Part shown: positions 1 to 44,591 of the stretch, piece by piece
How positions within the stretch are numbered: the first letter of the stretch is position 1
Layout: every line of letters begins with the position of its first letter
From: Burkholderiales bacterium PBB2
GTDB taxonomy: Bacteria; Pseudomonadota; Gammaproteobacteria; Burkholderiales; Burkholderiaceae_C
NCBI GenBank assembly: GCA_002255955.1
Contig: NKIM01000038.1
Span: 1 to 44,591, forward strand
DNA length: 44,591 bases
Direction of reading: 5' to 3'
Position numbers and translations under genes: made by a program
Notes under the pieces: generated by a model
What the model saw: only the letters and a program-made list of their open reading frames with translations
Databases searched by the model: none
What the model was told of the DNA's origin: nothing

Positions 1-443
1 GCCTGCACCGGCGGCGCATTGCGGCTGCCCGGCGGGTCGAACAGCAGCGTGAACTCGCGCACCAGCCGGCCATTGGCCCAGCTGATCTCGAGGATCACCT
101 CGATGAACGGCTCTTGCACCGCGCGGTCGCTGCTGACGCGCAGCGAGGCCCGGCCATCGCTCTTGCGGTCGACCGAGACCCGCGTGCCGGCCAGCACGGC
201 GTTGTAGTCGACGCCGGCGGCGCGGTAGGCCTCGGGCGAGGCCACGCGCACCTGCAGCGTGGCGGCTTCCTCGGGCGTCAGCGCGGTGATGTCGATCTCG
301 GCGCGCATGCCCTCGCCCAGCGCCGATTGCACGGCCAGCCGGCCCAGGCCCAGGGCCAAGGCGGATTGCGGTGCGCCGGACAACGCGGCCATGGCCGCAA
401 GGGCCAGCGCGGTGCGGGCAGCGAGGAAGGGGCTGGTGTTCAA
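1..443 (-). CDS. fimV: FimV-like protein, N-terminal part (cut by window edge)
   Basis: Reading the minus strand gives an open frame that runs off the left edge without a stop. The product begins with a signal peptide (hydrophobic stretch LALAAMAALSG, cleavage near SALA), followed by LGLGRLAVQSALGEGMRAEI and a segment on 'PEAYRAAGVDYN'. This is the conserved start of FimV-family proteins, inner-membrane peptidoglycan-binding scaffolds for type IV pili and polarity. No in-frame ATG exists at the right place. I chose TTG at 443-441 because GGAG lies five bases upstream and the signal peptide starts there. The position downstream of leuCDB-asd is the usual Burkholderiales order, where truA normally follows. 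The LysM and TPR parts of the protein lie outside the window. Confidence 0.85.
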   Translation of the reverse strand, partial: MNTSPFLAARTALALAAMAALSGAPQSALALGLGRLAVQSALGEGMRAEIDITALTPEEAATLQVRVASPEAYRAAGVDYNAVLAGTRVSVDRKSDGRASLRVSSDRAVQEPFIEVILEISWANGRLVREFTLLFDPPGSRNAPPVQ

Positions 444-558
444 GGCGTCTCCACTACGGCGCCGTCGGTCCCCGTCGGGGCCCGCCGCCAGGGGCAAAAA
501 ACAGATCCTGGCATGGCACCCGGATGCGAGTCAAAAACGGACGAAAAACGGCGAAACC

Positions 559-587
559 ACAATAACATCAGGCAGATACGGTGACAA
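559..587 (-). promoter_or_regulatory. candidate sigma-70 promoter for fimV
   Basis: On the minus strand a -35 box TTGTCA (582-587) and a -10 box TATTGT (559-564) are separated by exactly 17 bases. This lies in the most A/T-rich part of the asd-fimV gap and would give a leader of about 108 bases with a GC-rich hairpin before the fimV TTG. The match is partial, so this is a prediction only. Confidence 0.4.
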
Positions 588-656
588 GCTCACGCGATTC
601 ATGACGTTGCCATCGCCGACGCACTGGCAAGGTTTGGACGCCATATGTTGCCACGT

Positions 657-689
657 CGCCACGCACCCGCCCCCGCACGGTGTGTGGCG
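657..689 (-). terminator. weak hairpin downstream of asd
   Basis: Arms CGCCACGCAC (657-666) and GTGTGTGGCG (680-689) pair over ten positions with one non-Watson-Crick position, with a 13-base loop. It sits about 20 bases past the asd stop, but no T-tract follows on the minus strand. It may help 3' end formation, but it is not a canonical intrinsic terminator. Confidence 0.25.
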
Positions 690-706
690 ATGCGCTGCGG
701 GACCGC

Positions 707-1836
707 TCAGTCCTGCAGCAGGATGCGCAGCATGCGGCGCAGTGGCTCGGCCGCGCCCCACAGCAGCTGGTCGCCGATGGTGAAGGCGCCGACGTACTCG
801 GGGCCCATCGCCAGCTTGCGGATGCGGCCGACCGGGATGGTCATCGTGCCGGTCACGGCCACCGGCGTCAGGTCACGGATGGTGGCCTCGCGGGTGTTGG
901 CACCACCTTCACCCACTCGTTGTCGGCGGCGATCATGGCTTCGATGTCGGCCAGGGGCACGTCCTTCTTCAGCTTGAAGGTCAGGGCCTGGCTGTGGCAG
1001 CGCATGGCGCCCACGCGAACGCAGAAACCATCCACCGGAATGGCGCTGGAGCCAAAGCCTTCGCCGATGCCGAGGATCTTGTTGGTCTCGGCCATGCCTT
1101 TCCACTCTTCCTTGGATTGGCCATTGCCCAGATCCTTGTCGATCCAGGGGATCAACGAACCGCCCAGGGGCACGCCGAAGTTGGCGGTCTCGGCGGCGCT
1201 CAAGGAACGCTGGGTGGCGATGAGCTGGCGATCGATCTCGAGGATGGCGCTCTTGGGGTCATCCAGCAAAGCGCGCACGGACGCGTTCAGCGTGCCGTAC
1301 TGCGTCAGCAACTCGCGCATGTGCTGGGCGCCACCACCGCTGGCGGCCTGGTAGGTCTGGGTGCTCATCCACTCGACCAGACCGGCCTTGTAGAGCGCGC
1401 CCACGCCCATCAGCATGCAGGACACGGTGCAGTTGCCACCGACCCAGTTCTTGCCGCCCTTGGCCAGGGCATCCTTGATGACCGGCATATTGACCGGGTC
1501 CAGGATGATGACCGCGTCGGATTCCATGCGCAGCGTCGAGGCCGCGTCGATCCAGTGGCCGGTCCAGCCGGCGGCGCGCAGCTTGGGGAAGACTTCGCTG
1601 GTGTAGTCGCCGCCCTGGGCGGTGATGATGATCTCGCAGCGCTTGAGCTGCTCGATGTCAAAAGCGTTCTGGAGCTTGGTTTCGTTCTTGGCCTGGGCCG
1701 GGGCAGCGCCGCCGGCGTTCGAGGTGCTGAAGAACAGCGGCTCGATCAGGTCAAAGTCTTTTTCTGCGCTCATCCGGTCCATCAGGACCGAACCCACCAT
1801 GCCGCGCCAGCCTACCAATCCAACAAGTGTCGTCAT
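707..1836 (-). pseudogene. asd: aspartate-semialdehyde dehydrogenase with an apparent 1-base frameshift
   Basis: Asd reduces aspartyl phosphate to aspartate semialdehyde with NADPH, the branch point to lysine/diaminopimelate, threonine and methionine. The frame from ATG 1836 shows the NADP-binding start [14 protein letters not shown], the active-site motif GGNCTVSC with C136, and the substrate region. It then leaves the family sequence after EWVKVVP and stops at 868. The remaining C-terminus ([18 protein letters not shown] through the end [11 protein letters not shown]) is intact in the next frame, down to a stop at 707-709. Adding one base at the GG of 899-900 on the plus strand (GGG expected) restores a 376-residue protein of normal length. 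Because asd is needed for cell-wall diaminopimelate, I suspect a sequencing or assembly error rather than true loss. It lies about 100 bases downstream of leuB. Confidence 0.93.
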
Positions 1837-1857
1837 CGCTGTTACCTCTATCGCCCT

Positions 1858-1910
1858 AAAAAAGAAAAAAGCCTCTGGACTTCTTCTCCCCCGGCTCGTG
1901 TCGCCGGGGG
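1858..1910 (-). other. hairpin plus T-rich tract between leuB and asd
   Basis: A perfect 8-bp stem, CCCCCGGC (1888-1895) with GCCGGGGG (1903-1910) and a 7-base loop, lies just past the leuB stop. On the minus strand it is followed, after 17 bases, by two runs of six T (complement of the A-runs 1858-1870). The distance is too long for a standard intrinsic terminator. It could act as a partial terminator, a processing site or an RNA-end protector separating leuCDB from asd expression. Confidence 0.4.
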
Positions 1911-1938
1911 TGTAGGGGCGAGACGAACCGGAGCTGAA

Positions 1939-3030
1939 CTAGCCCTTCATGGTTTTGGTCGTGGTAATCGCTGCAACTACAGCGTCACCCATCTCGCGCG
2001 TGCCCACCTTCTGGGTGCCCTCGCTCCAAATGTCTGCGGTGCGCAGCCCTTGGGACAACACCGAGCCCACTGCGGCTTCGATACGAGCAGCAGCTTCGGG
2101 TTGGTTGAGGGAGAACTTGAGCATCATGGCAGTGGACAGGATTGTAGCCAGAGGATTGGCGATTCCCTTGCCGGCGATGTCCGGCGCGCTGCCGTGGCTG
2201 GGCTCGTACAGGCCCTTGTTGTTTTTGTCCAGGGAGGCCGAAGGCAGCATGCCGATGGAGCCGGTCAGCATGGCTGCCTCGTCCGAGAGGATGTCGCCGA
2301 ACATATTGCCGGTCACGACCACGTCGAAGCGCTTGGGCGCCTTGACCAGCTGCATGGCGGCGTTGTCCACATACATATGGTCGAGTTCCACATCGGGGTA
2401 CTCGGCGCCGACTTCGATCATCACGTCTTTCCAGAACTGGAAGGTTTCCAGCACATTGGCCTTGTCCACCGAGGTGACGCGCTTGTTGCGCTTGCGTGCG
2501 GCCTGGAACGCGACATGGGCGATGCGCTCGATCTCCGGGCGCGAGTAGCGCATGGTGTCGAAAGCTTCCTCGCTGCCCGGGAAATGCCCGTCGACCGCGG
2601 TGCGGCGGCCGCGCGGCTGGCCGAAATAGATGTCGCCGGTCAGCTCGCGGATGATGAGGATGTCCAGGCCGGCCACCAACTCGGGCTTCAGGCTCGAGGC
2701 GTGCGTCAGCTGCTCGTAGCAGATGGCCGGGCGGAAGTTGGCAAACAGACCCAGGTGCTTGCGCAGGCCCAGGATGGCTTGCTCGGGGCGCAGGGGGCGG
2801 TCCAGCTTGTCGTACTTCCAGTCGCCCACGGCGCCGAACAGGATGGCGTCGGCATCCTTGGCCAGCTGCAGGGTGGAGTCCGGCAAGGGATGGCCGGCCG
2901 CCTCGTAGGCGGCGCCGCCCACCGGTGCGGTTTCCATCTCCAGTGGCAGGTCCAAGACCTTGAGCACCTTGACGGCTTCGGCGACGATTTCGGTGCCGAT
3001 GCCGTCACCGGGGAGGATTGCAATCTTCAT
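1939..3030 (-). CDS. leuB: 3-isopropylmalate dehydrogenase
   Basis: The 363-residue product is a full-length LeuB of the isocitrate/isopropylmalate dehydrogenase family. It oxidises and decarboxylates 3-isopropylmalate with NAD in the cytoplasm, the third step specific to leucine synthesis. Visible hallmarks are the start [14 protein letters not shown], the arginine-bearing region [36 protein letters not shown], the metal/substrate segment [20 protein letters not shown] and the nucleotide-binding [17 protein letters not shown]. It starts 29 bases after leuD and is clearly part of the leuCDB unit. No irregularity is seen. Confidence 0.98.
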
Positions 3031-3059
3031 ATCTGTCCTTGAATGGAATCAAGCGGCGC

Positions 3060-3710
3060 TCAGGCCGAAAGCTGGTGCTTGAGCCAAGGCTTGGCGGCCA
3101 GGCGCTCGGCCTCGAAGGCCTTGATCTTGTCGGCGTGGCGCAGGGTCAGGCCGATGTCGTCAAAGCCGCCCAGCAGGCAGAACTTGCGGAAGGCCTGCAC
3201 CTCAAAGGGCAGCTCCGTGCCGTCCGGCTTGATCACCACCTGGCGCGGCAGATCGATGCTCAGCTGGTAGCCCGGGAAGGCATGCACTTCGTCGAACAGC
3301 CGCGCCACGTGCGACTCGGGCAAGACGATGGGCAGGATGCCGTTCTTGAAGCAGTTGTTGAAGAAGATATCGGCGAAGCTGGGCGCGATCAGGGCGCGAA
3401 AGCCGTACTGCTCCAGCGCCCAGGGCGCATGCTCGCGGCTGGAGCCGCAGCCGAAATTGGCGCGCGCCAACAGCACCGAAGCGCCGGCATAGCGCGCCTG
3501 GTTGAGCACGAAATCGGGGTTGGGCCGGCGGCTGGCTGGGTCCTGACCGGGCTCGCCCGCATCCAGATAGCGCCACTCATCGAACAAGTTAGGGCCAAAG
3601 CCGCTGCGCTTGATGGACTTGAGGAACTGCTTGGGGATGATGGCGTCGGTGTCGACGTTCTCGCGGTCCATGGGGGCGACGAGGCCCTGGTGCAGGGTGA
3701 ACTTTTCCAT
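3060..3710 (-). CDS. leuD: 3-isopropylmalate dehydratase small subunit
   Basis: The 216-residue LeuD supplies the swivel domain of isopropylmalate isomerase, which interconverts 2- and 3-isopropylmalate with LeuC. The sequence has the expected start ([30 protein letters not shown]), the motif [14 protein letters not shown] and the ending with R-L-A-A-K-P-W-L. Length is normal for bacteria. It lies 33 bases downstream of leuC and 29 bases upstream of leuB. Some Burkholderiales carry a tiny lipoprotein gene between leuC and leuD; here the gap is too short for one. Confidence 0.98.
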
Positions 3711-3743
3711 GTCTGAACTAACTCCTTGTGTTCGCCGGCGGGA

Positions 3744-5156
3744 TCAGCTGAGGTGGCTGACGTCGACGAAATGACCGCGCATGGCGGCCGCAGCGGCCAT
3801 GGCCGGGCTGACCAGATGGGTGCGGCCGCCGGCGCCCTGGCGCCCTTCGAAATTGCGGTTGCTGGTCGAGGCGCAGCGCTCACCGGGCTCCAAACGGTCG
3901 GCATTCATGGCCAGGCACATGGAGCAGCCGGGCTCGCGCCACTCGAAACCTGCGGCTTTGAAGACCTGGTCCAACCCTTCAGCCTCGGCCTGCGCCTTGA
4001 CCAGGCCCGACCCCGGCACGACCAGGGCCAGCTTCACATTCGAGGCCAGGCGGCCGCCGATGCGGCGCACCACAGCGGCAGCCTCGCGCATGTCCTCGAT
4101 ACGGCTGTTGGTGCAGGAGCCGATGAAGACCTTGTCCACATGGATGTCGGCGATCGCCTTGTTCGGCTCCAGGTTCATGTACTGCAGGGCGCGCTCGATG
4201 GCGCCGCGCTTGACCGCGTCCTTTTCCTTGTCCGGGTCTGGCACGCGGGCGTTCACATCGAGCACCATCTCGGGCGAGGTGCCCCAGGTGACTTGCGGGC
4301 GGATCTGGCTGGCATCCAACTCAACCACCGCGTCGAAATGCGCGCCGGCGTCCGAGTGCAGACCGCGCCAGTACTGCACGGCCAGATCCCATTCGACCCC
4401 GGTCGGCGTGAAGGGCCGGCCCTTAACGTAGTTCAGCGTGGTCTCATCCACGGCGATCAGGCCGGCGCGGGCACCGGCTTCGATGGCCATATTGCAAACC
4501 GTCATGCGGCCTTCCATGGACAGCGCGCGGATGGCCGAACCGCCGAACTCGAGGGTGTAGCCGGTGCCGCCGGCCGTGCCGATCTTGCCGATGATGGCCA
4601 GCACGATGTCCTTGGCGCCCACGCCGGGCACGACCTGACCCTCAACGCGGATCAGCATGTTTTTGGCCTTCTTGGCCAGCAGGGTCTGCGTGGCCAACAC
4701 ATGCTCGACCTCGGAGGTGCCGATGCCATGCGCCAAGGCGCCGAAAGCCCCGTGGGTGGAGGTATGGCTGTCGCCGCACACCACGGTCATGCCGGGCAGC
4801 GTGGCGCCCTGCTCCGGGCCGATCACATGGACGATGCCCTGGCGCTTGTCGTTCATCTTGAACTGGGTCACGCCGTGGCGGTCGCAGTTCTGGTCCAGGG
4901 TGTCGACCTGCAGCTTGGAGATCGGGTCGGCGATGCCGCCGCTGCGGTCGGTGGTGGGCACATTGTGGTCACTGACTGCCAGATTGGCGGACAGACGCCA
5001 GACCTTGCGCGAGGCCAAATCCAGGCCTTCAAAGGCCTGCGGGCTGGTCACCTCATGCAGCAGATGGCGGTCGATGTAGAGCACGGCCGTGCCGTCGTCT
5101 TCGGTGTGGACGACATGCTCATCCCAGAGCTTGTCGTAGAGCGTGCGAGCAGTCAT
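3744..5156 (-). CDS. leuC: 3-isopropylmalate dehydratase large subunit
   Basis: The 470-residue LeuC is the aconitase-fold subunit that carries a [4Fe-4S] cluster. The three cysteine ligands are visible: C348 in GSCTNSR and C411 and C414 in [10 protein letters not shown]. The segment [29 protein letters not shown] is also diagnostic. ATG 5156 is preceded by a purine-rich GAAGGAAAG ribosome-binding region. It is the first enzyme gene of leuCDB and starts 55 bases downstream of the LysR gene on the same strand, so its promoter lies in that short gap or within the LysR gene. Confidence 0.98.
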
Positions 5157-5211
5157 GACAGTCTTCTTTCCTTCAATTCAATCAATGAGTTCGGGGCGGC
5201 TTGAAGGTCCA

Positions 5212-6108
5212 TCAAGCCTTGGGCGCCGGCGGGCAGAGGCTGTCGACAAAGCGCTGCAGCACGGCCGGCAGGCGCTCCTGGCGCAGCACGCCCAGGCAGT
5301 ACTCGCGCACGGCCCAGTCTTCGTCCAGTGCCAGCAGCTTGACGTCGAACACGCGCGAGAAGCGCTCGGCTGGCCCGCCGGGCAGCACGGCCACGCCCAG
5401 GCCGGCCTCGACCAATTGGGCAATCGCATCAAAGCCGCGCACCTGGATACGGGCATTGAGCGTGCGGCCCAGGGCCTGGGCCTGCTGGCGCATCATTTCC
5501 TGGGCCGAAGCGCCGGCATGCAGGCCGATCAGGTCGTAGTCCAGCAGGTCGGCAAAGCGCACACTGTCCTGATCCGCCAGCGCATGGCGCTTGGGCACCA
5601 GCACGGCCAAGCGGCCGCGGGCGTAGGACCAGGTCTGTAGGCGACTGTCCAGCAAGGGCGCGGTGAACACACCGGCGTCGGCCCGGCCTTCGGCCACGGC
5701 CGCCTGCACCTCGGCGCTGGTCAGATCTTCCAGGCTGATGCGGATCTGCGGGTGGCCCTGGCTGAAGGCCACCAGATCGGCCGGCAGGCATTCGGCGATC
5801 GCGCCGCTGTTGGCGGCGATGCGCAGATGACCTTTGATGCCGCGGGCGAACTCCACCACCTCGCTCTCAAGCGCATGCAAGGAGGCATGGAGGGAACGGA
5901 TATGGCGCACCAGGGCGCGGCAGGCCTCGGTGGGCTCGACCCCGCGCGAACGGCGCTCAAACAGCTGCACGCCCAGGCGGGCCTCCAGATCGGACACCCG
6001 CTTGCTGGCCGCAGCCAGGGCCAGATGCTCCTGCTGCGCGCCGCGCGTGATAGAGCGCGTCTGCTCAATGGCCAGCACGAGGTTGAGAGTGGTCAGATCA
6101 AGGCGCAT
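5212..6108 (-). CDS. LysR-family transcriptional regulator
   Basis: The 298-residue protein has an N-terminal winged helix-turn-helix (about residues 3-62, including ALAAASKRVSDLEARLGVQLFERRSRG). A periplasmic-binding-like effector domain of about 200 residues follows (GHLRIAANSGAIAECLPADL onward). The length is typical for LysR regulators. It lies directly upstream of leuC on the same strand, an arrangement often seen in Burkholderiales, so control of leucine synthesis is a reasonable inference, but the effector cannot be told from sequence. Only 55 bases separate it from leuC. Confidence 0.93.
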   Translation of the reverse strand: MRLDLTTLNLVLAIEQTRSITRGAQQEHLALAAASKRVSDLEARLGVQLFERRSRGVEPTEACRALVRHIRSLHASLHALESEVVEFARGIKGHLRIAANSGAIAECLPADLVAFSQGHPQIRISLEDLTSAEVQAAVAEGRADAGVFTAPLLDSRLQTWSYARGRLAVLVPKRHALADQDSVRFADLLDYDLIGLHAGASAQEMMRQQAQALGRTLNARIQVRGFDAIAQLVEAGLGVAVLPGGPAERFSRVFDVKLLALDEDWAVREYCLGVLRQERLPAVLQRFVDSLCPPAPKA

Positions 6109-6339
6109 GGGTGTGTCCGAGTTCGAGATGCCGGCGAATCCGGCAAAAACGAGGCATCAAAAGCGGGTCATCAAAGTCTGTGGCGCAAAGATCGGCAAAA
6201 GGGCCTCACAAGGGTTCTGCAAGGTTTCAACGCTGCATCCGCAATGCCACCGCAGGGTGGGCGGCAGTGCCAACGCAGCTCGACAGACGAAATTTAGCTT
6301 TCGCCAACAAGATGCGCACACAGAGTTGAGCAATTGCAT

Positions 6340-6356
6340 CTTCGCGGTTTGCGAAG
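6340..6356. promoter_or_regulatory. candidate LysR-type operator palindrome
   Basis: CTTCGC-GGTTT-GCGAAG is a perfect 6-bp dyad with a 5-base centre. It contains a T-N11-A core (T6342 to A6354), the classical LysR-box geometry. It lies about 230 bases upstream of the LysR start, farther than usual, so it could serve the LysR gene itself or the divergent peptidase gene. No experiment or second copy supports it here. Confidence 0.35.
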
Positions 6357-6540
6357 TCTAAATCAATTGACGTGGCGGCCGATCCCCGGGGCCTCGAAAC
6401 ATGGCGCCGCTGCGCTGCGGCGCCCTCTCCGTCCCTCTCCGACCTGTCCTGCCCCGTTCAAGCTCTTTCCAACCCTCGCCTTCCCCACAAACACGGGCTG
6501 CTGTTTACCCGCGGTTTCAGCCAGAACACGCGCCTGACTT

Positions 6541-6569
6541 TCGACAGCACAGCCACCACTTCTTATCGT
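6541..6569 (+). promoter_or_regulatory. candidate promoter of the M13 peptidase gene
   Basis: TCGACA (6541-6546, one mismatch to the -35 consensus) and TATCGT (6564-6569, four of six in the -10) are separated by 17 bases. This would give a leader of about 140 bases before the ATG at 6719. The -10 match is weak, so the call is tentative. Confidence 0.3.
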
Positions 6570-6718
6570 GCAGCCTCAGCCGCTTGGCACTGCAGCTGAG
6601 TGGCCCCGGCCTTCCCGTCTGGCCTCCCGGCAACAGCCGTGACAATCGCTTCTCGGCGGCGCCAGGCCAGCAAGGCCCGCACGCCGCCCTGTCCAAACCC
6701 CATCCCGCTCGTATCCGC

Positions 6719-8734
6719 ATGAAACTGCCCCGCCTCACCCTCCTCGCTCTCTTGCTGCAACTGGGCAGCCTCAGCCATGCGGCCGATGCCACGCTCGGCC
6801 TGGATCTGCACGGCTTTGACACGCAGGTGCGCGTGCAGGACGACCTCTTCCGTGCTGCCAACGGCAACTGGCTGAAAACCACCGAGATCCCAGCCGACAA
6901 GGCCAGCTTCGGCAGCTTTGCCGTGCTGCGCGACCTGTCGGACCAACAAGTGCGCGCCATCGTGGAAGAACTGGCCCGCCAACCGCAGGCGGCCGGCAGC
7001 GTCGAGCACAAGCTAGCCACCTTCTACACCGCCTTCCTCGACACCGCCGCCATCGACCAAGCCGGTCTGGCCCCGCTGCAGCCCTTGCTGGCCGATATCG
7101 ATGCCCTCAAGAGCCCGCGCGAGCTGGCCCAGTGGCTGGGCCGCATGCAAGGCCATCTTTCGACGCCGGTGGAGCTCTCGGTCGGCCCGGATTTCAAGAA
7201 CCCGAGCCTGAATCTGGCGGCGGCCAGCCAGGGCGGCCTGGGCCTGCCCGGGCGCGACTACTATCTGAAGCAAGAGCCGCGCATGCTCAAGGCCCGCGCG
7301 GCCTATCTGCAGTACCTGCAGACCCTGGCCCAGCTGGCTGGTGAGGCCCAGCCGGCGCGCGCTGCCGAGCGCGTGCTGGCCCTGGAGACCGAGATTGCCA
7401 AGGCCCACTGGGACCCGGTGGCCAACCGTGACCCGGTCAAGGCCTACAACCCCATGAGCCCGGCGGAGCTGGCACGCAAGGCCCCGGGCTTTGACTGGGC
7501 CGCCTTCCTCGAGGCGGCGCGCCTGGGCCAGATCGACCGCCTGGTCGTGGCCCAGCCCAGCATGGCCATCGCCCTGGCACGCCTGCATGCCAAGCGCCCC
7601 CTGGCCGACTGGAAGCTGTACGCCAAGCTGCACCTGCTGGACGCCCATGCCTCCACCCTGCCCCAGGCCTTCCGCGATGCCCGCTTTGCCTTCCGCGGCA
7701 AGGCCTTGTCCGGCGCCAGCCAGGAACAGGCCCGCTGGCAGCAAGGCATGGCCCAAGTCAACGCGGCGCTGGGCGATGCCCTGGGCAAGCTGTACGTCGC
7801 TCGCCATTTCCCGGCCGGCCACAAGGCCCGCATGCAGGAGCTGGTGGCCAATCTGATGGGCGCCTTCGGCGACTCGCTGGACGCGCTGAGCTGGATGTCG
7901 CCACAGACGAAACTGCAGGCGCGCGACAAGCTGAGCAAGTTCACGGTGAAGATCGGCTACCCCGACCAATGGCGCGATTTCAGCGCCCTGGAGGTGCGCG
8001 CCGGCGACGCGCTGGGCAACCGCCTGCGCTCGGCCGATTTCGAATGGCAGGTGCTGGCCGCCAAGGCCGGCCGGCCGGTGGACCGCAAGGAATGGGGCAT
8101 CAACCCGCAGCTGGTCAATGCCTTCTACGACCCCACGACCAACGAGATCCTCTTCCCCGCCGCCATCCTGCAGCCGCCCTTCTTTGATGCCACCGCCGAC
8201 GACGCGGTCAACTACGGCGCCATCGGTGCCGTGATCGGCCACGAGATCAGCCATGGCTTTGACGATCAGGGCAGCCAGTTCGACGGCGACGGCCGCCTGC
8301 GCAACTGGTGGACGCCGGCCGACCGCAAGGCCTTCGAGGCCGTGGCGGCCAAGCTGGTGGCGCAGTTCAATGGCTACGAGGCCATCCAGGGCAAGCATGT
8401 CAACGGCCAGCTGACCCTGGGGGAGAACATCGCCGACCTGTCGGGCCTGCAAGTGGCCTTCAAGGCCTACCAGCGTTCGCTGGGCGGCACGCCGAGCCCG
8501 GTGATCGGTGGCTTCAGCGGCGAGCAGCGTTTCTTCCTGGGCTGGTCGCAGGCCTGGCGCAGCAAGTCGCGTGAAGAGGCAACCTTGATGCAGGTCACCA
8601 TGGACCCGCACTCGCCCGCCGAGTTCCGCGCCAACGGCGCCGCCGTCAACCACGATGGCTTCCACCAGGCCTTTGGCACCAAGAGCGGCGACAAGATGTT
8701 CAAGGGCAGCTCGGAGCGCATCCGCATCTGGTGA
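6719..8734 (+). CDS. M13-family zinc metallopeptidase (neprilysin/PepO type), exported
   Basis: The 671-residue protein starts at ATG 6719 with a clear signal peptide (KLPRLTLLALLLQLGSLSHA). The frame is open upstream, but that extension is compositionally junk. M13 hallmarks are visible: the N-terminal DLFRAANGNWLKTTEIP, the zinc motif HEISH (H508, E509, H512), the third ligand in GENIADLSGL (E569, with D573), a conserved NAFYDPTTNEILFPAAILQPPFF segment and the C-terminal W. These enzymes cleave short peptides, here presumably in the periplasm. The gene stands alone on the plus strand; the next gene starts 197 bases later. All catalytic residues look intact. Confidence 0.95.
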   Translation: MKLPRLTLLALLLQLGSLSHAADATLGLDLHGFDTQVRVQDDLFRAANGNWLKTTEIPADKASFGSFAVLRDLSDQQVRAIVEELARQPQAAGSVEHKLATFYTAFLDTAAIDQAGLAPLQPLLADIDALKSPRELAQWLGRMQGHLSTPVELSVGPDFKNPSLNLAAASQGGLGLPGRDYYLKQEPRMLKARAAYLQYLQTLAQLAGEAQPARAAERVLALETEIAKAHWDPVANRDPVKAYNPMSPAELARKAPGFDWAAFLEAARLGQIDRLVVAQPSMAIALARLHAKRPLADWKLYAKLHLLDAHASTLPQAFRDARFAFRGKALSGASQEQARWQQGMAQVNAALGDALGKLYVARHFPAGHKARMQELVANLMGAFGDSLDALSWMSPQTKLQARDKLSKFTVKIGYPDQWRDFSALEVRAGDALGNRLRSADFEWQVLAAKAGRPVDRKEWGINPQLVNAFYDPTTNEILFPAAILQPPFFDATADDAVNYGAIGAVIGHEISHGFDDQGSQFDGDGRLRNWWTPADRKAFEAVAAKLVAQFNGYEAIQGKHVNGQLTLGENIADLSGLQVAFKAYQRSLGGTPSPVIGGFSGEQRFFLGWSQAWRSKSREEATLMQVTMDPHSPAEFRANGAAVNHDGFHQAFGTKSGDKMFKGSSERIRIW

Positions 8735-8930
8735 AGGGGCCACTGCAGTTTGTCAGCGTGGTGAAAGGAGACGGACACGCAAACGGGAAATGAGCCCAGG
8801 AATGCACGTATTCCGTGCACCGGAGTCGCGGGATGACGCCTAGGATGGAACTCACTGTCCTTGTTCTGCGCTCGACCCCGTGCTGCGGGTTCAACCGTTT
8901 GTTTGTCTGCCCCTTGTGAAAGCTCCGCCC

Positions 8931-9758
8931 ATGCTGAAACTGCACCCCGCTTCGTCGCGCGTCCTCCCGGGCGCCTTTTCTGCCCTGCTCGCCGGCGGCC
9001 TGCTGCTCGGTCTGAACCCCCTCGCCAGGGCAGCCGACGGCGCGCCGGAGAGCCTGCACATCTGCCACGAGAACGAAGACGCCTTCCCCTGGCTGCTCAA
9101 GGACAAACCCGGCTACAGCCAGATCATGATGGCGCAGCTGGAAAAGCAGCTGGGTACGCCGATCAAGCTGGTGCCCATGCCCTGGAAGCAATGCCTGGCC
9201 GAAGTCAAAAGCGGCAAGATCGACGGCGCCATGAACGCCAGCTTCAGCGCCGAGCGCGCTGAGTTTGCCCACTACCCGCTCAAGCTCGACGGTGAGGCCG
9301 ACGCCACCAAGCGCATGTACCGCGCCACCTACGCGCTCTACAAGACCAAGGGCGCCAGCGTCAGCTGGGACGGCAAGGCCCTGTCCGGCAATGGCACCTT
9401 CGGCGCCCAGGCTGGCTTTTCCATCGTCGCGCAGCTCAAGCAGCTGGGCGTCAAGGTCGAGGACAACGCGCCCACGGCCGATGAGCTGCTGAACCGCGTG
9501 GCCTCGGGCCGCTACCTCGCCGCCGCCCTACAGACCACGGAGGCCGAGGCCTCGCTGGCCTCCCTGCCGGCGCTGCACAGCAAGATTGAGCGGATCAGCC
9601 CGCCCCTGGTCGACAAGGCCTACTTCACCATCTTCTCCAAGCCCTTCTTCGCCAAGCATGGCCAGACGGCACGCGAGGTCTGGCGCCTGCAGGGCAAGCT
9701 GCGCGAATCGCCCGAGTTCAAGGGTCAGGTCTCGCACCTGATGAAGTCCGTGGACTGA
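8931..9758 (+). CDS. periplasmic substrate-binding protein (ABC transporter family 3-like)
   Basis: From ATG 8931 the product is 275 residues. It has a positively charged N-terminus, a hydrophobic segment (ALLAGGLLLGLNPLA) and a likely cleavage site at ARAAD. The mature part resembles bacterial family 3 solute-binding proteins: a start ESLHICHENEDAFPW, a central MPWKQCLAEVKSGKIDGAMNA (the usual 'rCl..L..G..Dg.m' motif of this subgroup) and a C-terminal lobe. The ligand cannot be predicted. No permease or ATPase gene of an amino-acid importer is adjacent, so it may work with a distant transporter or as a sensor-type binding protein. An in-frame upstream start at 8880 lacks a signal-peptide logic and was rejected. 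Confidence 0.85.
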   Translation: MLKLHPASSRVLPGAFSALLAGGLLLGLNPLARAADGAPESLHICHENEDAFPWLLKDKPGYSQIMMAQLEKQLGTPIKLVPMPWKQCLAEVKSGKIDGAMNASFSAERAEFAHYPLKLDGEADATKRMYRATYALYKTKGASVSWDGKALSGNGTFGAQAGFSIVAQLKQLGVKVEDNAPTADELLNRVASGRYLAAALQTTEAEASLASLPALHSKIERISPPLVDKAYFTIFSKPFFAKHGQTAREVWRLQGKLRESPEFKGQVSHLMKSVD

Positions 9759-9793
9759 TTCGCAAGCAGACGCAAGCCTGCAACAGCAGCAAC

Positions 9794-9826
9794 AACAACG
9801 GCGGCCCTCGGGTCGCCGTTGTTTTT
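9794..9826 (+). terminator. intrinsic terminator after the binding-protein gene
   Basis: AACAACGGCG (9794-9803) pairs perfectly with CGCCGTTGTT (9814-9823), with extra G-C pairs at the top of the loop. The 3' arm runs into TTTTT (9822-9826). It sits 36 bases past the stop of the binding-protein gene and separates it from the transport operon that starts at 9925. Confidence 0.9.
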
Positions 9827-9924
9827 GGTGGGTGCAACTGCTCACGGCCACACGGGCCTCCCGCGGAGGGGAGCAGGCTGTTAACCTAGGCGCACATGGC
9901 CGGTCCGGCAGCGCGGGAGCAGAC

Positions 9925-11079
9925 TTGGGCGAGGCACAGCAAGGCAACGCTGGCGCAGGGCAAGCCGCCCAGGCGCAATGGCAGCAGGACGCATCGGGCC
10001 TGCGGCTGCGCCTGAGCGGCGATTGGCGTGGCGGCCCCATGCTGCCGCCGCCCCCCGAACCACAAGACTCGACGGATCCGCCCGAGGCCGCCCGGCCCCT
10101 GCTCCTGCATGTCGACGGCCAGGCCCTCAGCCATTTCGACAGCCGCCTCGCCGCCCAGCTCTGGGCCCTGAGCCGCGGCCGCCAGCAGGCGCTGAATACC
10201 GAGGCCCTGCCGCCGGGCTTGCGCGGCATGCTGGACCTGGCCGCCCGCCAGAGCGCCGGCGATACGCCGAACGGCAGACGCCGCCCGCGCTGGCTCACGC
10301 GCATCGGCCTGGACTGGCAGGCCCGCTACCGCCGCACGCGCGACACCCTGGCTTTCACCGGCGAGCTCTTGATCGCCGTCTACCGCGCCCTGCGTGGCAG
10401 CACCGCCATGCGCGGCGAAGACCTGGCCCAGCAACTGCACGCCACCGGCCCGGCCAGCCTGCCCATCGTCACCCTGGTCAGCTTTCTGGTCGGGCTCATC
10501 ATTGCCTATATGGGCGCGGCCCAGCTGCAGCGCCTGGGCGCGCAGGCCTTCATGGCCGATCTGGTGACCATCGGCGTGGTGCGCGAAATCGCGGCCCTGA
10601 TGACCGGCATCATGCTGGCCGGCCGGGTCGGCGCCGCCTTTGCCGCCCAGCTGGGCAGCATGCAGGCGAACGAGGAGATCGACGCCTTGCGCGCCCTGGG
10701 TTTGAACCCGGTCGAGCACCTGGTGCTGCCGCGCGTGCTGGCCATGGCCTTGATGGCGCCCTTGCTGACCACCTTTGCCGCCGTGGTGGGCATGCTGGCG
10801 GGCTTGCTGGTGGCCGTGGGCATCTTCCATGTCGAGCTGCTGGACTACCTCTACCGCAGCTCCAAGGCCATCACCCTGGCGCATGCGGGCATCGGCCTGC
10901 TCAAGGGCACGGTCTACGGCGTGCTGGTCGCCATGGCGGGCTGCCGACAGGGCCTGCATGCCGGCCGCAGCGCCCAGGCCGTGGGTGAGGCGACCACGGC
11001 CGCCGTGGTGCAGGCCATCATCTGGATCGTCATCGCCGCATCGGCCTTGACGATTGCCTTTCAACGTCTGGGCTGGTGA
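9925..11079 (+). CDS. MlaE-family ABC permease with N-terminal STAS-like domain
   Basis: The product (384 residues from TTG 9925) has an N-terminal STAS-like region of about 110 residues (LRLRLSGDWR, then LLLHVDGQALSHFDSRLAAQL). The MlaE/TIGR00056 permease domain follows, with helices such as LPIVTLVSFLVGLIIAYMGA and the conserved EEIDALRALGLNPVEHLVLPR loop. It should form the membrane part of an MCE-type lipid transporter. The start is the key choice: TTG 9925 has GGGAG five bases upstream and keeps the STAS part complete. The alternative GTG 9832 lies right after the terminator, and an ATG near 10039 would cut the STAS domain. The stop overlaps the ATPase start by one base. Confidence 0.88.
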   Translation: MGEAQQGNAGAGQAAQAQWQQDASGLRLRLSGDWRGGPMLPPPPEPQDSTDPPEAARPLLLHVDGQALSHFDSRLAAQLWALSRGRQQALNTEALPPGLRGMLDLAARQSAGDTPNGRRRPRWLTRIGLDWQARYRRTRDTLAFTGELLIAVYRALRGSTAMRGEDLAQQLHATGPASLPIVTLVSFLVGLIIAYMGAAQLQRLGAQAFMADLVTIGVVREIAALMTGIMLAGRVGAAFAAQLGSMQANEEIDALRALGLNPVEHLVLPRVLAMALMAPLLTTFAAVVGMLAGLLVAVGIFHVELLDYLYRSSKAITLAHAGIGLLKGTVYGVLVAMAGCRQGLHAGRSAQAVGEATTAAVVQAIIWIVIAASALTIAFQRLGW

Positions 11080-11882
11080 TGGACGCGCAGCCGCAACAGG
11101 CCTTGCCTGTGCCCTTGCCCTCGCCCTTGCTCCGCGCCGAGGACCTGACCCTGGCCGTGCCGGGGCGCGTGCTGCAGCAAGGCATCAGCTTCGAGCTGCA
11201 GCGCGGCGAGATCCTGGTGCTGATGGGCGGCAGCGGCTGTGGCAAGAGCACCCTGCTGCGCCATCTGATCGGCCTGCAAACGCCGGCCGCGGGCCGCGTA
11301 CTTTATGGCGAGCAAGACCTGGCCGAGGCCGACGACGACACCCTGGCGCAGCTGCGCCGCCAATTCGGCGTGATGTTCCAGGGCGGGGCGCTGTGGAGCT
11401 CGATGACGGTGGGCGAGAACGTGATGCTGCCGCTGACCGAGTTCAGCGAGCTGGACGAAGACGCGGCCGAGCAGATGGCCCGCTTCAAGCTGGCCCTGGT
11501 CGGCATGGAAGCCGCCTTTGACGAGCTGCCCAGCGCCCTCAGCGGCGGCATGAAAAAGCGTGCCGCCATCGCCCGCGCCATGGCCCTGGACCCGCCCCTG
11601 CTCTTCCTCGATGAGCCCTCCGCCGGCCTGGACCCGCTCAGCGCCGCCAGCCTGGATGAACTGACCCTCAATCTGCGCGATCATCTGGGCACCAGCATCG
11701 TGCTGGTGACGCATGAATTGAGCAGCATCTTCGCGGTGGCCGACCGCGCCCTGTTTCTCGACGCCAAGGAGAAGACCATGACCGCGCTCGATGCACCGCG
11801 CCGTTTGCTGGAGACTGGCCCCGAGGCGGTGCGCCTGTTTCTGCGTCGCGGCGAAACGTCCGGCTCCGGAGGCCACGCATGA
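11079..11882 (+). CDS. MlaF-like ABC transporter ATPase
   Basis: The 267-residue ATPase shows Walker A GGSGCGKST (residues 50-58), the signature LSGGMKKR (from L154), Walker B LLFLDEPSAG (D178, E179) and the switch histidine in LVTHE. LSGGMKKR and the PSAGLDPLSA segment are typical of MlaF/Mkl ATPases that drive MCE lipid transport. The ATG shares its A with the permease stop (TGATG), and the 3' end overlaps the MCE gene by four bases (ATGA), so translation is coupled. It energises the permease of the same operon. Confidence 0.93.
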   Translation: MDAQPQQALPVPLPSPLLRAEDLTLAVPGRVLQQGISFELQRGEILVLMGGSGCGKSTLLRHLIGLQTPAAGRVLYGEQDLAEADDDTLAQLRRQFGVMFQGGALWSSMTVGENVMLPLTEFSELDEDAAEQMARFKLALVGMEAAFDELPSALSGGMKKRAAIARAMALDPPLLFLDEPSAGLDPLSAASLDELTLNLRDHLGTSIVLVTHELSSIFAVADRALFLDAKEKTMTALDAPRRLLETGPEAVRLFLRRGETSGSGGHA

Positions 11883-12889
11883 GAAAGCGCCACGGTCACC
11901 CCGCCCTGCTGGGCCTGTTCGTCGTCACCGCCCTGATCCTGCTCTTCTTCGCCGTGTTCGTCATCGCTGGCGGCAAGCTGCTGGGCGGCAAGGAACGCGT
12001 GGTGATGTACTTCCACGGCTCCATCTACGGCTTGCAGATCGGCGCGCCGGTCGTGTTCCGCGGCGTGCACCTGGGCAATGTCAGCGCCATCGGCGTGGCC
12101 TACAACAATGCCAGCAATGCAGTGTCCATCCCGGTGGAAGCCGAACTGGAGCGCGACATGATCGGCAATCTCAGCGGCGAACGCCTGCCGGGCAGCGGCG
12201 CCTCCTCGCTCAAAGCCCTGGTCGAGCGCGGCCTGCGTGCCCAGCTGGGTCTGCAAAGCCTGCTGACCGGGCAGCTCTATGTGGACCTGGACTTCCGACC
12301 CGACAAACCCACCGTGGGCAGCACCGTCGAGGCCAGCCGCTATGTGCAGATCCCCACCGTGGCCACGCCCTTTCAGGACCTGCGCAACCAGGTGGACGGC
12401 CTGGACATCAAGCGTCTGGTGGGCGACCTCTCGGCCATCGCCAGCACCGGCCGGCGGCTGATCGAGGGGCCTGAGCTGAGCCGCGCCCTGAAGGACATCG
12501 AGGCAGTGAGCGCCAGTCTGCGTCGCCTCAGCCAGCAGCTGGACCGCCGCGCCGGCCCGGTGGGCGACGCCGCCCTGAACGCCCTGGCCGCCACCCAGGA
12601 CGCCATGGAGCGCATGAGCCGCGCGGCCGTGACCGTCAACGAATCGGCCGAGCGGGTTGGCAAGACCTTCAACCCCGAGGGTGCCGTGGTGCAGGACCTG
12701 CGCCGGGTCTCCACCGAACTGGCCCGCGCTGCCGCGGCGGTGGCCGATGTGGCACAGGACGAGGGGCCGCTGAACCAGAACCTGCAGCGCGCGCTGAGAG
12801 ACATCGCCCAAGCCGCCCGTGCCCTGCGCGAACTGGCCGACACCCTGGACCAGCAACCTGAAGCCGTACTCAAGGGCCGCGCCAAATGA
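11879..12889 (+). CDS. MlaD-type MCE-domain protein
   Basis: The 336-residue protein has one N-terminal membrane helix (about residues 9-32, ALLGLFVVTALILLFFAVFVIAGG). A single MCE domain follows (about 40-120: VVMYFHGSIYGLQIGAPVVFRGVHLGNV), then a long alpha-helical, Ala/Leu/Arg-rich tail to the C-terminus. MCE proteins form ring- or tube-shaped periplasmic assemblies that carry phospholipids or related hydrophobic molecules between membranes. The long helical tail suggests a tunnel-forming or bridging version rather than short E. coli MlaD. It overlaps its neighbours by ATGA on both sides. Confidence 0.9.
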   Translation: MRKRHGHPALLGLFVVTALILLFFAVFVIAGGKLLGGKERVVMYFHGSIYGLQIGAPVVFRGVHLGNVSAIGVAYNNASNAVSIPVEAELERDMIGNLSGERLPGSGASSLKALVERGLRAQLGLQSLLTGQLYVDLDFRPDKPTVGSTVEASRYVQIPTVATPFQDLRNQVDGLDIKRLVGDLSAIASTGRRLIEGPELSRALKDIEAVSASLRRLSQQLDRRAGPVGDAALNALAATQDAMERMSRAAVTVNESAERVGKTFNPEGAVVQDLRRVSTELARAAAAVADVAQDEGPLNQNLQRALRDIAQAARALRELADTLDQQPEAVLKGRAK

Positions 12890-13515
12890 GCAGATTCCTC
12901 AATCGAATGAAGGCCGTCCCTGTGCTGATGGGGCTCAGCCTGCTCGCCGCTTGCGGCAGCTCCCCCCAGGTGCAGTACTTCCAGCTGCGCGCGGAGCCGC
13001 CCGGTACACCACCCAGTCCAGTCTCTGCCCCGGTCTCAGCCGATTCAACCGCGTCGGCAATCGCCGGCATCTGGGCCCTCGGCCCGGTGCAGATCCCCGA
13101 GTACCTGGACCGCGACGCCATCGTCCGCCCCAGCGGCCAGGCCATGCTGCGACTGACCCCGAGCGAACGCTGGGCCGAGCCCCTGCGCGACGCCATCCCC
13201 CGCTTGCTGCTGCAAGACCTGGCCCGCTTGCACGGCAGCGCTCGCATCTGGCGCCTGCCCCTGCCGCCCGGGCTCTCGGCCGAACGACAGCTGCGCGTGG
13301 ACATCCAAAGGCTGGACGCAGACGCAGACGCAGGCCTACGCCCGCTGCTGGTGCTGCAAGCACGCTGGACTTGGCTGGACCCCAGCGGCCGCCAGCCCCC
13401 CAATGTGCGCGAACAGCGCTTCGAAGTGCCAGCCGGGGACGGCGGCACCGATGCACTGGTGGCGGCGCATCGGGCCGCGCTGTGGGCGCTGGCCCAGGCC
13501 ATCGCGACACACTAG
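12886..13515 (+). CDS. ABC-type transport auxiliary lipoprotein (PqiC/DUF330-like)
   Basis: The 209-residue product carries a lipoprotein signal (VLMGLSLLAAC, lipobox cysteine about residue 23). An outer-membrane-type PqiC/ABC-auxiliary lipoprotein domain follows: QVQYFQLRAEP, then GPVQIPEYLDRDAIVRPSG, and RWAEPLRDAIPRLLLQDL. In related operons such lipoproteins dock the MCE assembly at the outer membrane. Four-base overlap with the MCE gene supports a common transcript. No MlaC-like soluble carrier or MlaB gene follows; the next gene is convergent and ends 16 bases away. Confidence 0.9.
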   Translation: MSRFLNRMKAVPVLMGLSLLAACGSSPQVQYFQLRAEPPGTPPSPVSAPVSADSTASAIAGIWALGPVQIPEYLDRDAIVRPSGQAMLRLTPSERWAEPLRDAIPRLLLQDLARLHGSARIWRLPLPPGLSAERQLRVDIQRLDADADAGLRPLLVLQARWTWLDPSGRQPPNVREQRFEVPAGDGGTDALVAAHRAALWALAQAIATH

Positions 13516-13531
13516 GCTGCGCTGGTCCTGC

Positions 13532-14926
13532 TCAAGCCCCCATCAAAGCCTGACCGCACACCCGCAAGGTTTGACCCCGCACGGCGCCGGATTCCGGCAA
13601 GGCCAGGAAGGCGACGGCCTCGGCCACATCGCGGGGCTGGCCGCCCTGGGACAGGGCGTTGAGGCGGCGGCCGGCTTCGCGGATCAGCCAGGGGATCTGG
13701 CGGGTCATGTCGGTTTCGATGAAGCCGGGGGCCACGGCATTGACGGTGGCGCCGCGGGACGCCAGCACGGCACTGCGAGCAGCGACGTAGCCGATCAAGG
13801 CCGATTTGCTGGTGGCGTAATTGGTCTGGCCGGCATTGCCAGCGATGCCGCTGATGGACGACAGGCAGATCTCTCGCGCGCCGGGCGCCAGCAGATCGGA
13901 CTGATCGAGCGCCGCATCGATGGCCAGGATGGCCTGCAAATTGACGGCCATGACCTGCTTCCACTCGGCCTCGCTCATCTTGAACAGGCTGCGGTCACGC
14001 GTGATGCCGGCGTTGTGCACCAGCACATCGACCGCCAGGCCGGGGTGTTGGCGCAGCCAGTCGCACAGCGCTGCGGGTGCTGCGGCGCTGGTGATATCCA
14101 GAGCCAGGGCGTCACCCTGGATGCGCCGCGCCAGCTCGTGCAAGTGCGGCTCGGCCGAGGGCACATCGATGCACAACACGCGAGCGCCCTCCTCGGCCAG
14201 ACGCGCCGCAGTGGCAGCGCCCAATCCACGCGCGGCACCGGTGACCACGGCCAGGCGTTCACGCAAGCGGCCCGGGACCGAAGGGAGTTCAGGGCTTGCA
14301 TACAGAGCATGGCCTGCATCCAAACGCAGAATCCGCCCGGACACGTAAGCGCTGCGGGCGCTGCAGAAGAAGCGCACAGGCCCCAGCAAAGCGCTCGCCG
14401 CTGCGACCGGCACTTGCAACGCATTGACGGTGGCCGCATGGCTGCGGCCCAGCTCCTTGGCCAGGCTGCGCACGAAACCTTCGATGCCTTGGGCGGCCGC
14501 CGCAGCCTCGGGCGAGAGGCGAGCGGCCTCCAACGGACAAGGCGCCAGCAGCAAGAGCTTGGCGCAAGGCGCCAGGCGGCGCAGCAGCGGCGCGAAGAAA
14601 CTGCGCAGCTGGGCCAGGGACGCGAGCTCAAGGCAGCCGGTGGCGTCCAGCACGGCGATGTCGACGCGGGCCGTCACATCGGCGGCCAGATCGGGCTCCG
14701 TCAAAAGGCTGGCGCCCAGTGCCTGCAGCAAGCTTCGCGCAGCTTCGTCCGCATACCCGCCCGGCATGGCGGTCAATACCAGCTGCCGGCCACGCAGCTC
14801 GTCGCTGCGGTACGGGCCAGCCTCGCGCCGCAAGGCGCGTGGGCGCGGCAGGCCGAGCGCACGCACCAGCGGGCCCGTCAAGCGGCCCGCGGCCAGGCCG
14901 ATCAAAGGATCTGAGGTCGAAGCCAT
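13532..14926 (-). CDS. FabG4-like two-domain 3-oxoacyl reductase (SDR family)
   Basis: The 464-residue product is about twice the size of ordinary FabG. The C-terminal half is a complete classical SDR: TGAARGLG cofactor loop (229-236), NAG motif, catalytic Ser about 357, Tyr370 and Lys374 in YATSK, and PGFIETDMT. The N-terminal half (1-220) has Rossmann-like secondary structure but no glycine-rich motif, as in high-molecular-weight FabG4 proteins, which reduce 3-oxoacyl-CoA or -ACP. It begins 21 bases after the methylmalonyl-CoA epimerase gene and is last in the long minus-strand cluster. A link to odd-chain or propionyl-CoA-derived acyl metabolism is inferred from position only. Confidence 0.88.
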   Translation of the reverse strand: MASTSDPLIGLAAGRLTGPLVRALGLPRPRALRREAGPYRSDELRGRQLVLTAMPGGYADEAARSLLQALGASLLTEPDLAADVTARVDIAVLDATGCLELASLAQLRSFFAPLLRRLAPCAKLLLLAPCPLEAARLSPEAAAAAQGIEGFVRSLAKELGRSHAATVNALQVPVAAASALLGPVRFFCSARSAYVSGRILRLDAGHALYASPELPSVPGRLRERLAVVTGAARGLGAATAARLAEEGARVLCIDVPSAEPHLHELARRIQGDALALDITSAAAPAALCDWLRQHPGLAVDVLVHNAGITRDRSLFKMSEAEWKQVMAVNLQAILAIDAALDQSDLLAPGAREICLSSISGIAGNAGQTNYATSKSALIGYVAARSAVLASRGATVNAVAPGFIETDMTRQIPWLIREAGRRLNALSQGGQPRDVAEAVAFLALPESGAVRGQTLRVCGQALMGA

Positions 14927-14947
14927 GACGGTCTGTGAAGGGCCTGA

Positions 14948-15406
<459 letters not shown>

Positions 15407-15474
15407 GTTTGGGTCACCTTGATTGAAGTTGCTGAGGTCAGCTTGTTGGGCAAGGGGATGAAAGAAGTGAACGA

Positions 15475-15542
15475 GTGAACAGGTGAGCGGCGCTGCGCGC
15501 CTGGTGAACCATTCACCTGTTCACCTGTTCACCTGTTCACCC
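15475..15542. repeat. 8-bp tandem repeats with an inverted copy, between pccA and epimerase
   Basis: TTCACCTG is repeated three times in tandem (15512-15519, 15520-15527, 15528-15535) and followed by the partial unit TTCACCC. Upstream, GTGAACAGGTGA (15475-15486) is the exact inverse of the unit junction, so the whole forms alternative hairpins around a GC-rich centre. Tandem 8-mers of this kind can slip in length. Functionally it could reduce read-through or stabilise the pccA 3' end. No T-tract is present. Confidence 0.8.
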
Positions 15543-15549
15543 ATCAACC

Positions 15550-17640
15550 TCACTCAAACCTCAGAATCAGCTGATCCACCGACAGGCTCTCGCCCACCTT
15601 GGCCAGCACCTCGGCCACCTTGACGTCACGCTCGGCGATCAAGATGTTCTCCATTTTCATGGCCTCGATCACCGCCAGGCGTTCGCCGGCTTGCACGGTC
15701 TGACCCGGCTGCGCGGCGATCTGCACCAGCAGGCCCGGCATGGGCGAGAGCAGGAACTTGCTGGTGTCTGGCGGGGCCTTGAAGGGCATCAAGGCCTGCA
15801 GCTCGGCGGCGCGCGGCGAGAGCACATTGACGAGGATGGCATAGCCGTTGTGCTGCAGGCGATAGGCCAGCGGCTGCTTGGCCGTACCGCGTTCGGCCTG
15901 GGCTACAAAGGGCTGGCCGTTGACGGTGCCGGTCAGGCGGATGTCGTTCAGGCGCGAGTTGCAGACGATGCGATAGCTCTTGGCCTCGGCGCCTTCACCG
16001 ACGCGTACCAGTGCCTCACCCAGGTGCCCCACGAACTCGGAGATGTGCAGGGCGTGGCGCGCTTGCTGACCGGCCGTGCCTTCGGACACCAGGGCCACGT
16101 AGTCGTGCTCAATGCGCACCTCATGGCCCGGCAGCTGGCCGCTGATGCCAGCCTCGCGCTCGCGCGCCTTGCGGCGGATGAAGCCGGCCAGGGCGACCAG
16201 GAACAGCGGGTCGCTGTGCGGCACATCCTCGGCGCGGAAGCCTCCGCCGTAATGCTGGGCGATGAAGCCGGTGTTGAAGTTGCCGGACTTGAAGTCCTCG
16301 TGCGCCAGCAGGGCCGACTGGAAGGGGATGTTGCTGGAGATGCCGCGGATGACAAAGCCATTCAAGGCTTCGCGCATCTTGGCGATGGCATCGGCCCGGT
16401 CGCGGCCGTGGACGATGAGTTTGGCGATCATCGAGTCGTAGAACATCGGAATCTCGCCGCCTTCGTAGACGCCAGTGTCGACCCGGACCCCGCCAAAATT
16501 CTCAACGGCATAACTATCACCCTGCAGGGTCAGCGTGCCCTGCTCCAGATTGGCCTGCGGTGGCTGGTACTTGACCAGGCGGCCGGTGGAGGGCAGGAAG
16601 TTGCGGAACGGGTCTTCGGCATTGATGCGGCACTCGATCGCCCAGCCTTCGCGCTTGATGTCCTCTTGCTTGAGGCTCAGCGGCTCGCCGGCGGCCACAC
16701 GGATCATCTGCTCGACCAGGTCCAGGCCGGTGATGCACTCGGTCACCGGGTGCTCCACCTGCAGACGGGTGTTCATCTCCAGGAAATAGAAACTCTGGTC
16801 CTTGCCGACCACGAACTCCACTGTGCCCGCGCTCTGGTAGTTCACCGCCTTGGCCAAGGCCACGGCTTGCTCGCCCATGGCCTTGCGAGTGGCTTCGCTG
16901 ATGAAGGGCGACGGCGCTTCTTCGATCACCTTCTGGTGGCGGCGCTGGATGGAGCATTCGCGCTCCCACAGGTAGAGCGTGTTGCCCTGGCTGTCACCCA
17001 GCACCTGGATCTCGATATGGCGCGGCTCCTCGACGAATTTCTCCATGAAGACGCGGTCGTCACCGAAGCTGTTGCGCGCCTCATTGCGGCAGCTGCTGAA
17101 GCCTTCGAAACATTCCTTGTCGTTGAAGGCCACGCGCAAGCCCTTGCCGCCACCGCCGGCGCTGGCCTTGATCATGACCGGGTAGCCGATGCCCTGGGCG
17201 ATCTTGACGGCCTCTTCAGGCGAGAGGATGGGCTCGTTGTAGCCCGGGATGGTGTTGACCCGGGCCGCATTCGCCAGCTTCTTAGAAGCGATCTTGTCGC
17301 CCATGGCGGCGATCGAGCCATGCTTCGGGCCGATGAAGGCGATACCCTCTTCCTCGACCCGGCGCGCGAACTCTTCGTTCTCGCTCAGAAAGCCGTAGCC
17401 GGGGTGGATGGCCTGGGCGCCGGTCTGCTTGGCCGCCGCAATGATCTTGTCGGCCACCAGATAAGACTCACGGCTGGGCGCCGGACCCAGCAGCACGGCC
17501 TCATCGGCCAGCTCCACATGGCGAGCGTCCTTGTCGGCCTCGGAGTAGACGGCCACCGTCTTGATGCCCATCTTCCGGGCCGTCTTGATGACCCGGCAAG
17601 CGATCTCACCCCGGTTGGCGATCAGAATTTTGTCAAACAT
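15550..17640 (-). CDS. pccA: propionyl-CoA carboxylase alpha subunit (biotin carboxylase/BCCP)
   Basis: The 696-residue protein joins an N-terminal biotin carboxylase domain (MFDKILIANRGEIACRVIKTARKMG; ATP-grasp loop KASAGGGGKGLR; EMNTRLQVEHPVTE) to a linker domain and a C-terminal biotinyl domain with EAMKMEN. The biotin-accepting lysine is K662. With PccB it carboxylates propionyl-CoA to (S)-methylmalonyl-CoA. Length and domain order match bacterial PccA rather than the shorter AccC. It is separated from pccB by a small exported-protein gene and lies upstream of the epimerase gene. Confidence 0.96.
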   Translation of the reverse strand: MFDKILIANRGEIACRVIKTARKMGIKTVAVYSEADKDARHVELADEAVLLGPAPSRESYLVADKIIAAAKQTGAQAIHPGYGFLSENEEFARRVEEEGIAFIGPKHGSIAAMGDKIASKKLANAARVNTIPGYNEPILSPEEAVKIAQGIGYPVMIKASAGGGGKGLRVAFNDKECFEGFSSCRNEARNSFGDDRVFMEKFVEEPRHIEIQVLGDSQGNTLYLWERECSIQRRHQKVIEEAPSPFISEATRKAMGEQAVALAKAVNYQSAGTVEFVVGKDQSFYFLEMNTRLQVEHPVTECITGLDLVEQMIRVAAGEPLSLKQEDIKREGWAIECRINAEDPFRNFLPSTGRLVKYQPPQANLEQGTLTLQGDSYAVENFGGVRVDTGVYEGGEIPMFYDSMIAKLIVHGRDRADAIAKMREALNGFVIRGISSNIPFQSALLAHEDFKSGNFNTGFIAQHYGGGFRAEDVPHSDPLFLVALAGFIRRKAREREAGISGQLPGHEVRIEHDYVALVSEGTAGQQARHALHISEFVGHLGEALVRVGEGAEAKSYRIVCNSRLNDIRLTGTVNGQPFVAQAERGTAKQPLAYRLQHNGYAILVNVLSPRAAELQALMPFKAPPDTSKFLLSPMPGLLVQIAAQPGQTVQAGERLAVIEAMKMENILIAERDVKVAEVLAKVGESLSVDQLILRFE

Positions 17641-17678
17641 GATGTCTTGTCCCCATCAGTAAATTGGTTCGGTCGGCT

Positions 17679-18179
17679 TCAGCGCAGGTTCGAGAAACGC
17701 AAGCGCCCGGCCAGGCAGAGATCGGTCCATTCGACGACGCGGCGTTCGATCCAGGCGGCGCCCTGCCCCTTGGCCGCCGCGGCGCCCTGGTAGGCAAAGC
17801 TCAGCATGGCCGGAGCGCGCTGCGCGTACTCGCTGCCATCGCTGAGCGCGCCTTCGCGCTGCAGATCGGCCAGGGCCTGGCTGCGCGACAGGCCATCGAC
17901 TCGGTAGAGCAGGATCACCGGCAGGCTGGCCAGATCGTTGCCGCAGGCCTCCACGCGGCTGGCGGCCGCTGCGCCGTAGCGCTGCAAGGCACAACTGGCG
18001 AACAGCTGCTGGGCCGAGGCGCTTTCCGGCGCCGACGCCGCCGAGTCCTCGGCGGGCACTGAAGACGCATGGACCTGGGCATGGGCGGCCACGCAGTCCG
18101 CCGCTGGCACGGCCGCGCGCACGCCCACGTTGCCACCCAGAAGCAAGCCCGACATCAGCAGCGCCTTCGCAGCTCTCAC
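17679..18179 (-). CDS. small exported protein of unknown function between pccB and pccA
   Basis: The 166-residue protein starts at GTG 18179, which overlaps the pccB stop by four bases (GTGA). It has a signal peptide ([21 protein letters not shown]). The mature part is rich in Ala and Ser and has five cysteines (in the DCVAAH, SCALQ, EACGN and DLCLAG segments), which suggests disulfides in the periplasm. I do not recognise a family. Coding potential is supported by the precise overlap, the signal peptide and GC3 bias like its neighbours. An exported protein translationally coupled to a cytoplasmic carboxylase subunit is unexpected, and its function cannot be inferred. Confidence 0.75.
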
Positions 18180-19708
18180 AGCGGAATGTTCCCGTGCTTG
18201 CGCCAGGGGTTGTCCAGCTTCTTGTCCTTGAGCATGACCAGGGAGCGGCAGATGCGCTTGCGGGTCTCATGCGGCTGGATCACATCGTCGATGAAGCCGC
18301 GCGCGCCAGCGACAAAGGGGTTGGCAAAGCGGGCCTTGTACTCCGCTTCCTTGGCGGCCAGCTTCTCGGGATCGCCCTTGTCCTCGCGGAAGATGATCTC
18401 GACCGCCCCCTTGGCACCCATCACCGCGATTTCGGCGTTAGGCCAGGCGAAGTTGACATCGCCGCGCAGGTGCTTGGAGGCCATCACATCGTAGGCGCCG
18501 CCGTAGGCTTTGCGGGTGATGACGGTCACCTTGGGCACCGTGCACTCGGCATAGGCATACAGCAGCTTGGCGCCATGCTTGATGATGCCGCCGTACTCCT
18601 GGCTGGTTCCGGGCATGAAGCCGGGCACATCGACAAAGGTGATCACCGGGATGCTGAAGGCATCACAGAAGCGCACAAAGCGCGCGGCCTTGATGGAGCT
18701 CTTGATGTCCAGGCAGCCGGCCAGCACGAGCGGCTGGTTGGCGACGATGCCCACCGTCTGGCCTTCCATGCGGGCAAAGCCGGTCAGGATGTTCTTGGCG
18801 TAGTCGGGCTGCAGCTCGAAGAAGTCGCCGTCGTCGACCGTCTTCTGGATCAGCTCCTTCATGTCATAGGGCTTGTTCGGATTCTCCGGCACCAGGGTGT
18901 CGAGTGAATAATCGAGCCGGTTGCCAGGGTCGCCGCTGGGCCGGGTCGGCGCCTTCTCGCGGTTGTTCAGCGGCAGGTAGTTGAAGAAGCGGCGCAGCAT
19001 CAGGATGGCTTCGACATCGTTCTCGAAGCTGAGGTCGGCCACGCCGCTCTTGCTGGTGTGCGTGCCGGCGCCGCCGAGTTCTTCGGCCGTCACTTCCTCG
19101 TGCGTCACCGTCTTCACGACCTCGGGCCCGGTCACGAACATATAGCTCGAGTCCTTGACCATGAAGATGAAGTCGGTCATGGCCGGCGAGTAGACCGCGC
19201 CGCCTGCGCATGGGCCCATGATCATGCTGATTTGCGGGATCACGCCCGAGGCCAGCACATTCTTCTGGAACACATCGGCATAGCCGCCCAGCGAGGCCAC
19301 GCCCTCCTGAATACGCGCGCCGCCCGAGTCATTGAGGCCGATCACCGGCGCGCCGACCTTCATGGCCTGGTCCATGACCTTGCAGATCTTCTCGGCATGG
19401 GCTTCGGACAAGGCACCGCCGAAGACGGTGAAGTCCTGGCTGAAACTGAAGGCCAGGCGACCGTTGATCATGCCGTAGCCGGTGACCACGCCGTCGCCGG
19501 GGATCTTGTTGTCGGCCATGCCGAAATCCACGCAGCGGTGTTCGACAAACATGTCCCATTCTTCGAAGGTGCCTTCGTCGAACAGCAGCTCCAGGCGCTC
19601 GCGCGCCGTCAGCTTGCCTTTTTTGTGCTGAGCGGCGATGCGTTTTTCGCCGCCGCCCAGACGGGCCTGGGCACGTTTTTCTTCCAGTCGTTGTTGGATG
19701 TCATGCAT
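18176..19708 (-). CDS. pccB: propionyl-CoA carboxylase beta subunit
   Basis: From ATG 19708 (AAAGGA six bases upstream) the product has 510 residues, the standard PccB length. A longer frame up to 19768 has no family-like sequence. It contains the carboxyltransferase hallmarks [62 protein letters not shown] and the acyl-CoA site region [19 protein letters not shown]. It transfers CO2 from carboxybiotin on PccA to propionyl-CoA. It is preceded by meaB and coupled to the small exported-protein gene. Confidence 0.97.
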
Positions 19709-19746
19709 GGGAAGTCCTTTCGTAGGGCCGTCCCAAGGAAGGACGC

Positions 19747-19777
19747 GCCCCCTCGGGGGGCAGCCCATTCATTGGGC
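19747..19777. repeat. paired GC hairpins in the meaB-pccB gap
   Basis: Two adjacent perfect hairpins occur: GCCCCC (19747-19752) with the G-run to 19760 and C19761, and GCCCA-TTCAT-TGGGC (19763-19777). Similar 'C-run TC G-run' units are, as far as I recall, common dispersed intergenic sequences in Burkholderiales. In the minus-strand transcript they lie between the meaB stop and the pccB ribosome-binding site, where they could modulate the relative level of the two genes. Confidence 0.6.
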
Positions 19778-19786
19778 GTGGGGGTT

Positions 19787-20827
19787 TCATTTCTGATCTC
19801 CAGAAAATCGATTCAAAAGCTGCCGTGCCGCGGTGGACGGGGCCAGGCGGCCCTGCAGCACGTCTTCGGTGATCTCGGTAAGGCAGTCCCGCACGGCAGG
19901 TGCCTCAGCAAACTGCTGGCGCAAGCCGGCATGGATGCGCTCCCACATCCAACTCTGTGCCTGTTGCTGGCGTTTGGCCAGCCAGTGACCATGGGTCTGC
20001 TGCAATTCGCGGTAAGCCGTCACCTGAGCCCAAAAGCGCTCCAGGCCCTCGCCCTGCTCGGGCTTGAGCGCGCTGAGCTGCATCACCTGCGGGTGCCAGG
20101 TCTTGGCCGCCGTGGCGTGGTCGGTGTGACTGTGGCCGTGGAAGCCGTAGATCCGCAGGCTGGAGCCGATCTGCGCCTGGGCGCGGGTGGCGGCCGCCCA
20201 ATCAAGATCGGCTTTGTTGATGACGACCAGATCGGCCAGCTCCATCACACCTTTTTTGATCGCCTGCAAATCATCACCGGCATTGGGCAGCTGCAGCAGC
20301 ACATACATGTCCGTCATACCGGCCACGGCGGTTTCGCTCTGACCCACACCGACGGTCTCGACGATGACCACATCGAAGCCGGCCGCTTCGCAGACCAACA
20401 TGGCCTCGCGCGTCTTCTCGGCCACGCCGCCCAGGGTGCCGCTGCTGGGGCTGGGGCGGATGTAGGCGCGCTCGTACATGGACAGGCGCTCCATACGGGT
20501 TTTGTCGCCGAGGATGGAGCCGCCCGAGACGCTGCTGCTCGGGTCCACGGCCAGCACAGCGACGCGGTGGCCGCGTGCGATCAGAAACAGGCCCAGGGCC
20601 TCGATGAAGGTGCTCTTGCCCACGCCGGGCACGCCCGAGATGCCCAGGCGAAAGCTTTTGCCTGTGTGCGGCAGCAGTTCGGTCAGCAAGGCATCGGCCT
20701 GGGCGCGGTGATCGCGGTGCGTCGACTCCAGCAAGGTGATGGCCTTGGCCATGGCCCGGCGCTGCTGGGGGCCGGGGGCGGCCAGCAGGGCCGGCGCCAG
20801 GCTGGTGCTCGGCGACGCTGCACTCAT
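19787..20827 (-). CDS. meaB: methylmalonyl-CoA mutase-associated GTPase
   Basis: The 346-residue G3E GTPase has the P-loop GVPGVGKST (residues 65-73), the segment VLAVDPSSSVSGGSILGDKTRM and the nucleotide-specificity motif NKADL. MeaB (also annotated ArgK) gates cobalamin delivery to, and protects, methylmalonyl-CoA mutase. The C-terminal helical dimerisation region is present, so it looks complete. Its start overlaps the GNAT stop by four bases (ATGA). Placement downstream of the mutase gene fits the family well. Confidence 0.96.
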   Translation of the reverse strand: MSAASPSTSLAPALLAAPGPQQRRAMAKAITLLESTHRDHRAQADALLTELLPHTGKSFRLGISGVPGVGKSTFIEALGLFLIARGHRVAVLAVDPSSSVSGGSILGDKTRMERLSMYERAYIRPSPSSGTLGGVAEKTREAMLVCEAAGFDVVIVETVGVGQSETAVAGMTDMYVLLQLPNAGDDLQAIKKGVMELADLVVINKADLDWAAATRAQAQIGSSLRIYGFHGHSHTDHATAAKTWHPQVMQLSALKPEQGEGLERFWAQVTAYRELQQTHGHWLAKRQQQAQSWMWERIHAGLRQQFAEAPAVRDCLTEITEDVLQGRLAPSTAARQLLNRFSGDQK

Positions 20828-21366
20828 GCGCGCCCCGTCCTCTCACCCTGCACGCCCGACCAGACCGGCGCAATGCCGTCCGGCACCTGAGCCAGGCGAG
20901 CCTCCTCACCAGCGACCGGCAGGCGCCAGAGGTAGTCGATGTCGAACTCGCTCTCGCCCACCGCCTTGAAGCCATGGCGTAGGTAAAAGCGATTGGCATC
21001 GCTGAGCATGAGGGCCGAGAGACTGAGGTCTCGCCCCGCTCGCCGCGCCTGGTCCTTGGCCCAGCTGAGCACCCAGGAGCCGATGCCCTGGCTTTGCGCC
21101 GCGGGCTGCAGGTAGAGTTGCTCCAGGCGCAAGGCCGGGGTTTCACCCGCGGGCGTTTCGCGCAGCATCAAGAAGCCCACACGCTCGCTGCCGCGGCAGA
21201 TATGGCGCATGGTCGCCGGGTCGAACAAGGTCTGGAATCGCTCACGGCTGCGCGCCAGGTCATAGCGGCCGAGACGCTCCAGACTCGGGCGCAAGGCCTC
21301 CATGCGCAGCTGGAACAGCGCGTCCAGATCTTCGGCCGCCACCGGCTGCAGCTGATAAGCACTCAT
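20824..21366 (-). CDS. GNAT-family N-acetyltransferase
   Basis: The 180-residue protein shows a GNAT fold: YQLQPVAAEDLDALFQLRM at the N-terminus, the acetyl-CoA pyrophosphate loop in QLYLQPAAQSQGIGSWVL, and the late motif DANRFYLRHGFKAVGE. The substrate is not predictable. It lies between the mutase gene (19 bases upstream) and meaB (four-base overlap), so it is co-expressed with methylmalonyl-CoA metabolism. A protein- or small-molecule-acylating role in that pathway is only an inference. Confidence 0.9.
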   Translation of the reverse strand: MSAYQLQPVAAEDLDALFQLRMEALRPSLERLGRYDLARSRERFQTLFDPATMRHICRGSERVGFLMLRETPAGETPALRLEQLYLQPAAQSQGIGSWVLSWAKDQARRAGRDLSLSALMLSDANRFYLRHGFKAVGESEFDIDYLWRLPVAGEEARLAQVPDGIAPVWSGVQGERTGRA

Positions 21367-21385
21367 GCGCAGCTCCGTGTGCCGG

Positions 21386-23563
<2,178 letters not shown>

Positions 23564-23604
23564 CTCTTGGCTCCTGCGGACGCCCCATCATAGCGCGACC
23601 ATCA

Positions 23605-23628
23605 TTCATAATTATAAATTCAGAATTG
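23605..23628. promoter_or_regulatory. A/T-rich operator and promoter core between mutase and GntR genes
   Basis: In a GC-rich genome this 24-base block is nearly all A/T. It holds two palindromes: ATAATTAT (23608-23615) and AATTC-A-GAATT (23617-23627). On the minus strand a perfect TATAAT (complement of 23611-23616) can serve as the mutase-operon -10 box, though its -35 is weak. FCD-type GntR regulators typically bind short palindromes overlapping such promoters, so repression by the divergent regulator is likely but inferred. Confidence 0.6.
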
Positions 23629-23657
23629 ACGCTACACTGACGGCGACGCACCCCACC

Positions 23658-24362
23658 ATGCCTGCCGAACCCCGCTCGCAAACGCTCAACCCCACCTCGG
23701 GAATGGCCACCTCCGCCACCTCCACCACACCCGGGCTGGCCCACCGCGCCCTCTATCAAGAGGTGGCGGAACATCTGCGCCAACAAATTTTCAGTCGCCA
23801 GCTGGAACCCGGCGCCTGGATCGATGAGCTCAAGCTCTGCGGCGAGCTGGGCATCAGCCGGACACCGATGCGCGAGGCCCTCAAGGTGCTGGCAGTCGAA
23901 GGCCTGGTGACCATGAAGCTGCGCCGCGGCGCCTATGTCACCGAGATGAGCGAGCGCGATGTGCGCGAGGCCTATCAGCTGCTGGCCCTGCTCGAGAGCG
24001 ACGCCGCCGCCCGCGTGGCCGCCCAGGGCAGCGACACCGACCTGGCCGAACTGCAGGCCCTGCACGATGAGCTGGAGCGTCAGGTGGACGAGCGCGACGC
24101 CTTCTTCGCCGCCAACGAGCGCTTTCATCTGCGCCTGCTGGAGATCGAGGCCAACCGCTGGCGCCAGCAGATCGTCACCGATCTGCGCCGGGTGATGAAG
24201 CTCAACCGCCACCACTCGCTGTTCAAGCAGGGCCGCTTGCAGGATTCCCTGCGCGAGCACCGCGAGCTGATGCAGGCCCTGCAAGCCCGGCGCGCCGATG
24301 AGGCCGCACGCATGATGCGGGCGCATTTCGACAACGGCCTGGCGGCGGCCACGGGCGCCTGA
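23658..24362 (+). CDS. GntR-family regulator with FCD domain
   Basis: From ATG 23658 the protein has 234 residues; ATG 23703 (219 residues) is an equally possible start, and neither has a strong ribosome-binding site. The winged HTH includes LYQEVAEHLRQQIFSRQLEPG and LGISRTPMREALKVLAVEGLV. The C-terminal all-helical FCD domain follows (ESDAAARVAAQ, and the metal/ligand histidines in FHLRLL and REHRELMQAL). It is divergent from the methylmalonyl-CoA cluster with only 94 bases between, so local control by a CoA-ester or organic-acid ligand is a reasonable inference. Confidence 0.9.
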   Translation: MPAEPRSQTLNPTSGMATSATSTTPGLAHRALYQEVAEHLRQQIFSRQLEPGAWIDELKLCGELGISRTPMREALKVLAVEGLVTMKLRRGAYVTEMSERDVREAYQLLALLESDAAARVAAQGSDTDLAELQALHDELERQVDERDAFFAANERFHLRLLEIEANRWRQQIVTDLRRVMKLNRHHSLFKQGRLQDSLREHRELMQALQARRADEAARMMRAHFDNGLAAATGA

Positions 24363-24423
24363 CACGCCTCAAGCGGCTGACCGGCCTCCGACCCGGCCAA
24401 AGCGCCGAACTGGGGGCCAAGCA

Positions 24424-24443
24424 CCCGGCTCCACCGGGGTTTT
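24424..24443 (+). terminator. possible intrinsic terminator after the GntR gene
   Basis: CCCGG (24424-24428) pairs with CCGGG (24434-24438) around a 5-base loop and is followed by G then TTTT. The stem is short but pure G/C. It lies 62 bases past the GntR stop. Confidence 0.4.
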
Positions 24444-24454
24444 GACGGCGGCAC

Positions 24455-24475
24455 TGCCGTGCAAACTGCACGGCA
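24455..24475 (+). other. perfect 9-bp hairpin upstream of the methyltransferase gene
   Basis: TGCCGTGCA (24455-24463) pairs perfectly with TGCACGGCA (24467-24475) around a 3-base loop. No T-tract follows. It lies about 65 bases before the methyltransferase start and would be in its leader if transcription begins upstream. Confidence 0.5.
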
Positions 24476-24539
24476 TCCGGGCTCGCTGCTGCGCACGCCA
24501 GCCCCGCCTTCATCCCATCCCCGCAAGGAGCGCCCCGAC

Positions 24540-25505
24540 ATGAGCATGAGCCGCGAGCAGCTGGAACAGGCCGCCAAAGCCTGGTGGTACTACACCGTGG
24601 AACTGGCCCCGGGCCTGATCGCACCGGGCAGCTACCCGTCCGACTTCCCCTACATGCCGCGCATGCTGATGCGCAATGCCCATCTGCACGGCCAGGACTG
24701 CCTGGACCTGGGCACCATGGAAGGCGTGATCCCGGTGCTGATGCACCGCAAGGGCGCCAAACGCATCGTCGCGGCCGACGCCGTGCCGCACTGCGCCGAC
24801 AAAATGGCCTTGCTGCAAAGCGTCTACGGTGCGAGCTGGGACTTCCGCGAAATCGGCCTGATGTACGAGCTCTCGCAGAAGCTGGCGGCCGATGGCATGT
24901 TCGATTATGTGAACCTGTCGGGCGTGCTCTACCACGTGTTCTCGCCCATGCACACGCTGGCCAGCGCCCGGCCCCTGGTCAAGAAGAACGGGCTCTTCAT
25001 GCTCTCCACCAATGTGGTGAACGAGCAGTCGGACCTGATGCACTTCAACACCGCCGGCAAGCTGCAGACCGAGCCCAACACCTTTTGGTACCCCAGCATC
25101 CCGCTGCTGGAGTACATGCTGCGCTACTTCAACTTCGCACCCATCGACTGCCTCTACAGCCGCCACCCGTCCAACAGCCCCCTGCATGTGGCGGGCAAGG
25201 AATGCGGCTTCATTTCCATCGTCTGCCGCGCGGTCGACCCCGGCACCGCCCTGCCCCCGGGCGACAGCTGGGGTCGCCACTCCATGCTGGGCAGCTGGGA
25301 ATATTTGGGCCTGTCCAAGCAGAACCACGACCCGGCCCTGCCGCCTTCCACCATCGGCTACGACCTGCCGGAGTCCCTGCAGACCATGGTCGCGCAGAAA
25401 GGCTCGATCGACCTGCACCTGGCCGTCAACGAACTGGGCCGCCGCGTCGAGCGCGCCAAGCGCGTGGAAGACACCTATCTGCTGAGGCTGATGGACGAGT
25501 CCTGA
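24540..25505 (+). CDS. class I SAM-dependent methyltransferase (CmoB/DUF1698-like)
   Basis: The start ATG 24540 has AAGGAG nine bases upstream, giving 321 residues. The core has a SAM-binding motif I (DCLDLGTMEGVIPVLM), an acidic strand-2 end (IVAADAVP) and the segment VNLSGVLYHVFSPMHTLASARPLVKKNG. This follows the pattern of CmoB-like (DUF1698) methyl/carboxymethyl transferases. The N-terminal WWYYTVELAPGLIAPG and the long C-terminal part (HVAGKECGFISIVCRAV) are not in CmoB, so tRNA modification should not be assumed; the substrate is unknown. It stands alone between the GntR gene and a structured intergenic region. Confidence 0.8.
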   Translation: MSMSREQLEQAAKAWWYYTVELAPGLIAPGSYPSDFPYMPRMLMRNAHLHGQDCLDLGTMEGVIPVLMHRKGAKRIVAADAVPHCADKMALLQSVYGASWDFREIGLMYELSQKLAADGMFDYVNLSGVLYHVFSPMHTLASARPLVKKNGLFMLSTNVVNEQSDLMHFNTAGKLQTEPNTFWYPSIPLLEYMLRYFNFAPIDCLYSRHPSNSPLHVAGKECGFISIVCRAVDPGTALPPGDSWGRHSMLGSWEYLGLSKQNHDPALPPSTIGYDLPESLQTMVAQKGSIDLHLAVNELGRRVERAKRVEDTYLLRLMDES

Positions 25506-25512
25506 TGGGGGC

Positions 25513-25530
25513 TGCCCTCGCTCGAGGGCA
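25513..25530 (+). terminator. hairpin just after the methyltransferase stop
   Basis: TGCCCTCG (25513-25520) pairs with CGAGGGCA (25523-25530), beginning seven bases past the stop codon. There is no T-tract, so it would be a 3'-end stabiliser or a weak terminator. Confidence 0.35.
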
Positions 25531-25610
25531 GGATTGCGGACGACCAAATTCAGTGGCCGGAGCCGGCACAGAGAAGCCCTTGAAGGTTGGGCTTGTGCCA
25601 AGGGGCATCG

Positions 25611-25686
25611 GGCGAGTGCTTCCGCTCATGTCCTCCGGCCTGTGCTGCGCACAGGCCTCCCCCTTTACTTCGCTTCAGCACTCACC
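25611..25686 (-). ncRNA. structured two-stem element, copy A
   Basis: Read on the minus strand, an outer stem GGTGAGTGCT/AGCACTCGCC (one G-U) encloses a 19-base strand GAAGCGAAGTAAAGGGGGA. This is followed by an inner 9-bp stem GGCCTGTGC/GCACAGGCC with a 3-base loop and a 16-base strand GGAGGACATGAGCGGA. Copy B at 25746-25851 has the same layout with near-identical 19- and 16-base strands but different stem sequences. Conserved loops with compensating stem changes point to a functional folded nucleic acid. I do not recognise the family. It could be a small RNA or a mobile hairpin unit. Confidence 0.65.
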
Positions 25687-25745
25687 TGACACCCCTTGTC
25701 AGTGCGACCGCTTGGCGTTTTCGCCGAAGGAGCAAGGCCGTGCTG
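25687..25745. other. 59-base spacer between the two structured elements
   Basis: The spacer contains two further small hairpins: CTGACA-CCCCT-TGTCAG (25686-25702, its first base shared with copy A) and CTTGGCG-TTTT-CGCC with a bulge then AAG (25711-25728). No clear promoter boxes are seen in either direction. Confidence 0.5.
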
Positions 25746-25851
25746 GATCGGGTCGGCTGGGTGCTCTGCGAAGTGAAGTAAAGGAGGAGACCCCAGCCAT
25801 AGGCTGGGGTCGGGGGACATGAACGGAGCAGAGCGCCCAGTCGGCCCGATC
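25746..25851 (+). ncRNA. structured two-stem element, copy B
   Basis: On the plus strand a 24-bp outer stem (25746-25769 with 25828-25851) encloses GAAGTGAAGTAAAGGAGGA (25770-25788). Next come an inner 10-bp stem GACCCCAGCC/GGCTGGGGTC (25789-25798 with 25802-25811) and GGGGGACATGAACGGA (25812-25827). The three imperfect outer-stem positions are all G-U pairs when read as plus-strand RNA, but A-C mismatches on the other strand, which favours a plus-strand transcript. Loop strands differ from copy A at only two positions each, while both stems differ throughout. The function is unknown. Confidence 0.68.
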
Positions 25852-25906
25852 AACAACTGATTCAGGGGCTGCTTCGTGCCGTTTCCAGCCAGCCCCAAAT
25901 TCACGC

Positions 25907-26470
25907 TCAGAGCGAGCGCGCCTCCCGGAATCCGTAAAAGCTGGCGAGCACCCGTGTTGGGAACTGGGTGATGGCTTCGTTGTAGGCGCCCACCGCTTGG
26001 TTGAAGACCTGGCGGGTGAAGGAGCGTTGGCGCTCGATCATCTTGAGTTCGTCCACCTGAGCGAACAGCTCCGGGTGCTCACGCAGCTCCGCATGGTGTT
26101 CCAGCATGGACATGAGCCGCGTGAGGGCTGCAGCATGCACGGCACTGGCCACGCCCAGGCTGGCCACCGGGTCACCGGCATAGGGACGGGCGCGCACGGC
26201 CTGCAGGGCGGTTTGCACCTCTTGCTGGGCAGCATCCAGGGCATCGAAGGTGGCCTGCTCATTGGGCAACAGGGGGCGCAGCACAGCCAGCAGCTGGGCG
26301 CAAACGCCGGCGCGTGCGCTCAAATGGGTGTCCAGCTGGGCAAAGGCCACGGCGATCGCATTGCGCAAGCTCATGACGCGGTTGTAAGCCCCGATGGCCC
26401 AGAACAGCAGCATGGCGGCCAGCCCCCAGCCCGCCCAACCCCAGCTCCAGCCGGTTTCCGTAGCGCCCAT
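25907..26470 (-). CDS. LemA family protein
   Basis: The 187-residue protein has one N-terminal membrane helix (about 10-27, WAGWGLAAMLLFWAIGAYNRV) and a helical LemA domain. This includes YNRVMSLRNAIAVAFAQLDTHLSARA and the closing NQAVGAYNEAITQFPTRVLASFYGF, which is highly diagnostic. LemA proteins are membrane-anchored helical-bundle proteins of poorly known role. It starts two bases downstream of the queC stop, so the two are probably co-transcribed, although no functional link is known. No TPM-domain partner is adjacent. Confidence 0.92.
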   Translation of the reverse strand: MGATETGWSWGWAGWGLAAMLLFWAIGAYNRVMSLRNAIAVAFAQLDTHLSARAGVCAQLLAVLRPLLPNEQATFDALDAAQQEVQTALQAVRARPYAGDPVASLGVASAVHAAALTRLMSMLEHHAELREHPELFAQVDELKMIERQRSFTRQVFNQAVGAYNEAITQFPTRVLASFYGFREARSL

Positions 26471-26472
26471 GC

Positions 26473-27213
26473 TCAGGCCCTCTGGGCCGCAGCCAGGAAT
26501 TCCTCATGCCCGCGTGCGCGCAGCTCGCAGGCCGGGCAGCTGCCGCAGCCATAGCCCCAGGCGTGGCGTTGGCTTCGCTCGCCCAGATAACAGGTGTGGG
26601 TGTGTTCGATCACCAGCTCGTTGAGCGCGGTGCCGCCCAGGGATTCGGTCAGGGCCCAGGTCTGGGCCTTGGTGATGAACATCAGCGGCGTTTCCAGCGT
26701 CATCGGCGTGTCCAGGCCCAGGCTCAAAGCCACCTGCAAGGCCTTGAGCGTGTTGTCTCGGCAGTCGGGGTAGCCCGAGTAATCGGTCTCGCACATGCCG
26801 CCCACCAGCACCGAGGCGCCGCGCCGGTAGGCCAGGGTGGCGGCGAAGCTCAGAAACAGCAGGTTGCGGCCCGGCACAAAGGTGTTGGGCAGACCATTGG
26901 CCTGCATCTCGATGGCGCGATCTTCGGTCAGCGCGGTGCTGGAGATCTGGCTCAGCAGGCTCAGATCCAGCACATGGTCTTCGCCCAGCTTGGCGTCCCA
27001 GGCCGGGAACTGCGCGGCCAGCTCGCGGCGCACCGTCTGGCGGCACTCCAGCTCGACCCGGTGGCGCTGGCCATAGTCGAAGCCCAGGGTCTCGACCGAG
27101 GCGTAGCGATCCAGGGCCCAAGCCAGGCAGGCGGTGGAATCCTGGCCGCCGGAGAACAGGACCAGGGCTTTGCGTTGGGAATGGGCTTGGGGCGGAGGCG
27201 ACAGGGTGTTCAT
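26473..27213 (-). CDS. queC: 7-cyano-7-deazaguanine synthase
   Basis: From ATG 27213 the product has 246 residues. It carries the PP-loop SGGQDS (residues 21-26), the region [36 protein letters not shown] and [14 protein letters not shown]. Four cysteines in the C-terminal zinc site (in HTCYLGER and GCGSCPAC) complete the family pattern. QueC converts 7-carboxy-7-deazaguanine to preQ0 with ATP and ammonia for queuosine. A longer frame to 27282 lacks homology-like sequence. Other queuosine genes are not in the window. It is divergent from the DUF4139 gene. Confidence 0.96.
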
Positions 27214-27356
27214 GCGTGACAACTCGAAAGGCGCCGCGCGGTCGCGGCAGGCAATGCCCGCCAGTGTGCCAGGGTCGCCCACCGCCCAGGTTTGACTTCG
27301 AAGCCGAGTCCCAAGCTAAGCTCACAGCTGCACTCACTCGAAGAGGACCGCCGCCC

Positions 27357-28967
27357 ATGAACACCAGCCAAGCTTCCGCACGCCTGCTTTGCCTTCTGCT
27401 GCCCAGCGCCTTTGCGGCGCAGGCCGCGCCTGCCGTGGCCCCCATCAGCCAGGTCCTGGTCTACCCCGGTGGCGCCACGGTGCAGCGCACGGCCGGTGTG
27501 GCGGCCGGTGCGCGCGAGCTGCTCATCCATTGCCTGCCGGCCCGCTTCGAGGCGGACTCGCTGCAGGTGCAGGCCGATGCGGGCATCCAGATCGGCGAGA
27601 TCAGCATCCAGACGCTGGAGCGCGTGCGAGCCCCGGAGTGCAGCAGCAGCCCGCTGGACCAGCGCATCCGCGAGCTGGAGGACCAACGCGCCGCGCTGCA
27701 GGCCGAGAACGATGCGCAAGACCTGGCCCTGGGTTACCTCAAGAACCTGGGCGGCGGTGCGGAAGGAACGGGCAAACCCGGCTCAGGCCCGATTGCCAGC
27801 ACGGTGGACACCCTCAAGCGCAGCGGCCAGGAGGCCTGGCAGCGCAAGCACCAGCTCTCTCGCCGGCTGCAGGAGATCGACGACAAGCTGAACCCGCTGC
27901 AGGCCGAGCGCAACCGCCTCGTGCAAGCCAACCCGCAGCTGCGCAGCGTGCGCATCAATCTCGCCGCTGCCCGCGCCGGCGAGCTGCGCTTGAGCTACCG
28001 CCTCAACCAAGCGGGCTGGAGCCCCATCTACCGCGCCCACCTCGACACCCAAACACAACAGCTGCGCCTGGAACGCCTGGCCCAGGTCGCGCAGACCAGT
28101 GGCGAGGACTGGAGCGGCGTGCAACTGCGGCTGAGCACCCAAACACCGCGCAGCCAGAGCGGCCTGCCCTCGCCCTACCCCTGGACCCTGGACATCCTGC
28201 CGCCCATCGCCACGCGCGAGGTGCAGGTGACCGGCTCCCGCCTGTCCGGGCCTCCGCCGGCGGCCGCCCCAGCCCCGGCCTTCAAATCGAGCATAAACGC
28301 CGACGAGCCCGTCGCCCTGCCCAGCTTCGACATCAGCAGCCAGCAAGGCGAATACGGCGCCGAGTTCGAGGTGCCCGGCCGCGTCAGCATCAGCAGCGAC
28401 GGCCAGCGCGTCAGCTTCGCACTCGGCAGCGAAAAGATGACGGCCCAGGTGTTCGCCCGCGTCCAGCCGCAACAAGACCGCCAGGCCTATCTGCTGGCCG
28501 AGCTGAACCGCCCCAGCGGCAGCTGGCCGGCCGGCGCGCTGCAGCTTTTCCGCGACGGCGCCTTCATCGGCAACAGCCAGCTGCAGCTGGGCAGCGAGGA
28601 AAAACTGGAGCTCTTCTTCGGCCGCGACGAGCTCATGCGCGTGGTGGTGGAGCCGCCGCAGAAAGACGGCGCCGAGCGCGGCTTCATCGGCAGCCGCAAC
28701 GAGCAAAAGATCCGCCGTGCCTACCTGGTCGAGAACCTGCACCGCCAGCCCATCCAGCTGCAGCTGATCGAGCCCTCGCCCGTGGCTCAGCATGAGGACA
28801 TCAAGGTGCAAACCCAGTTCAACCCGCCACCGGGTCAGCTGCGCTGGAAGCAGCTGCCTGGCGTGGTCGCGTGGCAGCTGCAATTGGCGCCTGGCCAGAG
28901 CCAGCGCTTCACGGCCGAATATCTGATCAGCACACCCAAGGAGGCACGGGTGAGCGGGATGCGCTGA
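27357..28967 (+). CDS. DUF4139 / MuiA-like exported protein
   Basis: The 536-residue protein starts at ATG 27357 (GAGG about ten bases upstream) with a signal peptide cleaved near AAQAAP. It has the N-terminal DUF4140-like strand region (ISQVLVYPGGATVQRTAGV), a coiled coil of about residues 95-200 (LDQRIRELEDQRAALQAEND and ELRLSYRL thereafter), and a beta-rich C-terminal DUF4139 domain (GWSPIYRAHLDT, FFGRDELMRVVVEPPQKD, and YLISTPKE at the end). The family includes mucoidy inhibitor MuiA-like proteins of unknown biochemical role. It looks intact and is followed by a PEP-CTERM gene. Confidence 0.9.
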   Translation: MNTSQASARLLCLLLPSAFAAQAAPAVAPISQVLVYPGGATVQRTAGVAAGARELLIHCLPARFEADSLQVQADAGIQIGEISIQTLERVRAPECSSSPLDQRIRELEDQRAALQAENDAQDLALGYLKNLGGGAEGTGKPGSGPIASTVDTLKRSGQEAWQRKHQLSRRLQEIDDKLNPLQAERNRLVQANPQLRSVRINLAAARAGELRLSYRLNQAGWSPIYRAHLDTQTQQLRLERLAQVAQTSGEDWSGVQLRLSTQTPRSQSGLPSPYPWTLDILPPIATREVQVTGSRLSGPPPAAAPAPAFKSSINADEPVALPSFDISSQQGEYGAEFEVPGRVSISSDGQRVSFALGSEKMTAQVFARVQPQQDRQAYLLAELNRPSGSWPAGALQLFRDGAFIGNSQLQLGSEEKLELFFGRDELMRVVVEPPQKDGAERGFIGSRNEQKIRRAYLVENLHRQPIQLQLIEPSPVAQHEDIKVQTQFNPPPGQLRWKQLPGVVAWQLQLAPGQSQRFTAEYLISTPKEARVSGMR

Positions 28968-29095
28968 AGCTGCACTGGCAGCCCAATGGACAAAGGGAAG
29001 ATTCCCCGGATCGCGGGGCCGCTAGGGTAACTGCGCATGACAGCGGCATGACACGCCGGAGACACTCCGCGCATCTCAAAGCCGGGGAAGAGTCG

Positions 29096-29810
29096 ATGAA
29101 AACGCGAAGCTACAAGCTGATTGCCGCCGCATGCCTTTTGATGAGCCAGGCAGCCTGGGCCGAGCTGCCCCGTGGCAGCCTGACGTTTTTGCAGCCCACA
29201 GGCACGGCGAGCACGACGGACGCGATTGACATTTGGGTCCGATTGACGCTCGACGCAGATTCTCCCGCGTTCACGTTTTCCAGCTATCCGCTCGCAGGCA
29301 TCTCGCTGAGCGACTTGCCGCCCTATGGCTACCACTATGACCCGAGCACCGGTTCGTACAGCTACGGAACGTTTGCCCGCATTGACAGCATCACTCTCAG
29401 CTCTTCGATGGGTGGCGTGGTGCCCGGGGTACGACTTCAGCTTTTCATCCAGCTTCAACCCAGAGCTTTCGGGACCGAATGGCTTGAATCAGTTCAGCTT
29501 GGCGCCGGGCCAAAGCTATGACTATTTGTTTGGGCGGTTCACACCGAGGAACGGGGCGGCGCCAGAGGGCGTCATCAACCTGTTCGAAGCCTCGATGACG
29601 ATCTACTACTCGGGCGTCGATGCACAAGGCCAGTGGATGACATCCAACTTGCGGCCCGTCATCGCCTCGACCTGCGAGAACGGTGACTTTGCCAACTGCC
29701 GTTTCACCCGCACCGTCACCGCCGTGCCCGAGCCCAGCAGCTACGCCTTGATGGGCCTGGGCCTGGCCGGTGTGCTGGGCCTGGCCCGCCGCCGGCGCGC
29801 CACGGCCTGA
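29096..29810 (+). pseudogene. PEP-CTERM sorting domain protein with an apparent 1-base frameshift
   Basis: ATG 29096 starts a signal peptide (KLIAAACLLMSQAAWA) and a secreted domain. After SSSMGGVVPG the frame changes. The remaining sequence (YDFSFSSSFNPELSGPNG onward) continues in the next frame and ends with a classical PEP-CTERM anchor: VPEPSS, a hydrophobic helix YALMGLGLAGVLGLA and RRRR. Removing one G from the GGGG at 29426-29429 joins both parts into 237 residues. PEP-CTERM proteins are exported and processed by an exosortase system tied to exopolysaccharide. The break sits in a homopolymer, so a sequence error is likelier than real decay. Confidence 0.85.
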
Positions 29811-29831
29811 GCTCAGCCCAACACCACAGGC

Positions 29832-32672
29832 TCAGAACCAGCCGCCCAGGTCAGCCCGAATCTCGGGCGGATGGGCGGCGTTTTTTTGCAGGCCCGCTTT
29901 CAAAGCGCTCCGCGCCTGGCGGGCGGCGGGGCTGTCGCTGGCCGGTGCATCCAGCTGCGCTTGCATCAGCGACTGCAAGGCATCGAAAGGATGACCGGCC
30001 GGCATTTGCGGCGGGCGGGCCTCGCGCGCTGCGGCCAGCGCGGCGGCCGCATCGGGGGCGCCCATCATCACCAGGGTCAGCGCCAGGTCGAGGCGAGCCT
30101 GCCAGAGCGGCGGCAACTGGCGGTCCGGGCTGGTCTCCAGCAAGGCCACACGGCGCTCCAGCAGGCGGCGGCTGCCGGCCAGATCGCCGCGGGCGCGCAG
30201 CACCGCACCCTCGACCTGGGCGACGCGGCTCTCCAGCCACAGGTCGCGCTCCAGATGCAGGTCGGCATCGCCGCGCAGGCGGGCGACAGCATCCGCCGCC
30301 AAATCCAGGTCACCCAGCACCAGGCCGCTGCGCGCCAGGGCCAGCCAGGCCTCGGCCCGGCTCACACCCATCTGCTCACGCACCCGGTCCACTTCCTCCA
30401 GCAGGGCGCGAGCGTCCTGGCGCAAGGTGGTCGCAGGCGACTCCCCCGCTTGGGCGCGAGCCAGCAAGAGCGAGGCCTTGGCCGCCGTCCGGGCATTGAA
30501 GGGGGCGCCATTGCCTTGGGTGTTGAAGGCCTGGCGGGCGGCCAGGGCCTGCGCGTACTCCGCGCGGTCGTGGTGGTAACGCGCAATCTCCGGGTACATG
30601 AAGGCGCGCATGGAATTGCCACGACCATGCAGCCGGTCCATCTCCTCGCCCAGGGCCTGCGCACGCGCCTCCACACCGTCGTACAGGCCCGCACGGATCT
30701 CCATGGTCAGGATGTTGCGCCGGATGGCCAGCACATGGCGCAGGTTCTCCTTGGCCGGGTTCTGCAAGGCCGGCTCGGTCAGGCGCAGCTGGGCGAGGGC
30801 CTCGCTGATGCGCCCCTCGCCGGACAGGCGAACCGCCTCCACCATGTGGTGGAAGGTTCGATAGAAGTGGCCCTCGGGGTAGAGCAGCCGCACCAGCTCG
30901 CCGGCTTGATCCAAGGCCAGCTTGGCCTCGGCCAGGCGGCCGGTCTTCATATAGCCATTGGCCAGCGCGTAGTAGAGCTCGCGCATGGGATCGGACTTGG
31001 GGCCATGCAGGCGCGCCACACGCTCGCGCAGAGGCTCCAGCTCGGCCACCACCCGATCATGCGGGCCGGTCGGCACGTAGATCTGCGCGAGCTTGATGTG
31101 GGCCTCCACGGTGCGCTCGTCGTCTTCCCCGTAGAGCTGAACCATCAGCGCCACCCACTCACGCGCCAGCGGTGCGGCCAAGTCGTAGCGGTCCAGGGTG
31201 CCATAGGTCTGGGCCAGGGTGGAAAGCAGGCGAGCCTTGATGACGGGTTCGTCCTGAAACTTACCGGCCAGCTCGCTGCGGCTTTTCTCCAGCAGATCCA
31301 TGACCGTAGGCGTCTGCCCGCCGTGGACATCGGGGCTGGCACTGCCCAGCAGATCCGTCAGGTAAAGCGTCACCTGATCGGATTCATGGGCCGCCGCCTG
31401 AGCGCGGCGCCATTGATCCAGGCTGACGCCCAGGCCCAGCAGCACGGCCACGGCCAAGCCGCCCGACAGCGAGGCCGCAAGGGCATTGCGGCGCAGCCAG
31501 AGCCGCACGCGATGGCGCCAGTCCTCGCGGCGGGCGCTGACCGGCCGATGTTGGAGCCAGCGCGTCAGGTCTTCGACCAGGGCGCTCACGGCCGGGTAGC
31601 GCTCCTCGGGCAGCTTGCGCAAGGCCTTGGCGACGATGGCCTCCAGGTCGCCGCGGGCGCGCTCGGCGTCGAGCGGGCGGGCGCCCTCCGGCGCATCTTC
31701 GGCCAAAGCCTGGGCCAGCAAGGGCCCGAGCCGCGGCGCGTCCTGGTGCAGCAAAGCATGCTCGATGGCCGTGCGGCTGCTGCCGGCGTTGTAGAAGGGC
31801 AGACGGCCGGACAGCATCTCGAACAGCAGCACGCCGAGTGAGTACACATCGGCCGCCACGCCGACCGGCGTGCCGCTGAGCTGCTCGGGTGCGGCGTAGG
31901 ACAGGGTCAGGCCACGGCCACTGACGCGGGTCAGGTGGCCCGGGTCCTCTTCATCCAGCAGGCCCGCGATGCCGAAGTCCAGCACCTTGACCTCGCCCCG
32001 GCTGTCGCCCTCGGCGCCGACCATCACATTCGAAGGCTTGAGGTCACGGTGCACCACCAGCTGGGCATGAGCATGCTCGACCGCCTGGGCCACGCGGATC
32101 AGCAAAGCCACCCGTGAGGCGACCGTGGGGCATTCGGCCCGCACATGCTCGCTGAGCGTGCGGCCGGCCACGTACTCCAGCACCAGATAGGGCAGGCCGT
32201 CCGCAATGCCGGCATCGAGCAGGCGCGCAATGCCGGGGTGCTTGAGCCGGGCCAGCACGGCCCGCTCGCGCGCAAAACGCTGGGACAGCGGCGCCTGCTG
32301 CAGATCGCTGCGCAGCAGCTTGACCACGGCCTCTTGCTCGTACAAGCCATCGGCCCGCCGCGCCAGCCAGACCTGGCCCATGCCGCCCTCGCCGATCTTG
32401 CGCAGCAACTGCCAAGCCCCCATGCGCTGGCCACTCAGTGAAGGCGCTTCCCGGATCTCGTCCAGCGCCGGCATGGCGCCGAGGGGCACGGGCCCGGCGG
32501 CTGCAGGAAACTGGGTCTCGGCCTGCTGGATCAAGCGCTGTGCGAGCTCGGCGGCCAGGGCGGCATCGCGCGCGGCCAGCGCCGCCAACCAGGGGCCGCG
32601 CTCAGCCTCGGCCAGGCCTTGAGCCTGGCGCAGCAGCTGGTTCAGTTCGGTGTGGCGGGCGCTGTCGCCCAT
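29832..32672 (-). CDS. membrane serine/threonine protein kinase with TPR-like C-terminal domain
   Basis: The 946-residue protein starts at ATG 32672, two bases past the proA stop. An N-terminal linker precedes a complete Hanks-type kinase domain: glycine loop IGEGGMGQV (93-101), K118, catalytic HRDLKPSN (D210) and DFG (D232). A transmembrane helix lies about 396-418. About 520 residues of helical repeats follow, probably TPR-like and periplasmic. The kinase domain is therefore cytoplasmic. No PASTA domains are present. The tail could sense peptides or proteins outside the inner membrane. It converges on the PEP-CTERM gene with 21 bases between. Confidence 0.93.
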   Translation of the reverse strand: MGDSARHTELNQLLRQAQGLAEAERGPWLAALAARDAALAAELAQRLIQQAETQFPAAAGPVPLGAMPALDEIREAPSLSGQRMGAWQLLRKIGEGGMGQVWLARRADGLYEQEAVVKLLRSDLQQAPLSQRFARERAVLARLKHPGIARLLDAGIADGLPYLVLEYVAGRTLSEHVRAECPTVASRVALLIRVAQAVEHAHAQLVVHRDLKPSNVMVGAEGDSRGEVKVLDFGIAGLLDEEDPGHLTRVSGRGLTLSYAAPEQLSGTPVGVAADVYSLGVLLFEMLSGRLPFYNAGSSRTAIEHALLHQDAPRLGPLLAQALAEDAPEGARPLDAERARGDLEAIVAKALRKLPEERYPAVSALVEDLTRWLQHRPVSARREDWRHRVRLWLRRNALAASLSGGLAVAVLLGLGVSLDQWRRAQAAAHESDQVTLYLTDLLGSASPDVHGGQTPTVMDLLEKSRSELAGKFQDEPVIKARLLSTLAQTYGTLDRYDLAAPLAREWVALMVQLYGEDDERTVEAHIKLAQIYVPTGPHDRVVAELEPLRERVARLHGPKSDPMRELYYALANGYMKTGRLAEAKLALDQAGELVRLLYPEGHFYRTFHHMVEAVRLSGEGRISEALAQLRLTEPALQNPAKENLRHVLAIRRNILTMEIRAGLYDGVEARAQALGEEMDRLHGRGNSMRAFMYPEIARYHHDRAEYAQALAARQAFNTQGNGAPFNARTAAKASLLLARAQAGESPATTLRQDARALLEEVDRVREQMGVSRAEAWLALARSGLVLGDLDLAADAVARLRGDADLHLERDLWLESRVAQVEGAVLRARGDLAGSRRLLERRVALLETSPDRQLPPLWQARLDLALTLVMMGAPDAAAALAAAREARPPQMPAGHPFDALQSLMQAQLDAPASDSPAARQARSALKAGLQKNAAHPPEIRADLGGWF

Positions 32673-32674
32673 GC

Positions 32675-33982
32675 TCAACGGCGCACTTCGCCCTGGCCCA
32701 GCACCACCCATTTGAGCGAGCTCAGGCCTTCCAGGCCCACCGGGCCACGGGCATGGAGCTTGTCGGTGGAGATGCCGATCTCGGCGCCCAGGCCGTATTC
32801 GAAGCCATCGGCAAAGCGCGTGCTGGCATTGACCATGACGCTGGCGGAATCCACCTCGCGCAGGAAGCGCATGGCATGACCATGGTTGCTGGTGAGGATG
32901 GCGTCGGTGTGGTGCGAGCCGTAGCGGTTGATGTGCTCGATGGCCTCATCGAGGCTGTCCACCACCTTGATGCTGAGGATGGGTGCCAGGTACTCCTCGC
33001 TCCAATCGGCCTCGGTCGCCGGCTTGATCACGGCGCCCGGGATGGGGCCCAGCAGGGCCAGGCTGCGCGAGCAGCCGCGCATCTCCACGCCCTTCTCGGC
33101 CAACAGGGCGCCGATATGGGGCAAGAAATCCGAAGCGCTCTCGGCATGGACCAGCAGAGACTCGGTGGCATTGCAGGGGCTGTACTTCTGCGTCTTGGCG
33201 TTCATGACCACGGTCAGGGCCAGGTCGAAATCGACCTCGGCGTCGACATAGCAGTGGCAGTTGCCATCGAGATGCTTGATGACCGGCACCTTGGACTCGG
33301 CGCTGATGCGCTCGATCAAGCCCTTGCCGCCGCGCGGAATGATCACATCCACATGCTCGGGCGCCGTGATCAGCAGGCCCACGGCGGCGCGGTCGGTGCT
33401 GGCGATCAGCTGCACGCCCTCGGCCGGCAGGCCGGCTTCGCGCAGCGCTGCCGCCACCAGCTCGGCCAGGGCCAGATTGGAATGGATCGCCTCGGAGCCG
33501 CCGCGCAGGATGCAGGCATTGCCGCTCTTGATGGCCAGGGAGGCGGCCTCGATGGTGACGTTGGGCCGGCTCTCGTAAATCATGCCAAACACGCCCAGGG
33601 GCACGCGCATCTGGCCCACGCTGATGCCGCTGGGGCGGCGCTTGAGGCCGCTGATCTCGCCCACCGGGTCGGGCATGGCGGCGATCTGCTCGCAGCCCTG
33701 GGCCACGGTCTCGATCACCTCGGGGCTCAGCTTCAGGCGGTCCAGCATGGGGCCGTCCAGGCCGGCGGCCGCAGCGGCTTTCAGGTCACGGGCGTTGGCA
33801 GAAGCCAGGGCCGGGCCTGCCTCGCGCAGGCGACGGGCCAGGCTCAGCAAGGCCTGGTTCTTGGCGGCGGTGGAGGCGGCCGCCATGTGGCGCGAAGCCT
33901 GGCGGGCGGCATGGCCCACGGCCCTCATGTAGGTGGGCAAATCCTGGGCGGCCAGGGTGACGGAAGGCAGGGTCGAGCTCAT
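32675..33982 (-). CDS. proA: gamma-glutamyl phosphate reductase
   Basis: From ATG 33982 the product has 435 residues. ProA reduces gamma-glutamyl phosphate with NADPH to glutamate semialdehyde in proline synthesis. Visible landmarks are [48 protein letters not shown] and the catalytic cysteine in [15 protein letters not shown] longer frame to 34048 begins with non-family sequence and was rejected. proB is not adjacent, as is usual in Burkholderiales. The gene is followed with almost no gap by a protein kinase gene, an unusual pairing. Confidence 0.96.
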
Positions 33983-34118
33983 GGCGCCATTCTCCGCGAT
34001 GTGCGGTCGCCCCTGGTTTCGAGCGGGTTCCAGCACCACCCATGCCATTCCTCATGGCGCCCGTTCGCGCCAGGCGCCCCCGGGTCAGCCCGGATTGCAG
34101 CCCCCGCGAAACCTGAGG

Positions 34119-34145
34119 AGCCGGCAGCCACAGCTCATGCCGGCT
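34119..34145 (+). other. hairpin in the proA-to-small-protein gap
   Basis: AGCCGGCA (34119-34126) pairs perfectly with TGCCGGCT (34138-34145) around an 11-base loop. The 296 bases between proA (33982) and the small exported-protein gene (34279) hold no other gene. A second hairpin GTGCCG-GCGT-CGGCAC lies at 34242-34257, just ahead of the next start codon. Confidence 0.4.
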
Positions 34146-34278
34146 GGCTTGCAGATCGTCGCAACAAAGCCGAGCTTCATCGCAGGCCGCTGTCACGCGG
34201 CGAAACGCTTTCCTACATTGAAGCCATCGACTCACCACCCCGTGCCGGCGTCGGCACCTAACGCAAAGAGGCCACACC

Positions 34279-34629
34279 ATGAAGACATTCACCGCCACTG
34301 CACGCATCGCCCTGACCGCACTCGCTTTCGCCGCCTTCGGCGCACAAGCCGCCGTGCCCAACCAGGAAGACATGGGCCCTGTGCGCCAGGCCTGCCCGCA
34401 GATCGATCAGAAGCTGCAGCAAGCGCTGGACCGCGACATCCGCAAGCTGCAAGACCCCTCGCTGGCGCGCGTGGAGTTCACCGTCAAGGGCGACACCGTC
34501 AGCAAGATCCACCAGCAGAACGTGCCCATCGAAATGCGCCGCCATCTGCAGATCGCCGTGCGCCAGCTGGGCTGCAAGAGCGAGCAAGAAAAGACCCTGG
34601 CCTTCAACCTGAACCTGCTGCCGAACTGA
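34279..34629 (+). CDS. small exported protein of unknown function
   Basis: The 116-residue protein has a clear signal peptide (MKTFTATARIALTALAFAAF, cleavage at AQA-AVP) and a charged mature region of about 90 residues. This has two cysteines (VRQACPQ, QLGCKS) that could form a disulfide. AAAGAGG lies about ten bases upstream of the ATG. I do not recognise a named family. Composition and GC3 match its neighbours, so it is native. It is convergent with the SDR gene; neither neighbour suggests a function. Confidence 0.82.
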   Translation: MKTFTATARIALTALAFAAFGAQAAVPNQEDMGPVRQACPQIDQKLQQALDRDIRKLQDPSLARVEFTVKGDTVSKIHQQNVPIEMRRHLQIAVRQLGCKSEQEKTLAFNLNLLPN

Positions 34630-34654
34630 TCGGTGCCCGGCTCAGGCCAAGGTC

Positions 34655-35392
34655 TCAGAACTGCACATGGCTGGTGGAGCCGCCGTCAACGTACCAGTTG
34701 GCGCCGGCCACAAAACTGGCCGCCGGGCTGGAGATGAAGGCCACCACGCGGGCGATCTCCTCCGCGCGGGCCAGGCGCTGCAGCGGGTTGCGCTGCAGGG
34801 CGCGCTGGTAGGCCTCGGGCTCCTGCTCGGCGATACGGCCCCAGAAGCCACCATCGACCCAGGTGTCGCCAGGCGAAACCAGATTCACCCGCACCCGCGG
34901 CAGCACCCGGGCCGACAGCGATTTGGCGTAATGCGCGAGTGCGGCCTTGGCCGCCCCGTAGGCTTCGGACTTGGGGCAGGCCAGCGAACCCGCGCGCGAG
35001 CCGATGCAGGTGATGGCGGCCTGGGGCGAGTCTTGCAGCCAGGGCAGCATGGCCTCGCAGCAGCGCACGGTGGCAGCAACATCGAGCGCCAAGGCCTGCG
35101 ACCAATCGGCCGAGAGCGCGCTGACATTGGCCACAAAAATGTCCTGTGGCCCGAGCTCCTGCAACCAGGCCTCGAAGGCGCCCGGCTCAACCACATCGAG
35201 CGCGCGCGCCTGCACCCGCCCCGGCAGCTGCAGCGCCTGCAACTCGGCCAGGCGCGCGGCGATGCGCTCGGGCCCACGCGCGCAGAACGCCACCTCGCAG
35301 CCTTCGGCCGCCAGCGCCTGCACGATGGCCGCACCGATGCCGGCCGAGCCGCCGGTCACCACCGCCTTCAAGCCTTTCAGTCCCAGATCCAT
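34655..35392 (-). CDS. SDR-family oxidoreductase
   Basis: The 245-residue classical short-chain dehydrogenase has the cofactor motif TGGSAGIGAA near the N-terminus, the catalytic serine in TCIGSRAG, the YGAAK Tyr/Lys pair and a C-terminal NWYVDGGST. The missing NAG motif is replaced by VANVSALS, a known variation. The basic residues R and the ARGPER segment after strand 2 hint at NADP preference. The substrate is unknown. It is divergent from the blaI-like gene with 159 bases between, where that gene's operator lies. Confidence 0.92.
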   Translation of the reverse strand: MDLGLKGLKAVVTGGSAGIGAAIVQALAAEGCEVAFCARGPERIAARLAELQALQLPGRVQARALDVVEPGAFEAWLQELGPQDIFVANVSALSADWSQALALDVAATVRCCEAMLPWLQDSPQAAITCIGSRAGSLACPKSEAYGAAKAALAHYAKSLSARVLPRVRVNLVSPGDTWVDGGFWGRIAEQEPEAYQRALQRNPLQRLARAEEIARVVAFISSPAASFVAGANWYVDGGSTSHVQF

Positions 35393-35511
35393 GTGCCCTC
35401 CCCGGCTTCAAGCGCCGCGGCATGCGGGCTGTGGGCGCCATTCTGTGCCAGTCCATCGGTCCGCCGACGCGCACTGCGCACCTTCCCGCTTGCGCTGCGC
35501 GCGGCGCTCAA

Positions 35512-35539
35512 CTACATTTGTAGTACGACACCTGTAGTA
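35512..35539 (+). promoter_or_regulatory. BlaI/MecI-type operator upstream of the blaI-like gene
   Basis: CTACA-TT-TGTAG (35512-35523) is a perfect palindrome matching the TACAnnTGTA pattern bound by BlaI/MecI repressors. A second half-site repeat TGTAGTA occurs at 35519-35525 and 35533-35539. The element is 13 bases before the repressor start, as expected for autorepression, and could also influence the divergent SDR gene at 35392. Confidence 0.75.
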
Positions 35540-35551
35540 GAGAACAAGTCC

Positions 35552-35968
35552 ATGTCCGAAGACAAAAGCGAACTGAGCCTGAGCGAGCTGCAGCTGAGCC
35601 TGATGCGCGTGCTCTGGCAGCGCGGCCAGGCCAGCACGGCCGAGGTGGCCGAGGCCTTGCGCGCCGAAGGCCGGCCCCTGGCTCACACCACCGTGGCCAC
35701 CTTGCTGCAGCGCCTGGAGAAGCGCGGCCTGCTGGCCTGTGATCGCGAAGCTCGCGCCTTGGTCTACCGCCCCTGCGTGTCCGAGCCCGAAGTGCAGAAG
35801 TCCATGGTCAGCGGCCTGCTGTCCAGCCTGTTCGCCGGCAAGGCCAGCGCCCTGCTCAGCCATCTGCTGAAAGCCGGCGATATCGCCGACGAGGACATGG
35901 CGCAGATGCGCCGCCTGCTGGCCAAGGGTGGCTCTGCCAAGAGCAGCAAGGACGGCGGCCATGACTGA
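35552..35968 (+). CDS. BlaI/MecI/CopY-family transcriptional repressor
   Basis: From ATG 35552 the product has 138 residues. The winged helix includes LSLSELQLSLMRVLWQRGQASTAEVAEAL and LAHTTVATLLQRLEKRGLL. The C-terminal dimerisation part is normal (YRPCVSEPEVQKSMVSGLL). Family members repress their own operon until a paired M56 membrane protease triggers their cleavage. The stop overlaps the M56 gene start by eight bases, so the pair is translationally linked. No beta-lactamase or penicillin-binding protein gene is nearby. The frame is open far upstream, but those residues are antisense to the SDR gene. Confidence 0.94.
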   Translation: MSEDKSELSLSELQLSLMRVLWQRGQASTAEVAEALRAEGRPLAHTTVATLLQRLEKRGLLACDREARALVYRPCVSEPEVQKSMVSGLLSSLFAGKASALLSHLLKAGDIADEDMAQMRRLLAKGGSAKSSKDGGHD

Positions 35969-38531
35969 GGCCCTCAGCTTCAGCGGGCCCCTGCTGCTGG
36001 CCGGCCTCAGCAGCGGCCTGCTCAACTACCTGCTGCACAGCAGCCTGCTGCTCGGCAGTGCCTGGGTGATCGAGCGCTGCGCCCGCCTGCGGCCGCGCCA
36101 GGCCTCGCATCGCGAGGCCTTGTGGCGCCTGGCGTTTTTCGGCCCGGTGCTGACGGCCGGCCTGGCCACGCTGCTGAGCTGGAGCCCGGCGCCGAAAACC
36201 GCGCCGCTCGCAGCGCCCACAGCCACCAGCACTGTGGTCGAACGCGGCGCCATCCCGGTGCCCAAGGACACGCCGGCGGCCCCGCCGATGCGTGAACTCG
36301 GGCCGAGTGCCAGCCGAGAGATGCCCACACGACCCACAGCGCCGCTGGCGCCGCGCCCCTGGCTGCAACTGGCCCCCGATGCCAGCGCCGCCACGGCCGC
36401 CTTGGCAGCAGCCTGGGCGCTGTTGGCCGGTCTGGGCCTGCTGGCCACCGCCCTGGCCTGGTGGCGGCTGCGCGTGCAGGCTCGCCGCCTGCCCAGCTTG
36501 GACGATGCCGATCTGCGCGCCTGCCTGCAGACCCTGGCCCGGTCCGCCGGCCTGCCGACGCCGACCCTGCGCCTCAGCCGCGCCGAGTGGCCCAGCCCCC
36601 TGATCGCCCCGGGCGGCGCCATCTGCCTGCCCGCCTGGGCCCTGCAGCTGCCGCCCGCGCAGCGCGAGGCGGTGCTGGCCCATGAGCTGGCGCATCTGCG
36701 CCGGCGCGATCCGGCCTGGCGCCTGGCCGCCCAGCTGCTGAACCAGCTGGCCTGGCTGCAGCCCCTGAACCGCCTGGCCCTGCGCCGGCTCGACGCCCTG
36801 GCCGAGCAGGCCTGCGACGCCTGGGCCACCGCCCGCCCCAGCGATGCCGACCGCGAGCAGGCGCGCCGCGCCCTGGCGGAGAGCCTGTACCGCTGCGCCC
36901 AAGAGCTGCAGCAGGCAGCCCGCCCGGCGCGGCGCCTACAGCTGCTGAGCCGCATGGCCGCCAGCGGCCGCTCGCCCCTGCTGGCCCGCATCGACGCACT
37001 GATGAACCCTGCCCCCAACCCGCACGGAGACCCGACCATGAGCCCCAAGCCCGAGCCCTCCCCCGCCCTGCCTGCACGCGAGCTCTGGCGCAAGCGCGTG
37101 CTGGTCGGCGGCCTGACCCTGTGCGCCCTGGCCCTGCCCTTGCTGGGCGTGGGCCACAGCCAGCCCCTGGATCTGAGCCGCCTGCGCGATTTGGGTCAGA
37201 GCTTCGAGGCGCGCTTCGGCGTGGGCTCGGCCATGGGCACCCGCATCGTCAAAAACAGCCCCTCGCACAGCCTGGACATCCGCCTCAGCGGCCAGATGCG
37301 CTTCAACGCGGACCAGACCGCACTCGAAAGCCTCAGCCAGGGCCGCCTGCTGATCGATGAGCGGCGTGACGGCTGGCACCGGCGCGCCGAGTTTCTGCCG
37401 GGCGAAGCCGGCCAGGCACCGCGCCTGGTTTACAGCCTCGACGGCAAGGAACAGACCCCGGACGCCGAAGGCCAGGCCTGGCTGCGCGATCGCGTGGCCC
37501 TGGCCGGCGAGACCATCGAGGGCAGCGAGAAACGCGTGCGCAGCCTGCTGGCCCAAGGCGGGGTGGCGCGTGTGCTGGCCGACATCCAGGCGCCTAGCAT
37601 CGAGGATCACCGCCGCCGCGGCCGCGCCCAGGCCCTGCTCCAGCAAGGCCCGCAGAGCGAGAGCACCTTGCAAGCCCTGATCCGTGTCCACGAGGGCATG
37701 GACTCGGATTTCGAACGCCGCCAGCTGCTGCAAAGCCTGATCGAAAAGCAGACCCTGAGCCCGGCCCTGCAGGCCCAGCTGCTGCAAAGCCTGCAGCACA
37801 TGAGCTCGGATTTCGAACGCCGCCAGGTGCTGGAGACCCTGTCCGCCACGCTCAGCAGCGAGCCAGCCACCCTGCAAGCCTGGCTGCAGGCGGTGGACGG
37901 CATGGACTCGGACTTTGAAAAGCGCAGCGCCATCGTCGACATCGTCGATCGGCAGTCGCCCACAAGCGGCCTGCCCACCTTGGCCGCCGCCCTGCAGGCC
38001 AGCCTGAGCCTGAGCTCCGATTTCGAGCACCGCAGCGCCCTGGAGGCCGTGGCCCAAAAGCTGCCGCGCCAGGCGGCACTCGATGCGCAGGCCGAGGCGG
38101 CCCTCCGGGCCTACAGCGAATCGGCCCGCCGCATCGACAGCGACTTCGAACGCCGCATCGCCCTGAGCGCCCTGCTCGACGCTGGCGTGCACCAGAAGGC
38201 CGCGCTGCTGGGTGTGCTCGATGCCGCACGCAGCATCGACTCCGATTTCGAGCGGGCCGAGTTGCTCAGCGCCCTGGCGGCCCACCTGCCGACCGATGCC
38301 GAGCTGGTGGCCCGTTATCGCCAGGCAGCGCGAGGCCTGAGCGAGCATGAGCGTGGCAAGGTGGAGGCCGCACTGGACCCGGTGATGGACCGCCTGGCCC
38401 AGGCAGCGCCGGCCGCGCCGGCCACGCCAGCCCAGGCCGCGCCCGCGGCCTCCGCCGCACCGGCTGCTGCCATCTCGCGCCTCAAGCCGCCCAGCCCGCC
38501 ACGCCCGCCGGCTGCTCCTTCGCTGCCCTGA
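35961..38531 (+). CDS. M56-family (BlaR1-like) membrane metallopeptidase with SD-F-E repeats
   Basis: The 856-residue protein has membrane helices near the N-terminus and around 130-175. The cytoplasmic zinc site is HELAH (H241, E242, H245) with E282 in EQACD. A further helix lies about 375-392 (VLVGGLTLCALALPLLGVG), then a large soluble C-terminal region. Instead of a penicillin-binding domain this region holds six repeats with a core SDFE plus basic residue (aspartates at 583, 617, 651, 687, 728 and 762; spacing 34, 34, 36, 41, 34), and ends in a Pro/Ala-rich tail. It should signal to the adjacent BlaI-like repressor; the stimulus is unknown. Confidence 0.92.
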   Translation: MTEALSFSGPLLLAGLSSGLLNYLLHSSLLLGSAWVIERCARLRPRQASHREALWRLAFFGPVLTAGLATLLSWSPAPKTAPLAAPTATSTVVERGAIPVPKDTPAAPPMRELGPSASREMPTRPTAPLAPRPWLQLAPDASAATAALAAAWALLAGLGLLATALAWWRLRVQARRLPSLDDADLRACLQTLARSAGLPTPTLRLSRAEWPSPLIAPGGAICLPAWALQLPPAQREAVLAHELAHLRRRDPAWRLAAQLLNQLAWLQPLNRLALRRLDALAEQACDAWATARPSDADREQARRALAESLYRCAQELQQAARPARRLQLLSRMAASGRSPLLARIDALMNPAPNPHGDPTMSPKPEPSPALPARELWRKRVLVGGLTLCALALPLLGVGHSQPLDLSRLRDLGQSFEARFGVGSAMGTRIVKNSPSHSLDIRLSGQMRFNADQTALESLSQGRLLIDERRDGWHRRAEFLPGEAGQAPRLVYSLDGKEQTPDAEGQAWLRDRVALAGETIEGSEKRVRSLLAQGGVARVLADIQAPSIEDHRRRGRAQALLQQGPQSESTLQALIRVHEGMDSDFERRQLLQSLIEKQTLSPALQAQLLQSLQHMSSDFERRQVLETLSATLSSEPATLQAWLQAVDGMDSDFEKRSAIVDIVDRQSPTSGLPTLAAALQASLSLSSDFEHRSALEAVAQKLPRQAALDAQAEAALRAYSESARRIDSDFERRIALSALLDAGVHQKAALLGVLDAARSIDSDFERAELLSALAAHLPTDAELVARYRQAARGLSEHERGKVEAALDPVMDRLAQAAPAAPATPAQAAPAASAAPAAAISRLKPPSPPRPPAAPSLP

Positions 38532-38544
38532 GGTTGGCAGCCCC

Positions 38545-39534
38545 TCAAGCCGGAATGCGCTGCAGCAGCGCCAGCCACAGCGGCGCCGTCAGCACAAAGC
38601 CCAGGGTGGACACCACCACGGCAGCGGTGGTCTCACCCTCCTGGCAGCGGTAACGCTGGGCAAAGATCAGGGCGTTGGAGCCGGTGGGCAGGGCCGCCAT
38701 CATCAGCACCACACCCAGTGGCATGCCGCGCAAACCGAGCGCATAGCCCAGGCCCAGCACCAGGGCCGGCAGCAAGAGCAGCTTGGCCGCCACCAGACCT
38801 AACACCGAGGTCCAGCGCTGCGGCCAGCCCAGGTAGGCCAGGGACATGCCGATCAGGGTCAGGCACAGCGGCACCACGGCCGTGCCCAGCATCTGCAGCA
38901 CCTCGTCGAGTACCGCCGGCAGGCCCAGGCCCAGGGCGTTCCAGCACAGGCCGGCCACCACCGGCAGCACCACCGGGTGGATCACCGTGTTGCGCACGGT
39001 GTTGGCCAGCAGGCTGCCCAGGCCGGTGGGCTGGCCCTGGCTGCGCTCACGCGCCAGGTCCAGCTCCACCAGGGCCGTCAGCACGGTCAGGATGCTCAGC
39101 GCATGCAGGCTGACCACGGTGATGTGGATGGCCAGGCCCGCCTCGCCAAACACACCGGCCGCCAGCGGCACGCCGACCTGCAAGGTGTTGCCAAAGGTGG
39201 CGGTGATGGCCTGCACGCTGGGCACGGCCGCACCGGCGGCGGCCGCACCGCGCCAGCGCTGCAAGGCATACAAGGCCACCAGCAGGCCCAGCACCGGGGC
39301 GAAAAATGCCGTCAGCGTCAGCCAGGGCAGGCTGGCGAACTCGACCCGGGCCGTGGTGCGAAACAGCAGGGCGGGCACGAAGATATAGAAGGCCACATTC
39401 GACAGCACCCGCGCCGGGTCACCGCCGCTGCCGCCGGCATCCGCCCCACCCAGCCAGCGCATGCGGCCGACAAACCAGCCGATGGCCACCGCGATCAAAA
39501 TGGCCAACAGCTTTTGAAAAACAATCCAGCTCAT
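38545..39534 (-). CDS. AEC-family transporter (auxin efflux carrier/BASS-like permease)
   Basis: The 329-residue membrane protein has about ten hydrophobic segments. Family features are VAFYIFVPALLFRTTA, the central FGNTLQVGVPLAAGVFGEAG and the C-terminal ALPTGSNALIFAQRY. AEC proteins move small anions such as malate or malonate in bacteria; the substrate here is unknown. It ends 14 bases from the M56 gene (convergent) and begins 50 bases downstream of the histidine-kinase gene on the same strand, so co-transcription with the kinase is possible. Confidence 0.93.
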   Translation of the reverse strand: MSWIVFQKLLAILIAVAIGWFVGRMRWLGGADAGGSGGDPARVLSNVAFYIFVPALLFRTTARVEFASLPWLTLTAFFAPVLGLLVALYALQRWRGAAAAGAAVPSVQAITATFGNTLQVGVPLAAGVFGEAGLAIHITVVSLHALSILTVLTALVELDLARERSQGQPTGLGSLLANTVRNTVIHPVVLPVVAGLCWNALGLGLPAVLDEVLQMLGTAVVPLCLTLIGMSLAYLGWPQRWTSVLGLVAAKLLLLPALVLGLGYALGLRGMPLGVVLMMAALPTGSNALIFAQRYRCQEGETTAAVVVSTLGFVLTAPLWLALLQRIPA

Positions 39535-39583
39535 GCGGCCCAGTATGCCGTGCCCGTGCGAGCAGCCAGGCGAGCCGCCCGGC

Positions 39584-41440
39584 TCAGTGCGTGGTCGGCA
39601 GGCTCAGCTCGAACTCGAACACGCTGCCCTCGCCCAGCTCGCTGCGCACACGGATCTCGCCGCCCATCTCGCGCAGCAGCTGCTGGCTGATCGACAGGCC
39701 CAGGCCCGTGCCGCCCAGGCAGCGCGCATCCTCAGCCACCTGCTCGAAGGGCTTGAACAGGCGATCCATCATGCGCCGGGCGATGCCGATGCCGGTGTCG
39801 TGCACGACAAAGGCAATGCGGGCGCGGCTGTCCTGCTGCGCGATCAGACTGACCTGCAGGCCGAAGCGGCCCTGGTCGGTGAACTTGACCGCGTTGGACA
39901 GTAGATTCATCAACACCTGGCGCAGGCGCTGGCCATCGACCAGCACGCGGGTCGGCAGCTGCGGGTCGATCTCGACCTGGAAATCCAGGTTCTTCTGCTC
40001 GGCCCGCAGGCGAACGCTGTCGGCCACCATATCGAGCAGGGCGCGCAGGTCCACCGAGCTGGGCTGCAGGCGCACCTTGCCCGCCTCGATGCTGGCCATG
40101 TCCAACACATCGGAGATCAAGCTCAGCAGATGCTCGCCGGCATCGCGGATCTGGCCCACCTTGGCCTGCTGGGCCGGGCTCAGGCTGGCATCCATCTGCA
40201 GCAGCTGGCCGAAGCCGAGGATGGCGTTCAGCGGCGTGCGGAACTCATGGCTCATGGTGGCCAGGAAACGGCTCTTGCTCTGGCTGGCGCTCTCGGCCCG
40301 AGCCTTGGCCTCGCTGAGCTCGCGGGTGCGTTCGGTGACCACCTCTTCAAGATGGTCGCGGTAATGCGTGAGCTCTTGCTCGGCCTGGCGACGCAAGCTG
40401 ATATCGCTGACCATGCCTTCGATGCGCAGGCCCTGGCCGCCACCGCCCGGCACGACATGGACGCTCAACTCCACCCAGAGCTGGCGCCCCTCGTTGGTGG
40501 CGATCAGCAGTGGCACCTGCTGCAGCAGACGATGGCGCTGCAGAGCCAGGGCGATGCGCTTGAACTCCTGCGCCTCGATCTGCACCAGGCTGCGCAGGCG
40601 CCGGCCCGACGCCATGGCCTGGGCCGGGCTGTGGAAGCCCAGCATCAAGGCCAGGGCGCGGTTGAGGCTGAGCAGGCGGCCGCGCGCATCGCACTGGAAG
40701 ATGCCCTCAGTGGCGTTCTCGAACAGGCTGCGAAAGCGCTCCTCGCTGAGCTGCAGGCCCTCGGATGAGGCCAGCAAGCGGGCGCTCATCCGATTGAACT
40801 GCTCGGTCAGGGCCCCGATCTCGTCGTCGCGCTCGCCCTCGGTGGTGGCGCCCAAGCGACCCTCGGAGACCTGGCGGGCCATCTGGCCCAGGCGCTGCAC
40901 CGGGCGCTGCACCAGGCGGTTGACCAGCAGCAAGCTGGCCGCCACCACGGCCGCCAGCATGGCGCCCAGCAAGCTGGCCACGAAGCGGCGCATCTGCGCC
41001 ACCTGGCGGTACACCCCCTCGCGGCTCAGCACCAGGGTGGCCTGGGCCACTACGGTGGGCGCCAGGTCCGGGGCGGCCTGGTAGCTGATGTCGAACTGGC
41101 GGCTCAGCGGCTCCACGGCCGGCTCGCTGCGCTGGCGGCGCAGGGGCTCGGCATTGACGCCGACCGGGCGCAGCTCGATGGAGTGAACCTCGGGGTCCGC
41201 CATCACGGCGTCCAGCAGGTTCTTGATGGCGATGTTGTCGAGGTTCCAGATCGGCCCGGCAAAGCCCAGGGCGACCAGGCTGGCCATGCGGGTCTGGCGG
41301 TGGTCGAGGGCGAGGTTGAGCTCCTGCTCCTCGCGCGAGGTCCAGGACCAACCCAGTGCCAAAGCCAGCAAACCGGCCGCCAGCGCCATGCCCAGAATCA
41401 AGCGGGACTGGATGCCGAAGCTCACTCGCACTGGGGCCAT
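39584..41440 (-). CDS. membrane sensor histidine kinase (HAMP-PAS-HisKA-HATPase)
   Basis: The start ATG 41440 gives 618 residues; the longer frame to 41488 is weak. Order: TM helix about 12-32, a periplasmic domain, TM about 150-170 with HAMP (NRLVQRPVQRLGQMARQVSEG), a PAS domain (LFENATEGIFQCDARGRLLS), a short coiled coil, HisKA with the phospho-acceptor H398 in MSHEFRTPLN, and HATPase boxes (NLLSNAVKF, DTGIGIA, GTGLGLSI). There is no receiver domain, and no response-regulator gene is adjacent, so its partner is elsewhere. The periplasmic part has the FAGPIWNLDN motif seen in similar sensors. Confidence 0.94.
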   Translation of the reverse strand: MAPVRVSFGIQSRLILGMALAAGLLALALGWSWTSREEQELNLALDHRQTRMASLVALGFAGPIWNLDNIAIKNLLDAVMADPEVHSIELRPVGVNAEPLRRQRSEPAVEPLSRQFDISYQAAPDLAPTVVAQATLVLSREGVYRQVAQMRRFVASLLGAMLAAVVAASLLLVNRLVQRPVQRLGQMARQVSEGRLGATTEGERDDEIGALTEQFNRMSARLLASSEGLQLSEERFRSLFENATEGIFQCDARGRLLSLNRALALMLGFHSPAQAMASGRRLRSLVQIEAQEFKRIALALQRHRLLQQVPLLIATNEGRQLWVELSVHVVPGGGGQGLRIEGMVSDISLRRQAEQELTHYRDHLEEVVTERTRELSEAKARAESASQSKSRFLATMSHEFRTPLNAILGFGQLLQMDASLSPAQQAKVGQIRDAGEHLLSLISDVLDMASIEAGKVRLQPSSVDLRALLDMVADSVRLRAEQKNLDFQVEIDPQLPTRVLVDGQRLRQVLMNLLSNAVKFTDQGRFGLQVSLIAQQDSRARIAFVVHDTGIGIARRMMDRLFKPFEQVAEDARCLGGTGLGLSISQQLLREMGGEIRVRSELGEGSVFEFELSLPTTH

Positions 41441-41571
41441 GCACTCACTCCTGACCTGGGCCGGACCAAGACCAGACCGAGGCGGCACGCACGCGGCCCG
41501 GGTCTAACGCAACTGCTCTGCGCATCAGCATAGCGCCTTTGTGAGGCTTGCCGATGAGGGCCAGCCCCAGC

Positions 41572-41589
41572 CCCCCTCTCAAGAGGGGG
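41572..41589 (-). terminator. strong hairpin downstream of topB
   Basis: CCCCCTC (41572-41578) pairs with GAGGGGG (41583-41589) around a 4-base loop, 25 bases past the topB stop. There is no T-tract, so it may stop or stabilise the transcript inefficiently. It lies in the 174-base gap between topB and the histidine-kinase gene. Confidence 0.4.
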
Positions 41590-41614
41590 TGGAGGCCGGC
41601 ACCGCGACCTGGCT

Positions 41615-44332
41615 TCAGGCGGCTTTCTTGGCGGCGACCTTCTTGGCCGGCGCTTTCTTGGCTGCCACCTTTTTGGCGGCCACTTTCTTGGCCGGCGGCG
41701 CCTCGGCGGCCTCGGTGGAAGCAGCGCCTGCGGCCTTGGCTGCAGCACCCCGCAGCGGCACACCCGGCTTGGCCGCGCGCGGCTCGAACTCAAAGTTCAC
41801 CTTGCCGGCCTTTTTGTCATAGGCCAGGAAGGCCTTGAACTTGCGCCGGGTCTTGTTGGAGACGAAGTTCTCGAGCAGCGCGGTCTTGCCCTCGCTGAGC
41901 AGCTTTTGCATCTGGCTGATCTCGATGGGCTGCTGAAGGATGATCTTGCCGCTCTTGAAGTCGCAGGTGACGGCGGCGCCGACGGCATGCTCGCAGACGT
42001 AGTTGCTGCCATGCTCGAAGACCCGACCCTGGCACTTGGGGCAGGCGCCCAGCGAGGTCTGGGCGCTGAAGTCCACCGCCTCGCCATCGCCCTCGCCGTT
42101 CTTGCCGTCGTCGCCGAAGTCAAACTCGAGCTTCCAGTTCTTGATCTCCTCGTCGAAGACCAGGGCCAGCTCGGCCGTGAAGGGCCAGCCGGCCTTGGAG
42201 CGGAAGCCTTCCAGCGGGCCGATCTTCTTGTCGGCCAGGAACTGCTCCACCTCGTGCAACTCGAAGCTGCGGCCGCCCGGGATCTTGCCGATCGAGAAGC
42301 CGCAGCCCTCCGAAGCGCCGTCCTTGCCGGTGCAGGTGAAGCGGCGGTAGTTCTCCTTGACCACGCCGCTGCACTTCGGGCAGGGCGTCTTCAGCGTGGC
42401 GTAGTCACCGGGGATGGTGTCGCGGTCGTATTCCTTGGCTTTTTGCACCACGCGCTCGGTCATGGCGGCAATCTTGGCCATGAACTTTTCGCGGCTGAGC
42501 TTGCCCTGCTCCATCTGGGCGAGCTTGTATTCCCATTCGCCGGTGAGTTCGGCCTTGGTCAGTTCCTGCACGTCCAGGCCGCGCAAAAGCGTCATGAGCT
42601 GGAAGGATTTGGCGGTGGGAATCAGCTCGCGGCCTTCGCGCAGCATGTACTTCTCGGCAATCAGACCTTCGATGATGCTTGAGCGGGTGGCTGGTGTGCC
42701 CAGGCCCTTCTCTTGCATGGCTTCGCGCAGCTCGTCGTCTTCCACGGTTTTGCCGGCACCTTCCATGGCGCCGAGCAGCGTGGCTTCCGAATAGCGTGCA
42801 GGCGGTTTGGTCTTGAGGCCCTTGGGGTCTACCGGGTCGCCCTTGACCTTTTCGCCGGGCGCCACGGGCACAAGGTTCTGACCCTTGTCGCCTTCTTTGG
42901 CGTCTTCCACTTCAGCAGCGGCTTCTTTGCCGTAGATGGCCAGCCAGCCCGGCTTGACCAGCACCTTGCCTTCTGTTTTGAAGGCGTGCTGGGCAGCGGT
43001 GGTGATGCGGGTGGTAACTTGGTACTCCGCGCTGGGGAAGAACACCGCCATGAAGCGGCGCACGACCAGGTCGTACAGCTTTTGCTCCGCCTCGCTCAGG
43101 CCGCTGGGCGCTTGCAAGGTGGGGATGATGGCAAAGTGATCTGACACCTTGGCGTTGTCGAACACGCGTTTGGTGGGCTTGATGTAGTTTCCATTCAGTG
43201 CGACCAGGGCGTGGGGCGCCAAGTGACGCATGTCGCTGTCGGCCAGCATCTCGAAGGTCTTTTTCACCACGGGCACATAGTCTTCCGGTAGGGCTCGGGA
43301 ATCGGTACGCGGGTAGGTCAAGGCCTTGTGGCGCTCGTACAAGCTCTGGGCAATTTGCAAAGTGGTCTTGGCGGAGAAGCCGAACTTGCCGTTGGCCTCG
43401 CGCTGTAGACTGGTCAGATCGAACAGCAGGGGCGAAGCCTGGGTGGTGGGCTTGCTCTCTTCGGTGACAGTGGCCTGCTGGCCGCGCACGGCGTCTGCAA
43501 TGGCCTTGGCTTCGGCCAGGGACCAGACGCGGTCGGCTTTCTTTTCAGCGTCGTCCGCATCCTTCTTGTGGGCAGGGTTGAACCACTTGGCGGGGTACTC
43601 ACCGGCTTGGGCGGCAAAGGTGGCGTGTACTTCCCAATAGTCGCGGCTCACAAACTTGCGGATCAGCTCTTCGCGCTCGACCACCACGGACAAGGTGGGC
43701 GTCTGCACCCGGCCCACGGTAGTCAGGAAGAAGCCGCCATCGCGGCTGTTGAATGCCGTCATGGCGCGTGTGCCGTTGATGCCGACCAGCCAGTCGGCCT
43801 CCGACCGGCAGCGTGCGGCATCGGCCAGGGGCTGCATCTGGGCATTGGTGCGCAGGTGGTCAAAGCCATCGCGGATGGCCTGGGGCGTCATGGACTGCAG
43901 CCACAACCGGCTCACCGGCTTGCCCAGCGGCTTGGCGCCACCGGCATACTGCTCAATCAGGCGGAAGATCAGCTCTCCTTCGCGACCCGCGTCACAGGCG
44001 TTGACGATTTTGTCAACGTCCTTGCGCTTGGCCAGCTTGACCACGGCGTTCAAGCGCGTCTTGGTCTTGTCCACGGGTTTGAGGTCGAAGTGAGGAGGAA
44101 TGACAGGCAGATTGGCAAAGCTCCACTTACCGCGTTTAACGTCAAATTCTTCAGGCGCCTGAATCTCGACTAGGTGGCCCACCGCGCTGGAAACAACATA
44201 GCCTTCGCTCTCGAAATACTCGTCATGCTTTTCGAACTTGCCCGCAGTGGGCGTAAGCGCCCGCACGATGTCTTGGGCCACGGACGGCTTTTCTGCAATA
44301 ACCAATGTTTTGTTGAAAACGGCGTTTTTCAT
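41615..44332 (-). CDS. topB: DNA topoisomerase III with lysine-rich C-terminal tail
   Basis: From ATG 44332 the product has 905 residues. It shows the Toprim start (KTLVIAEKPSVAQDI) and acidic triad region ACDAGREGE, and the active-site Y340 in TYPRTDSR. Two C-terminal zinc-ribbon modules follow (CPKCSGVVKENY... and CPKCQGRVFEHG...), then a final stretch of about 25 residues of KKVAA/KKAPA repeats resembling histone H1 tails. Type IA enzymes of this kind decatenate DNA. The lysine tail is longer than in E. coli TopB and probably adds DNA binding. It is divergent from a SET-domain gene. The longer frame to 44392 has no family support. Confidence 0.96.
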   Translation of the reverse strand: MKNAVFNKTLVIAEKPSVAQDIVRALTPTAGKFEKHDEYFESEGYVVSSAVGHLVEIQAPEEFDVKRGKWSFANLPVIPPHFDLKPVDKTKTRLNAVVKLAKRKDVDKIVNACDAGREGELIFRLIEQYAGGAKPLGKPVSRLWLQSMTPQAIRDGFDHLRTNAQMQPLADAARCRSEADWLVGINGTRAMTAFNSRDGGFFLTTVGRVQTPTLSVVVEREELIRKFVSRDYWEVHATFAAQAGEYPAKWFNPAHKKDADDAEKKADRVWSLAEAKAIADAVRGQQATVTEESKPTTQASPLLFDLTSLQREANGKFGFSAKTTLQIAQSLYERHKALTYPRTDSRALPEDYVPVVKKTFEMLADSDMRHLAPHALVALNGNYIKPTKRVFDNAKVSDHFAIIPTLQAPSGLSEAEQKLYDLVVRRFMAVFFPSAEYQVTTRITTAAQHAFKTEGKVLVKPGWLAIYGKEAAAEVEDAKEGDKGQNLVPVAPGEKVKGDPVDPKGLKTKPPARYSEATLLGAMEGAGKTVEDDELREAMQEKGLGTPATRSSIIEGLIAEKYMLREGRELIPTAKSFQLMTLLRGLDVQELTKAELTGEWEYKLAQMEQGKLSREKFMAKIAAMTERVVQKAKEYDRDTIPGDYATLKTPCPKCSGVVKENYRRFTCTGKDGASEGCGFSIGKIPGGRSFELHEVEQFLADKKIGPLEGFRSKAGWPFTAELALVFDEEIKNWKLEFDFGDDGKNGEGDGEAVDFSAQTSLGACPKCQGRVFEHGSNYVCEHAVGAAVTCDFKSGKIILQQPIEISQMQKLLSEGKTALLENFVSNKTRRKFKAFLAYDKKAGKVNFEFEPRAAKPGVPLRGAAAKAAGAASTEAAEAPPAKKVAAKKVAAKKAPAKKVAAKKAA

Positions 44333-44354
44333 CTGACTACAATCCAGTTCTTGC

Positions 44355-44403
44355 GTGCGCGCAGGCGCGCACTTGCACACGCGGGCACGCACACATGCGC
44401 GCC
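44355..44403. promoter_or_regulatory. alternating purine-pyrimidine tract in the topB/SET divergent promoter region
   Basis: The 102-base gap between topB and the SET gene contains a perfect 8-bp inverted repeat GTGCGCGC-AG-GCGCGCAC (44355-44372), followed by further alternating GC/AC dinucleotides to about 44403. Such tracts can adopt Z-DNA or cruciform forms under negative supercoiling. Both genes must be driven from this gap, but no clear -10/-35 pair stands out. Confidence 0.5.
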
Positions 44404-44434
44404 CATACGATTCACCATACCAAATTTTTCAGCT

Positions 44435-44591
44435 GTGGCCAAAAAACCTGCAAAATCCGCCGCCCCCAAGGCAATGTCCCAGCGGCGCATTCAGGCGCGG
44501 CGGTCGGGTGTCCATGGCCGTGGTGTGTTCGCGGTGCAGGATATTGCTGAGGGCGAAACCATCATCGAGTACGTGGGCGAGATCATCAGCT
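44435..44591 (+). CDS. SET-domain protein, N-terminal part (cut by window edge)
   Basis: The open frame runs off the right edge. From GTG 44435 the product begins AKKPAKSAAPKAMSQRR and then RRSGVHGRGVFAVQDIAEGE, IIEYVGEIIS. This is the start of a SET domain (lysine methyltransferase fold; the GRGVFA and EYVGE motifs form part of the SAM site). An alternative ATG 44474 has AAGG just upstream, but would drop the lysine-rich N-terminal tail found in similar bacterial SET proteins. Only about 52 residues are visible, so catalytic completeness cannot be judged. Confidence 0.85.
   Translation, partial: MAKKPAKSAAPKAMSQRRIQARRSGVHGRGVFAVQDIAEGETIIEYVGEIIS

Follow-up and report, generated by a model that had tools for sequence, protein, structure and literature searches.

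A dispersed intergenic repeat of paired, inverted hairpins, probably selected as single-stranded DNA, in Burkholderiales bacterium PBB2 and other genera

What is the pair of inverted hairpins that lies between two genes in contig NKIM01000038.1 of Burkholderiales bacterium PBB2, and is it kept as DNA or as RNA? The window, by which we mean the whole stretch of DNA analysed (44,591 nucleotides), contains two hairpins of approximately 100 nt on opposite strands, both within a 401-base gap between an ORF ending at 25505 (+) and an ORF at 25907-26470 (-), i.e., at a convergent site. An earlier sequence-only reading had correctly described the gap and the twin opposite-strand copies in it. Covariance model R1 (length 100), whose training alignment of 49 sequences includes both window hairpins, scored them at 101.6 bits (25599-25698, minus strand) and 99.0 bits (25748-25849, plus strand); the minus copy is therefore longer than the 25611-25686 first proposed. 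Each hairpin comprises a 22-bp outer stem, internal strands of 19 nt (5') and 16 nt (3'), and a capped inner stem. The internal strands have the lengths reported before and, as also reported, differ between the copies at two positions per strand, all transitions (5' strand positions 5 and 16; 3' strand positions 3 and 12). The inner and outer stems of the two copies are indeed unrelated in sequence, but they are not quite fully paired as had been claimed, since the outer stem of the minus hairpin has a mismatch. The features of the locus are as follows.

25564-25881, no strand: whole repeat unit, 318 bp, the extent common to aligned own-genome copies, with edges mostly CGGCAC...GTGCCG
25564-25584, plus strand: left terminal inverted repeat, CGGCACAGAGAAGCCCTTGAA, an imperfect match to the reverse complement of the right end
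25861-25881, minus strand: right terminal inverted repeat, imperfect, CGGCACGAAGCAGCCCCTGAA in minus-strand reading
25599-25698, minus strand: left hairpin (R1, 101.6 bits), which folds alone as DNA with z -5.7
25677-25698, minus strand: left hairpin, outer stem 5' arm, partner of 25599-25620
25599-25620, minus strand: left hairpin, outer stem 3' arm
25658-25676, minus strand: left hairpin, 5' internal strand, GAAGCGAAGTAAAGGGGGA
25637-25657, minus strand: left hairpin, inner stem with C-GCA-G triloop
25621-25636, minus strand: left hairpin, 3' internal strand, GGAGGACATGAGCGGA
25699-25747, no strand: inter-hairpin spacer, which changes fast among family copies (pairwise difference 0.210)
25748-25849, plus strand: right hairpin (R1, 99.0 bits), which folds alone as DNA with z -7.3
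25748-25769, plus strand: right hairpin, outer stem 5' arm, partner of 25828-25849
25770-25788, plus strand: right hairpin, 5' internal strand, GAAGTGAAGTAAAGGAGGA
25789-25811, plus strand: right hairpin, inner stem with C-ATA-G triloop, among the non-GNA exceptions
25812-25827, plus strand: right hairpin, 3' internal strand, GGGGGACATGAACGGA
25828-25849, plus strand: right hairpin, outer stem 3' arm

The complements of the right and left hairpins gave single-stranded DNA folding z values of -5.9 and -4.0, respectively. An Rfam scan of 25300-26200 returned four matches up to E 10 and none at the gathering score, the top one being a chance match to mir-4891 (23.5 bits versus a gathering score of 100). 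Elsewhere in the window, a weak covariance-model match at 15470-15529 (+; 17.7 bits, E 0.042) is probably due to chance.

The hairpin pair is one copy of a dispersed, intergenic, multi-copy repeat found in many genera. An exact pattern matched 14 copies in the genome of strain PBB2, and the reversed control matched none. The covariance model detected 34 hairpins in this genome, 28 of which form 14 pairs, always with the minus hairpin on the left and the plus hairpin on the right (14/14); three of the six unpaired hairpins lie at contig ends (C79, C48, and C59) and three stand alone. Copies in the same genus share a unit of approximately 318 bp. Several contigs of the PBB2 assembly end inside or beside the repeat (L006, L011, L005, and L008), and a stretch of Ns interrupts one copy (L003); the repeat breaks assemblies. 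A scan of a genome collection detected at least 120 stretches, mainly from Burkholderiales and Rhodocyclales with a few from Xanthomonadales, and the carriers among the matches listed include Rubrivivax, Hydrogenophaga, Variovorax, Paucibacter, Sulfurisoma, Pseudoxanthomonas, and Lysobacter. Those stretches hold 192 hairpins, with neighbours within 300 bp in minus-plus order 65 times versus plus-minus order twice, and the covariance model supplies weaker partners for many of the seemingly single hairpins. Five other genomes that were scanned more fully contain 115 (genome G204), 50, 25, 21 (genome G188), and 12 hairpins. No similar sequence was found in plasmid and phage collections, and a text search for the loop sequence in the papers covered returned unrelated ones only. 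The sequence-only reading spoke of an unrecognised two-stem element; no Rfam family reaches its gathering score here, and the phrase understates the element as regards copy number and range. It had proposed an Rfam comparison and covariance-model searches of genomes, and had named in advance an Rfam hit or a lack of further copies as evidence against itself; neither was encountered, and the genome searches yielded both further copies and covarying pairs.

Selection on a folded strand, also claimed at the outset, is strongly supported by the pairing of the stems, by the mutual information of the loop, and by a bias in the wobbles. The 49 sequences of the pairing test were collected via the loop, so that the stems were free to vary. 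Across 34 pairs, 95.4% of cells are standard-paired versus 66.2% in shuffles, slid versions reach at most 40.0%, and 0 of 500 shuffles scored as high on any of five measures. For the internal loop, the cross-strand mutual information of 304 position pairs is highest at 5-12, 16-3, 1-16, and 8-9, which nest in antiparallel order and are compatible with one duplex; for 5-12, 16-3, and 8-9, 0 of 2000 shuffles were as high (120 of 121 hairpins). As kin sequences are counted repeatedly, neither of these shuffle counts is a probability. Position pair 5-12 is C-G in 97 hairpins and T-A in 14, pair 8-9 is A-T in 109 and G-C in nine, and pair 16-3 is A/G in 92, G/A in 19, and C-G or G-C in four. The four loop differences between the window's copies fall exactly on 5-12 and 16-3: the supposed loop strands are conserved, as had been noted, and the differences within them are co-evolving pairs. 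In the outer stems (121 hairpins, 2662 cells), G-T occurs 234 times versus 29 for A-C, and this excess of wobbles indicates that the strand as read, the G-rich one, is the strand under selection.

There is little information in the spacer and tails across the 121 hairpins, and the internal loop contains a Y-R pair, tandem G-A/A-G, an A-T pair, and facing GGRGG tracts. The facing stretches Y5-G6-A7-R8 and Y9-G10-A11-R12 are arranged as is known for tandem sheared G-A pairs, which RNA too can form. A G-quadruplex built from the facing tracts was also considered as a candidate structure. An ATG start with a Shine-Dalgarno-like GGRGG in the 3' strand was considered and set aside, the T of the ATG varying with its partner (pair 8-9). 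Among 13 own-genome copies, pairwise differences are 0.040 for the loops, 0.063 for the outer stems, 0.152 for the tails, 0.210 for the spacer, and 0.203, about the spacer rate, for the inner hairpins. The corresponding values for 28 G204 copies are 0.038 for the loop, 0.049 for the outer stem, 0.050 for the inner hairpin, and 0.279 for the spacer. Compared with spacers, internal loops and outer stems therefore vary 3-7 times less within families.

The sequence-only reading left the choice between a folded RNA and a single-stranded DNA hairpin. The folded strand stands, and the choice narrows towards DNA. Readable triloops are GNA in 84 of 94 cases and TNC in none; tetraloops make up 17 of 117 loops and include one TTCG and one GCGA. 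RNAs usually prefer UUCG and GNRA tetraloops. Among C-G-closed triloops, GNA occurs in 68 of 77 element hairpins, and GNA or TNC in 5 of 79 control hairpins from elsewhere in the collection stretches, a comparison in which stems of at least 7 bp were required of the controls and only 4 of the element. The tip of the window's plus hairpin, ATA, is an exception to the GNA rule. GNA loops form exceptionally stable DNA mini-hairpins (PMC4686876). Singly detected hairpins at tandem sites, some with a weak partner, number 10 in the sense and seven in the antisense orientation. C-GNA-G tips, the lack of a clear transcription orientation, and spread as a repeat together favour single-stranded DNA, and we infer from loop type and context that this is probably the selected form.

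A structured RNA, either an mRNA 3'-end element or a small RNA whose loop binds a protein or ligand and whose repeat is kept for its RNA function, is unlikely. Covariation and tolerance of G-T wobbles would suit RNA equally, and the slower change of hairpins relative to spacers within families is likewise what it would predict. Genomic context speaks on both sides. A simple GC3 gene caller classified 74 of 127 groups (32 lie at edges, and 21 lie inside called ORFs, some of these calls likely being false), and 73 of the 74 follow at least one gene, as an RNA at the 3' end would; however, 30 of the 74 are convergent, and at a convergent site one hairpin of the pair would be antisense in each transcript. 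The remainder are 43 tandem and one divergent, compared with 65 convergent, 178 tandem, and 56 divergent background gaps, i.e., copies avoid divergent gene pairs. Against RNA also stand the triloop tips, the scarcity of tetraloops, the near balance of sense and antisense hairpins at tandem sites, and the absence of an Rfam match at the gathering score.

We consider it reasonably likely that the element is an intergenic, interspersed repeat whose unit of spread is two large hairpins, always in minus-left/plus-right order, in the manner of a REP doublet (REPIN or BIME). The lagging-strand template would be one place where the single-stranded form is exposed; the internal loop would be the recognition site of a putative single-strand DNA-processing enzyme, which would cut or copy the hairpin pair; and the 3' intergenic positions would be those where insertions are tolerated. 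Near-identical units in unrelated places indicate spread. A further, more tentative proposal, possible but not one we would expect to hold, is that the 19/16-nt loop with compensatory change across orders defines a separate class of mobile single-stranded DNA elements recognised by a dedicated enzyme that is not of the Y1/RAYT type.

Neither a clean empty site nor a target duplication was found in the sites and copies compared, and by eye no target duplication was recognised in own-genus copies or in the 28 G204 copies, where the left and right CTGAnATG motifs mismatch copy by copy. At the window locus, genome G002 matches the left flank up to about the element edge and then diverges, and in genome G009 the match starts only close to the right edge. 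Empty CGGCA-TGCCG frames (eight forward versus one reversed in the PBB2 genome, two versus one in G009) were rejected as empty sites, as they look coding by eye. The G002 orthologue of the PBB2 site L171 also carries the element, and some copies may be inherited rather than newly moved. In genome G012 (L214), a diverged hairpin pair with different stems occupies the site orthologous to L173, which could mean that the pair was either inherited long ago and rewritten since or inserted independently. In the G204 genome (L258-L266 and L288-L307), the left edge is often a stop-codon-like CTGA or CTAG followed by nATGAAAC (28 copies), whereas at the other side the edge sequence ...GTCATGGAGCAACTGACATG stops at the apparent start codon of the ORF that follows on the right, which a GGAG precedes. 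In G204, the repeat thus appears to slot in between the genes of a single operon and could supply a ribosome-binding site.

The G012 pair would also fit a site bound by a host protein, such as a topoisomerase or a nucleoid protein (a proposal made for BIMEs), that acts at gene ends in chromosome structure with spread as a secondary matter, and the conservation of hairpins relative to spacers in two families is in keeping with this. It is nonetheless improbable, as the distribution is patchy, with covariance-model matches in 12 of 250 order-sample genomes (16 candidates scored per genome), and as a different insert stands in place of the pair at three orthologous sites in G009. At those sites, orthologous to L168, L170, and L172, palindromic inserts of 156, 168, and 168 bases are found instead (L200, L208, and L224); they are CAGAG-rich, unrelated to the hairpins, and lie between similar CGGCAC/GTGCCG-like edges.

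Lower still we rate an ordinary REPIN moved by a RAYT (TnpA-REP, a Y1 transposase) that is present or was recently lost. An inverted doublet of strand-specific, imperfect hairpins, intergenic and in high copy number, is what such a system would give, and the PBB2 genome encodes three Y1 proteins, two scoring above the cut-off of 80 for the NCBIfam RAYT model and one just under it (82.9, 81.1, and 78.7 bits). In the order sample, the exact pattern occurs in 11 of 399 genomes, and PF01797 is present in nine of these 11 (absent from G204 and G347) versus 243 of the 399 overall, although eight of the 11 belong to one genus; it is likewise present in nine of 11 carriers tested (absent from G188 and G204). 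However, the covariance model detected no hairpins in 15 Y1/RAYT-type loci (49,350 bases), where a lax pattern matched L236 and L245 once each. G204, in spite of its 115 hairpins, has no RAYT by PF01797 or NF047646 at E 0.1; NF047646 at E 0.1 gave no match in G347; and in G188, PF01797 is absent and NF047646 matched once, weakly, at 22.9 bits, well below the cut-off of 80. Loss of the RAYT after spread is possible. A GT(A/G)G motif lies within 12 nt of the hairpin foot at control level (12 of 121 versus 9, 5, and 11 in control windows), and GTAG or GTGG within 6 nt in 3 of 121.

Candidates for an autonomous version with cargo, in which hairpins with long gaps enclose ORFs (L085, L248, and L249), were rejected by eye; the ORFs are ordinary looking and include no evident transposase. 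ORFs of at least 90 amino acids around 120 collection stretches, when clustered, revealed no evident transposase family, and the clusters inspected resemble housekeeping genes or overlapping frames. Least probable of all is a MITE-like element whose terminal inverted repeats are read by a DDE or other transposase with the hairpins as cargo: the imperfect terminal repeats around CGGCAC/GTGCCG in PBB2's own genus and the unrelated palindromic inserts between the same edges in G009 would suit it, but the ends differ between genera where the hairpins are the common part, the spacer and tails are information-poor, and no target duplication was recognised in the copies inspected.

If the REP-doublet-like reading is true, the range of REP-like repeats would come to include carriers in the Burkholderiales, Rhodocyclales, and Xanthomonadales whose single-strand module is much larger and structurally richer than that of REPs. 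The element would provide a test case, dated by sequence, for selection on folded DNA, in which two position pairs within the supposed loop compensate, the tip is of DNA type, and a genome of 115 hairpins is without a detectable RAYT, and the mobilising enzyme would become a concrete search target.

How does the repeat compare with known systems? Burkholderiales-1 is a candidate structured motif from Burkholderiales, ambiguous as RNA and listed without an Rfam accession (Weinberg 2010; Table 1 of PMC2864571); the element may be this already published motif. With MITEs and palindromic repeats like ERIC, NEMIS, and BOX, the element has in common that it is non-coding, short, interspersed, and, in its own genus, bounded by imperfect terminal inverted repeats. 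It differs in that its conserved part is the inner hairpin pair rather than the ends, which are imperfect in the own genus and different or unclear in other genera, and in that its stems are rewritten with compensation across genera. The likeness to REP, BIME, and REPIN sequences is closer: these too are intergenic, imperfect palindromes in many copies, arranged as inverted doublets, strand-specific, and with an internal mismatch. The E. coli TnpA-REP requires a mismatch in the middle of the stem and acts on just one of the two strands (PMC8266576). The C-GNA-G tip is common to the element and some enterobacterial REPs, for which C-GAA-G or C-GCA-G tips can be read from the sequences printed in PMC2817692. 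The differences are that the element's units are approximately 100 nt versus 21-65 nt for REPs (range from PMC6006769), that the REP foot GT(A/G)G has no counterpart, that a long, co-evolving 19/16 internal loop takes the place of a short bulge, and that RAYT genes are flanked by repeats in REP systems, whereas the model found no such hairpin linkage at the 15 loci. The element thus acts like a REP doublet, but its foot motif, its size, and its lack of RAYT linkage at these loci place it outside the REPs proper, and an oversized REP/REPIN-like repeat is the best reading.
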